From: a gamma proteobacterium SCGC AAA007-O20
GTDB taxonomy: Bacteria > Pseudomonadota > Gammaproteobacteria > PS1 > Pseudothioglobaceae
Assembly: GCA_000213395.2 (NCBI GenBank)
Contig: AFHY01000005.1
Span: forward strand, 1-55,838
Direction of reading: 5' to 3'
DNA: 55,838 bases
Numbering within the stretch: position 1 is the stretch's first letter; each line of letters opens with the position of its first letter. Below are positions 1 to 55,838 of the stretch, piece after piece. Below the pieces are notes generated by a model, which saw only the letters and a list, made by a program, of their open reading frames with translations, was not told where the DNA came from and made no database searches. Made by a program: the position numbers and the translations under genes.

Positions 1-66
1 GGCTCTATTTTTGGAAATTCAGGTGGAGTATTTGACATAATTTACCTTTTATTTATAATTATTCTT
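1..66. repeat. Terminal 66-bp inverted copy of 3388-3453 (probable chimeric contig end)
   Basis: The reverse complement of 1-66 is identical to 3388-3453 (aagaataattataaataaaaggtaaattatgtcaaatactccacctgaatttccaaaaatagagcc); identity stops at 67/3387. Confidence 0.97.
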
Positions 67-1350
67 GGCCCTCTCTTTGTCCTGATGTTTGTAGGATTGC
101 CGGTCGCGTTTTCATTTCTCGCGGTTAACATTGTTGGATCGTTTATCCTGATGGGTGGCTTGCCGGGCATTAAGCAACTCGTTCTGAATTCGGTTGATTC
201 AGTGTCTAGTTTCGTGCTGATACCCATCGCCCTGTTCATGATTATGGGCGAGGCGATGTTCCGCTCCGGTATCGCAATTGATTTAATGGACACCCTCGAT
301 AAATGGTTCGGGCGGTTGCGTGGGCGTTTGGCGTTAATGGCTGTCGGAGGTGGTGTTCTCTTTTCAACCCTAACCGGCAATTCGATGGGGTCCATCGCGT
401 TGCTTGGATCGTCGCTAACGCCAGAGATGGAAAAGCGAGGCTACAAAAAACCGATGTCGCTTGGTCCGATTCTGGGATCGTCCGGTCTGGCAATTATGAT
501 CCCGCCTTCGGCTTTGGCAGTTGTGCTCGGCGTCATCGCCGAACTCTCAATCCGCCGTATCCTAATCGGCATCATTATTCCGGGTCTGTTGATGGCGCTG
601 CTGTACATCATCTATATACTTGGACGCTGCCGGCTACAACCAGAGCTAGCGCCCTCATTCGACGTGCCAAAGGTTTCTCTTTCTGAAAAACTGTCTGCGA
701 CAGCAATTAATATCCTACCACTCGCATTTGTGATTTTTTCCGTCGTTGGCGTCATTTTCTTAGGGATAGCCACGCCAAGTGAAGCAGCGGCTACTGGCGC
801 CTTTTCGGTCCTTATTTTGGCAGCCCTGAAACGGCGACTGACGTTCAAGGTTTTTGGCGATACAATGTTTTCCAGCGCCAATATTTCGGTGATGGTATTG
901 CTGATCATATCTGGGGCCATAACGTTTTCGCAGCTCTTGGCGTTCACTGGCGCAACCTACGGCATGATTGATGCCGTGATGTCGATTGATATCTCCAATG
1001 AAGCCATTGTTTTCTTGATGATTATGCTCGTGATTTTGATGGGCATGGTTATGGGGCCCTTGCCCATAATGCTGATCACGTTACCGATATTCATTCCCGT
1101 CGTGATACAGTTTGGGTTCGATCCGATTTGGTTCGCGGCGATGTATTTGGTTGCTATTGAAACCGGTGCGACCTCGCCCCCATTTGGCGCGGCTCTATTC
1201 GTGATGAAAGGCGTGGCGCCAAAAGGCACAACAATGGGTGATATTTACGGAGCCGCTGTGCCCTTCGTCATCTGCGACTTTATCGCAATCCTCTTGCTGT
1301 TCTTCATTCCCGAAATTGTGACATATCCAGTGGATCTGATGTTCAAATGA
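67..1350 (+). CDS. TRAP transporter large permease (DctM-like), 5'-truncated at the chimeric junction
   Basis: Polytopic membrane protein with TRAP-T DctM features (GPLFVLMFVGLPVAFSF, GNSMGSIALLGSSLTPEMEKRGYKKPMSLGPILGSSGLAIMIPPS, LGIATPSEAAATGAFSV). The frame is open through position 1, but the first 22 codons belong to the inverted copy. Confidence 0.85.
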   Translation, partial: GPLFVLMFVGLPVAFSFLAVNIVGSFILMGGLPGIKQLVLNSVDSVSSFVLIPIALFMIMGEAMFRSGIAIDLMDTLDKWFGRLRGRLALMAVGGGVLFSTLTGNSMGSIALLGSSLTPEMEKRGYKKPMSLGPILGSSGLAIMIPPSALAVVLGVIAELSIRRILIGIIIPGLLMALLYIIYILGRCRLQPELAPSFDVPKVSLSEKLSATAINILPLAFVIFSVVGVIFLGIATPSEAAATGAFSVLILAALKRRLTFKVFGDTMFSSANISVMVLLIISGAITFSQLLAFTGATYGMIDAVMSIDISNEAIVFLMIMLVILMGMVMGPLPIMLITLPIFIPVVIQFGFDPIWFAAMYLVAIETGATSPPFGAALFVMKGVAPKGTTMGDIYGAAVPFVICDFIAILLLFFIPEIVTYPVDLMFK

Positions 1351-2915
1351 CCGAACGACCTAGCTTCATTGTCTTTATGACAGACCAACAAAGGGCTGAT
1401 CATTTAGGTTGCTATGGGAATCCCATCGTACGAACTCCAAATATCGATGCGATTGCCAATCGTGGAACGCGGTTTGATAATTTCTATGTCGCAAATCCAA
1501 TTTGCCAACCAAACCGTGCAGCACTTGCAACGGGGCAGTTGACGTCGGTCAACGGGTGCAGGCAAAACGGTATACCACTCGGCTTGGATTGCACGACCTA
1601 CGCGGATGTCTTGCGATCTAGTGGTTATCGAACAGGTCTTGTAGGCAAAGCACACTTTCAGAACATCTCACCGATTGAGGCAAAGTTACCTCAATCAAAT
1701 GGGAAAGGCGAAGAACCAAACGGGCCCTACAACCTAGCCTTAAGATCGCAACGGCGAGGTTCGGAATATGAGTGTGAAATTCGAACAAGCTGGATCAAGA
1801 ACCCTAATAAGGAATTATCACTTCCCTACTATGGATTTGATCACGTTCGCTTGTGTATTGGGCACGGTGACCAGGTTGAGGGACACTATTCTGGCTGGCT
1901 GAAAGGCAAACTGGCTGGGGCGACAGACCCACGCGGACGGGCTGGGGCGTTGGAAGACGGTTTACCGGAAACGCCACAAATTTGGCGCACAGCACTGTCC
2001 GAGGAACATTATCCAACGTCATATGTTGGTGAGCAGGCTTGCGAATTTCTTGAGGAACAGGACGATACTCCATTCATTCTTGTCGTGTCTTTTCCAGATC
2101 CTCACCACCCATTTACACCCCCAGGTCGCTATTTTGATCTTTATGATCCTGCGGACATCCCGCTGCCAAAAAGTTTTAGTCATCGAACCAGCGCCAGAAG
2201 CGATTTACCTAACCATATTCAGAGGATGTATGAAATTGGCGCGGAAAAACCCGATGAGTTCTGGCCATTTCATACTGATGATAAGGCCACGCGCCGCATG
2301 ATCGCGCTGAATTACGGTACGATCACCATGATTGACGAACAAGTTGGCGTTGTGATGCAAACCCTGAAAAATACGGGAAAATCCGAAAACACCAATATCA
2401 TCTACATGTCAGATCACGGCGACTATATGGGTGATCATGGCACCGTTCTTAAAGGCGGGGTTCACAGTCACGGGCTGATCCGTGTACCGCTGATCTGGTC
2501 CGATCCGGTAAATCGCGGGATGGACGTCACGGGAATTCAAGGTAGTGCGATCGATTTTGCACCCACGCTTCTGCAAAAAGCGGGTCTGAAAGTCCCGTAT
2601 GGAATGCAGGGTCGTGATCTTTTGGCTGATGATGTCAAAAACTTACCTGTACTGATCGAGGATTCCGGCTTCTTGATGGCTTCGGACGATGGTCGTACTG
2701 CTTTCTGGTCGCTCGTTCATGACAGTTGGCGGATGAGCGTTTTCGAAGGATCTGATCTTGGAGAGCTTTTTAATCTTGGCGAGGATCCGGATGAGTTGGA
2801 TAACCTGTGGGCTGATCCCACTGCAAAATCGCAGATAATGGCGATGATGCATTTGCTGATTGACCGGCAAATTGCCCTTCGAAGTAAGTCTCTGGTTCCA
2901 ACCCATCAGGCCTGA
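1347..2915 (+). CDS. Sulfatase family hydrolase (Cys-type sulfatase, choline-/aryl-sulfatase-like)
   Basis: N-terminal PSFIVFMTDQQRADHLGCYGNP and sulfatase signature CQPNRAALATGQ (C-x-P-x-R); DHGDYMGDHG metal-site motif. Overlaps the dctM stop by 4 bp. Confidence 0.92.
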   Translation: MTERPSFIVFMTDQQRADHLGCYGNPIVRTPNIDAIANRGTRFDNFYVANPICQPNRAALATGQLTSVNGCRQNGIPLGLDCTTYADVLRSSGYRTGLVGKAHFQNISPIEAKLPQSNGKGEEPNGPYNLALRSQRRGSEYECEIRTSWIKNPNKELSLPYYGFDHVRLCIGHGDQVEGHYSGWLKGKLAGATDPRGRAGALEDGLPETPQIWRTALSEEHYPTSYVGEQACEFLEEQDDTPFILVVSFPDPHHPFTPPGRYFDLYDPADIPLPKSFSHRTSARSDLPNHIQRMYEIGAEKPDEFWPFHTDDKATRRMIALNYGTITMIDEQVGVVMQTLKNTGKSENTNIIYMSDHGDYMGDHGTVLKGGVHSHGLIRVPLIWSDPVNRGMDVTGIQGSAIDFAPTLLQKAGLKVPYGMQGRDLLADDVKNLPVLIEDSGFLMASDDGRTAFWSLVHDSWRMSVFEGSDLGELFNLGEDPDELDNLWADPTAKSQIMAMMHLLIDRQIALRSKSLVPTHQA

Positions 2916-2981
2916 AGGGAACCGCATGGTCCGAACAAAAAATATAGGATGTTGTTGGTTTAGTTGAAGTATAATTAAAAC

Positions 2982-3007
2982 ATGAACACATTGTTCATAT
3001 ATGAACA
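2982..3007. promoter_or_regulatory. Overlapping palindromic operator candidate upstream of the catabolic cluster
   Basis: Perfect 16-bp palindrome tgttcatatatgaaca (2992-3007), overlapped by atgaaca-cat-tgttcat (2982-2998); a TATAAT hexamer lies at 2970-2975. Confidence 0.6.
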
Positions 3008-3027
3008 TATATAACTTAAGGTGAAAT

Positions 3028-3324
3028 ATGAAAAATGAATACGTAGAATTAAATGCAGAGTCTTTACATAGTTCAAATTTAGCTAGTCAATCCCAAGGGC
3101 GAGATTTAGATACTAATGAAAAAGCACTCGCTAAAGCTTTGATGAGTATTTTTGAAAAAGGAGTGCATGATTTCAAAGATGTTGCTGCTGCTCTTTCGAG
3201 TATGAAAGTTATTGCACCACGAAGCGGCCTAAAGGACTGGACAATTGACTTACTTAATGAAGAGCTTATAGAAACTAATAATCAGCTAGATTTAGCTTAT
3301 AGGGAAAACGGTTTTGGCGCTTGA
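3028..3324 (+). CDS. Small protein, possibly of the recombinase-like helix-turn-helix domain type found next to Rieske/cupin genes
   Basis: 98 aa ORF (NEKALAKALMSIFEKGVHDFKDVAAALSSMKVIAPRSGLKDWT); family assignment from recall only. Confidence 0.5.
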   Translation: MKNEYVELNAESLHSSNLASQSQGRDLDTNEKALAKALMSIFEKGVHDFKDVAAALSSMKVIAPRSGLKDWTIDLLNEELIETNNQLDLAYRENGFGA

Positions 3325-3415
3325 ATTTAAAAATATATCAAGGTTCTTTGTGATCCCTGGTGGTCAATTTGAAGCCTTAAGAGGTTTAAGAATAATTATA
3401 AATAAAAGGTAAATT

Positions 3416-3970
3416 ATGTCAAATACTCCACCTGAATTTCCAAAAATAGAGCCACATAATGTTCAAATTCCAAGTGGTCAAAGTTTTAAAGAATGGATTG
3501 AGAGTCGTACTGCTCGATATGAAACCCGAACAGTTGATTGGAATGCACTGAAATTTCAAGCTGATTTTGATCCCAAATATAAGCGTGCTCAAATGCGATA
3601 TATTGGAACAGGTGGTTCGGGAGTTACATCGGATCCGAATGTTGTTCCAGCTGATCACTTCACATTTTCAACTATGGTTTTGCCTGCTGGTTGTGAAGGG
3701 CCACTGCACATTCACTACGATGCAGAAGAAGTATTTTTTATTCTAAAGGGTAAAAAAATTAGATTATTTTTTGAGCACAAAGGTGAGGAAGTAGAAACAG
3801 TTTTGACAGAAAGAGATGTAATCTCAGTTCCACCTGGTGTTTATCGCGGGTTGCGTAATGAAGGTGTTGAAGAGGCGCTGATGTGTGTCATGATTGGTAA
3901 TCCAAAACCCGTGATACCTACTTATCCAGAAAGTCATCCGATTTCTAAAATTAAACGACCAGAGAATTAA
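3416..3970 (+). CDS. Cupin domain protein
   Basis: Single cupin fold: GPLHIHYDAEEVFFILKGKKIRLFFEHKGEEVETVLTERDVISVPPGVYRGLRNEG. Confidence 0.85.
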   Translation: MSNTPPEFPKIEPHNVQIPSGQSFKEWIESRTARYETRTVDWNALKFQADFDPKYKRAQMRYIGTGGSGVTSDPNVVPADHFTFSTMVLPAGCEGPLHIHYDAEEVFFILKGKKIRLFFEHKGEEVETVLTERDVISVPPGVYRGLRNEGVEEALMCVMIGNPKPVIPTYPESHPISKIKRPEN

Positions 3971-3995
3971 CAAAAATGCATCAGGAGTGTAATTA

Positions 3996-5036
3996 ATGCC
4001 AGATTTAGATAGAAGCGAATTAATTGAAAATAGAATTAATAGTGGAATATTGGGGCAGTGGTACCCTGTAGCCAAATCAGTTGAAGTGAAAAGTATTTCA
4101 CCTCTTGGCATTGAAGTACTCGGAGAAAAACTTGTACTTTGGCGTGGTGACAGTGGAAAAGTTCACTGTATTAAAGATCAGTGTCCTCATAGAGGTGCGC
4201 CATTATCATTTGGAAGACTTCATGAAGGACATATTTCCTGCCGTTATCATGGAATCGTTGTTAGTGGAGAAGGTGTTGTTGTGACTGTTCCAGCTATGAA
4301 GAACTGCAAATTTGAAGGACAAAAGATTGTTAGAGCGTTTGAGGTTACAGAAATTTATGACGCTATTTTTATCTATATGCCTTCTGCTGAAAACGAAAAA
4401 GCACCACGTATGGTGTTTCCAAAAGAATTTCTTTCAGATAGTTGGTCGGGTTTTTTATGTACCGCAGTATGGAAAACAAATTACAGATATGCTCTAGACA
4501 ATCTTGCTGATCCGATGCATGGATCATACTTACACGCAGAAAGTTTTACGCTTGCATACGGCACTAAAGAAGATTTATTTAAGGTAGATCATACCGAGAA
4601 TGGGTTTATCGTTAGTCGTACTGGACAGTTAGGTGAAAATTTTGATTGGACAGAGTTTGAAATGCATGATGGGACAATGTTTTGTTTTCTAGATATTCCT
4701 TATCCGAAAGCTGCAGGCCCAGGTGGAAATATGCGAATAGTAGGTTTTGTTCTACCTATTAATGAGAACTCTTGCAAAGTATTTTTTTGGCGCATGAGAG
4801 AGGTTAGTGGCATCCAACGTGATTGTTGGAGATTTCTTTATCGAACAGAGCTGGAATCAAAGCACTGGACAGTCTTAGAGCAGGATCGAGAAATATTAGA
4901 GGCCATGTCAGATGATGTACGTGGCAATGAAAAGTTATACCAACATGATGTTGGTGTAAATCGTATTCGCCAAACTCTCTTGAAGCAAGCAAAATCAAAT
5001 GTTGACTTTGAGCTAAACATCGAGGGCAAGTCATAG
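3996..5036 (+). CDS. Rieske 2Fe-2S aromatic-ring-hydroxylating/demethylating oxygenase alpha subunit
   Basis: Rieske motif CPHRGAPLSFGRLHEGHISCRYHG; mononuclear iron motif DNLADPMHGSYLH. Confidence 0.93.
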   Translation: MPDLDRSELIENRINSGILGQWYPVAKSVEVKSISPLGIEVLGEKLVLWRGDSGKVHCIKDQCPHRGAPLSFGRLHEGHISCRYHGIVVSGEGVVVTVPAMKNCKFEGQKIVRAFEVTEIYDAIFIYMPSAENEKAPRMVFPKEFLSDSWSGFLCTAVWKTNYRYALDNLADPMHGSYLHAESFTLAYGTKEDLFKVDHTENGFIVSRTGQLGENFDWTEFEMHDGTMFCFLDIPYPKAAGPGGNMRIVGFVLPINENSCKVFFWRMREVSGIQRDCWRFLYRTELESKHWTVLEQDREILEAMSDDVRGNEKLYQHDVGVNRIRQTLLKQAKSNVDFELNIEGKS

Positions 5037-5773
5037 TGCTTAATAATCGCTCAATATTGTTGACTGGCGGTGCACGTGGATTAGGCGCAGAAATTGCCAA
5101 ATGTCTTTCCGAGCACGGAGCTAAGATTATTATTGCAGATATAGATGCTGAAGAAGGTCGACGCACTGCAAATAAACTAGGTGTTCACTTTTTTCATGTA
5201 GATTTAGAGGACCCAAATTCCATTGAAGCTCTTCTAAAAGATGTTGCTAAAACTTTTGATGGCAAACTAGACGGCTTGGTTAATAATGCGGCTATTGCTA
5301 CAGGAATTGGTGGAGTTTCATTTGAAGAAATTGACCTAAACACCTGGGATAAAGTTATGCGTGTAAATGTACGAGGAACCTGGCTAATGACTCGGGCGGC
5401 TGCGCCACTATTACGCGCTTCTGGCTCTGGAAGGGTAGTAAATATTGCATCTGATACAGCTATTTGGGGTGCGCCATTATTGTTGTCATATGTCGCTAGC
5501 AAAGGTGCAATCATATCTATGACAAAATCTCTTGCACGAGAGTTTGGCTCTGACCAAGTTGGTATAACTGCTGTTGCTCCAGGGATTTTAACTACTGACT
5601 CAACTAATGATGTTTCTGCAACTAGACACAGTTTTTATAATGAAAATCGCGCCGTTCCTGGTCCTCAAGCACCTGAAGATATTACTGAAACAATAAGCTT
5701 TCTTTTGACGAAAGGAGCATTAACCCTTACTGGCCAACTTCTGACTGTTAATAATGGCTTTGTCTTTTCTTAA
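5036..5773 (+). CDS. SDR family oxidoreductase
   Basis: TGGARGLG cofactor motif, NNAA, YVASKGA catalytic motif. GTG start overlapping the Rieske gene stop. Confidence 0.88.
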   Translation: MLNNRSILLTGGARGLGAEIAKCLSEHGAKIIIADIDAEEGRRTANKLGVHFFHVDLEDPNSIEALLKDVAKTFDGKLDGLVNNAAIATGIGGVSFEEIDLNTWDKVMRVNVRGTWLMTRAAAPLLRASGSGRVVNIASDTAIWGAPLLLSYVASKGAIISMTKSLAREFGSDQVGITAVAPGILTTDSTNDVSATRHSFYNENRAVPGPQAPEDITETISFLLTKGALTLTGQLLTVNNGFVFS

Positions 5774-5777
5774 TTTT

Positions 5778-6611
5778 ATGAATAATTTAAGTCATCACAA
5801 ATCTGGACCAATTGAGTTTTTTGAAAGAAAAGGTCATAGCGAACTTGAAGTTGTCCTTCTTCATGGAATTGGCTCAAATGCATTATCTTTTAAGTCACTG
5901 ATCAAAGAATTGCCAGACAGCTGGAGATTAATTGCATGGAATGCTCCAGGATATGGCAACTCGGAGCCTTTAAAACCAGACTGGCCAATTGCTGAAGATT
6001 ATGCTTTGGCTCTTAAGAATTTTTTTAATAGACTTAAATTAAAATCTCCTCTTTTAGTTGGACATTCACTAGGTGCGTTAATCGCCACAAGCTTTGCTGC
6101 CAACTACCCAAAAAATGTTTCAAAACTGCTGCTTGCATCTCCAGCTTTGGGTTATGGTCAAGCAGTAAATGAAACTCTTGACTCGAAAGCCCAAGAACGA
6201 ATTGATGAACTTGAATTATTAGGAGTAGAAAAGTTTGCAAAAAGGCGCGCTAGTAGGCTTGTAGCCAACCCAGATGAATTCCCAATGATTGTCTCAAAAG
6301 TTATCAAAGAAATGATGCGAATAAATATACCTGGATACATTCAGGCAGTTAAGATGCTTGCTTCTGGTGAATTATTGAAAGATGCACTTAAATTAAATTG
6401 TCCAACTGATGTTGTCGTTGGAGCTGAAGATATAATTACCACACCAGAATCATCTCTTAAGGCCTATGAGACAATTAATTCAGTTGTTTTAAGCAATTTC
6501 ACTGAACTTCAAGGAGCGGGTCATGCAATTTATCAACAATCTCCAAAAAACTTTGCTAAATCTTTAAAAAAATTAGCAAAATCTAACTTTTTAGTAACTT
6601 CTACAGGATGA
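5778..6611 (+). CDS. Alpha/beta hydrolase (meta-cleavage-product hydrolase-like)
   Basis: LHGIGSNALSF oxyanion region, GHSLGA nucleophile elbow, GAGHAIYQQ His motif. The longer ORF starts at 5754; ATG at 5778 preferred. Confidence 0.82.
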   Translation: MNNLSHHKSGPIEFFERKGHSELEVVLLHGIGSNALSFKSLIKELPDSWRLIAWNAPGYGNSEPLKPDWPIAEDYALALKNFFNRLKLKSPLLVGHSLGALIATSFAANYPKNVSKLLLASPALGYGQAVNETLDSKAQERIDELELLGVEKFAKRRASRLVANPDEFPMIVSKVIKEMMRINIPGYIQAVKMLASGELLKDALKLNCPTDVVVGAEDIITTPESSLKAYETINSVVLSNFTELQGAGHAIYQQSPKNFAKSLKKLAKSNFLVTSTG

Positions 6612-6615
6612 AACT

Positions 6616-7539
6616 ATGACTAACTTTTCTCTTATTGATGGGCTACGAGGAATTGTAATGCGTGGGCCTAATTTAACAGAGAGCTGCTCTTTTTTTGAGA
6701 ATCTCTGGGGATTAACACTTTCTCACTCTGAAAATGACGAAGTTTTTTTTCGGGCTAATGGTTCAGAACCTATAGCCTATGGTTTAATCAATCATCCAGT
6801 TTTTGGAATTGAATATATTCATTTTTCAACAAAAAATCGTTCCTCAATGAATGCTCTTTTCAAGCAACTTGTTAAACAAAATTGCACAATAATTAGTAAA
6901 CCAGGAGTGTTTAATGATTTTGCTGGTGGGTATGGTTTTGAAATTTTAGATCCTGATAACCGTCGCCTAAGATTTCGAACTGATGCACTTAAGTTAACTA
7001 ACAATAAAAAGTGGGGTTACCCTGATAAGGTTTCACATGTTGTTTTGAATACTCCTGATATGGAAGGGCTACAAGATTTTTTTACGTCCGTATTAGGTTT
7101 TCGTGTATCTGATTATTCAGGTGACCAGATGGTCTTTTTAAGATGTAATAATGAGCATCATACTATTGCTTTATCAAGGTCTAATCATCCAAGTGTTAAT
7201 CATGTTGCATTTGATTTATCATCAATTGATGAGTTTATGCATAGTATTGGAAGAATGAAACAAGCGGGTCACAATGTATCCTGGGGACCTGGTCGACATG
7301 GGCCTGGCAACAATCCTTTTGCATACTTTGTTTCTCCACCCGGCTTTGTTGTTGAATTTACAACTGAGTTACAAATAATTAATGAAAAAAAGCATCAGCC
7401 CAAGGTTTGGTCAAGGAATGATCCAGCATCCATGGATTTATGGATGACAGCAGGTCCACCATCAACTGAACAGAGGACAGCTATGCAGGGTAGATCAGAT
7501 CCTGGCTTTCCTAATCAAATCCATTCTAAGGGTAAATAA
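6616..7539 (+). CDS. VOC superfamily dioxygenase (type I extradiol dioxygenase-like)
   Basis: Two VOC repeats; VSHVVLNTPD, NHVAFDL and GFVVEFTTE consistent with a 2-His-1-Glu metal site. Confidence 0.8.
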   Translation: MTNFSLIDGLRGIVMRGPNLTESCSFFENLWGLTLSHSENDEVFFRANGSEPIAYGLINHPVFGIEYIHFSTKNRSSMNALFKQLVKQNCTIISKPGVFNDFAGGYGFEILDPDNRRLRFRTDALKLTNNKKWGYPDKVSHVVLNTPDMEGLQDFFTSVLGFRVSDYSGDQMVFLRCNNEHHTIALSRSNHPSVNHVAFDLSSIDEFMHSIGRMKQAGHNVSWGPGRHGPGNNPFAYFVSPPGFVVEFTTELQIINEKKHQPKVWSRNDPASMDLWMTAGPPSTEQRTAMQGRSDPGFPNQIHSKGK

Positions 7540-8330
7540 TGATTAATTTTGATTATAAAAATAAGGTAGCAGTTGTTACCGGTGGTACATCTGGAATTGG
7601 CCTTGCAACGGTAAGAATTCTTCTTAAGTCAGGCGCAAAGGTCGCATTTTGCGCTCGTTCAAGAGAGCGATTATTGGAAGTTGAAAGTAAGTTAAAGCTT
7701 GAATTTAGTAACGACCAGGTTTTTGCAAAAGCACTATCCGTCCTAGATCAAAATGAAGTAAATAAATTCTCAAAAGATGTTGAATCACAATTCGGAAAAT
7801 GTGATTTACTTGTGAATAATGCAGGACAAGGAATGATTTCTACATTTAATACAACTGACGACGATGATTGGAAAAGTGAATACGAATTAAAGATTTTTAG
7901 TCAAATATATCCAATTAGAGCCTTTCAGTCGATGTTAAAAAAAGAAAATGGATCAGTTGTTGTTGTTAATTCACTTCTTGCAATCCAGCCAGAACAACAC
8001 ATGATATGTACTTCTTCGGCTAGGGCTGCAGTACAAAATTTAATTAAATCTTTAAGCGTTGAATTCGCACCACACATTAGATTTAATTCAATCTTGTTAG
8101 GATTAATAAAAACAAATCAATGGGAGAGTCGATTTGAAGATCGTGAGGATAAATCAATCAACAGGAATGATTGGTATCAAAACCTTGCTTTAAATAAAGG
8201 TATTCCACTAGGAAGATTAGGTAACCCAGAAGAAGTTGCTAGCGCAATAGCTTTCCTTGGATCTTCGGATTCTTCCTATATTACGGGAGCCCAACTTGAA
8301 ATTTCAGGAGGCTTATCAAAACATATATAA
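7539..8330 (+). CDS. SDR family oxidoreductase
   Basis: VVTGGTSGIG cofactor motif, NNAGQG; the catalytic Tyr region is atypical (ICTSSARAAVQ in place of YxxxK). LGRLGNPEEVASAIAFL C-terminus. Confidence 0.82.
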   Translation: MINFDYKNKVAVVTGGTSGIGLATVRILLKSGAKVAFCARSRERLLEVESKLKLEFSNDQVFAKALSVLDQNEVNKFSKDVESQFGKCDLLVNNAGQGMISTFNTTDDDDWKSEYELKIFSQIYPIRAFQSMLKKENGSVVVVNSLLAIQPEQHMICTSSARAAVQNLIKSLSVEFAPHIRFNSILLGLIKTNQWESRFEDREDKSINRNDWYQNLALNKGIPLGRLGNPEEVASAIAFLGSSDSSYITGAQLEISGGLSKHI

Positions 8331-10016
8331 GTGAATCTAATGAGTAGTACTTATTTATCAAAACTAGAAACAGTCTCGGATGCCATAGCAAAATATATGG
8401 CTGATATTGGTATTAGTGTAATTTTTGGGGTAATTTCAATTCATAATATGCCCATCCTGGATGCAATAGCCCGTCAGAATAAAATTCGCTTTGTTCCAAC
8501 TCGAGGTGAAGCAGGTGCCATCAATATGGCCGACTCATACTCTAGAGTAAGTGGAAATTTAGGGGTTTGTATAACATCTACAGGAACTGCCGCTGGTAAT
8601 GCCGCAGGGTCTCAATTAGAGGCATTAACTGCAGGCTCAAAAGTATTACACATTACTACACAAATTGATACTGAATTTTTAGATTGCAATTCTTCAGCAA
8701 TCCATAGTGTTCCTAATCAACCTGATATGCTGAAATCTATATCAAAGGCTTATTTTTTCATTAAGAGTGCCACAAAAACGTTAGAAACAATTTCTGCCGC
8801 TATTTCATCAGCAATTTCTCCACCAGCTGGACCGGTCAGTCTAGAAATACCTATCGATGTTCAGCTTTCTCAATTGAGCTATCCTAGATCTATTGAGAAA
8901 CCTAAACCAAGTAGAATTTTGATATCTGAAGAGTCTATTGAAGAACTTGCAGAACTCGTTAAAAAGGCAAAACGACCCATGCTTTGGCTAGGAGGCGGTT
9001 CACGCAGCGCTTCTGTTGAAGCAACTGAACTTATAAATAGAGGATTTGGTGTAGTGACCTCTACCAATGGACGCGCAATAGTTGATGAAAATCATACAGC
9101 AAACCTTGGAGCATTCAACATGACTCAAGCTGCTTCTTTAATTTATTCAAAAAGTGATTTAATGATTGTTGTTGGATCTAAATTAAGAGGGAATGAGACA
9201 CTAAACTACAAAATGAAACTCCCCCCACTTGTTCAAATTGATGCTCATGATTTTCATGGAGTAAGAAATTATAAGACTCAAAAGTTTATTCATGGTGATG
9301 CTAAGGAAGCACTTCAGAAACTACTAGAATTATTGCCTGTAAAATTAAATGTTGACAAAAAGTTTCATGATGATATCCAAAAAGCCCGCATGTTAAGCGA
9401 ATCTAAGCTCCTGGAAACGCTTGGGCCATATAGCAATATAGCGAATACATTAAAGGATATCGTCTACAGTGGTTCGCATCCATGGGTTAGAGATGTCACT
9501 ATTGCTAATTCAACATTTGGTAATCGCTATGTAAAAATTGCTAAAGCTTTTCTAGGCGTTCATGCCCTTGGAGGTGGTATTGGTCAGGGCATATCTATGG
9601 GAATCGGTGCAGCAATTGCAAGTGAGAAAGCAAAAGCTATTGTACTCATTGGTGATGGCGGTGCGATGTTAGGTTTGGCTGAAATGATCACTGCTGTTAG
9701 TGAGAATGCACCATTGGTTTATGTGCTCATGAATGATCAGGCTTATGGTGTTATAGAAAATATTCAAGATGCTCAATATGACAGTCGTCGCTACTATTCT
9801 AAATTAGATGTGCCAGATTTTTCATTTTTTTGCCAATCCATCAAATTGCCTCATCAAATTGTTAAAGATGTAAAAGATTTTCAGGACTCAATCGAAAGAG
9901 CACTTAAGGCTAAAGGACCGCAGATGGTAGAAGTTGATATGTGCAGTATTGGGCCATTTACTGAAGCATTTTCTGGACCCCCTGCTGGCTCTGCAAATAC
10001 TAAGGAGGTAGTATGA
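8331..10016 (+). CDS. Thiamine-diphosphate-dependent enzyme (acetolactate synthase / benzoylformate decarboxylase-like)
   Basis: TRGEAGAINMADSYSRVSG catalytic Glu region; IGDGGAMLGLAEMITAVSENAPLVYVLMNDQAYG ThDP-binding motif (GDG...N). Confidence 0.88.
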   Translation: MNLMSSTYLSKLETVSDAIAKYMADIGISVIFGVISIHNMPILDAIARQNKIRFVPTRGEAGAINMADSYSRVSGNLGVCITSTGTAAGNAAGSQLEALTAGSKVLHITTQIDTEFLDCNSSAIHSVPNQPDMLKSISKAYFFIKSATKTLETISAAISSAISPPAGPVSLEIPIDVQLSQLSYPRSIEKPKPSRILISEESIEELAELVKKAKRPMLWLGGGSRSASVEATELINRGFGVVTSTNGRAIVDENHTANLGAFNMTQAASLIYSKSDLMIVVGSKLRGNETLNYKMKLPPLVQIDAHDFHGVRNYKTQKFIHGDAKEALQKLLELLPVKLNVDKKFHDDIQKARMLSESKLLETLGPYSNIANTLKDIVYSGSHPWVRDVTIANSTFGNRYVKIAKAFLGVHALGGGIGQGISMGIGAAIASEKAKAIVLIGDGGAMLGLAEMITAVSENAPLVYVLMNDQAYGVIENIQDAQYDSRRYYSKLDVPDFSFFCQSIKLPHQIVKDVKDFQDSIERALKAKGPQMVEVDMCSIGPFTEAFSGPPAGSANTKEVV

Positions 10017-10840
10017 CAAGACTAGGAATAATTGGTTTCGGTAATATTTCAACAACATTGCTTACACTTCTTAAAGATGTTCTTGAGGATCCATTGGAGC
10101 ATCTCACCATTGTTTGTCGGCCAGAATATGAATCTCAAGTCAATCAAATTATGAGGAAAGATTTTAACGATGTTGCTTTAGAGATTAGCATAACTAGTAA
10201 TACAGAAATTCTAATAAATAACAAACCCAACCTTGTTGTTGAATGTGCAGGCCATGATGCTGTTACTGAACATATTGCTCAAGTCTTGAGTGCAGGTTTT
10301 GACACTGTAATGGCATCAGTCGGCGCTTTAGCGGACGCAGCTCTTGCTGATTCTTTGTATGATGCGGCACATAAAGGGATGTCTAGACTAATAATTCCAG
10401 CAGGTGCTATTGGAGGAGTTGATTTATTGGCATCATTGAAAAAACATGGAAAGCTGGATGTTTCTTATAGGGGAATAAAGCCACCTGCTGCATGGTCAGG
10501 AACCTTAGCTGCCAAACTTATAAACCTAGATGATTTGTCCGAAGAAACAGTGATTTTCAGTGGCTCAGCTCGTGAAGCTGCCAGTAGCTATCCCAAGAAT
10601 GCTAATGTTGCTGCCACTATTGCTCTAGCAGGTGCAGGTTTTGAGGCAACTCAAACTGAGCTAGTTGCTGATCCAAAAGCAACTGGGAATATACATGAAT
10701 ATAGTGTAGATTCTCCCTTAGCCCATTATACTCTTCGAGTTGAAAGTCAACCTTCATCAGGCAATGCGAAAACATCTGTGACAACTGTGTATAGTATCTT
10801 GCGCGAAATCACTAATCGTATAGGTCCTATTGTAATTTGA
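10013..10840 (+). CDS. L-aspartate dehydrogenase-like (NadX family) oxidoreductase
   Basis: LGIIGFGNIS Rossmann motif, VVECAGHDAV, IIPAGAIGGVDLLASLK, GIKPPAAWSGT; ATGA overlap with the upstream gene. Confidence 0.82.
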   Translation: MTRLGIIGFGNISTTLLTLLKDVLEDPLEHLTIVCRPEYESQVNQIMRKDFNDVALEISITSNTEILINNKPNLVVECAGHDAVTEHIAQVLSAGFDTVMASVGALADAALADSLYDAAHKGMSRLIIPAGAIGGVDLLASLKKHGKLDVSYRGIKPPAAWSGTLAAKLINLDDLSEETVIFSGSAREAASSYPKNANVAATIALAGAGFEATQTELVADPKATGNIHEYSVDSPLAHYTLRVESQPSSGNAKTSVTTVYSILREITNRIGPIVI

Positions 10841-10849
10841 GGATAACAA

Positions 10850-12328
10850 ATGATTAAAATGCCCGATGGTAAGTTGTTTATTGGTGGAGTATGGGAAACT
10901 GGAACTGGAGAAGAAATAGTTTCAATTTTTCCAGCTGATGGCTCCATCAACTGTTCTCTTTATGGAGCTTCAAAAAATGACGTCCTGCGTGCAGTCAAAC
11001 TTGCCAAATCTGCACAATCTCAGCCTTCTTGGCGCTCATTAAAACCACACGAGCGAGCTCGATATTTATATGCAATTGCTGATGGAATTGAAGCTAATAT
11101 TGATAGAATTTCACAAATACAAACACGTGATACCGGAAAAACACTTAGAGAAACAGCAATCTTAGCAAGCTCTGCTTCTGGAACTTTCAGGTATTTTGGA
11201 GCACTTCTTGAAAGTAGTGACGATTTACTTACAGCCCAGCGGAATGAATCGTTGACCATGTCAGTCTATGAGCCATTGGGTCTAGTTTCAGCAATAACTC
11301 CATGGAATTCTCCTATTGCATCAGATGCTCAAAAAATTGCGCCAGCGTTAGCGGCAGGAAATGCGGTGCTATTAAAACCATCATCGTGGTCTCCCTTAGT
11401 AAGTCTTGAGCTTGCAAAAATAATTGAATCCTCAGGCTTACCAAAAGGTTTATTTTCGGTATTACCAGGATCAGGTGAAAAAGTTGGTAATTTGTTAGTT
11501 GAGCATCCAGATATTTCTAAAGTAACATTTACCGGTAGTACCAAAACTGGACGAAGCTTAGCAATAAAAGCAGCAAAAAAGTTGATGCCTATTTCATTAG
11601 AGTTGGGAGGAAAGTCCCCAGTAATAGTATTTAAAGATTCTGATATAGATATTGCAATTGCAGGTGTTATGTTTGGTATTTTTTCATCAACTGGTCAAAG
11701 TTGTATCGCAGGCTCACGGTTATTTGTTCAAAAAGATATATACAATGAATTTGTTGAGCGATTGGTAAAAGCAACAAAAAAACTGAAAGTTGGTAGCCCC
11801 TATAATCTAGATACTCAAGTTTCTACAATGATCCATCCGCAACATCGCGATAGTGTAGCGGCGTATGTTGATCTGGCACGCAACGAAGGGGGAAAGATAT
11901 TGTGCGGTGGGAAAAGCCCGAGTGGTGCAGAGTATAAAAATGGTGCTTACTACCTGCCAACAATTATTACTGAAGTCGATAATTCAGCTCAGATTTGCCG
12001 TGAAGAAGTTTTTGGCCCAGTTTTAGTTGTAATGCCCTTTGATGATGAAGCTGATGTTATTGCACAAGCCAATGAGAATGAATATGGTTTGGCTTGTGGA
12101 ATTTGGACCAGTGACTTTCCGAAGGCATGGCGAGTGGGTCGAGCTATTAATGCAGGTACAGTCTGGGTTAACACATACAAACAATTTTCAATTTCGACAC
12201 CTTTTGGTGGTGAAAAAAACAGTGGTATGGGTAGGGAAAAAGGAAGAAACGGTATTCGCGCTTTCATGTCTCAAAAGTCGCTTTATTTTGATCTTACTGG
12301 GAATTCGCATCCATGGGCAGAAACATAA
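10850..12328 (+). CDS. Aldehyde dehydrogenase (NAD(P)+)
   Basis: TPWNSPIA, FTGSTKTGRSLA, ELGGKSPVIV, catalytic GQSCIAGSRLFVQ, EVFGPVL. Confidence 0.93.
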   Translation: MIKMPDGKLFIGGVWETGTGEEIVSIFPADGSINCSLYGASKNDVLRAVKLAKSAQSQPSWRSLKPHERARYLYAIADGIEANIDRISQIQTRDTGKTLRETAILASSASGTFRYFGALLESSDDLLTAQRNESLTMSVYEPLGLVSAITPWNSPIASDAQKIAPALAAGNAVLLKPSSWSPLVSLELAKIIESSGLPKGLFSVLPGSGEKVGNLLVEHPDISKVTFTGSTKTGRSLAIKAAKKLMPISLELGGKSPVIVFKDSDIDIAIAGVMFGIFSSTGQSCIAGSRLFVQKDIYNEFVERLVKATKKLKVGSPYNLDTQVSTMIHPQHRDSVAAYVDLARNEGGKILCGGKSPSGAEYKNGAYYLPTIITEVDNSAQICREEVFGPVLVVMPFDDEADVIAQANENEYGLACGIWTSDFPKAWRVGRAINAGTVWVNTYKQFSISTPFGGEKNSGMGREKGRNGIRAFMSQKSLYFDLTGNSHPWAET

Positions 12329-12365
12329 TAATGGATATTTGTTTTGATAGTAGAAAGAAGAAAAT

Positions 12366-13166
12366 ATGAAAAAAATTGAAAATGGAAATTTAAATAAAAA
12401 CAACTATTCAGTCCCTCCTGTTGAACGTGCTATAAGGCTTCTTCAATATATTGGTGAGGGTAACAAGTGTCGTAACCTTACTAAGGCATCAAGCCATTTA
12501 TCTATAAACCGAACAACATTAATTCGATTAATTTACTCCTTACTCGACAACGGAATGATTGAACAAATTAGAGAAGATGGAGGTTATTGCCTTGGAATTG
12601 GAGTCATTTCACTTGGGGCACAAGCAATTCAATCAAGAGATATTGTCCAGATGTCATTGCAGTCGATCCAAGAGTTAGTGAAAAAATCAAATATGTCTGC
12701 ACATCTAGGCATTCTTGATGGAATAGATGTTGTGTATCTAACTCGTGAAACTCCTAAAGCACATCTGATTAGTAATATGCATATTGGTTCGCGTTTACCC
12801 GCACATGCTTCGTCTATTGGAAGAGCAATTCTTGCTGATCTTAGTGAAGTAGCAGTAAAAGATATATATAAAAATAGCGAATTAAGCGGTGGAACCAATA
12901 AAGCACCTCAAAATCTTCAGCAAATATTAAGTCAACGTAAAATTGATGTCAAGCGAGGTTATGTTTGGAGTGTTGGAATGATTGAACCCAATATTGGATC
13001 TTGTGCCGCAACTATTTATAACCATGAAGGAAAGCCTATCGCTGGATTGAACGTAAGTGGACCAAAAGATATCTTCATTAATGAAAACTCAAAACAGGCA
13101 ATTATTATTAGAGAAGCTGTACTTGATGCTGCAAGAATAAGTTCTGCAGCAATGGGATTTAGATAG
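12366..13166 (+). CDS. IclR family transcriptional regulator
   Basis: N-terminal wHTH (VPPVERAIRLLQYIGEG...LSINRTTLIRLIYSLLDNGMIEQ) plus IclR effector domain (IGSRLPAHASSIGRAILADL, GYVWSVGMIEPNIGSCAATIYNHEGKPIAGLNVSGP). Confidence 0.92.
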   Translation: MKKIENGNLNKNNYSVPPVERAIRLLQYIGEGNKCRNLTKASSHLSINRTTLIRLIYSLLDNGMIEQIREDGGYCLGIGVISLGAQAIQSRDIVQMSLQSIQELVKKSNMSAHLGILDGIDVVYLTRETPKAHLISNMHIGSRLPAHASSIGRAILADLSEVAVKDIYKNSELSGGTNKAPQNLQQILSQRKIDVKRGYVWSVGMIEPNIGSCAATIYNHEGKPIAGLNVSGPKDIFINENSKQAIIIREAVLDAARISSAAMGFR

Positions 13167-13177
13167 AGGAGCTCTGA

Positions 13178-14404
13178 GTGCGATTTGATGCGCTTTCATC
13201 TGCTCCTTACAGACGTTTCTGGCTTGGATCCATCGCCTCAGTAGGTAGTACGCAGCTCTATTTTCTAGGGATGGCATGGCTCGTTTTCGAACTCAGCAAT
13301 TCTGCACTCAATCTCGGCCTGCTTGGTGCAGCAACTGCGGTACCCACCATTCTTGCAACTCTGGCTGGTGGTCTGGTTGCAGATCGAATAAACCGCCGCT
13401 CAGTTTTAATTTTGACCACTGGGACTTCAGCTATACTGCTGCTTATACTGGCGGTACTGGATGCCACTGAGCTAGTGCGGGTTTGGCACGTCCTCTTAAT
13501 TTCAGCCCTGCTTGGATTGGTACAGGGTTTTGATTTTCCGTCGCGCTCTTCGATTTTTCCAGCACTGATTGAACCAAAACAGATGATGAGCGCCGTTGCA
13601 TTAAATTCTATCCTTTGGCAGGGATCACGTATGATTTTTCCGGCAATTGGAGGACTGCTCATTGCACTGACCGACACCTCACTAATCTTTGTCATATGTG
13701 GAATTGGTTTTATAACAATGGTTATGGTACTGTTTTCAATTGAACTGGAGCAGATAATTCAGGATAAGACTGACCCCTGGAACGAGTTTAAAGATGGAGT
13801 GAGATATGTTATTCACCAACGATTGTTCCTAACCTTGATCCTGTTGACTTGGATCTCCATGTTTTTTGGAACATCTTTTATACAGATCATGCCAATCTTT
13901 GCTGACATTTTGCATAGTGGAGAACGCGGATATGGTTTATTAATTTCGGCAACCGGGCTCGGTTCAGTAGCTGGGAACTTTTTCATATCTCACTTTCAGC
14001 AATCCCGTCGACTGGGGTTACTGATGTTATCTTGTGCAGCTTTGGCACCATTCTCACTGGTAGGTTTCAGTCTGGTTACAGGGACATTGGCCAATACGGC
14101 CGGGGCATTTTGGCTTGCCTGCTTTTTAGTAATTTTAGCTTCAGCCTTTAGTTCAGTCTTTCTGGTTAGCTCCATGACAGTTTTACAGCTCAAAGTACCC
14201 GATAATTTACGCGGCCGCGTGATGGGAATTCACAGCATCACTTTCAGCATGATTGCACTCGGTGGACTTGCTATCGGAGCCCTGGCTACAAAATTTTCAG
14301 CCCCGGTTGCCGTGGTTATAGGAGCGGTGGTAGTGCTGTCATCATTAATCTGGGTGACGATTCGACAGGGAGAAATAACCAATCTTGATGGCAGCGAACT
14401 ATGA
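13178..14404 (+). CDS. MFS transporter
   Basis: About 12 TM helices, ADRINRRSVLI loop, EntS-like MFS pattern; visibly higher GC than its neighbours. Confidence 0.85.
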   Translation: MRFDALSSAPYRRFWLGSIASVGSTQLYFLGMAWLVFELSNSALNLGLLGAATAVPTILATLAGGLVADRINRRSVLILTTGTSAILLLILAVLDATELVRVWHVLLISALLGLVQGFDFPSRSSIFPALIEPKQMMSAVALNSILWQGSRMIFPAIGGLLIALTDTSLIFVICGIGFITMVMVLFSIELEQIIQDKTDPWNEFKDGVRYVIHQRLFLTLILLTWISMFFGTSFIQIMPIFADILHSGERGYGLLISATGLGSVAGNFFISHFQQSRRLGLLMLSCAALAPFSLVGFSLVTGTLANTAGAFWLACFLVILASAFSSVFLVSSMTVLQLKVPDNLRGRVMGIHSITFSMIALGGLAIGALATKFSAPVAVVIGAVVVLSSLIWVTIRQGEITNLDGSEL

Positions 14405-14441
14405 ATATGCACAAAATCAGATCAATAATTTTAACGTGAAA

Positions 14442-15224
14442 CTAGAGAGAGGATATATATCTAGCTAGCATTACAAGAGACATTACTACAATTAGAATTC
14501 TAATAACTTTTGGATTAGCTTTTAGTAAGTAATGAGTTCCGAAAAAAGCACCAATTAATTGGCCTAGCATCATTATTAGGCCAATTATAAAGGCTATATG
14601 GCCAAAGCTAAAAAATACAATAAATCCAGCAATATTTGAGGCAAAGTTTAGAGGCTTTGCCAGGATTGTAGCTTGGATAATTTCAAGTTTTTTAAGCATA
14701 ACTCCTGTCATAACAAAAAAGGAACCTGCGCCAGGACCAAACATACCATCATAGAAACCAACTGTTGGAACAGCATATTTTTCAAAGTTTTTGTTAGTTT
14801 CAGAATTTTTAGTTCTTACTTTAGGTTTAGGAGAAATAATAAAATAAATTGCAATTACTACCAATACAATAGGTATTACAAAAGAAAGGAGCTCAGTATC
14901 AATGAACTGCACTATGACTCCACCTATTATTGAACCAATGAAGGATGCAAGCATTAAGTATTTAATTGTTTCCCAATTTAACTTTTTCTTTCGAAATAGT
15001 AAAAAAGTAGCAATACCAGTTCCCATACTTCCTTGAAATTTATTGGTTCCGAGTACATAGATTGGCGGAATACCACTTAATAATAATGCAGGAACAGCAA
15101 GTAAGCCACCGCCGCCAACTAGAGTATCAATAAAGCCTGCTATGATAGCAATAACAAATAAAAAAGTTAAAATTTCGAAAGAATAGGAAGCTAAATCCAT
15201 AGAAAAAGAATCATACAGATGCAC
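14442..15224 (-). CDS. TSUP family (TauE/SafE) sulfite/anion exporter
   Basis: GFIDTLVGGGGLLAVPALLLSGIPPIYVLGTNKFQGSMGT and GFYDGMFGPGAGSFFVMTGVML repeats typical of TauE/SafE. Confidence 0.9.
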   Translation of the reverse strand: MHLYDSFSMDLASYSFEILTFLFVIAIIAGFIDTLVGGGGLLAVPALLLSGIPPIYVLGTNKFQGSMGTGIATFLLFRKKKLNWETIKYLMLASFIGSIIGGVIVQFIDTELLSFVIPIVLVVIAIYFIISPKPKVRTKNSETNKNFEKYAVPTVGFYDGMFGPGAGSFFVMTGVMLKKLEIIQATILAKPLNFASNIAGFIVFFSFGHIAFIIGLIMMLGQLIGAFFGTHYLLKANPKVIRILIVVMSLVMLARYISSL

Positions 15225-15245
15225 AGTATAAATTGCATTACTTAA

Positions 15246-16352
15246 TTAAAAATCTTTTTCTATGGAGTTAGAACCACCTATCTCTTTTGCTAAATCAGTT
15301 AGAGAGAGAACTATTAGACTAGCGAAGGCATCTGCTCTTGAATTATAACTGGCATTAAAAATTTCAACTGAATCAGAATAATTTTGATTATATTGATTTA
15401 CAGCCTGATCCCATAAAAAATCTGTATTAAGGTTTGCCTTACTTGTTAACGTATCCTGGATTAAGCGAATTTGCTCTTTTGCCTTGCTCATTTGTTGAGG
15501 GGTAATATAATAACTACCTTCATATAATTCTCTTATTATGATGTAATAACCATAACTCTCAATGAGACGGTTTTCAGGAAGATTTGCTATACGCTCTTCT
15601 TCAGCTATAGCTTTTCTCTTCTCTTCAGCTATTCTCTTCTCTTCAGCTATTCTCTTCTCTTCAGCTATTCTCTTCTCTTCAGTTATTCTCTTCTCTTCAG
15701 CTATTCTCTTCTCTTCAGCTATTCTCTTCTCTTCAGCTATTCTGTTCTTTTCATCAATATAATTTGGACTATTTTCTATTTCATTTGTTAGAGTTTTATT
15801 TAGCTGAACTAATTCTCTTTTCAAACGAACCAAATAGCTTGTGAAATTCGACCCTAATTTTTGTATCTTATCAACTTGTTCTTTTGTGAGTATAGACTCG
15901 TTAGCAGCATTTGATAAATCAACAGAAATGCTATTAATTTGATTTATTCTAGAATCTTCTGAATTGTTGTACTCCAAACATTTTATTGAATTAGTCTTCA
16001 AATATTTTTCATATTTTTGACAGTTAAGACTATATTTATCCTCTTCCTCAGCAATCTCGTTAGAGGTGTTTTCATATTTTTGAAAAATATTATTAATAAT
16101 ATTTGTTCTTTCATTATCTAATTGATATAAATATTCATAAAACTCTATTGATATATTGTACTCACCCGAAATAGTTCGTAAGTCGTTGACCAGTATTTGA
16201 TACTGCTCCCCAAGCCATGATCCACATTGTTGAGCTGAACATGTATAGAAATAGTCACTATTTGGTTTTTGAAACAAATTCTCAAAACTAACTAATGCAT
16301 GAGAATAAATAGGCAATATAGAAAGTAAAAATAATGTAAAGATTTTTTTCAT
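15246..16352 (-). CDS. Predicted exported coiled-coil protein with hexapeptide repeats
   Basis: N-terminal signal-like sequence MKKIFTLFLLSILPIYSHA; central (RIAEEK)n. Confidence 0.6.
   Translation of the reverse strand: MKKIFTLFLLSILPIYSHALVSFENLFQKPNSDYFYTCSAQQCGSWLGEQYQILVNDLRTISGEYNISIEFYEYLYQLDNERTNIINNIFQKYENTSNEIAEEEDKYSLNCQKYEKYLKTNSIKCLEYNNSEDSRINQINSISVDLSNAANESILTKEQVDKIQKLGSNFTSYLVRLKRELVQLNKTLTNEIENSPNYIDEKNRIAEEKRIAEEKRIAEEKRITEEKRIAEEKRIAEEKRIAEEKRKAIAEEERIANLPENRLIESYGYYIIIRELYEGSYYITPQQMSKAKEQIRLIQDTLTSKANLNTDFLWDQAVNQYNQNYSDSVEIFNASYNSRADAFASLIVLSLTDLAKEIGGSNSIEKDF
15618..15743. repeat. 18-bp tandem repeat, 7 units, encoding RI(A/T)EEK on the minus strand
   Basis: Unit cttctcttcagctattct repeated in phase; one unit carries a single substitution (A to T in protein). 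Confidence 0.95.
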
Positions 16353-16380
16353 AGATAAAATTCTGCCACTTCTAAACTAT

Positions 16381-17184
16381 TTATTTAGTATTATTATAAA
16401 TTACTGGAAACCAGTCTTCTCTTAAACGTTCACCATTTTTCTGATTAATATTGAGAAAATTAGGAGAAGTTCTTCCAGGACGCTGCCGATAGCGCACATC
16501 GTCACCAAGCAAGCGAAAAGAAAGTGTTCGACTTACTCCACCCACGGTATTGGCATTAGCACTATGTATTGTTTTAAAATTAAAAGCTACAACATCACCC
16601 GGCTCAGTCGCCCACTGCTTAATTTCAAAATTATCATTGTCAATATTTGGCATGTCCATGAATGCTTCATTATCTTCATAAAAGCTCTCGTTATTAGACC
16701 AGCTTGTTGGTCGAATTTCTTTTGTATAAGAATGACTTCCAGCCGCACACTTCAATGAAACACTTTGCTCTCTTGATTCAAGCGGCATCCAAAAACTTAC
16801 GGTTTGAAGACCTGCAACACAGTAATAAGGCATATCTTGATGCCAAGGTGTAGCAACACCAGAACTAGCCTCTTTATAAAAAAAATGATCATGGAAAAAC
16901 TGTATGGACTTAGATCCTGTCAAGTCCGCAGCAAAAGAACCTATAGGTGAATTTAAAACAAAATCTTTATACTCTGCAATGCGCTGCCAATTACAAAAAT
17001 CTTCCATGAACTGTCCTTGGTAGCTGTCCTGTTTATGAATCAAGGCACTTTCGCTAGGATTATTGATATGAAATTCTGCACCCCTTCTAAGAACTTCAAT
17101 CCAATCTTTAAAAACTCCTCGCAATACAACAACACCGTCATTATTAAAGTTTTTGATGTCAGTTCTAGTAATAGTCTCGTTCAT
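16381..17184 (-). CDS. Phytanoyl-CoA dioxygenase (PhyH) family Fe(II)/2OG oxygenase
   Basis: HQDMPYY (HxD), TIHSANANTVGGVSRTLSFRLLGDD (distal His/Arg). Confidence 0.87.
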   Translation of the reverse strand: MNETITRTDIKNFNNDGVVVLRGVFKDWIEVLRRGAEFHINNPSESALIHKQDSYQGQFMEDFCNWQRIAEYKDFVLNSPIGSFAADLTGSKSIQFFHDHFFYKEASSGVATPWHQDMPYYCVAGLQTVSFWMPLESREQSVSLKCAAGSHSYTKEIRPTSWSNNESFYEDNEAFMDMPNIDNDNFEIKQWATEPGDVVAFNFKTIHSANANTVGGVSRTLSFRLLGDDVRYRQRPGRTSPNFLNINQKNGERLREDWFPVIYNNTK

Positions 17185-17344
17185 GTTCTCTGATTAAATA
17201 ATTTAACAATAAAAGATCGTTTTTTTACTAAGCATATGATAATCAGTAAAGCTTGAAATTGAGAGGATAAATACAATAATTTATACACAGTTATAGAATA
17301 ATCTTAAACAACTGTATTATTACTATAATTTTTAGCTTCGTTAA

Positions 17345-18018
17345 TTGACAATGAAACTTTTTTCTCATACCTTATCCATTAAAAAAATTCCTAAAGTTAC
17401 TTGGAGTTCAGAGGACGCTTTCAATCTAAAGCCTAAACCACTGACCTTAATATTTTTAGTGTTTGGATTGTTTTTGTTTGGCCTAGGAGAAAGCCTTCTT
17501 ATAACTAGTGGTGCTGGGGTTGGCCCCTACACTGTTCTTGCACAGGGCATATCAAACCTCACAGGCTGGTCAATTGGCCTGTCAACTTTCGTTATTAGCA
17601 TTTTTGTACTATTAATGTGGATTCCGCTTAAACAAAAACCTGGGATGGGCACCATCCTCAACGCCTTTATTATAGCGTTAACGATTGAATTCTCTGTTTA
17701 TTATTTGCCTTATCCAGAGACTTACCCGATGCAGATTTTACAAGTTGTAGTTGGCGTCCTTATTATTGGAATTGGTAGCGGATTTTATCTCATAGCAAAC
17801 CTAGGCGCTGGACCTAGAGATGGACTAATGATTGGTTTACAAAAAAGACCAACTTACCTATTTATTCAATTCGTACAATCATTGAAGTCAGTGTTGTAAT
17901 TGTAGGTTGGCTATTGGGAGGAGTTGTAGGACTGGGAACAGCCATCTTTGCCTTTGGTATAGGACCATCTGTTGCACTTGGGCTTTCTATGGTTGGCAAA
18001 GCCTCAAAAAAAACTTAA
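17345..18018 (+). pseudogene. YczE-like membrane protein, interrupted by an apparent single-base frameshift
   Basis: Frame 1 reads ...GAGPRDGLMIGLQ then diverges and stops at 17899. The next frame continues PIYSIRTIIEVSVVIVGWLLGGVVGLGTAIFAFGIGPSVALGLSMVGKASKKT* to 18018. One extra A in the A6 run at 17841-17846 restores a single frame. Confidence 0.75.
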
Positions 18019-18041
18019 TTCAGATTAAACGCTCTAAATAA

Positions 18042-19289
18042 TTATGTTACAAAACTTCTTTGATTGAACTGCTCTGACTGCCATTCATCGGTTTGCATTA
18101 TTTGCCTTAAACAAATCACCGCATCCCATACATCCACATAGCGCATATAGAGCGGTGAGATGCCAAAACGTAAAATATTAGGCTCACGAAAATCACCAAC
18201 AACACCATGTGATATGAGAGTCTGCATAATGGAAAAGCCGTTGTTGTGTGCGAAAGAAACTTGACTGCCGCGTTGATCTGCATTTCTGGGTGAAAATAAC
18301 TCAAAGCCAAATGTAGCACATTCTTGTTGCATTAATCGAATCATCATTTCAGAGAGTTGAATACTTTTGTCACGAACCACTTTCATCGACACATCTTCAA
18401 AGATTGCCAGACTACTTTCAATTGCTTTATAGGCAATGATAGGTGGTGTGCCACAAATATACTTTCCAATATCATTTGCGGGCTGGTAATCGGCTGCAAA
18501 TTCAAAAGGTTGAATGTGGCCCATCCAACCTGTTAATGGCTGTGATACTTTTTCAATAAGTGAGTTGTGTACATACAAAAACCCAGGAGCACCAGGTCCC
18601 CCGTTTAAGTGCTTGTAAGTACAACCAACTGCAAAATCTACACCACAATTGTGCAGATCCAACGGCATAACGCCGACACTATGACTTATATCCCAAATCA
18701 CAAGAGCACCTTTTTCATGTGCAACACTTGTAATTCTTTTAATATCACTAATTCTTCCAGTCTTATAGTTAACGTGTGAAAGCATAACAACAGCTGTTGA
18801 GGCATCGATATATTTGTCAATTTCGTAATCGCTTTCTTCGATCAAGTACCTTTCATAACTTTCTCCAAGCATTTTGTTGACGCTTTCTAAAATGTAGAGG
18901 TCAGAAGGAAAATTTCCAGCTTCACTGAGAATATTCCTACGATTCTTACTCAATAACAACGCAGAAGTAAGAACTTTAAATAGATTTACTGAAGTGCTAT
19001 CTACAACAACTACTTCACCTGATTTAGCGCCAATTAGCGTGGCAATTTTGTTGCCAAGCACTCGCGGCATGTTAATCCAATTTTCTTTATTCCAGCTGCT
19101 AATCAAGCCATCGCCCCACTCTTTCTGAATCATTGTCTCCAGAGTATTAATGGTTCGTTTTGGTAGCGGACCTAGAGAATTCCCATCAAAATATATCAAA
19201 TCTTGTGGCAAAGTGAATTCATCTCGAACTTCAGCGAGAGGGTCTATTTGATCGAGGCGTGTGAAGTCTTCACGAGTGAGCTTATTCAT
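18042..19289 (-). CDS. kynU: Kynureninase
   Basis: YFDGNSLGPLPKRT, GEVVVVDSTSVNLFK, WDISHSVGVMPLDLHNCGVDFAVGCTYKHLNGGPGAPGFLYV (PLP Lys region). Confidence 0.93.
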   Translation of the reverse strand: MNKLTREDFTRLDQIDPLAEVRDEFTLPQDLIYFDGNSLGPLPKRTINTLETMIQKEWGDGLISSWNKENWINMPRVLGNKIATLIGAKSGEVVVVDSTSVNLFKVLTSALLLSKNRRNILSEAGNFPSDLYILESVNKMLGESYERYLIEESDYEIDKYIDASTAVVMLSHVNYKTGRISDIKRITSVAHEKGALVIWDISHSVGVMPLDLHNCGVDFAVGCTYKHLNGGPGAPGFLYVHNSLIEKVSQPLTGWMGHIQPFEFAADYQPANDIGKYICGTPPIIAYKAIESSLAIFEDVSMKVVRDKSIQLSEMMIRLMQQECATFGFELFSPRNADQRGSQVSFAHNNGFSIMQTLISHGVVGDFREPNILRFGISPLYMRYVDVWDAVICLRQIMQTDEWQSEQFNQRSFVT

Positions 19290-19298
19290 TATGAGTAG

Positions 19299-20066
19299 CT
19301 AAATAAAACGAATGTCTTCTAAAAACGGAAAATCTTTCCGAGTTTTTGAGACCATCGAAGTGTCAATATCGCAACTGGCATACTCCGTTTTCTTATCGGT
19401 TTGTAACAACACTTCACCTAAAGGATTAATTACCATTGAAGAACCGTTGTACTTTAAGCCAACACCGTCATTACCAATACGATTAACACCGATAATGAAG
19501 CATTGGTTCTCGATTGCCCTAGCTATTAACAAATTTTGCCAATGCATTTCGCGTGTATGTGGCCAGTTAGCAATAACAAAGATTACCTCAACCTCATCAG
19601 CAATTTGACGAAAAATTTCAGGAAAACGTAAGTCGTAACAAATAAACACAGAACAAGCTACTCCGTCTAATTCAAATTTAATAGTTTCATTACCAGAAGC
19701 AAAGTACTTACCTTCATTGGCATAATTGAAAGGATGTAATTTTGAGTATTTCGCTACCTCATTTCCATGACTATCAAACACAAGAGCAATGTTATGAGCT
19801 TTTTCGTTAGGTTGCTTTTCACTGGCACCAGCAACTATATTAATCAAGTTATTTAATGCAAATTGTTGTAGAGCATGATGAGTTTTACAATTCGGCAGTT
19901 CAGCATACTTACCTACATCAGCTATAAAACCAGTATTAAAGACTTCAGGAAGAACAACTACATCGCAACCGTCTGCCTTAGCTTGAAGAACAAATTTTTC
20001 CGCCCGCCCAAGATTCTTTTCAATATCTTGCCAAGCAATATTTAAAGAGATTGTAGCAACTTTCAT
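19299..20066 (-). CDS. Carbon-nitrogen hydrolase (nitrilase superfamily, omega-amidase/YafV-like)
   Basis: VVVLPEVFNTGF (Glu), KLHPFNYANEGKYF (Lys), VFICYDLRFPEIF (Cys). Internal Met at 20066 fits the family start better than 20105. Confidence 0.85.
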   Translation of the reverse strand: MKVATISLNIAWQDIEKNLGRAEKFVLQAKADGCDVVVLPEVFNTGFIADVGKYAELPNCKTHHALQQFALNNLINIVAGASEKQPNEKAHNIALVFDSHGNEVAKYSKLHPFNYANEGKYFASGNETIKFELDGVACSVFICYDLRFPEIFRQIADEVEVIFVIANWPHTREMHWQNLLIARAIENQCFIIGVNRIGNDGVGLKYNGSSMVINPLGEVLLQTDKKTEYASCDIDTSMVSKTRKDFPFLEDIRFI

Positions 20067-20159
20067 CTGGTCGATTAATAAATGGTTTATTGAATTATAA
20101 TCCAATTAAAAAGCATTCAAAGATGATTAAACAACACATAAAAGCGATAAAATTACAAG

Positions 20160-20606
20160 ATGGATAAAATAGTCGTTCAAACAGAGGATTTCGATTTAAC
20201 AACAGAAGTCACCCATACACGCAACAACAACCCTCAGGTTGGTGCCATTGTAAGCTTTATTGGTACCGTTAGAGATCTGCACTCTGGCTCCATTAGTAGT
20301 ATGACACTTGAACATTATCCAGAGATGACTGAAAAATCACTTAAATCAATTGTCATAGAGGCTAGAGAGCGCTGGGATCTGCAAAACGTTACCATTATTC
20401 ACCGTATTGGAAAACTAAAAGTTAATGATCAAATTGTTCTAGTTGTGACAACAAGTAAACATCGTCAAGCAGCTTTTGAATCATGCTATTTTATTATGGA
20501 TTATTTAAAAACGGATGCGCCTTTTTGGAAAAAAGAATCAACAAAGCAAAAAGAGGAATGGGTGGAATCACGAAAAAGTGACGATGAACAAAAAAAACGC
20601 TGGTAG
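20160..20606 (+). CDS. moaE: Molybdopterin synthase catalytic subunit MoaE
   Basis: GAIVSFIGTVRD, MTLEHYPEMTEKSL, IIHRIGKLKV, APFWKKE. Confidence 0.93.
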   Translation: MDKIVVQTEDFDLTTEVTHTRNNNPQVGAIVSFIGTVRDLHSGSISSMTLEHYPEMTEKSLKSIVIEARERWDLQNVTIIHRIGKLKVNDQIVLVVTTSKHRQAAFESCYFIMDYLKTDAPFWKKESTKQKEEWVESRKSDDEQKKRW

Positions 20607-20608
20607 CG

Positions 20609-21187
20609 TTAAAGATTAAAGTCTTCAGGTCGATTTAGATTAGTTAAAACTTCCAAATGATTCGAAACATCTATTCTTTCTATACTTTGTTGACGATACC
20701 AAAGAGCCATCTTACGACCGCCCTCTCCTAAAAACTCTTCTAAACTCTTTTCTAGTTTAGTTTGCATTAGCGCAAATGTTGCATGCATTATCGAGCCATC
20801 ATGGGCAACACAAATATCTACATTCGATACCTCCATCTTCTCGATCAGAGAATCGATTAATGCTGCGTCAATCAAAGGACTATCGCAAGGAAGTACCAAA
20901 AGATAAGGCGTTGAACATACTTTCAGTGCTTTAGAGATCCCGGCTAAAGGCCCTTGATAACCTTCTAAATCATCGCTAATTACTTTACCGAAATTATCAT
21001 ATTCTTCAAAATTTCGGTTTGCACTAATAAGAATTTGGCTAACTTTGGGTTTGGTAATATTTATAACATGAGATATTAATGGGAGTTCACGAAATACAAT
21101 AAGCCCCTTATCCTCACCATTCATTCTTGACGCTTGACCGCCTGCTAAAATAACTGCTGTAATCTCATTTTTGGAAATTTTTTTCAC
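20609..21187 (-). CDS. mobA: Molybdenum cofactor guanylyltransferase MobA
   Basis: AVILAGGQASRMNGEDKGLI nucleotidyltransferase motif; LVLPCDSPLID. Confidence 0.9.
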   Translation of the reverse strand: MKKISKNEITAVILAGGQASRMNGEDKGLIVFRELPLISHVINITKPKVSQILISANRNFEEYDNFGKVISDDLEGYQGPLAGISKALKVCSTPYLLVLPCDSPLIDAALIDSLIEKMEVSNVDICVAHDGSIMHATFALMQTKLEKSLEEFLGEGGRKMALWYRQQSIERIDVSNHLEVLTNLNRPEDFNL

Positions 21188-21259
21188 TTAAAGACCGTTC
21201 ATTTTTCAAGTTAATTATAAGTAGAAAATTTACTTGCAATTGTATAATACATAGATTGA

Positions 21260-22543
21260 ATGCTAAAACCATTAAACCTAATGAATAATCAAGTAGTTAA
21301 CTGTGACTCACCTGTTTTTAATCAGTCCTTACTGAGTGCTGAAGAAGCCTTGGAATTTTTGCTTGATGCCTCTACTGCTCCAGAGAAAAAAGAATCGGTG
21401 TCACTCGATAATTCACTGGGTAGGATTTTAGCTTCTGATATTCACTCCAAAATAAACGTTCCAGGCTTTGACAACAGCGCTATGGATGGCTATGCAATTG
21501 CGCTTAATGATAATCAATTATTACAGAAAAATCTTAGTTTTGATATTGTTGATAGAATTCCTGCAGGCTCGATAGGCAATGAATTGAACAAAGGTTGTGC
21601 TGCAAGAATCTTTACCGGAGCACCAATCCCAAAAGGGGCTAATACTGTTATTATGCAGGAAGAGTGTGAAGTTTCAGAGGAAGGAACTCAGATTACTATT
21701 GCAAGAGTTATTAAACTTAATGAAAATATTCGACCAACTGGAAACGATATTGTTGAAGATGATGTTATTCTTAGCTCTGGAAAACAAATTCAGCCACAGG
21801 ATATTTCTTTAGCTGCCTCAGTAGGTGTTGGAGAACTCATAGTTTATAAAAAAATCAAAGTTGGAGTATTTTTTACTGGTGACGAATTAGTTGAGCCAGG
21901 CACTCCTCTGTCTTCGGGAAAAATATACAATTCCAATCGCTATGCTCTTGTTGCTCTTCTTGGACAAGTTGGCTGTGAAGTTATTAATTTGGGCAATATT
22001 GAAGATAAATTTAGTGCGACTTGTGACGCCCTAGAAACTTTAGAAAGTCAGTGCGATTTGATTATGACAACAGGTGGTGTCTCTGTTGGAGAAGAAGATC
22101 ACGTTAAGCCAGCTGTAGAAAGCCTTGGAGAGCTAAATCTTTGGAAAATTCGTATGAAGCCAGGCAAACCCTTGGCCTATGGAAAAGTAAAACAAACTCC
22201 CTTCATTGGATTGCCTGGTAACCCTGTTTCCAGCTTCGTAACCTTTTGCATATTTGCTTTACCATTCATAAAAAAAATGCAGGGTAACAATAACTATCAA
22301 TCTAAAATAATAAAAGTGAAAGCAGATTTTGAATGCAAACGTGCCAAACCAAGACTTGAGTATGCTCGTGCACGTATCGATTACTCAGAAAGCACACCGG
22401 TTGCCACCCTATATCCTAAGCAAGGCTCCGATGTCATGAGTTCTATTGTTTGGGCTGATGGCCTAGTTGAAATTCCAGAAAACAAAACTTTTGAATCAGG
22501 TGAGCTGCTCAATTACTATTCTTTAAGTGAACTAACACGATGA
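21260..22543 (+). CDS. moeA: Molybdopterin molybdenumtransferase MoeA
   Basis: [70 protein letters not shown]. Confidence 0.95.
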
Positions 22544-23019
22544 GTAAATTAACCCACATTAACGAAAATGGTGACGCTCAAATGGTCGATGTTTCGGATA
22601 AAAATAATACTGCTCGTGAAGCTAAAGCTGGTGCAGTCGTCCTGATGAAAGCAGAAACACTGAAATTGATTGTTTCTGGTTCTCACAAAAAAGGAGATGT
22701 ACTTGCTGTAGCAAGAGTCGCTGGTATTCAGGCTGCAAAAAAATGTTGGGAGCTAATTCCACTTTGTCACCCTCTGATGCTCTCCAAAGTTAGTATTGAA
22801 CTAACTCCTAACCAAGAAAAATCCTGTATTGAAATTATAGCTACTGCGAAACTTAATGGTAAAACAGGAGTTGAAATGGAAGCATTAACTGCAGCTAGCA
22901 TTGCAGCTCTAACCATTTATGATATGTGCAAAGCAGTTGATCGATTTATGCGGATAGATAACGTTCAATTATTAGAAAAGAAAGGTGGTAAGTCGGGCCA
23001 TTGGAAACTACAATCATGA
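22540..23019 (+). CDS. moaC: Cyclic pyranopterin monophosphate synthase MoaC
   Basis: [47 protein letters not shown]. Confidence 0.95.
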
Positions 23020-24011
23020 ATCAAATAATTGACCCCTTTAACCGTCATATTACTTATTTACGAGTCTCCGTAACGGATCATTGTAACTATCGTTGTCATT
23101 ACTGTCGTGACGAAGATCATCAAACACACACTACACGATCTGAAGTCCTTTCTTTTGAAGAAATTGTCAAAATTGTCGGCCTATTTGTCGAACTAGGGGT
23201 AACAAAAGTTCGACTCACGGGTGGCGAACCTTTACTCCGTAAAGATATTCTTGACTTGACAAGAATGTTAGGAGATATTCCAGGTTTGACTGACATACCT
23301 CTTTCAACCAATGCTCACCTGCTACCATCATTGGCTGGAAAATTAAAAAGTCATGGTATTAATAGGGCCAACATTTCAATTGACTCTCTTATTCCTGAAC
23401 GTTTTAAAGAAATTACTCGAGATGGTGACTTAGCAAGAGTTATTAAAGGCATCGATGCAGCAATTGACGCTGGAATGAGTCCAATCAAACTTAATATGGT
23501 AGTCATGAAAGGTGTCAATGATGATGAAATTGAATCAATGATTGATTTTGCAATTGGTCGAGGAATAGATATTCGTTTCATAGAAACCATGCCTATAGGA
23601 GTTGCTGGGATTGAAGCTCTTGACCGACACTATAGTGAACAAGAAATCCTTGAAAGAGTTTATAAAAAGTATGGTAACAAACTTATTGTCAAGAACCCTA
23701 AACAAACAGACGGTCCTGCAAAAGCTATGCTAATTGAAGGAACAAATACAAGTATTGCAACAATTTCGGCAGTTTCTAATCATTTTTGTGGTAGCTGTAA
23801 TCGCGTTAGATTGACAGCCAAAGGTGACTTAATTCTCTGTCTTGGGCAGAAAGATTCTGTCTCTCTTCGTGATGCTGTTCGCTCAAAAATGAATGACGTA
23901 GAAATCAAGAATTTAATCATAAATGCCATCACAAAAAAACCAGAGAAGCATTTTTTTAGCTCTGATATTAATAATATCAGCAACCGACAAATGGTGGAGA
24001 TTGGTGGATGA
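23001..24011 (+). CDS. moaA: GTP 3',8-cyclase MoaA (radical SAM)
   Basis: CNYRCHYC radical SAM motif, [35 protein letters not shown]-terminal GG. Confidence 0.96.
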
Positions 24012-24244
24012 AAATTCTCTACTTTGCTTCACTAAAAGAAAATTTGAATACTGCTCATGACGAAATCAATGTTGTATCGCCAGTATCCATTTCATCGATT
24101 AAAAAACAACTGATTGAGAAATATGGGGCACAATACTTTCCTGAAAATATCATGTGTGCAGTCAATCATGAAATGGCCAATGAAAGTACTAAAGTTTGTG
24201 AAAGCGATGAGGTTGCATTTTTTCCACCTGTGACTGGAGGTTAA
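24008..24244 (+). CDS. moaD: Molybdopterin synthase sulfur-carrier subunit MoaD
   Basis: Ubiquitin-like small protein ending FFPPVTGG; ATGA overlap with moaA. Confidence 0.92.
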   Translation: MKILYFASLKENLNTAHDEINVVSPVSISSIKKQLIEKYGAQYFPENIMCAVNHEMANESTKVCESDEVAFFPPVTGG

Positions 24245-24252
24245 AGGGTTAT

Positions 24253-24783
24253 ATGAGCCAAAATACTATCAAAATTGGATTCCTTACTATTTCAGATAGG
24301 GCTTCTCGTGGTGTTTATGAAGATATCAGTGGTCCTGCTATGCAAGAGTGGATTTCAAAGGCAGTAACAAGCCCATATGAGGTGGTTTCAAGAATTATTG
24401 AAGATGAGCAGCCTGTTATCGAAAAAACCCTTATAGAAATGAGTGACACCCTTGGATGCAATCTTATCTTGACCACAGGTGGCACCGGCCCAACTACTAG
24501 AGATGTAACGCCTGAAGCGACAGAATCTGTTTGTGAGAGGATCTTTGACGGTTTTGCTGAACAGATGAGAATAGTATCACTTCGCACTGTACCAACTGCT
24601 ATCCTATCTCGTCAAATTGCTGGCACTAGAGGAAACAGCTTAATAATTAATCTACCAGGTAAGCCGGTTGCAATCGCTGTATGCTTAGGAGCGGTCTTTT
24701 TAGCTGTACCAAAATGTCTCGAACTTCTTGATAACTCTTTATTAATAATTGATAAGGCTTTTGTTTCTCAGGTATTTGAGTAA
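24253..24783 (+). CDS. mog: Molybdopterin adenylyltransferase (Mog/MoaB)
   Basis: IGFLTISDRASRGVYEDISGPAM, TTGGTGPTTRDVTPEAT, LIINLPGKPVAI. Confidence 0.9.
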   Translation: MSQNTIKIGFLTISDRASRGVYEDISGPAMQEWISKAVTSPYEVVSRIIEDEQPVIEKTLIEMSDTLGCNLILTTGGTGPTTRDVTPEATESVCERIFDGFAEQMRIVSLRTVPTAILSRQIAGTRGNSLIINLPGKPVAIAVCLGAVFLAVPKCLELLDNSLLIIDKAFVSQVFE

Positions 24784-24798
24784 CCTTATTATTTCGCT

Positions 24799-25488
24799 AT
24801 GCATAATTTAAGAGACTCAGCTCTGGATTTAATGCGAGGTATAGCAATCATTATGATGATTGCATTTCACTTTATTTATGACCTCAATTCATTTGGCTTT
24901 ACTGAAGTCCCTTTATTTACTCATTGGGCTGGAATAACATGGCGTTGTTTAATTGTTTTTCTTTTCTTGAGTGCTGTTGGAATAAGTTTAGTTATTGCTC
25001 ATAGTAAGCAACTTAACCTTAGAAAATTTCTTAAGCGTTTAATTTATTTAGGCATTGCAGCTCTATTGGTTTCTGCTGGAACTTTTGTAATGTTTCCTAA
25101 TGGGTGGGTCTATTTTGGAATTCTTCATTTAATTTGGATTTCATCTTTAATAGCAATAGCCTTTATAAACCTACCAAAAACTTCACTCCTCATTGCTGTA
25201 TTAATTCTAATTGGCTCAATCTTTGATCAACCAAATTTAGGCATTATTTCAAATATTTTTGAGCCATACTTGCCACTTAGGAGTGTCGATTATTACCCCC
25301 TATTTCCATGGCTATCCTTTGTCTTTATAGGCATTTATCTAGGACATCACCCTTTTTATCAAATGGCATTTACATTTCGATTGCATTGGTTAGAAGTAAT
25401 GGGTAGACATGCTTTAATTATTTATTTAACGCACCAAGTAGTATTATTTGGATTAGTAAGTTTTGTCTATTACTTACTTAATTCATAG
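24799..25488 (+). CDS. DUF1624 / heparan-alpha-glucosaminide N-acetyltransferase-like membrane protein
   Basis: RDSALDLMRGIAIIMMIAFHFIYDLN, YPLFPWLSFVFIGIYLG, HALIIYLTHQ. Confidence 0.8.
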   Translation: MHNLRDSALDLMRGIAIIMMIAFHFIYDLNSFGFTEVPLFTHWAGITWRCLIVFLFLSAVGISLVIAHSKQLNLRKFLKRLIYLGIAALLVSAGTFVMFPNGWVYFGILHLIWISSLIAIAFINLPKTSLLIAVLILIGSIFDQPNLGIISNIFEPYLPLRSVDYYPLFPWLSFVFIGIYLGHHPFYQMAFTFRLHWLEVMGRHALIIYLTHQVVLFGLVSFVYYLLNS

Positions 25489-25498
25489 TTTGATGAGT

Positions 25499-25750
25499 TT
25501 ATCTTGGCTGAAACAGTAAGGCCTTGATGGTTTGATAATTGGTCGCAATATTACGTAAGTTTTCTTCACCTAACTCGACACTAATAACACCTTGTTCGAT
25601 GTCTTTTACTTGTTCAGAATACATTTTTTTGAGTGTATTTGATGTGGCCAAAACCTCATAAACCGTAGGAGTTAGTTTATCTTTCCAATCTTCTGGCAAA
25701 GTATGAGGATATTTTGAATCAAATTCTATTAATTTATCGTCTTTATCCAC
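25499..25750 (-). CDS. Hypothetical 83-aa protein at the 3' end of the cbb operon
   Basis: Co-directional with cbbO, start codon 4 bp after the cbbO stop; no family recognised. Confidence 0.7.
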   Translation of the reverse strand: MDKDDKLIEFDSKYPHTLPEDWKDKLTPTVYEVLATSNTLKKMYSEQVKDIEQGVISVELGEENLRNIATNYQTIKALLFQPR

Positions 25751-25754
25751 AAAA

Positions 25755-28118
25755 CTACTTAGTTAATGAGATAAATAATTGTGGTAATCGCTCAGGCAAT
25801 TTTTTAATATCATCAATCACCATAAAACGATTTTTACCAAAAATTCTTGCTACATATTCATCTGCATAAGGGTCAAGGCTGATACAAAATGTCACAATCC
25901 CTCGAGCTCTTAATTCTTCTACAGCTTTTTTTGCATCCATGCGCAAGTGTTGTGGATCATCCACATCGATATCGGCTGGCTCCCCATCTGTCAGAACTAA
26001 GAGTATCTTTTTAGTAGAAGATTGCGTCAATAAATCAACACCTGCATGTCGTATTGCTGTTCCCATTCGTGTTGATAAGCCTCCTTTGATACCTGCTAAA
26101 CGTGCTTTTACTTCGTCATTAAAACTATGATGAAATGGCTTGAATCGATAATACTGAACATCATGCCTTGAGTCTGATGCAAAACCCGAAATCGTTAAAT
26201 TATCACCAATCTTATTGATTGCCCAAGAAAGCAATGAAGTAGCTTCTTGCATCAACTCCAAAATGCTACGTTCACTGCCAACAACCATATCGTTGGTGGA
26301 TTCAGACAAATCCATCAAAAGGTTAACTGCAACATCTCTGGTGTGTTGAATTTTTTTAACATATATCCTATCTGATGGAGTAATTCCAATTCTAATATCA
26401 GCAATCGCAGTAACACACTCATCAATATCAAGCTCACTTCCCTCTTGCTGCTTCTTCAGCTTAACCAAACCCTGAGGCTGAAGTTGATCAATTGCATTTT
26501 TTAGTCGATTAGCAACCGGTTTATAGGTTTTCAAAATCTTGTCAATCACCTTCGGGTCACCTTTACGTACCTGCCTCTCATACAAAGTTACCCAGTTTGG
26601 TCTATAAAGTTGCAGTTGATAATCCCATTCATTGTAATGAAAAGGTTCACTGATAGGCTCTTTACCCTCAAGTTCATTCAAACTTACTCCATCAAGTTCA
26701 TCAGGGAAGTATTCAGAATCAAGTGTCCAAATCTCTTGCGCATCATCGCCAGCTGTTTCAACGTCGAGTTCGTTCCACATCTCCATGATATTAACATTAC
26801 GGCGAACTTGCCTTTGACTGACAGGCACATAGTCGTTTCCTTCAGATAGCCAATCTAGCTCTTCATACTCCCATATATAGCGATTGTCATCTCTATATTG
26901 GATTGGAGTTGCTACTAGAGCTGAAGCACTAATTTTTACATCTGTCTCTGATTTAATGATTTCATAGTAACTCAAGCCTAAATCGTAACTCATCTCTGAG
27001 AATTCACCCCTTTCCGCCATTTTTTTTCTAAACTTTATAAGGAAGTCTTTATTAAATTTTTGTTTTGCTTGGTAACTCGAATCAAGTGTGGCTCTTGAAA
27101 AATCTACAAGGTCAGCAATAAATGAGTTGTATTCTTTTAAATCTTCATCATCAGGGTGTAAGGCAATCCAAAATTTTTTCATGCCTGGGAACTTCTTAAT
27201 TGTATTGAGCTCAACCCTCAGGTCTTCAATTAATGAGATGCAGGCGACTTGTAAAGGATTTAAATCATCTCCCTTAAAGGCAGAAGTTGTTTGAATAATG
27301 TGTGCGGCTGCATGAGCACAAACAGCTCGATAGCAGTCAACACCTGCAACAACTTTACCAGAAGCATGAGTATAGTCATCATAGGCATCCGGGATATGCA
27401 TAATGCCATATTCGATATAAGGCCTTAATCCCTTTTTGGTTTCATAATCACCTGAGGTTGGACGGAGGAAAAAATCACGGTTATAAAAGGCTCTAAGGTA
27501 AAACTGCAATTTTCTTTGGTTATCAATAAAAAGTGTGCCTCGTCTCTCTTGCTCAAGAATTTGCATGGATTCTGCACTACTTAATTCGAAGTAGGCGATC
27601 TGCGCTTTGAAATCACGATTAAAGGTCTCTGCCCCATAAAGTACCCATCGCCTCAAACCACCTAGTGTTAATTTACTGGTTAACTGGTCAATATGACTGA
27701 GCATTGGGCGCATTCCACGAGGCGCTAAAGAAATCATTCGTTCCATCAAGCGTAAATAGCCCTTCATCAGGTCAAGATCACTCATGCGCTTTGCAACAGT
27801 AGGAAGACTAGAGAGCATTAACGCCAAAACAGATGCAGAGGTTTGTGAGGACATTTTCATGGTCGATAAGACAATCTCACCTATTATTGACTCACCTACC
27901 TCTTTAACAACCATAGGTGTTTCCTCTAAAAAGGAAATCACCATATCTTCACCCTTTCCCATACTGTTAAGAGCACCTGCACCATCAAGATACACTTTTA
28001 ATCCATTAGGGCTCATCACTTTTGATGCCTCTATAAAACTTCCCGTTAAAGCATCATGAAGAACATCAGAAGGGTTGGTGAACTTATGTTCAAAATCTGA
28101 GAGTTGTATGGCACTCAT
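25755..28118 (-). CDS. cbbO: RuBisCO activation protein CbbO (vWA domain)
   Basis: C-terminal vWA MIDAS motif DLSESTNDM, LVLTDGEPADIDVDDP; located downstream of cbbLS-cbbQ. Confidence 0.9.
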   Translation of the reverse strand: MSAIQLSDFEHKFTNPSDVLHDALTGSFIEASKVMSPNGLKVYLDGAGALNSMGKGEDMVISFLEETPMVVKEVGESIIGEIVLSTMKMSSQTSASVLALMLSSLPTVAKRMSDLDLMKGYLRLMERMISLAPRGMRPMLSHIDQLTSKLTLGGLRRWVLYGAETFNRDFKAQIAYFELSSAESMQILEQERRGTLFIDNQRKLQFYLRAFYNRDFFLRPTSGDYETKKGLRPYIEYGIMHIPDAYDDYTHASGKVVAGVDCYRAVCAHAAAHIIQTTSAFKGDDLNPLQVACISLIEDLRVELNTIKKFPGMKKFWIALHPDDEDLKEYNSFIADLVDFSRATLDSSYQAKQKFNKDFLIKFRKKMAERGEFSEMSYDLGLSYYEIIKSETDVKISASALVATPIQYRDDNRYIWEYEELDWLSEGNDYVPVSQRQVRRNVNIMEMWNELDVETAGDDAQEIWTLDSEYFPDELDGVSLNELEGKEPISEPFHYNEWDYQLQLYRPNWVTLYERQVRKGDPKVIDKILKTYKPVANRLKNAIDQLQPQGLVKLKKQQEGSELDIDECVTAIADIRIGITPSDRIYVKKIQHTRDVAVNLLMDLSESTNDMVVGSERSILELMQEATSLLSWAINKIGDNLTISGFASDSRHDVQYYRFKPFHHSFNDEVKARLAGIKGGLSTRMGTAIRHAGVDLLTQSSTKKILLVLTDGEPADIDVDDPQHLRMDAKKAVEELRARGIVTFCISLDPYADEYVARIFGKNRFMVIDDIKKLPERLPQLFISLTK

Positions 28119-28129
28119 AATTAAGTTTT

Positions 28130-28933
28130 TTACTCAAAAAAAGTATCGATCGCAGCGTATAAAGTATCCACAATGTCTAAATCATCAGTTATTGGATTAA
28201 CCATCGCAATTTTACAAGCTGATTTTTTTTCAACCTTATCAGCAATTAATTGCCCTGCATATACACATAAACGAGTTGATATACCTTCATCCAGACCATG
28301 GCCAACCAGATTTCTTGCTCTTTGAGCAATTTGTACTAATTTCAATGCAGTCTTTTCATCTATCCCTGATTCTTTAGAAACAATATGAGCTTCAGTTTTT
28401 TCATCGGGAAATTGGAAGTTGAAACCACAAAATCTCTGTTTTGTTGACTGTTTTAAATCTTTCATCAAGTTTTGATAGCCAGGGTTATATGAAATAACCA
28501 ATTGAAAATCGGGATGAGCTTCAATCAACTCACCTTTTTTATCAAGCGGCAATGTACGACGATAATCCGTTAATGGATGAATGACAACTGTAGTATCTTG
28601 TCTGGCTTCAACCACTTCATCTAAATAACAAATACCACCGTAACGAGCAGCCATTGCTAGCGGACCATCTTTCCAAATTGTTCCCTCTTTATCAAGCAAG
28701 AAGCGACCAACTAAGTCACTGGCTGACATGTCTTCATTACAGGCAACCGTAATTAATGGCTTACCTAATTTGTATGCCATATATTCAACAAATCGAGACT
28801 TACCACAGCCAGTCGGGCCTTTTAACATCACTGGCATACGATTCGTATAAGCTGCTTTATACATCTCAATTTCATCAGATTGAGACTGATAAAAAGGTTC
28901 TTCTGAGATTTTATATTGATCTAATTTACCCAT
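28130..28933 (-). CDS. cbbQ: RuBisCO activase AAA+ protein CbbQ
   Basis: Walker A LKGPTGCGKSRF, Walker B ICYLDEVVEA, STKQRFCGFNFQFPD. Start MGKLDQYK at 28933 chosen; the upstream part of the ORF overlaps a terminator-like hairpin. Confidence 0.93.
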   Translation of the reverse strand: MGKLDQYKISEEPFYQSQSDEIEMYKAAYTNRMPVMLKGPTGCGKSRFVEYMAYKLGKPLITVACNEDMSASDLVGRFLLDKEGTIWKDGPLAMAARYGGICYLDEVVEARQDTTVVIHPLTDYRRTLPLDKKGELIEAHPDFQLVISYNPGYQNLMKDLKQSTKQRFCGFNFQFPDEKTEAHIVSKESGIDEKTALKLVQIAQRARNLVGHGLDEGISTRLCVYAGQLIADKVEKKSACKIAMVNPITDDLDIVDTLYAAIDTFFE

Positions 28934-28947
28934 ATATTTCCCCTTTG

Positions 28948-28978
28948 AAAAAAACCCCTGCACTCAGACAAGGGTTTA
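28948..28978 (-). terminator. Terminator/attenuator-like hairpin between cbbS and cbbQ
   Basis: Minus strand reads aaaccc-(ttgtctgagtgcag)-gggttt followed by a T run. Confidence 0.6.
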
Positions 28979-29007
28979 TCCAATCAAGCTAAGTTGATTT
29001 TACTTGA

Positions 29008-29367
29008 TTATTTAAAACCTTTACCCCTGTAAATAACCATTGATGCACCTTGTGATTGCGCATAGTTGTCATAACCAATTAAACGAACATGGTTATCTGG
29101 GTTTGCATCGTGACAAGCTTTGCATTCCGCAAGGATTGTATCAACATCTGTCTCACCAAACATCGGCAGTTTCCACATATACCAGTAATTTTGCATTGCA
29201 TTTTCTACCTCAGTATGCTCTATTCCGGGATTATATCCTTGATTTACAATATACTGCACTTGCTCGCGAATTTGCTTATCGGTCATTGCAGGTAGGTACG
29301 AAAATGTTTCGAATTTTCTACTCGCGTTATCTGTTAAACGAGAGGGGTAATCTTGAATTGCGCTCAT
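29008..29367 (-). CDS. cbbS: RuBisCO small subunit (form I)
   Basis: [51 protein letters not shown]. Confidence 0.96.
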
Positions 29368-29390
29368 AATATTTTCCTTCTATTAGTTTC

Positions 29391-29413
29391 TCAGGAAAGT
29401 AATTCTTTCCTGA
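29391..29413 (-). promoter_or_regulatory. Perfect 9-bp stem-loop in the cbbL-cbbS intergenic mRNA
   Basis: tcaggaaag-taatt-ctttcctga. Confidence 0.7.
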
Positions 29414-29423
29414 TTAATTTATA

Positions 29424-30845
29424 TTATTTATGTTGAATATCTAGCTTATCAACTGTATCAAACTCGAACTTGATTTCTTTCCAAGTTTCCATTGCTACTT
29501 TAAGTTCAGGTGAATGTTTCGCTGCGCTTGTAAGAATATCCTTTGACTCTTTCTCTAATTCACGACCTGCATTACGCGCCTCAACACATGCCTCAACCGC
29601 AACACGATTTGCAGCCGCACCTGCAGCGTTACCCCAAGGGTGGCCAAGGGTACCACCACCAAACTGTAATACTGAGTCATCACCAAAAATGTTAACTAGT
29701 GCTGGCATATGCCATACATGGATTCCTCCAGAGGCAACGGGTAGCATACCCGGCATTGAACCAAAGTCTTGATCAAAGAAGATACCTCTCGAGCGGTCCT
29801 CTTTAATGAACCTGTCACGCATACAGTCAATCCAACCTAGTGTTGAATCTCTATCGCCTTCAAGTTTTCCTACAACAGTACCTGAATGCATGTGATCACC
29901 TCCAGAAAGACGCAAACATTTAGCTAATACACGGAAATGAATACCGTGGTGTGGGTTTCTGTCAACAACTGCGTGCATTGCACGGTGGATATGAAGTAGT
30001 AAGCCGTTGTCACGACACCAGTTCGCAAGACCTGTATTAGCTGTAAAACCTGCAGTAAAGAAGTCATGCATAATAATTGGCGTACCAAGCTCTTTGGCAT
30101 ATTCGGCACGCTTATACATTTCCTCAGGGGTTGCTGCAGTAACATTCATGTAGTGACCTTTGCGCTCTCCCGTCTCTTTTTCAGCTTTTTCAATGGCATC
30201 TTGAACAAAAGTGAAACGATCTCTCCAACGCATAAACGGTTGTGAATTAACGTTTTCGTCATCCTTTGTAAAGTCAAGACCACCTCGAAGACCTTCATAA
30301 CAGGCACGGCCATAGTTTTTAGCAGAAAGACCCAACTTAGGTTTAATTGTGCAACCCAACAATGGGCGACCATATTTGTTCATTTTGTCTCTTTCAACCT
30401 GGATACCATTTGGCGGTCCACCGCAAGTCATTACGTATGCAATCGGGAAACGAATATCTTCAAGTCTAAGAGCCCTTAGTGCCTTAAAACCAAAAACATT
30501 ACCAACAAGAGAGGTAAGAACATTAACGATCGAACCTTCTTCAAACAAATCAATCGGGTATGCAATGAATGCGTATATTTCGTCATCAGATCCTGGAACA
30601 TCCTCAATACGGTAGGCGCGACCCTTATAGTAATCAAGATCTGTTAATAAATCTGTCCAGACTGTCGTCCAGGTACCTGTTGAAGACTCAGCCGCTACAG
30701 CTGCAGCAACCTCCTCTCTTGGTACACCAGGCTGTGGTGTTATTTTAAAGCATGCTAGAATATCCGTATCTTTCGGTTGATATTCTGGCATCCAATAGGT
30801 GTCGCGATATTCTTTTACACCAGCATCGTAACCTTTCTTAGCCAT
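29424..30845 (-). CDS. cbbL: RuBisCO large subunit, form I
   Basis: [46 protein letters not shown] active-site region; [15 protein letters not shown]. Confidence 0.98.
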
Positions 30846-30945
30846 AATCGTGCCCTCCCATGAGCGTTGATTAAAAAACTCAATTATAGAAGTTATAATA
30901 AATAATGTAAAATAATATTTATTTATAAAATAATAATATTATATT

Positions 30946-31824
30946 ATGATTAATTACACCTTAAAACAGCTCTATAGTTTTGAAGCAGTTGTTAGACTGG
31001 GAGGCTTCACCAGCGCAAGCAAAGAACTTCATATTACACAACCTGCAGTATACATGCAGGTACAACAATTACAGAAAAATATTGGAGCAAAACTATTTAA
31101 TATTAATGGAAAAACAATTACTCCTACCTTTATTGGTAAGAAGATTTATGAAACTGCAGTAAGAGCTATTAATGTTGTAGAAAATTCAAAACTGGAAATC
31201 GAACAAAACTTAAATCCAGATTCTGGTCACCTTCAAATTGCAGTTGCCACAACTGCTAACTCATTTGTAAGTCGACTGCTATCAAGATTTAAAAAAGAAT
31301 ATCCTAAAATGACTTTTTACATTGATGTTACCAACCGCCATGCATTATTAGATAACCTCAAGAATAATAATGCAGATCTAGTGATTATGGGAGAGCCTCC
31401 CAAAAACATTCCATTGATTTCCAGCGCTTTTATGAAGAACCCATTGATCGCTATAGTACATCCAGATAATGAATTACTGACTAAGAAAAATATTTCTATC
31501 AAAGACTTAAATAAAGAAATTTTACTGACTCGAGAAATTGGCTCAGGTACACGTATTACAATTGAACGTTTTACGGGCTTGGATTTCAACTCTGATATCC
31601 AAATTAACTCTAATGAAGCAATCGTTGAAGCGGTTCAAGCTGGCTTAGGAATTGGCTTTGTTTCAAAACATTCTGTTAGTTTACAACTAAAAAACAACAT
31701 CATTAAGCAGCTAGATGTTGCCCCATTTCCTATCATCAGGCAATGGCATATTGTTCATCACGCTGAAGCTGAATTGTCTCCAATTGCTAGACGTTTTAAA
31801 CAGTTCGTTATTGATAATACCTAG
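30946..31824 (+). CDS. cbbR: LysR-type regulator, CbbR-like, divergent from cbbL
   Basis: LKQLYSFEAVVRLGGFTSASKELHITQPAVYMQVQQLQ HTH; location divergent to cbbL. Confidence 0.88.
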   Translation: MINYTLKQLYSFEAVVRLGGFTSASKELHITQPAVYMQVQQLQKNIGAKLFNINGKTITPTFIGKKIYETAVRAINVVENSKLEIEQNLNPDSGHLQIAVATTANSFVSRLLSRFKKEYPKMTFYIDVTNRHALLDNLKNNNADLVIMGEPPKNIPLISSAFMKNPLIAIVHPDNELLTKKNISIKDLNKEILLTREIGSGTRITIERFTGLDFNSDIQINSNEAIVEAVQAGLGIGFVSKHSVSLQLKNNIIKQLDVAPFPIIRQWHIVHHAEAELSPIARRFKQFVIDNT

Positions 31825-31844
31825 TTTGATAAGATTTAACATAA

Positions 31845-33029
31845 TCAGCTGCGATATTCTGCGTTAATTTTAACGTAATCATAAGAAAGGTCAGTTGTCC
31901 AAACAATTTCAGAAGATGATGATTTACCCATCTCGATGTGAATCACAATCTCGGATTTTGACATCTCGACACTACCCGCTTCCTCGGTGTATTCCTTATC
32001 TAGTTCACCGGCAGTAATAATTGACAAATTATTTAAATAAATATTAATATTTTCAATGACTAGCCCATTTACTTTTGAACGGCCTACTGCCGCCAATATC
32101 CGACCCCAATTTGCATCACTTGCAAAAAGCGCAGTCTTGACTAACGGTGAATGGGCAACTGTATATGCGACTTCTAAACACTCTTCATCTGTATCCAAGC
32201 CGCTAGCGCAAATTTCAACAAATTTGGTGGCGCCCTCTCCATCCTTAACAATCATTTTTGATAAAACTTTCGTCAACTCATTAAGCGCCAATTGAAAATC
32301 TTTTAAACAATCACTCAGCTGAACACCGGACTGGTTGGTGGCACTTAAAGTACAGGCGTCATTTGTTGAAGTGTCACCGTCAACTGTAATTCGATTAAAT
32401 GATTGGTTGACTGATAATGATAGACAGTCTTGCAATTCTTTTTGAGAGGCACCTATATCAGTAAAAATAAAGCTCAACATCGTTGCCATATCAGGCCTAA
32501 TCATGCCAGAGCCTTTAGCTATACCTGTAAGTGTTATTGCTTTTCCATCCACTTCAAATGATATTGAGTAGCCCTTTTCAACCAAATCTGTTGTCAAGAT
32601 TCCCTTAGCAACTTCATTAATTGAGCTATCAGATAATTGACTTACTGCCCTGTGAATACCTGACTCAAAATTAGATAAATCTAGTTGTTGACCTATGACG
32701 CCTGTTGAAAAAGGAATAATATGTTCAGTTTTAATGTTAAGCTCATTTGCTAATATTTCGCAAGCTTTAATAGTGTTTTCCAAACCCTTTTCACCAGTAC
32801 CAGCGTTTGCATTGCCGCTATTAATTAACAAAGCCCTAGGATTGTTTTGTAGATGATTTTTTGCAACCAAAACTGGCGCTGCGCAAAAAATATTTTGAGT
32901 AAAAACAGCTGCAGTTTCGCTACCCTCAATCAATGAAATAACAGACAAATCCAAGTCATCATTGTTTTTGATACCAGCATTAACCGCCGCACAAGATACA
33001 CCTTTAATATTTAACAATGAGTCGCTCAT
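31845..33029 (-). CDS. argJ: Bifunctional glutamate N-acetyltransferase/amino-acid acetyltransferase ArgJ
   Basis: LLINSGNANAGTGEKG, KGSGMIRPDMATMLSFIFTD, DGDTSTNDACTL. Confidence 0.95.
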   Translation of the reverse strand: MSDSLLNIKGVSCAAVNAGIKNNDDLDLSVISLIEGSETAAVFTQNIFCAAPVLVAKNHLQNNPRALLINSGNANAGTGEKGLENTIKACEILANELNIKTEHIIPFSTGVIGQQLDLSNFESGIHRAVSQLSDSSINEVAKGILTTDLVEKGYSISFEVDGKAITLTGIAKGSGMIRPDMATMLSFIFTDIGASQKELQDCLSLSVNQSFNRITVDGDTSTNDACTLSATNQSGVQLSDCLKDFQLALNELTKVLSKMIVKDGEGATKFVEICASGLDTDEECLEVAYTVAHSPLVKTALFASDANWGRILAAVGRSKVNGLVIENINIYLNNLSIITAGELDKEYTEEAGSVEMSKSEIVIHIEMGKSSSSEIVWTTDLSYDYVKINAEYRS

Positions 33030-33195
33030 TAACAGTAATATACCTCAATTTAGTTATAAGGGATTTTACTGACAAGGGAGCTTTGCATTAATAATATTTG
33101 ATCTGGAAACTATAAAATACAGATTTAATCCATTTACTCACAGCCACTACAATTAGAGATCATAGTAACTGTGATAAATATTATCGATATTTTTT

Positions 33196-34020
33196 TTACT
33201 TAGTAACAATTTTCTTATTGTAAAAAAACCAATAGCCGAACATCGAGAAAGTGAACAAATATTGCACAATAAACTGAATCCATTCAGGCTTAGAATACCA
33301 GCCAAATAGTACATGGAATGGAATACCTAAAGAACCATTTTTATGACTCAATACTGTATTTGAAACATTAAAGGCCTTATTAAAAATATAATTATCCGAC
33401 ATAATCATGCCATATCCTTTCATGGCTGAAAAACCCTCATGTATAGAATAGCCCAACAAATACCCTGCTTGCAAAATAAGATAGGCTAAAGTAATCTTAA
33501 ATAAGAGCGATAAATTTATCTTAACTAAAGAATAGAATATCAATATAGATAGTATTAGAGCCGATACAATTCCCATACTAACTACTTCAAATGGATATTT
33601 GCCTGCAAATGAAAAGATAGCAATTTCAGTGCCTTCACGCGCAATAATGATAAGTGAAATCCAAAACAAAGCATTTGCAGAAACACTTTGACCCACTTGA
33701 TCTTTAATGTATTGTGTCATGTGGGTTCCATGACGAATCATCCAAACAATAAAAAATGATACAAGCAATAAAGCAACTAAACTAGCGACACTTTCCCATA
33801 GTTTTGTTAAACTTGAGACACCACCCAGATATTCAGAAAATAGACTTAACAACAAGCCAAGAATGACAGAAATAATTAAACCTGCAACAGTTCCTTGTAT
33901 AACTTTATTTTTTAAATGTCCTTGATCAATTGAAGTGATATATTTCAAAGTAATAGCAATTAAAAGAAAGGCTTCTAATCCTTCTCTAAATCCCATGATA
34001 AAGCTTGGCATTTGTGTCAT
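33196..34020 (-). CDS. FTR1 family iron permease
   Basis: FREGLEAFLL and REGTEI (REGxE) motifs in a 7-TM protein. Confidence 0.9.
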   Translation of the reverse strand: MTQMPSFIMGFREGLEAFLLIAITLKYITSIDQGHLKNKVIQGTVAGLIISVILGLLLSLFSEYLGGVSSLTKLWESVASLVALLLVSFFIVWMIRHGTHMTQYIKDQVGQSVSANALFWISLIIIAREGTEIAIFSFAGKYPFEVVSMGIVSALILSILIFYSLVKINLSLLFKITLAYLILQAGYLLGYSIHEGFSAMKGYGMIMSDNYIFNKAFNVSNTVLSHKNGSLGIPFHVLFGWYSKPEWIQFIVQYLFTFSMFGYWFFYNKKIVTK

Positions 34021-34082
34021 TATATTTCCCTAAGTATTTATAAAATTATCATCACTAATATTGCCTTGTATTATTAAATTAC

Positions 34083-34160
34083 AAATGCAAATAAGAATGA
34101 TTCGCATTATTATAAACTATTAAATTCTAAATGCAAATAATAATGATTCGCATTATTATA
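34083..34160 (-). promoter_or_regulatory. Two tandem Fur-box-like sites upstream of the FTR1 permease gene
   Basis: 32-bp direct repeat aaatgcaaataa(g/t)aatgattcgcattattata at 34083-34114 and 34129-34160; contains aatgattcgcatt resembling the Fur 19-mer. Confidence 0.75.
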
Positions 34161-34232
34161 TACAAAAAAAATATTTATAAACAATTAGGAAATAAATTAT
34201 TTTGGAAGGTTTATAGCTAAAAAAAATACTGA

Positions 34233-35402
34233 TTATTGAATTATAGGCAACTCTTCAGATGCTCTATTGGTAAGCCATTCTGGACCATTTTCGGTAATCA
34301 CAATGTTTTCTTCATGGACCATTTCCTTTCCATGTAGATATTCCATACCTGGTTCTAGAGTTAAGATAACTCCTGGCTCAAGAATTGTATTGTCTGTTGC
34401 TGTGTTTGACGGCCATTCAGTAAGTTGAAGTCCTAGACCATGTCCAAGCCTTCCAACTGAGTTTCCCATAGCGCCACCCTTTTGCATGACATTATTCATT
34501 GCATGATATACATCGGTTGTCGTATGACCTACTTGAGCTGCATTGAAGCCAGCATCAGTCGCATCAAAGACAACCTTGTATGCCCTTTTAGCTTCATCAC
34601 AAATAAAGCCGAATGCATAATTCCGATCAAAATCACAGAAATAGCTATCAAAGACTGATCCTGTATCAACAATAAATAGATCGCCCTCTTCTATGATTTT
34701 ATCCCCTGGTCCCATAATAATAGAGCCATAACCGTCTTTGCCAGACCCAGCAACCATATAAGGCGTGTCATCTACTCCTAAAGAAAGTAAATGTTGCTTA
34801 AACCTCTTACAATTTTCTTGCTCACTTTGACCAGCTTTTAATAGATGAGTTAAATCTTTAAAGCCCTGAGAGGTCAGTTGACAAATGTGTTTTATCTTGT
34901 CAATTTCTGCTGTTGACTTAATTAATCGAACTTTTCGTAATATTTTATTGGCATCTTTAATTTCTATTCCATCCAGCGATTTAACTAAGTTCTCGTAGTC
35001 ATCTAGCGGCATTCTTAAAACACTCTCTTGACTTTTGGGAACACCGAGACATTTATATTTTTTTGTTAAAGACTTAATAGTTGAGAGAAGTAGCGAAATA
35101 CCGTCATCCTCTGGGTTCGGAGATGTCCAAGTTTGAATGTCATCAAGCCAAGTTCCTCTCATTCCTGACTCACCGATTGTAGGGATAATGGCTTTAGGTT
35201 TGTTGCTACCCGGAATTAATACATACCAAGGGCGTGTTGGGCTTTGAAAAAATTGTGTCTTAAAGCCTGTGTAGTATTCGATGTCAACTTGTGTTGTCAA
35301 TAGAATGGCATCCATCCTTGACTCATGCATAAGCTTCTGAATGTTATTAAGTCGATTCTCATATTCAGAAACCTCGAAACCTCTTTTTGGGGGAATGATC
35401 AT
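34233..35402 (-). CDS. M24 family (Xaa-Pro) peptidase/hydrolase
   Basis: Creatinase N-domain plus M24 metal ligands (VDTGSVFDSYFCDFDRNY, GRLGHGLGLQLTEWP, LEPGMEY, VHEENI). Confidence 0.88.
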   Translation of the reverse strand: MIIPPKRGFEVSEYENRLNNIQKLMHESRMDAILLTTQVDIEYYTGFKTQFFQSPTRPWYVLIPGSNKPKAIIPTIGESGMRGTWLDDIQTWTSPNPEDDGISLLLSTIKSLTKKYKCLGVPKSQESVLRMPLDDYENLVKSLDGIEIKDANKILRKVRLIKSTAEIDKIKHICQLTSQGFKDLTHLLKAGQSEQENCKRFKQHLLSLGVDDTPYMVAGSGKDGYGSIIMGPGDKIIEEGDLFIVDTGSVFDSYFCDFDRNYAFGFICDEAKRAYKVVFDATDAGFNAAQVGHTTTDVYHAMNNVMQKGGAMGNSVGRLGHGLGLQLTEWPSNTATDNTILEPGVILTLEPGMEYLHGKEMVHEENIVITENGPEWLTNRASEELPIIQ

Positions 35403-35418
35403 CTTTGCTCCTTAATAA

Positions 35419-36627
35419 TTATGAACCTTTCAGAACTTCTATCGCCGACCTACCTACCATCATTTCATACATTTTCTCATCTGTATCACCCTCTGTACCA
35501 AAAACTAAAATACGTGAATTCTCATCCAGTTTTAATACCTCTTTGAGAGAACTATCATGACTGGCAATTAGAAAGCCTGCTAATCCGGCAACAGCCGATT
35601 CTCCGGCAACAATTGGCGTCTGATGATTAGCAAGTAGCTTCATCGTTTTAGAAATTGAGCCATCTTTTATAGTCATAAAGTGTGGAACATAACTCTCAAG
35701 AATAGACCAAGCTAATAACGAAACTTCTCCACATGCAAGACCTGCCATAACTGTATCTAAATCTCCATGGACTACTGTGGGCTCTCCTTTAACTGCACTT
35801 TGAAATAGACAGTCTGCATTTGCTGGCTCTACAACAACAAAGATGGGTGGACAATCAAGACTTTCAACTAAGAATGATACTGTTGCTGCTGGAAACCCTC
35901 CAACACCACCCTGTAAAAAGACATGGGTTGGCGTTTCTTTCATTTGTTTCATTGTCTCATCTACCATTATTGTGTATCCCTGCATAACATCTTTTGGAAT
36001 ATCGGTATAGCCTTCATAAGATGTATCAGATACAACATAGTAACTATTCTCTTTAGCAACCTCGGCTGCTATTCGAACTGAATCATCGTAATTGCCTTCA
36101 ATTCTATTAACTTCTGCTCCATATTTAGCAATTGCTTTTTCTCTACCTATGCTTACATTACGATGGATATAAATCTCACAGTTACAACCAAATTTTTGAG
36201 CACCCCAAGCAACAGATCTACCATGGTTGCCATCAGTAGCACAGCAAACAGTGATTTTTGAGGTTAACTCTATATACGTTCCTGCAATTAAATCAGAGGA
36301 ATTTGCTTCAATATCTATCTCTTTTAATTTTTTAATTAAAAGATTTGCTACCGCATAAGCGCCACCAAGAGCTTTAAAACTTTTAAGAGAAAAACGACAA
36401 CTTTCATCCTTATAAACTATTGATGAAACACCAGCATTATTAGCTAAATCGGATAAATAGTATAAAGGAGTTGGCTCATATTTATCCCAAGAGCTTATCT
36501 CTTTATTAGCTAACTTAAATGATTTAAGACTTAATATATTCTGGTGCTTATATTTAGAACCAACTTGAATTCTTTTGTTCTCAAAATGTGCAGAAGAATT
36601 GACAAAGTTTTTATATTCATTAATCAT
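35419..36627 (-). CDS. Diaminopropionate ammonia-lyase-like PLP enzyme
   Basis: TPLYYLSDLANNAGVSSIVYKDESCRFSLKSFKALGGAYAV, CCATDGNHGRSVAWGAQKFGC, LQGGVGGFPAA. Confidence 0.88.
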   Translation of the reverse strand: MINEYKNFVNSSAHFENKRIQVGSKYKHQNILSLKSFKLANKEISSWDKYEPTPLYYLSDLANNAGVSSIVYKDESCRFSLKSFKALGGAYAVANLLIKKLKEIDIEANSSDLIAGTYIELTSKITVCCATDGNHGRSVAWGAQKFGCNCEIYIHRNVSIGREKAIAKYGAEVNRIEGNYDDSVRIAAEVAKENSYYVVSDTSYEGYTDIPKDVMQGYTIMVDETMKQMKETPTHVFLQGGVGGFPAATVSFLVESLDCPPIFVVVEPANADCLFQSAVKGEPTVVHGDLDTVMAGLACGEVSLLAWSILESYVPHFMTIKDGSISKTMKLLANHQTPIVAGESAVAGLAGFLIASHDSSLKEVLKLDENSRILVFGTEGDTDEKMYEMMVGRSAIEVLKGS

Positions 36628-36667
36628 AATTTGAAATATTTAAAAGATTCAATTTTAGAATAATAGT

Positions 36668-37540
36668 TTATACCTCAGAATTGTTGGCTTGTGTCAACTG
36701 TCGTCTCTCAATTGTAATTGATGCGATTGCTACTAAAACTATTCCTATAGCTTGGATAACTGTAATTGAGTCCGAGTATAAAAGAAAACCAATAATAAGG
36801 ACCATAAGAGGCTCTGAATAAGCAATATTAGCTGTCCTCGTTGGACCATATTTTCTAACAGCAGCATAAAAAAAGAATAACCCAGTAGCAAATAGAGTTC
36901 CCGAAATTAGAGATAAAATTATGCCTTCATTTGAAGGCCAATAAACACCCACTTCATTTACAAACAAAAACAAAAACATAACCATTGGAATCAGTGTTGA
37001 GTATTTGACAATTTCCCAGTTTCTAAGACTACTAAATCTTGGTGTAAGAAACAGTATAAAAGAATAAGATATTGCTGACAATAAAGCGAGCACTATTCCA
37101 ATAACAAGTGAGTAAACTCCTTCGCTGCTTTGTGAGATTGCTGCAATACCTATAGTTGCCATTATAAACATCAAAATAGTCGTGAAATCTAGCGCTCTTC
37201 GTTTTGAAAAAGACACTATCAAGTAGGTAATTAGAGGGTATGTAAATAAAACAACACTTGCAAGACCAACTGGCATATATTTGACTGCTTCAACAAACAA
37301 CCATGACTGTATGCCTAATAAAAATGAAAGTAATACCAACCAAAAACCAAGCTTTTTATTTCTAATTTGAGTAAATGAAAAAAGACTTTTGGTAACTATC
37401 AATGAACTGCAAAACGTTGTAGCAAAACGCAAAAATAAAAATAAAAAAGCACTCACCTCAAAAGAATATATTAAAGGTACCATGCTGACATTTAAAGCAA
37501 AGAAAAACGAAGACAAAAGTGCAAACTTAACAGCAAACAT
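36668..37540 (-). CDS. DMT superfamily (EamA) transporter
   Basis: Two EamA repeats, about 10 TM helices; VLFTYPLITYLIV, NIAYSEPLMVLIIGFLLYSDSI. Confidence 0.85.
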   Translation of the reverse strand: MFAVKFALLSSFFFALNVSMVPLIYSFEVSAFLFLFLRFATTFCSSLIVTKSLFSFTQIRNKKLGFWLVLLSFLLGIQSWLFVEAVKYMPVGLASVVLFTYPLITYLIVSFSKRRALDFTTILMFIMATIGIAAISQSSEGVYSLVIGIVLALLSAISYSFILFLTPRFSSLRNWEIVKYSTLIPMVMFLFLFVNEVGVYWPSNEGIILSLISGTLFATGLFFFYAAVRKYGPTRTANIAYSEPLMVLIIGFLLYSDSITVIQAIGIVLVAIASITIERRQLTQANNSEV

Positions 37541-37732
37541 CCTAACCCCATTAGAGATGAACTCTTAACACTTTATCTATCAAACTAAAGTAATGTCAAG
37601 AAAAGTCAAATTTTATAAGATAAATGAAAAGATGGTTTAGTTCATTTCAACCCTAGATGCCTATTTTTTTTTACCTAAATTTAGACCTTTAGCGTAACAT
37701 TGCAGCAGCATTTTCAATGATTAGGAGAAGAG

Positions 37733-39745
37733 ATGGAATTTGATGCAAATTTGATTCCCCCTGCACTTGGAGTTTTAGGGCTTTTGATAGTATTTTTTAT
37801 ATATCAATGGATAAAGAAGCAACCTGGTGGTAGTGGTGCAGTTCAAAAAATTGGTGAACAAATCCATATTGGCTCTATTGTTTTCATGAAGCGTGAATAC
37901 AAGATGCTGAGCATGTTTGCATTAGTTTTATTGGTTCTACTTGGTATTTTTCTTGGTCCTGCAAGTGCGCTATGCTTTTTAGTAGGCGCTGTTGCCTCTG
38001 CTACAGCAGGCTATATTGGTATGAATACAGCAACTATTGCTAATGTAAGGACAGCCCAAGCAGCACACGAAGAAGGAAGTGCAGCAGCACTAACTGTTGC
38101 CTTCTTTGGTGGCTCAGTTATGGGACTTTCAGTTGCCGCACTTGGTCTGCTAGGTTTAGGAGGACTATACTATTTTTTCGGTGAAACTCATTCTGAAGCA
38201 CTACATGGCTTTGCAATGGGTGCCTCAGTTGTCGCATTATTCTCTCGTGTCGGTGGCGGTATCTTTACTAAAAGTGCCGATGTTGGCGCAGATTTAGTTG
38301 GTAAATTAGAGGCTGGTATTCCTGAAGATGATCCACGTAATCCAGCAGTTATTGCTGATAATGTTGGAGATAATGTTGGAGATATTGCTGGTATGGGTTC
38401 AGATATTTTTGAGTCATATTGTGGATCAATGATTGCAACCATAGCAATCGCTGCAACTATGGCCCTAGATCTTGGAAATCAAAGCGAGTTGATGTTTCTA
38501 CCTTTAGCTCTTGCATCATTAGGTTTGGCTTGTTCTGTTATTGGTATTGTATTTGTGAAGATGTCATCGAACAAGTCGCCTGAATCTGCTCTCAGAATGG
38601 GCACTATTGGATCTGCAGTTTTATTTATTGTTACCTCTTACTTCCTTATTAATCAGCTTGATGTTGTTAATAATATTTGGGTAGCTGTTCTTATGGGTAG
38701 CTTAGGTGGCATTATTATTGGTCTTGTTACAGAATACTATACTGCTGGTAAGCCAATTATAGACATTGCTGAATCAGGAAAGACTGGAGCAGCTACAGTA
38801 ATGATTAAAGGCTTGGCAATTGGTATGCAATCAGTTGTTATTCCTGTTTTAATGATTTGTTTGATTATTTGGGTAGCTAATCATTTTGTTGGATTATATG
38901 GAGTTGGTATTGCTGCTATTGGAATGCTTGCAACAGTTGGAATGACAATGGCAATTGACGCTTATGGCCCAATTGCAGATAATGCAGGTGGTATTGCTGA
39001 GATGGCTGGACTAGGGGAAGATACTCGTAAAATCACAGACTCTCTTGATGAACTTGGTAACACAACTGCAGCGATTGGTAAAGGATTTGCAATCGGCGCA
39101 GCAGCTCTTGCAGCTCTTGCCATTATTACAGCTTATACAGAAACAGTTAGTAATTTAGCTATTGCAAAGGATTTGCCATTCTCACTGGCATTAAACAATG
39201 CTGAAGTTTTAATTGGATTATTTATTGGTGGAACTATTCCTTTCTTAATTGCCTCTCTCACTATGACGGCAGTTGGTGATGCCGCTTTTGAAATGATTGA
39301 AGAAGTAAGAAGGCAGTTTAAAGAGATTAAAGGACTACTTGAAGGCACAGCTGAACCTGATACAGCTAAATGTATCGACATCGCCACAACTGCCGCACTT
39401 AAAAAAATGATTCTTCCAGGCGTTATTGCGGTTTCAGCGCCAGTATTAGTTGGCTTTTTAATAAGTCCTGATGCACTTGGTGGAATGCTTGGAGGTGCGC
39501 TTCTTGGTTGTGTTCTAATGGCCCTTATGATGGCCAATGCAGGGGGAGCATGGGATAACGCTAAAAAGTATGTTGAAAAGGGAAACTTTGGTGGGAAAGG
39601 AACCGATGTTCACACAGCAACCGTTGTAGGTGATACTGTTGGTGACCCTTTCAAAGATACATCAGGTCCATCAATGAATATTCTTATTAATGTAATGGCG
39701 ATCGTAAGCTTAGTTATTGCTCCTTTATTGTTTATGTGGAAATAA
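37733..39745 (+). CDS. hppA: Membrane-bound ion-translocating pyrophosphatase, K+-dependent-type signature
   Basis: [75 protein letters not shown]. Confidence 0.95.
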
Positions 39746-39760
39746 ACTAACTAAACCAAC

Positions 39761-39777
39761 CCTACCTTTCTGGTAGG
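39761..39777. terminator. Hairpin between convergent hppA and trkH (weak bidirectional terminator candidate)
   Basis: cctacc-tttct-ggtagg; no strong T tract. Confidence 0.4.
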
Positions 39778-39791
39778 AATGATTCACTCAA

Positions 39792-41243
39792 TTAATTACG
39801 CCAAAAAGCCTTGTGAAAAAGGGCAATAATAGTTAATACTTCTAATCGTCCAATCAGCATTGAAAAACTTAAAACCCATTTAGCGGAGTCACTCAATGAG
39901 CCATAGTTTTCAGCAACCTGACCTAGACCTGGACCAAGATTATTCATCGTAGCTGCGGTGGCAGAATAGGCACTTACTTGATCCAAACCAATAAACATTA
40001 GCAACATTAAAATGATTACAAAAGAAATGGCGTAGAGTGAAAAGAAGCCCAACACAGAGATTATCGTCTTATCAGTAAGGCTTGTTTGATTTAACTTAAC
40101 ACTGACCTGTGCACTAGGACGAATAAACTTTTTTATTTCCTTCATACCCAATCTAAACAAGACCAGTATCCTCACTACCTTAATACCGCCACCAGTTGAA
40201 CCTACGCAAGCACCAACAAAACTGACCATGATAAGAAATACAGGTATAGCAGTAGGCCAACCACTAAATTTTTGTGAAACAAATCCTGTCGTTGTAGCAA
40301 TTGATATTGTTTGGAATAAGCTATGCCTAATAGTTTCACTAGAAGAGTCATACTCTGCATGAATACTGAGAAATAATAAAACAATTATTGCAGTAATTAC
40401 CAAAATCAGAGTATAGGTTTTAAATTCAGAGTCTTTCAAATAGTTCATTAAAGAACGGTTATTCCAAGCAACAAAGTGAAGGGAGAAATTAATACCAGCT
40501 AAAAACATAAAAAACATAGCAATTACTTCAATAGATAAAGAATTGAAATAGCCAATTGAACCATCATGTGTTGAAAATCCACCAATAGCAACTGTTGAAA
40601 AACTATGTCCTACTGCATCAAAGAGCGTCATCCCTGATAAAAAATACCCAATTGCGCAAAGAGCAGTAAGAGAAACATATATCTTCCAAAGTGCAATCGC
40701 AGTATGCCTTAACTTGGGTGTCATCCTATCCTTTGAGATACCACCCGATTCTGCATGATAGAGCTCCATACCTCCAACACCAAGAAGTGGAAGAACAGCA
40801 ACTGCAAGAACAATAATACCCATTCCGCCTAACCATTGAAGCTGTTGGCGATAATAGAGAATACTTTTGGGTAGCTCGTCTAACTGACTTAAAACCGTAG
40901 AACCTGTAGTAGTCAAGCCTGACATAGATTCAAAAAATGCACCTGAGAAAGTTAAGTTATCGATTGATTCAGTAAGAAGAAAAGGAAGAGTTCCAAATAG
41001 CGACAAGACCAACCAAAAACAGACCACAATCAGTACACCATCTCTGAGATGAAAATCTTTTTTGATATTTCGATAAGGCCACCACAAAGAAAAACCACCG
41101 ATGAGCGTCAATACAAAAGAAATTACAAAAGAAAGATACTCACCCTCAGCATATATGAAGTCAATCAGTAGCGGTGGAATTTGAGTTAAGCTGAAAACCA
41201 TAAGCAACAAACCAATGGTTTTAGAAACAACACTTAATTGCAT
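39792..41243 (-). CDS. trkH: Trk potassium uptake protein TrkH
   Basis: SGLTTTGSTVL, STVAIGGFSTHDGSIGYF, GACVGSTGGGIKVVRI, NNLGPGLG selectivity-filter segments. Confidence 0.93.
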   Translation of the reverse strand: MQLSVVSKTIGLLLMVFSLTQIPPLLIDFIYAEGEYLSFVISFVLTLIGGFSLWWPYRNIKKDFHLRDGVLIVVCFWLVLSLFGTLPFLLTESIDNLTFSGAFFESMSGLTTTGSTVLSQLDELPKSILYYRQQLQWLGGMGIIVLAVAVLPLLGVGGMELYHAESGGISKDRMTPKLRHTAIALWKIYVSLTALCAIGYFLSGMTLFDAVGHSFSTVAIGGFSTHDGSIGYFNSLSIEVIAMFFMFLAGINFSLHFVAWNNRSLMNYLKDSEFKTYTLILVITAIIVLLFLSIHAEYDSSSETIRHSLFQTISIATTTGFVSQKFSGWPTAIPVFLIMVSFVGACVGSTGGGIKVVRILVLFRLGMKEIKKFIRPSAQVSVKLNQTSLTDKTIISVLGFFSLYAISFVIILMLLMFIGLDQVSAYSATAATMNNLGPGLGQVAENYGSLSDSAKWVLSFSMLIGRLEVLTIIALFHKAFWRN

Positions 41244-41282
41244 TTTAGGGTTGCCTTTTTGGTTATGGATTTTGGTTTTCCG

Positions 41283-42653
41283 TTACTCATTCTCTGAGAA
41301 TAGGGCTTCAACTTGGTGAATCTTTCCAACATCCGTCAACATCATAAGAACGTGATCTCCTTGCTCAATGACCAACTTTTTAGAGCCCATCAACAGTTCA
41401 TTATCTCTAACAATAGCTCCTACTACGACCCCTTCTGGTAAAGGTAAATCTTTAATCATTGATCCAACTACTTTTGAGGTATTTTTATCTCCATGAACGA
41501 CAACTTCTATGGCTTCAGCTTCACCATGTTGAAGTGAGTGCACCTTCATAGTGTCACCTTTCCTAATATGTGACAAAATACCACTCACCGTTATTTGATC
41601 AGGTGACACAATAATATCCACATCATCACTTTGCTCTGCCAATAAGGCGTAAACATCACGCTTCACTAGAGCAATTGTTTTATGTGCTCCTAGACGTTTA
41701 GCTAAAATTGAAACAATGACATTTACTTCATCAGAATCGGTTAATGCTAAAAACAAATCAGTATTTTCAATTCCTTCCTCTATGAGTAGATCCTCATCAG
41801 AAGCATTACCTTGCAACACCAAAGCATGATTGAGTTTTTCAGCTAAACTCTTAGCCCTATCTTCATCCAACTCAATAATACGAATATTATAAGTATCCTC
41901 AAGTAGTTTTGCGACATTGAGTCCAATGTTTCCACCACCTGCAATGAAGATTTTTTGATATGTGTTTTCGGCGCGCCTAAACTCTTTTAGAACTCTTGAT
42001 ATGTGATCCTTCTTAGCAAGAAAGTAGACATGGTCGCCTTCTCGAACTACAGTGTCACTGTTAGCAAGTATTGCTCTATCGTTTCGGTAAAGACTGACGA
42101 TTCGCATTTGCACATCCGGAATATGCTCATGCAGCTCCTTAACAGGTCGGTTCACAATTGGTGTTCCAATATAAGCTCGAGTTTCAACCAATTGAACCAA
42201 ACCATTCTCAAAATCAAAGACTTGAGAGGCACCAGGCTCTTCTATGATCCCTATGATATAGTCGGTGATTAAATTTTCTGGGGTAATTAGAAAATCAATA
42301 GGTAAAGCTTCATTAGTAAATATCTCAGGCCTAAGCAAATATTCTGTAGTTCTTATTCGAGCAATTTTTTTATCTACATGATATAAAGTGTGGGCCATTC
42401 TGCAAGCAACCATATTCCTTTCATCAGAGCCCATAACGGCAATCACTATATCCATGGTTTTGATACCTGCTTTTTCTAAAACACTTGGATAAGCACCATA
42501 ACCGACAACTGTTTTGATGTCTAGGTGTCTCTGAAGAGGAATGAGTTTATCTTCTACTTGATCAACTATAGTGATGTCATTGTCATCATCTAAACAAAGA
42601 TACTTTGCAAGCGTTGAACCTACCTGGCCAGCACCTAAGATTAAAATCTTCAT
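41283..42653 (-). CDS. trkA: Trk system NAD-binding subunit TrkA
   Basis: Two Rossmann RCK domains (MKILILGAGQVGSTLAKYL, KIFIAGGGNIGLNVAKLLE). Confidence 0.93.
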   Translation of the reverse strand: MKILILGAGQVGSTLAKYLCLDDDNDITIVDQVEDKLIPLQRHLDIKTVVGYGAYPSVLEKAGIKTMDIVIAVMGSDERNMVACRMAHTLYHVDKKIARIRTTEYLLRPEIFTNEALPIDFLITPENLITDYIIGIIEEPGASQVFDFENGLVQLVETRAYIGTPIVNRPVKELHEHIPDVQMRIVSLYRNDRAILANSDTVVREGDHVYFLAKKDHISRVLKEFRRAENTYQKIFIAGGGNIGLNVAKLLEDTYNIRIIELDEDRAKSLAEKLNHALVLQGNASDEDLLIEEGIENTDLFLALTDSDEVNVIVSILAKRLGAHKTIALVKRDVYALLAEQSDDVDIIVSPDQITVSGILSHIRKGDTMKVHSLQHGEAEAIEVVVHGDKNTSKVVGSMIKDLPLPEGVVVGAIVRDNELLMGSKKLVIEQGDHVLMMLTDVGKIHQVEALFSENE

Positions 42654-43225
42654 TTCTTATCAATCCCTAAATCTTTAAGTTTTCGATACAAAGTTGTCCT
42701 CTCTAATCCTGCCTTTTCAGCAACAATGGCGATATTATTATCGTTTAATGCAAGATGATGAAGTAAATATTGACGCTCAAAAATATTTCGAGCTTCTTTA
42801 AGCTTAAGAGAAAAATCAATGCCACTCACTTCTTGATTTGATTCTTCTGGATCTGGACGAGTCATTATATTTCGTAAAATCGGTAAAAAGTCATGCAAAG
42901 GCTTCTTTAAAAAATCTATTGCTCCAAGTTTCATTGCTTTAACAATATCACTGGGTTCAGCATGCCCTGACATCATAACAATTGGTGTGTCGAATCCCTC
43001 AGAAGTCCATTCAGCTAGAAGTGAAATTCCATCCTGACCAGGCATCCAGACATCCAATAAAACCAAGTCAAAAGTATTAGCAGAAACAATAGCTTTTGCC
43101 TCACTCGCGCTTCGAGCTAGGACGGTTTCATAGTTAACATCTTCCAAAACATCTTTGATGATTTCAGTGTTATCTTTCTCATCATCAATAATTAATATTT
43201 TTCCGAATGAAGTTTCTTCTTCCAT
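42650..43225 (-). CDS. NtrX-like response regulator lacking the central AAA+ domain (receiver + Fis HTH)
   Basis: Receiver ILIIDDEKDN...LLDVWMPGQDG...KKPL joined by a short linker to LKEARNIFERQYLLHHLALNDNNIAIVAEKAGLERTTLYRKLKDLGI. Confidence 0.85.
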   Translation of the reverse strand: MEEETSFGKILIIDDEKDNTEIIKDVLEDVNYETVLARSASEAKAIVSANTFDLVLLDVWMPGQDGISLLAEWTSEGFDTPIVMMSGHAEPSDIVKAMKLGAIDFLKKPLHDFLPILRNIMTRPDPEESNQEVSGIDFSLKLKEARNIFERQYLLHHLALNDNNIAIVAEKAGLERTTLYRKLKDLGIDKK

Positions 43226-43226
43226 T

Positions 43227-45299
43227 TCAACTCCTTTGACTTGCAATTATACTGAATTCAATTGTCACTCTTGCACCATGAGGTTCTTCATTGCTAGCAT
43301 AAATTTGCCCATCGTGCTGTTCAACAATGTTTTGTACAATTGCTAAGCCTAGACCGCTACCCGTTTTTTTAGTAGTGACATAAGGCTCGAAAGCCTGATC
43401 AAGAATGTCAACAGGAAACCCATTTCCATTATCGACAATTGTCAAACGTACAATTCCTTCATCCTTCACAATTTGTGATTTAATCACAATATTAAGTCTG
43501 GTTTTCTTTTTCTTAGATTCAATACAATTTTTAATCAAATTGATTAATACACGAGAAATAGCATCTTTATCAAGCTGTAATTTTGGTAAGTCACCACTCA
43601 AATCAAGATCAATTCTCAATCCAGCTTGGGTGTCATATAGAGATACTGCCTTATTAACCAAAGCGTTGAGTGAGGTAGAGACCTTTGTAATTTCTGGTGT
43701 ATTGGCATAATTGGCGAATGCACTCACCATGGAATCCATCGAAGCCACTTGATCAATGATGGTTTTAGTGGTTTTATTAATGATTGCTGAATCTTTAGAA
43801 TCTAACTTATCTAAAAATAGATTACGGAGTCTCTGTGCAGAGAGTAATATTGGTGTTAGAGGGTTCTTGATCTCATGTGCCATTCTGACAGCAACTTCTC
43901 CCCAGGCAGCCTTTTTCTGAGCACGATTTAGCTTCGATATGTCACTAATAATAATGACGTAACCTAGATTTTTATTCTCAACATCAAGAGTTGCACCTTG
44001 ACAATAAATTAGACGATGCCTATCTTTTAACATTAATTCAATTTCACCACCCCATTCATCTAACTCTTGATTAATTTTTTCTTCAACAAATGAAAAAAGA
44101 GGTTTTAGATGTTTATGACTTTTGATAATACTGTCGTATGACTGCCCTAAAAAAACTGTCTCGTCATCAATTTGCAGAATCTTACCAATCACTGGATTAA
44201 TTAGCTGTATTATCTTATCCTGATTGAGAGCAATTACACCATAAGAGTACTTTAAAATCGTTTCTAGATATAAGTTATGCGTATCCAAACCTTCTCTAGA
44301 TAACTTTATTCGCTTACTCATCTCATTGAAATGTGCAACCAAGTCATGCATATCTTCACTCTTTGGAACTTGCTGAATCTGGACATCATAATTACCTGAG
44401 GAGATTTCTCGCGTTGCTATTGATAAATTATGCATAGGGCGCATTAACTGATCAATCATTCTTAGGATAATCAATAAAGCACTTAAAACTGCTAATAAAA
44501 TCGTTGAAGAAAAATCAATCATAAAGCGAGTTTTAATAATAGATGAGTTGAGTTCTAATTCTGCTTCTTTCGCTGCATCCCTAAAACGCATCATCCTTGA
44601 AGTCAAGTTACTAATACTCATATCTGTTGCGTAGTGAGCAATAAGAGTAAACTCATCGGTTGAAGCAGTATATACATAATCCGCTAAACATACTCTATCA
44701 CTTTTACTTTGCGCAACAAGATTCTTTAAACTGCCATAGAGCTTTAACTCACATGCCCAATTATCCTGAACTAGCAAGTTTAATACTATCTGCATTTTTT
44801 CACTAGAGGCGCGAGGAGCGTCAAAATAGTTCACTAATTTACCTATATTCAAGGTACGATCTTCATAATACTTAATGGCAATATTGTTTGTATTTTTATA
44901 TAGATCGTCTACTTCTCCACCCACCTTGAGATTAAACTCTTCAAACTGGCTCTCAGCTCTTTGTAGGTTGTCTCTGATTGATTCAAATGAAAAAAGATAG
45001 AATGAAAGCACTGGAACCAAAACTAAAACAGGAACAATCTTGATGAAAGACCAGGTAAATTTTGAACCTATAACGCCTTCATCAGTATTTTCTTTTAATT
45101 TTTTCATTGAAAGAATGATGTAGTAAATTGCAATTAAACTCATAACGACGTTAAAACCAATCAATACTAAATACCACTCATCAATCAAACCTGGATTGAG
45201 ACCGAGATAAAACATTGCAAAAAAAGAGATTAAAAAAATCACAATCCAAAACAAAGCACGAGGTGACTCTTTCAACGAAAAGGCTTGATCTAACAACAT
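43227..45299 (-). CDS. NtrY-like sensor histidine kinase
   Basis: HAMP, PAS, HisKA (RMAHEIKNPLTPI), HATPase (LINLIKNCIES, DNGNGF, GSGLGLAIV). Confidence 0.9.
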   Translation of the reverse strand: MLLDQAFSLKESPRALFWIVIFLISFFAMFYLGLNPGLIDEWYLVLIGFNVVMSLIAIYYIILSMKKLKENTDEGVIGSKFTWSFIKIVPVLVLVPVLSFYLFSFESIRDNLQRAESQFEEFNLKVGGEVDDLYKNTNNIAIKYYEDRTLNIGKLVNYFDAPRASSEKMQIVLNLLVQDNWACELKLYGSLKNLVAQSKSDRVCLADYVYTASTDEFTLIAHYATDMSISNLTSRMMRFRDAAKEAELELNSSIIKTRFMIDFSSTILLAVLSALLIILRMIDQLMRPMHNLSIATREISSGNYDVQIQQVPKSEDMHDLVAHFNEMSKRIKLSREGLDTHNLYLETILKYSYGVIALNQDKIIQLINPVIGKILQIDDETVFLGQSYDSIIKSHKHLKPLFSFVEEKINQELDEWGGEIELMLKDRHRLIYCQGATLDVENKNLGYVIIISDISKLNRAQKKAAWGEVAVRMAHEIKNPLTPILLSAQRLRNLFLDKLDSKDSAIINKTTKTIIDQVASMDSMVSAFANYANTPEITKVSTSLNALVNKAVSLYDTQAGLRIDLDLSGDLPKLQLDKDAISRVLINLIKNCIESKKKKTRLNIVIKSQIVKDEGIVRLTIVDNGNGFPVDILDQAFEPYVTTKKTGSGLGLAIVQNIVEQHDGQIYASNEEPHGARVTIEFSIIASQRS

Positions 45300-45364
45300 A
45301 AACTACATTTATACAAATTTAAATAGGCTTGATTATCTCATAAATGAATTATTGCTAGCACGAG

Positions 45365-46441
45365 TTGTTGATAAAATACAACAATTTATTATATTTGCAG
45401 ACTTTGATACAAACAAGACCACAATTAGAGCGCTATCTCAAAACTATTAACGGAGATTCTCGTATTGCTATTGATACAGAATTTAAACGCGTTAATACCT
45501 ACTATCCAAAGCTTTGTCTGGTCCAAATTGCAACCAGCCATTTTGCAGAATGTATTGACGTCCTCTCAATTAAAGATTTAGAGCCATTATTTGAAAAACT
45601 CTACCACAATAAAACCGAATGGGTTGTCCACTCAGCCAGACAAGACATTGAAGCCCTATACCATTTATCAAAACGAATACCAAGTTCATTATTTGATACT
45701 CAGATTGCTGCCTCATTACTGAATTACCCACTGCAAATTTCCTATCAAGCCTTAACAGAAATTTTGCAAGGCGTCCAGCTAGATAAAAGTTTTACTCGAT
45801 TTGACTGGACAACAAGGCCACTCCCAGCGAATGTTGTAGAATACGCTTTAGATGATGTCAGATATTTACTGCCTAATTTCAAAAAACTGAAACATGAACT
45901 AATTATTAGCAAAAAAATACAATGGTTGGATGAAGAGACAAGATTTCTTTTAGATTACAAACTTTATAACCCTAATATTGAACAGATTTGTTATAAAACA
46001 AAAGGACTTTCAAGACTTGGTAAAAAATTTCAAGACAGAGCTATTAAACTTGCAGTATGGCGAGAGTACAACGCCCAACAAAAAAATAAACCTCGAAAAT
46101 GGATAATGTCTGATAATAAATTACTAGATTACGCTTGTGGAAAAAATAAGCTTTCAACTCATTCACAAAAACATTATGATGACTTTGTTAAAGAGTCATC
46201 TGAAACTCTCTCTTTACCTGAATTGTTAACACCACAAAAGCCATTAACTAGTTCTGAAAAAAACAAAAAAAATGAACTTCAAAGAATTATTAATAACATA
46301 GCAGAAGCTTATAATCTGCCGCCTGAAGTTATAAGCACTAGCAAGTCATTAATAAGATTCATAAGAGGAGACTTAAGTGCCCCTTTATACAGTGGCTGGA
46401 GAGCAAAGCTATTCAACAAGGAAGAATTAAATGCAAAATAG
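45365..46441 (+). CDS. rnd: Ribonuclease D
   Basis: DEDD exonuclease: IAIDTEFKR, VVHSARQDIEAL, EYALDDVRYLL; HRDC-like region. TTG start in the ORF track. Confidence 0.88.
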   Translation: MLIKYNNLLYLQTLIQTRPQLERYLKTINGDSRIAIDTEFKRVNTYYPKLCLVQIATSHFAECIDVLSIKDLEPLFEKLYHNKTEWVVHSARQDIEALYHLSKRIPSSLFDTQIAASLLNYPLQISYQALTEILQGVQLDKSFTRFDWTTRPLPANVVEYALDDVRYLLPNFKKLKHELIISKKIQWLDEETRFLLDYKLYNPNIEQICYKTKGLSRLGKKFQDRAIKLAVWREYNAQQKNKPRKWIMSDNKLLDYACGKNKLSTHSQKHYDDFVKESSETLSLPELLTPQKPLTSSEKNKKNELQRIINNIAEAYNLPPEVISTSKSLIRFIRGDLSAPLYSGWRAKLFNKEELNAK

Positions 46442-47003
46442 CTTTAGAATTATTTCAGGAGATTTCCGAGGTAGAAAGTTTAGTTTTCCTGAAGTGGAAG
46501 GATTACGACCAACCTCTGGAAAAATTCGTGAAACACTTTTTAATTGGCTACAATTTGATATTCTTAACAAAACTGTCCTTGATCCATTTGCAGGAAGTGG
46601 TGCACTGAGCCTTGAAGCAATATCAAGAGGTGCTAAAGAAGTTTATGTCATTGAAAAGGATAGTGGGGTTTATGCAAAACTTAAATCTAACTTCAAGTTT
46701 CTAGATAGTGGCCAATTCACTATAATTAATGAAGATGCTATGGTTCATTTTTCGAAACCAAGTAAGCAGTCTTTTGACTTGGTGTTTTTAGATCCTCCCT
46801 TTGCAAAAAATCTGTTACTAGAAACTATAGAGAAGCTTTCTAATAATCATTACATAAATAATCATAGTCAAATCTATATAGAATCTGAATACAAGATAAC
46901 CGAAGACAATTTAAGTCCACTCATTAATAGTCACTTTAAAATTAGTAAACAGAAAAAATCCGGTAATGTCCATTATTGTCTGATAAGCTTACAAGCATTA
47001 TGA
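46431..47003 (+). CDS. rsmD: 16S rRNA (guanine966-N2)-methyltransferase RsmD
   Basis: IISGDFRGRKFSFP...RPTSGKIRETLFNWL, VLDPFAGSGALSLEAISRGA, LVFLDPPF. Confidence 0.93.
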   Translation: MQNSFRIISGDFRGRKFSFPEVEGLRPTSGKIRETLFNWLQFDILNKTVLDPFAGSGALSLEAISRGAKEVYVIEKDSGVYAKLKSNFKFLDSGQFTIINEDAMVHFSKPSKQSFDLVFLDPPFAKNLLLETIEKLSNNHYINNHSQIYIESEYKITEDNLSPLINSHFKISKQKKSGNVHYCLISLQAL

Positions 47004-47482
47004 AAACAATTGCCATTTATCCAGGTTCTTTCGATCCAATAACTAACGGCCATATAGATTTAATTCATCGCGCTTGTAAACTATTTGACGAGGTTATCAT
47101 TGCAATCACTCAAAATGCAAGCAAAACAAGCTTGTTGTCTATCGATCAAAGGATTGAAGCAGTCGAAACTTCAATAACCTCCATAAGTAATACCAGAGTA
47201 TTGAGCTTCAACTCCTTATTGGTTGACTTTGCAAGAGATCACAATGCACAAATAATTATAAGAGGATTAAGGGCTGTTTCTGACTTTGAATATGAGTTTC
47301 AACTGAGCGGAATGAACAAACGACTCAATCCCAGAATTGAAACTCTTTTTATGACACCGTCTGAAGAATTCGCGAACATTTCTTCATCTTTGGTACGAGA
47401 AATCTTATCACTGGGTGGTGATATAAGCGCCTTCGTGCCTGCATCTGTTGAAAAAATTCTCCATAGTTCATCTACAAAATAA
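47000..47482 (+). CDS. coaD: Phosphopantetheine adenylyltransferase CoaD
   Basis: MKTIAIYPGSFDPITNGHIDLIHRA; IIRGLRAVSDFEYEFQL; ISSSLVREI. ATG at 47000 preferred over the ORF start at 46976. Confidence 0.95.
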   Translation: MKTIAIYPGSFDPITNGHIDLIHRACKLFDEVIIAITQNASKTSLLSIDQRIEAVETSITSISNTRVLSFNSLLVDFARDHNAQIIIRGLRAVSDFEYEFQLSGMNKRLNPRIETLFMTPSEEFANISSSLVREILSLGGDISAFVPASVEKILHSSSTK

Positions 47483-47494
47483 TTCCATTTAAAC

Positions 47495-47522
47495 CTTGAA
47501 ATAAGATTTTAAATCCCTACAT
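47495..47522 (+). promoter_or_regulatory. Sigma32-type heat-shock promoter of dnaK
   Basis: CTTGAAA (47495-47501), 13-bp spacer, CCCTACAT (47515-47522). Confidence 0.75.
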
Positions 47523-47556
47523 AGGGATTATATCAAATACAAGGAGTATATGAAAA

Positions 47557-49464
47557 ATGGCAAAAATTATTGGAATTGACTTAGGCACAACAAATTCATG
47601 TGTCGCCGTCATGGATGGCGGTACGGTTAAAATTATTGAAAATTCAGAAGGTAACCGAACAACCCCTTCTATCATTGCTTACCCAAAAGATTCTGACGAA
47701 ATTTTGGTGGGTCAGCCTGCAAAACGACAAGCTGTAACTAATCCTGAAAATACCCTTTACGCTATCAAAAGATTGATAGGTCGTCGCTTTGAGGAAGATG
47801 CAGTTCAAAAAGATATCGACTTGGTTCCTTATAAGATTATTAAAGCTAAAAACGGTGATGCATGGGTTGAAGTTAAAGGTAAAAAAATGGCAGCTCCCGA
47901 AATATCTGCAAGAGTAATTCAAAAGATGAAACAGACTGCAGAAGATTATTTAGGAACTGAAGTTAAAGAAGCTGTTATTACAGTTCCTGCATACTTTAAT
48001 GACTCACAACGCCAGGCTACCAAGGATGCTGGAAAAATTGCCGGCTTAGATGTTAAACGCATCATCAATGAGCCAACAGCTGCTGCATTAGCTTACGGTG
48101 TTGATAAAGTAACAGGTGATAAAAAAGTTGCGGTCTATGATTTAGGTGGTGGAACATTTGATGTATCTATTATTGAGATGGAAGATATTGACGGTGAAAA
48201 ACACTTTGAAGTTCTATCCACAAATGGTGATACATTCTTAGGTGGCGAGGATTTTGACCAACGTATTATTAACCACTTAGTTGAAGAATTCAAAAAAGAA
48301 CAGGGCTTTGATCTTACTAAAGATGCGATGGCTTTACAGCGATTAAAAGAGGCTGCAGAAAAAGCTAAAATTGAACTATCTTCATCAGAACAAACTGAAG
48401 TAAGTTTGCCTTATATCACAGCAGATGCATCTGGTCCAAAACATCTTAATATTAAAATCACCAGAGCAAAATTAGAATCATTAGTTGCTGATTTATTAAA
48501 GCGCTCTATTGAGCCTTGTAAGATAGCTCTGAAAGATGCAGGATTGTCAAGCGGTGACGTAGATGAAGTGCTTCTCGTTGGTGGACAAACTAGAATGCCT
48601 AAAGTACAAAAAATGGTTCAAGACTTTTTTGGTAAAGAGCCTAAGAAGGACTTAAATCCAGATGAGGCGGTTGCTATGGGTGCTGCTATCCAGGCTGGTG
48701 TATTGGGTGGTGATGTAAAAGATGTTCTACTTCTCGACGTGACTCCACTTTCTCTTGGAATTGAAACCTTGGGCGGAGTAATGACTAAATTAATTGAGAA
48801 AAATACAACTATCCCTACTAATCAGTCTCAGGTTTTTTCAACTGCAGCAGATAACCAATCAGCGGTAACCGTTCATGTACTTCAGGGTGAGCGTGAAGTT
48901 GCAAGCGCTAATAAATCTCTTGGACAATTTAATTTAGAAGGAATTGCTGCTGCACCAAAAGGTCAACCACAAATTGAAGTAACGCTTGACCTAGATTCAG
49001 ATGGCATTTTGCACGTTTCCGCTAAAGATAAGAACACAGGCAAAGAGCAATCAATCACGATCAAAGCTTCAAGTGGTCTTTCAGATGAAGAAGTTGAAAA
49101 AATGATTAAAGATGCTGAAACTCATGCAGAGGAAGATAAAAAATTCCAGGAACTGATTACTACACGTAACATGGCTGATTCACTTGTTCACTCTACAAAA
49201 CAAACACTTGAAGAACTCAAAGAAGAAATTTCTGACGAAGAAAAATCAACGATTGAGTCTGCAGTGAATGAACTTGAAGAGAGTATCAAAGGAGACGACA
49301 AAGATGACATCGATGCTAAAGTACAAAACTTAAGCGAAAAAGCACAAGTATTAGCACAAAAAGCACAAGAAAAAGCCAGTGCGGAAGGTTCAGAAACTAG
49401 TGATGGGAAAGTTGATGAAGATGTTGTAGATGCTGATTTTGAAGAAGTTGAAGAAGAGAAGTAA
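47557..49464 (+). CDS. dnaK: Chaperone DnaK
   Basis: [47 protein letters not shown]. Confidence 0.98.
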
Positions 49465-49484
49465 CTAACAAAATAAGCTGCAAA

Positions 49485-49520
49485 AAAACCTCCTTTGATT
49501 ATTCATTGGAGGTTTTATTA
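49485..49520 (+). terminator. Hairpin between dnaK and dnaJ
   Basis: aaaacctcc-(14 nt)-ggaggtttt, followed by a short A/T tail. Confidence 0.7.
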
Positions 49521-49533
49521 ATTTAAGGGATAT

Positions 49534-50637
49534 ATGGCGCAAAGAGATTACTACGAAGTTTTAGGCGTTAAAAAAGGCTCAGGTGAAGCCGAAATTAAAA
49601 AAGCTTATAAACGTCTTGCGATGAAATATCATCCTGATCGAAATGCTGATGATAAGGCTGGTGCTGAGAAAAAATTTAAAGAAGTACGTAAAGCATACGA
49701 TGTCATCTCTGACCCTCAAAAACGTTCAACTTATGATCAATTTGGACATGCTGGTGTAGAACAACAAGGTGCTGGTGGTTTTGGAGGCGGAAATCCTTTT
49801 GGTGCCGGTGGTTTTGGAGATATTTTTGGTGATATATTTGGTGGTGGCAATACTAAACCTGATAATCGAGGTCCTGACCTTCGATACGACCTAGAAATTG
49901 ATTTAAGACAAGCTGCCAAAGGCGATACAGTTAAAATCAGAGTGCCTAAAAACGACACTTGTGATACTTGTTCTGGTACTGGAGCAAAGCCAGGTACATC
50001 AGTTAAAACTTGTGGCAATTGTCATGGTAGTGGTCAAATTCAAATGCAACAAGGTTTCTTTTCTATTCAAAGACCTTGTAACAAATGCAATGGCACCGGT
50101 GAAAAAATTGACTCTCCATGTCGCACTTGTGGTGGACAGGGAATTGTACGAAAACAAAAAACTCTTTCTGTCAAGATACCGGCTGGAGTAGATACCGGAA
50201 ATAGAATTCGTCTCAGTAATGAAGGTGAAGCTGGTTTACGTGGCGGACCTTCTGGTGATCTTTATGTTCAAATTCATATCAAAGATCACCAAATCTTTCA
50301 ACGAGAGGGAAACGACTTGTATTGTGAAGTCCCTATCGATTTTGCAACAGCTACTCTTGGTGGCTCGATTGAAGTGCCAACTTTGAATGGTAAGCTTAAA
50401 ATTAATATTCCGTCAGGCACTCAAACCTCAAAACTCTTTAGACTTCGCGGTAAAGGTATGCCAGCTATGAGATACAATGGCTCTGGCGATCTTCTCTGCC
50501 AGGTCAAATTAGAGACACCTGTCAACCTAAATTCTAAACAAAAGCAGCTTTTAAAGGACTTTTCTAGTTCCTGCAATACCAAACAACACCCAGAATCAAA
50601 TTCCTTTTTTGGTAAAATGAAGTCTTTATTTGAATAA
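49534..50637 (+). CDS. dnaJ: Chaperone DnaJ
   Basis: J-domain YHPDRN, G/F-rich region, four CxxCxGxG-type zinc motifs. Confidence 0.97.
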
Positions 50638-50651
50638 ACTTCCATTCCTTA

Positions 50652-51929
50652 ATGATAATTAAACAAATCAAAGCCCGTGAGGTTTTAGATTCTAGAGGCA
50701 ACCCTACTGTTGAAGCAGACGTAATTCTTAGTAACGGCATTTTCGGAAGTGCAATGGTTCCATCAGGAGCATCCACTGGTCAACGTGAAGCTTTGGAACT
50801 AAGGGATGGCGATAAAAACCGTTATTTGGGCAAAGGTGTTACTCAATCTGTTAATAATATCAATCATGAGATTAACGACGCCCTCGTTGGTATGAAAATC
50901 TCAAATCAACAAGCTCTTGATCTAAAAATGATTGACCTGGATGGCACTGAAACAAAATCTCGTTTAGGTGCAAATTCTATTCTGGCAGTATCTTTAGCCT
51001 GTGCCCATGCCAATGCAAACAACAACAAACAATCACTTTTTCGTTCGTTTGATTTTTCTGAAACTTATCAACTCCCAGTCCCCATGATGAACATTATCAA
51101 TGGCGGTGAGCATGCAAATAATAGTGTTGATATCCAAGAGTTTATGATTATCCCAGCTGGAGCACCTAACTTCAAAGAAGCATTACGGTATGGTGCTGAA
51201 GTTTTTCATCATTTAAAAAAGTTGCTTGACCAAGAAGGTCTTAATACAGCCGTCGGAGATGAAGGTGGTTTTGCACCTGACTTAAGCTCTAACGAGGAGG
51301 CTTTAAAGATTATAGTTAAAGCTATTGAGAGTGCAGGATATGAAGCAGGAAAAGATATCTTTATTGGAATTGATGCTGCTAGTTCTGAGTTTTACAACAA
51401 TGATACCTATAACTTATCCTCAGAAGGTTTGAAACTCAGTAATGAAGAATTTACGAATTATCTTACATCTTGGGTTGAAAAATATCCAATTATTTCGATT
51501 GAAGATGGAATGGATGAAAATGATTGGTCAGGCTGGGAGATGCTTACCAAAAAATTATCTGACAAAGTTCAATTGGTAGGTGATGATTTATTTGTTACTA
51601 ATAGTAAAATTTTAGCTAAAGGTATAGAGAACAATATTGCCAACTCGATCCTTATCAAAGTCAACCAAATAGGCACACTTACAGAAACGTTTAACGCAAT
51701 GAAGATGGCTTTAAGTGCTGGATACACTTGCGTTATGTCTCATAGAAGTGGCGAAACTGAAGATACTACTATTGCAGATCTATCTGTTGCAACCAACTGT
51801 GGACAAATTAAAACAGGCTCATTATCTCGTTCTGACAGGCTTGCAAAATATAATCGATTGCTGCGTATTGAAGAGGAACTAGGGGATGATGCATTCTATC
51901 CTGGACTCAGTGCATTCAAACATCTTTAA
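50652..51929 (+). CDS. eno: Enolase
   Basis: [48 protein letters not shown]. Confidence 0.98.
51407..51472. repeat. Internal source copy of the right-end 66-bp inverted repeat (within eno)
   Basis: Identical to the reverse complement of 55773-55838. Confidence 0.97.
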
Positions 51930-52005
51930 CAATAGACTTGTTCCAAGACTCTTCATCTTCTTTAAGGTTAAAATAAGTATTCATTGAATTAATATGGGTA
52001 ATTGA

Positions 52006-53253
52006 TTGGAATCACTGTCCACTTTTTGGCTAAGTGTCTTACTTTTCGCTCTAATTTTAGCTTCAGCTTTTTTCTCTGGTACGGAGACCTCGATGATGGC
52101 TATGAACCGTTATCGCCTAAAGGCCCTTAGTGCTAAAAACAACCCACAAGCAAAAAGAGTTGAAAAACTCTTAAAAAATATTGATTATTTAATTGGCGGC
52201 ATACTTTTAGGTAATAACTTTGTCAACATTCTCGCAGCAAGTATTACAACTATTCTTGCATTGAAGCTTTGGGGAGAAGGATCAGTGATAATTGCTTCGT
52301 TAGCTTTAACACTAGTTATTTTAATTTTTGCTGAAACAACACCAAAAACATTTGCAGCAAAAAACCCTGAGAAAATTGCCTTGCCTGCTTCGGCAACCAT
52401 AGAGTTACTGATTAAAATATTCAGACCCGTTATTTGGTCAATTTCCTATATTTCTCAGACTATCCTAAAACCGTTTGGTTTAAAACATTCGAGTAAAGAT
52501 AATTTAAACTCAGAAGAGCTAAGAATGGCTGTTGTAGATTCCAAATCAATAGTTTCAAAAAACTATCAAAAGATGCTTCTTAACATTATTGATTTAGAAA
52601 AAGTTAAGGTTGATGATATTATGGTTCCACATAATGAACTTGTTAGTGTTGATATTAATAATGAAGTTGAATTATTTGATCAACTAAAACGTATACAACA
52701 CACCCGACTTCTCATATTTGAAGGATCAGAAAATAATATTATTGGCACCATCCATATGAGAGATGTTGTTAATCTCTATGCTAAAGATGAAATAACTATT
52801 AAAGCAATTAAAGGGCTAATTCGTGATCCTTACTTTATTCCTGAAGGTACATCTTTGTCCATGCAACTTGAACATTTTAAAAACCAAAAAAGAAGGTTAG
52901 GTCTAGTAGTTGATGAGTATGGTGAGGTTAAAGGAATGGCTGTCCTTGAGGATATTTTGGAAGAAATTGTTGGGCAATTTACTTCTAACCAAGGAGAAAC
53001 TATAGAAGAAATTAACCAACAAGAAGATGGTAGTTACCTAGTAGATCCCCGGATAAGCATTCGTGAACTCAATAAAGCATTAAAGATTAAACTGCCATAT
53101 GGCAACGCCACAACTTTGAATGGCCTTATTTTAGAAAATTTACAGAGTTTTCCTCAACACAACTTATCTCTTAAGATTGAACCAATAATTATTGAAATTG
53201 TGCAAGTATCAAAACAAGGCATTAAACTTGTTCGAATCAACAAAATATATTAG
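52006..53253 (+). CDS. CNNM/CorC-type (DUF21-CBS-CorC_HlyC) transporter protein
   Basis: FFSGTETSMMAMNRYRLKAL DUF21, CBS pair, VVDEYGEVKGMAVLEDILEEIVG. Confidence 0.9.
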   Translation: MESLSTFWLSVLLFALILASAFFSGTETSMMAMNRYRLKALSAKNNPQAKRVEKLLKNIDYLIGGILLGNNFVNILAASITTILALKLWGEGSVIIASLALTLVILIFAETTPKTFAAKNPEKIALPASATIELLIKIFRPVIWSISYISQTILKPFGLKHSSKDNLNSEELRMAVVDSKSIVSKNYQKMLLNIIDLEKVKVDDIMVPHNELVSVDINNEVELFDQLKRIQHTRLLIFEGSENNIIGTIHMRDVVNLYAKDEITIKAIKGLIRDPYFIPEGTSLSMQLEHFKNQKRRLGLVVDEYGEVKGMAVLEDILEEIVGQFTSNQGETIEEINQQEDGSYLVDPRISIRELNKALKIKLPYGNATTLNGLILENLQSFPQHNLSLKIEPIIIEIVQVSKQGIKLVRINKIY

Positions 53254-53302
53254 GTATTATCCTGTTTTAAGTAATATTGAATTTTAAAATAGTAAGAAAA
53301 AA

Positions 53303-54295
53303 ATGTTCAAGTTCTTCACAAGTAAAAAATGGTTTCTCTGGGCATATCTTGGCTCGACAGTAATCTTAACGTCGTTATGGTTATCCGTACAAATTGATGT
53401 AAAGATTAATCATTGGTTTGGTGGCTTCTACGATATGATTCAAAAAGCATTAGGAACGCCAAATGCAATTACAATGACAGAATATTTAGAAGGATTATAT
53501 AGCTTTGGTAAACTTGCCGCCTTGTGGATTGTATTAGGACTTGCTACCGCATTTCTTACTTCACACTTTTTGTTTAGATGGCGCACTTCAATGGTTGAAT
53601 ATTATCACAGCGTATATGATAAAGCTCGCACTATTGAAGGCGCATCACAACGTGTACAAGAAGACACAATTAGATTTTCACGAATAATGGAAGGCTTGGG
53701 AACAGCTTTCATCGAATCAGTAATGGTATTAGTTGAGTACTTTCCATTATTGATGGGCTTATCAGTAGGTATTCCTATTATGTGGTTTGGCGATTGGTCA
53801 TATGGATTGGTTTCTGGTGCCCTTATTTGGGCTGTAGGTGGTACAGTTTTAATGATTGCACTAGCTTGGATATTAAGACTTGTAGGTATTGAATACGATT
53901 TACAAAAAAGGGAGGCTGCGTATCGCAAAATACTTGTTATAGCAGAAGACGATGGGAGCATAAGACCAAAATCATTAGAAGAGCTATTTGATGGAGTAAG
54001 AACAATTCATTACAAAAGTTATCTGTTTTATTTGTATTTTAATATTGGAAGACTTGCGTACTTGCAAGCCAACGTTTTGGTCGGATATATTTTCTTAGCA
54101 CCCGCAATAGTTGCCGGAGTAATGACACTTGGTGTAATGCAACAAATACTGAGAGCTTTTGGTAGAGTAGAAGGGTCACTTCAATATTTGTTTAATGCAT
54201 GGCCAACGATTATAGAATTAGCCAGTGTTTATAAACGTCTAAGAGAATTTGAACGACAAATTGATTCAATGACTGAATCGGAAGTAGAAGCGTAA
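53303..54295 (+). CDS. SbmA/BacA-like peptide transporter
   Basis: FRWRTSMVEYYHSVYDKARTIEGASQRVQEDTIRFSRIMEGLG; no ABC ATPase domain. Confidence 0.85.
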   Translation: MFKFFTSKKWFLWAYLGSTVILTSLWLSVQIDVKINHWFGGFYDMIQKALGTPNAITMTEYLEGLYSFGKLAALWIVLGLATAFLTSHFLFRWRTSMVEYYHSVYDKARTIEGASQRVQEDTIRFSRIMEGLGTAFIESVMVLVEYFPLLMGLSVGIPIMWFGDWSYGLVSGALIWAVGGTVLMIALAWILRLVGIEYDLQKREAAYRKILVIAEDDGSIRPKSLEELFDGVRTIHYKSYLFYLYFNIGRLAYLQANVLVGYIFLAPAIVAGVMTLGVMQQILRAFGRVEGSLQYLFNAWPTIIELASVYKRLREFERQIDSMTESEVEA

Positions 54296-55105
54296 TTAAA
54301 TCAACGATTGCCCCATTTTAAGTTCTTGTCCTGACTGCAGTTTTATTGCTGGGGCAGTCTCTGGAAGAAGCATAATAACCGTTGAGCCCATATTAAACCG
54401 ACCCAGCTCGTCACCTTTAAATAATTCAAACTCTTTTTCTGTGTAATCATAAACCTTAACCTCTTTTCCATACGGAGGTGTAATTTGACCCTGCCATGAA
54501 GTCTCCATAGAACCAACAAAAATTGCTCCAACCAGAACACAAGCCACTCTTCCATAAACAGTATCAAATAGACAAACTAAGCGCTCGTTTCGAGCAAAAA
54601 CTCCATTAACTTTATTTACCGTTTTGTGATTCACTGAGAATAGATCTCCAGGAATATATCGCATCGAAACCAACTTACTATCTATTGGCATATGGATACG
54701 GTGATAATCTTTAGGCGCAAGATAGATAGTTGCAAAATGTCCATTTTCTATTTTTTCTATGGATTCTCCAGCCAAAAGTTGCGATAAAGAGAAATGATGA
54801 CCTTTGGCCTGCAAGATTCTAGAGTCTTTTATTTGCCCTGCTTGTGATACGACACCATCTACAGGTGAAATAATTAGCGATTCTGAGATAGGCCTAGCCT
54901 GTGGCTTTAAAGCTCGAGTAAAGAAATCGTTAAAATGAGCATAATCAGAGATACTGTCTCTTTCAGCTTCAGCTAAATTGACTTGATGTTTATTGATAAA
55001 CCAACGCGTGAAGGTGTCTTTAATCCATACATTTTCGATTCGTGCAAACCGAAACATCAGCTTCGATAACAAATGCTGAGGCAATAAATACTGAAGAAAA
55101 GTCAT
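54296..55105 (-). CDS. psd: Phosphatidylserine decarboxylase
   Basis: FNDFFTRALKPQARPI, SPVDGVVSQAG, YLAPKDYHRIHMPID, FNMGSTVIMLLP (autocleavage GST motif). Confidence 0.93.
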   Translation of the reverse strand: MTFLQYLLPQHLLSKLMFRFARIENVWIKDTFTRWFINKHQVNLAEAERDSISDYAHFNDFFTRALKPQARPISESLIISPVDGVVSQAGQIKDSRILQAKGHHFSLSQLLAGESIEKIENGHFATIYLAPKDYHRIHMPIDSKLVSMRYIPGDLFSVNHKTVNKVNGVFARNERLVCLFDTVYGRVACVLVGAIFVGSMETSWQGQITPPYGKEVKVYDYTEKEFELFKGDELGRFNMGSTVIMLLPETAPAIKLQSGQELKMGQSLI

Positions 55106-55773
55106 TAAGCAAGCTTTGCCAAAATAAAGTCAATTACAGCCTTGAGCTCAATTTCAATTTTCTCAACTTCGTTTCGTGATTTGTATTCTATATTACCACT
55201 ATCGGCATGAGTGTCGCTGATAACAAGTCGGTGGGGGATACCCAAGAGTTCAGAGTCAGCAAACATAATGCCTGGTCGCTCTTTTCGATTATCTAGTAAC
55301 ACTTCAACTCCTTGACTTAGAAACTGTTCATAAAGTTCATCAGCCAGCTTTCTAACTCTGCTAGATTTGTTGTAATTTATTGGAACAATAACAAGTTGAA
55401 ATGGAGCTATCGACTCAGGAAAAATAATCCCTTTTTCGTCATGGTTTTGCTCAATGCTTGCCGCAACAATACGAGTTACACCAATACCATAACAACCCAT
55501 ATTCATATTTACAGCTTTGCCATCTTCACCAATAACATTGGCATTCATTGCGTCAGAATATTTTGTACCTAATTGAAAAATATGGCCAACTTCAATACCA
55601 CGCTTAATTTCAAGCTTACCTTTTCCATCTGGAGAAGGATCGCCAGATACCACGTTACGTAAATCAGCTGCAACAAAGTTTGAGGTATCACGACCCCAGT
55701 TAACGCCAATTAAATGTTTCCCTTCATCATTTGCACCACACACAAAGTCTGACAAGCAAGCCGCTGCATAGTC
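55105..55773 (-). CDS. proS: Prolyl-tRNA synthetase, C-terminal part (truncated by the chimeric contig end)
   Basis: [48 protein letters not shown]-terminal anticodon-binding domain. The ORF-track start [10 protein letters not shown] lies in the inverted eno copy. Confidence 0.92.
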
Positions 55774-55838
55774 AAGATGTAAGATAATTCGTAAATTCTT
55801 CATTACTGAGTTTCAAACCTTCTGAGGATAAGTTATAG
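55773..55838. repeat. Terminal 66-bp inverted copy of eno 51407-51472 (probable chimeric contig end)
   Basis: The reverse complement of the last 66 bp matches the internal eno sequence exactly; identity stops at 55772/51473. Confidence 0.97.

Follow-up and report, generated by a model that had tools for sequence, protein, structure and literature searches.

Of 475 chimeras that arose when the DNA of a single E. coli cell underwent multiple displacement amplification (MDA), 85% were inverted, and the two segments of most inverted pairs lay less than 10 kb apart (Lasken and Stockwell 2007, PMC1855051). Complementarity of at least 2 bp, and up to 21 bp, was found in 93.5% of the inverted chimeras spanning less than 10 kb, and the authors explained such joins by displaced 3' ends re-annealing, within a single branched molecule, to other displaced strands close by (PMC1855051). 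The left end of the contig analysed here (the window, 55,838 nucleotides in its whole length) joins two segments in the same inverted manner: comparison of the window sequence with itself confirmed, as the initial annotation had stated, that bases 1-66 are the exact reverse complement of 3388-3453 (66/66 identity), about 3.3 kb away and in opposite orientation. We propose that this end is very probably an in vitro MDA inverted chimera whose extent was set by the assembler, rather than a biological inverted repeat. The same preference had been expressed in the initial annotation, and it is now strengthened by the geometry, a 9-bp microhomology at the junction, the absence of this junction in relatives, and its recurrence in kind at eight other contig ends (Table 1).

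Table 1. Coordinates of the features discussed, and terminal copies at contig ends of the assembly.
Feature	Coordinates or contig ends	Strand	Remarks
Foreign tail, not native dctM upstream	1..57	+	Reverse complement of 3397-3453; homology of relatives from 58 (n=4)
9-bp microhomology ATTATTCTT at putative template-switch junction	58..66	+	Common to the reverse complement of 3388-3396 and native dctM codons 9-11
Native dctM, TRAP large permease, without first codons	67..1350	+	Pfam DctM PF06808, E 8.5e-73
Native sulfatase gene	1347..2915	+	Pfam Sulfatase PF00884; collinear in relatives
Source of left inverted copy, cupin leader/start	3388..3453	+	Exact match to 1-66
Cupin gene	3416-3970		Conserved in relatives
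Source of right-end copy	51407..51472	+	Inside enolase gene (50652-51929)
Second probable artefact, right window end	55773..55838	+	Joined to proS; exact 66-bp inverted copy of 51407-51472
66-bp inverted same-contig ends	C162 left and right (window), C160 left, C152 left and right
Other inverted same-contig ends	C130 right, C153 left, C161 right, C158 right		65, 52, 100 and 44 bp
Direct same-contig copies	C137 ends, C156, C158 (secondary), C166		54, 32, 35 and 20 bp

The left-end copy and its junction with dctM

The source of the copy spans the cupin leader and the first 12 codons of the gene. The 66-bp sequence occurs in these two places only, no third copy being found in the organism's own genome (1.03 Mb, 166 contigs), and the chance expectation for exact inverted pairs of 66-mers is about 1e-29. 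The repeat finder returned the pair as 74 bp at 96%, because positions 70-74 (CCTCT) agree again past a three-base mismatch.

For comparison we used four SUP05/Thioglobus records, three of the same genus, AG-464-B02 (G008), RIS_SAG_56 (G023) and AH-558-A21 (G027), and the more distant REDSEA-S12_B1 (G011). Their homology to the window starts at base 58, and bases 58-66 are therefore a microhomology shared by both parent sequences. In register, ATTATTCTT is identical to the native dctM of G027 and G008 (9/9), while G023 and G011 carry one or two mismatches within these nine bases. Such a stretch is as would be expected if a 3' end had re-primed at this position. At position 72 the window and the inverted source both have T, where 4/4 relatives have A; the difference is silent and is either a polymorphism or a vestige left by the junction.

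The initial annotation had described a truncated TRAP permease with a spurious hydrophobic N-terminus, a description that calls for a slight correction. The dctM N-terminus is normal in the four congeners (MEWYYIIAIILGPLF...), and residues 1-19 of the open frame in the window (GSIFGNSGGVFDIIYLLFI) are foreign; from residue 20 onward (IILGPLF...) the protein is native. As the frame enters dctM at codon 9, just the first eight native codons (MEWYYIIA) are missing. The expected upstream neighbours are indeed present in G023, where the operon reads dctP, dctQ, dctM, sulfatase, the first two genes being named by sequence and position. The native dctP-dctQ stretch was sought elsewhere in the assembly of the window's own genome and not found; the true upstream part was thus not recovered.

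The TRAP/sulfatase locus and its surroundings

In the close relatives dctM, the sulfatase gene, the HTH gene and the cupin gene are collinear, and the DNA of G008 and G027 aligns with the window without a break from 58 to 6000 at 96% identity. The sulfatase shares 94% amino acid identity with its homologues in G008, G023 and G027, the cupin protein is 96-98% identical in the same three genomes, and homologues of both, with their order kept, are also found in G011. Despite the higher GC content of the TRAP/sulfatase part (49% versus about 37% for the rest), we therefore consider 67-3387 to be native on the basis of its collinear gene order. A genuine inversion around this segment, the alternative put forward in the initial annotation, is left without support, since close relatives carry this native segment at the same location.

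The raised GC of positions 1-3000, between the inverted repeats, could also suggest that 67-3387 is a mobile element or a genomic island, with the 66 bp as its terminal inverted repeat. Yet the right arm of such an element would be made up of a conserved cupin gene's leader and the beginning of its coding sequence, and in relatives the segment occupies the same position but lacks the left arm; a pair of arms surrounding the element in relatives, outside conserved genes, was not found. The annotated genes are dctM, the sulfatase gene and that of a small HTH_62 protein, with no transposase among them, and 66-bp arms are also seen at unrelated contig ends. We thus give a mobile element virtually no credence. 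A chimera with contaminant DNA (67-2930, of higher GC) was considered as well, and was rejected because the segment is 96% identical and lies in the same place in two congeners.

Several further observations concern this region. The TRAP/sulfatase segment 67-2930 is kept in few congeners only and was possibly acquired separately from the cupin cluster; homologues of its sulfatase in three Rhodobacteraceae-type genomes show 53-56% identity. G023 carries an extra FAD-monooxygenase-like gene (L024 9747-11006) between the sulfatase and HTH genes, where the window has none. A conserved operator-like element, TGAACACATTGTTCATATATGAACA, precedes the HTH/cupin operon at 2981-3007 and contains a perfect 16-bp palindrome (2992-3007); a similar element is found before dctP in relatives (L025 about 6860-6936; L023 about 9163-9252, minus strand; L024, L026). 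Its presence in both places suggests a common regulator for the catabolic operon and the TRAP importer, perhaps encoded by the IclR-like gene at 12366-13166. The catabolic cluster (3028-14404) encodes the HTH_62 protein, the cupin, a Rieske oxygenase, SDRs, a hydrolase and a glyoxalase, as well as a ThDP enzyme, an aspartate dehydrogenase-like protein, an aldehyde dehydrogenase, the IclR-like protein and an MFS protein. Beyond the genus, the nearest counterparts of its cupin are those of Rhodobacteraceae (about 80%), which hints at a horizontal transfer of the cluster into a Thioglobus-like bacterium that has a RuBisCO large-chain gene (29424-30845 in the window).

Recurrence at other contig ends

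The right end of the window displays the same arrangement. Four relatives run on normally into proS, and the two closest agree with the window up to 55775, leaving a 3-bp microhomology at the junction (55773-55775). With an exact inverted copy from the enolase gene attached to proS, we regard this end as a second independent example of the artefact.

We then determined the longest exact match elsewhere for each of 92 ends, belonging to the 46 readable contigs larger than 3 kb (contigs below C121 were excluded, and sampled contigs of this genome under 3 kb consisted wholly of N). Inverted terminal copies from the same contig were found at 9 of the 92 ends, five of them exactly 66 bp long, with segments 1.6-20 kb apart (7/9 under 10 kb); between contigs, one more 66-bp copy connects C164 with the end of C143. 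Same-contig copies in direct orientation are less numerous and for the most part shorter, and 1978 of 2000 random internal positions have no exact repeat of at least 20 bp. Besides the left end of the window, four ends have a 66-bp same-contig copy, and at three of these, namely the right end of the window, C160 left and C152 right, the homology of relatives overlaps the copied stretch by only 3-4 bp (4 bp each at the latter two); the divergence of the relatives is too great for the overlap to be fixed at C152 left. The C160 locus has a linear native arrangement in two complete genomes (G006, G028), which are relatives and not the same strain. Apart from these, contig C137 (L151, G000) has a 54-bp direct terminal overlap (1-54 / 7376-7429), and the ATP synthase beta gene on it appears to break off early into a recN-like fragment (about 1074-1168); this contig may be a further chimera and not a small circular replicon.

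The survey bears on whether the left end could reflect a real event, with an inverted duplication or a polymorphic inversion affecting the dctM/cupin locus in this cell or strain alone. The junction sequence is exact and internally consistent, as such an event would have it, but none of the four relatives shows this junction at dctM, and both the 66-bp length and the inverted geometry are repeated at unrelated loci, including the right end of the window. A private rearrangement would have to imitate the artefact at eight other ends of the assembly, and a length fixed by the assembler speaks against a real event, which would not show one. We consider it very unlikely. The length of 66 bp is set by the assembler and not by biology, a point that goes beyond the initial annotation, and probably corresponds to k-1 of a 67-mer assembly graph.

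These ends matter solely for annotation hygiene. Neither the opening 57 bases of the contig nor those from 55776 to its right end are native in place, and the dctM N-terminus as read from the window is wrong; seven further contig ends with the same type of artefact would mimic inverted repeats or rearrangements.

Proposed formation of the chimera and comparison with described systems

We envisage that, during phi29 amplification of the DNA of one cell, a strand would have been copied leftward through the cupin gene to about 3388. Its displaced 3' end could then have met, 3.3 kb away on the same molecule, the complementary single strand at the dctM start, paired with it through ATTATTCTT and been extended rightward through dctM. 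The assembler, tracking dctM leftward over the junction, would have halted after adding k-1 bases that the contig already contained at another place, thus creating a 66-bp inverted contig end. The sequences directly show the 66-bp match, the shared bases at the junction and the repetition at other ends, while the priming event, the use of MDA, the single-amplified-genome source and the value of k are what we infer; the completeness of the genome (62%) and its 166 contigs offer only a hint of phi29 MDA.

Ligation during library preparation can also create inverted chimeras. This source, or a pure assembly error, would take the place of MDA in a reading that draws on the fixed 66-bp length, which shows the involvement of the assembler. 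What has been described as the signature of MDA, however, is an excess of inverted joins that span short distances and carry microhomology (PMC1855051), and in the metagenome assembly of a congener (G018), which has 77-bp end overlaps, no inverted same-contig case was found among the 20 left ends examined. We hold an origin in library preparation or assembly to be extremely improbable, and retain the MDA chimera.

The nine ends resemble the inverted MDA chimeras described in E. coli (PMC1855051) in the inverted join of two segments, in their spacing (3.3 kb at the left end of the window, mostly under 10 kb, all within 20 kb), in junction complementarities of 9, 3, 4 and 4 bp at four of them, and in a left-end junction absent from independent genomes, in this case relatives only, where the locus is native (G008, G023, G027 and G011). 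They depart from them in being contig-end remnants, mostly of 66 bp, and not reads; the join at C152 left, at 20 kb, exceeds the typical span, and the terminal copies that differ from 66 bp likewise sit less well with the MDA reading. The constant exact overlaps (66 bp here, 77 bp in G018) recall the k-mer overlaps at forks of de Bruijn graphs. Yet inverted joins inside one contig need not prevail at forks caused by ordinary repeats, whereas nine ends are inverted here and few are direct.
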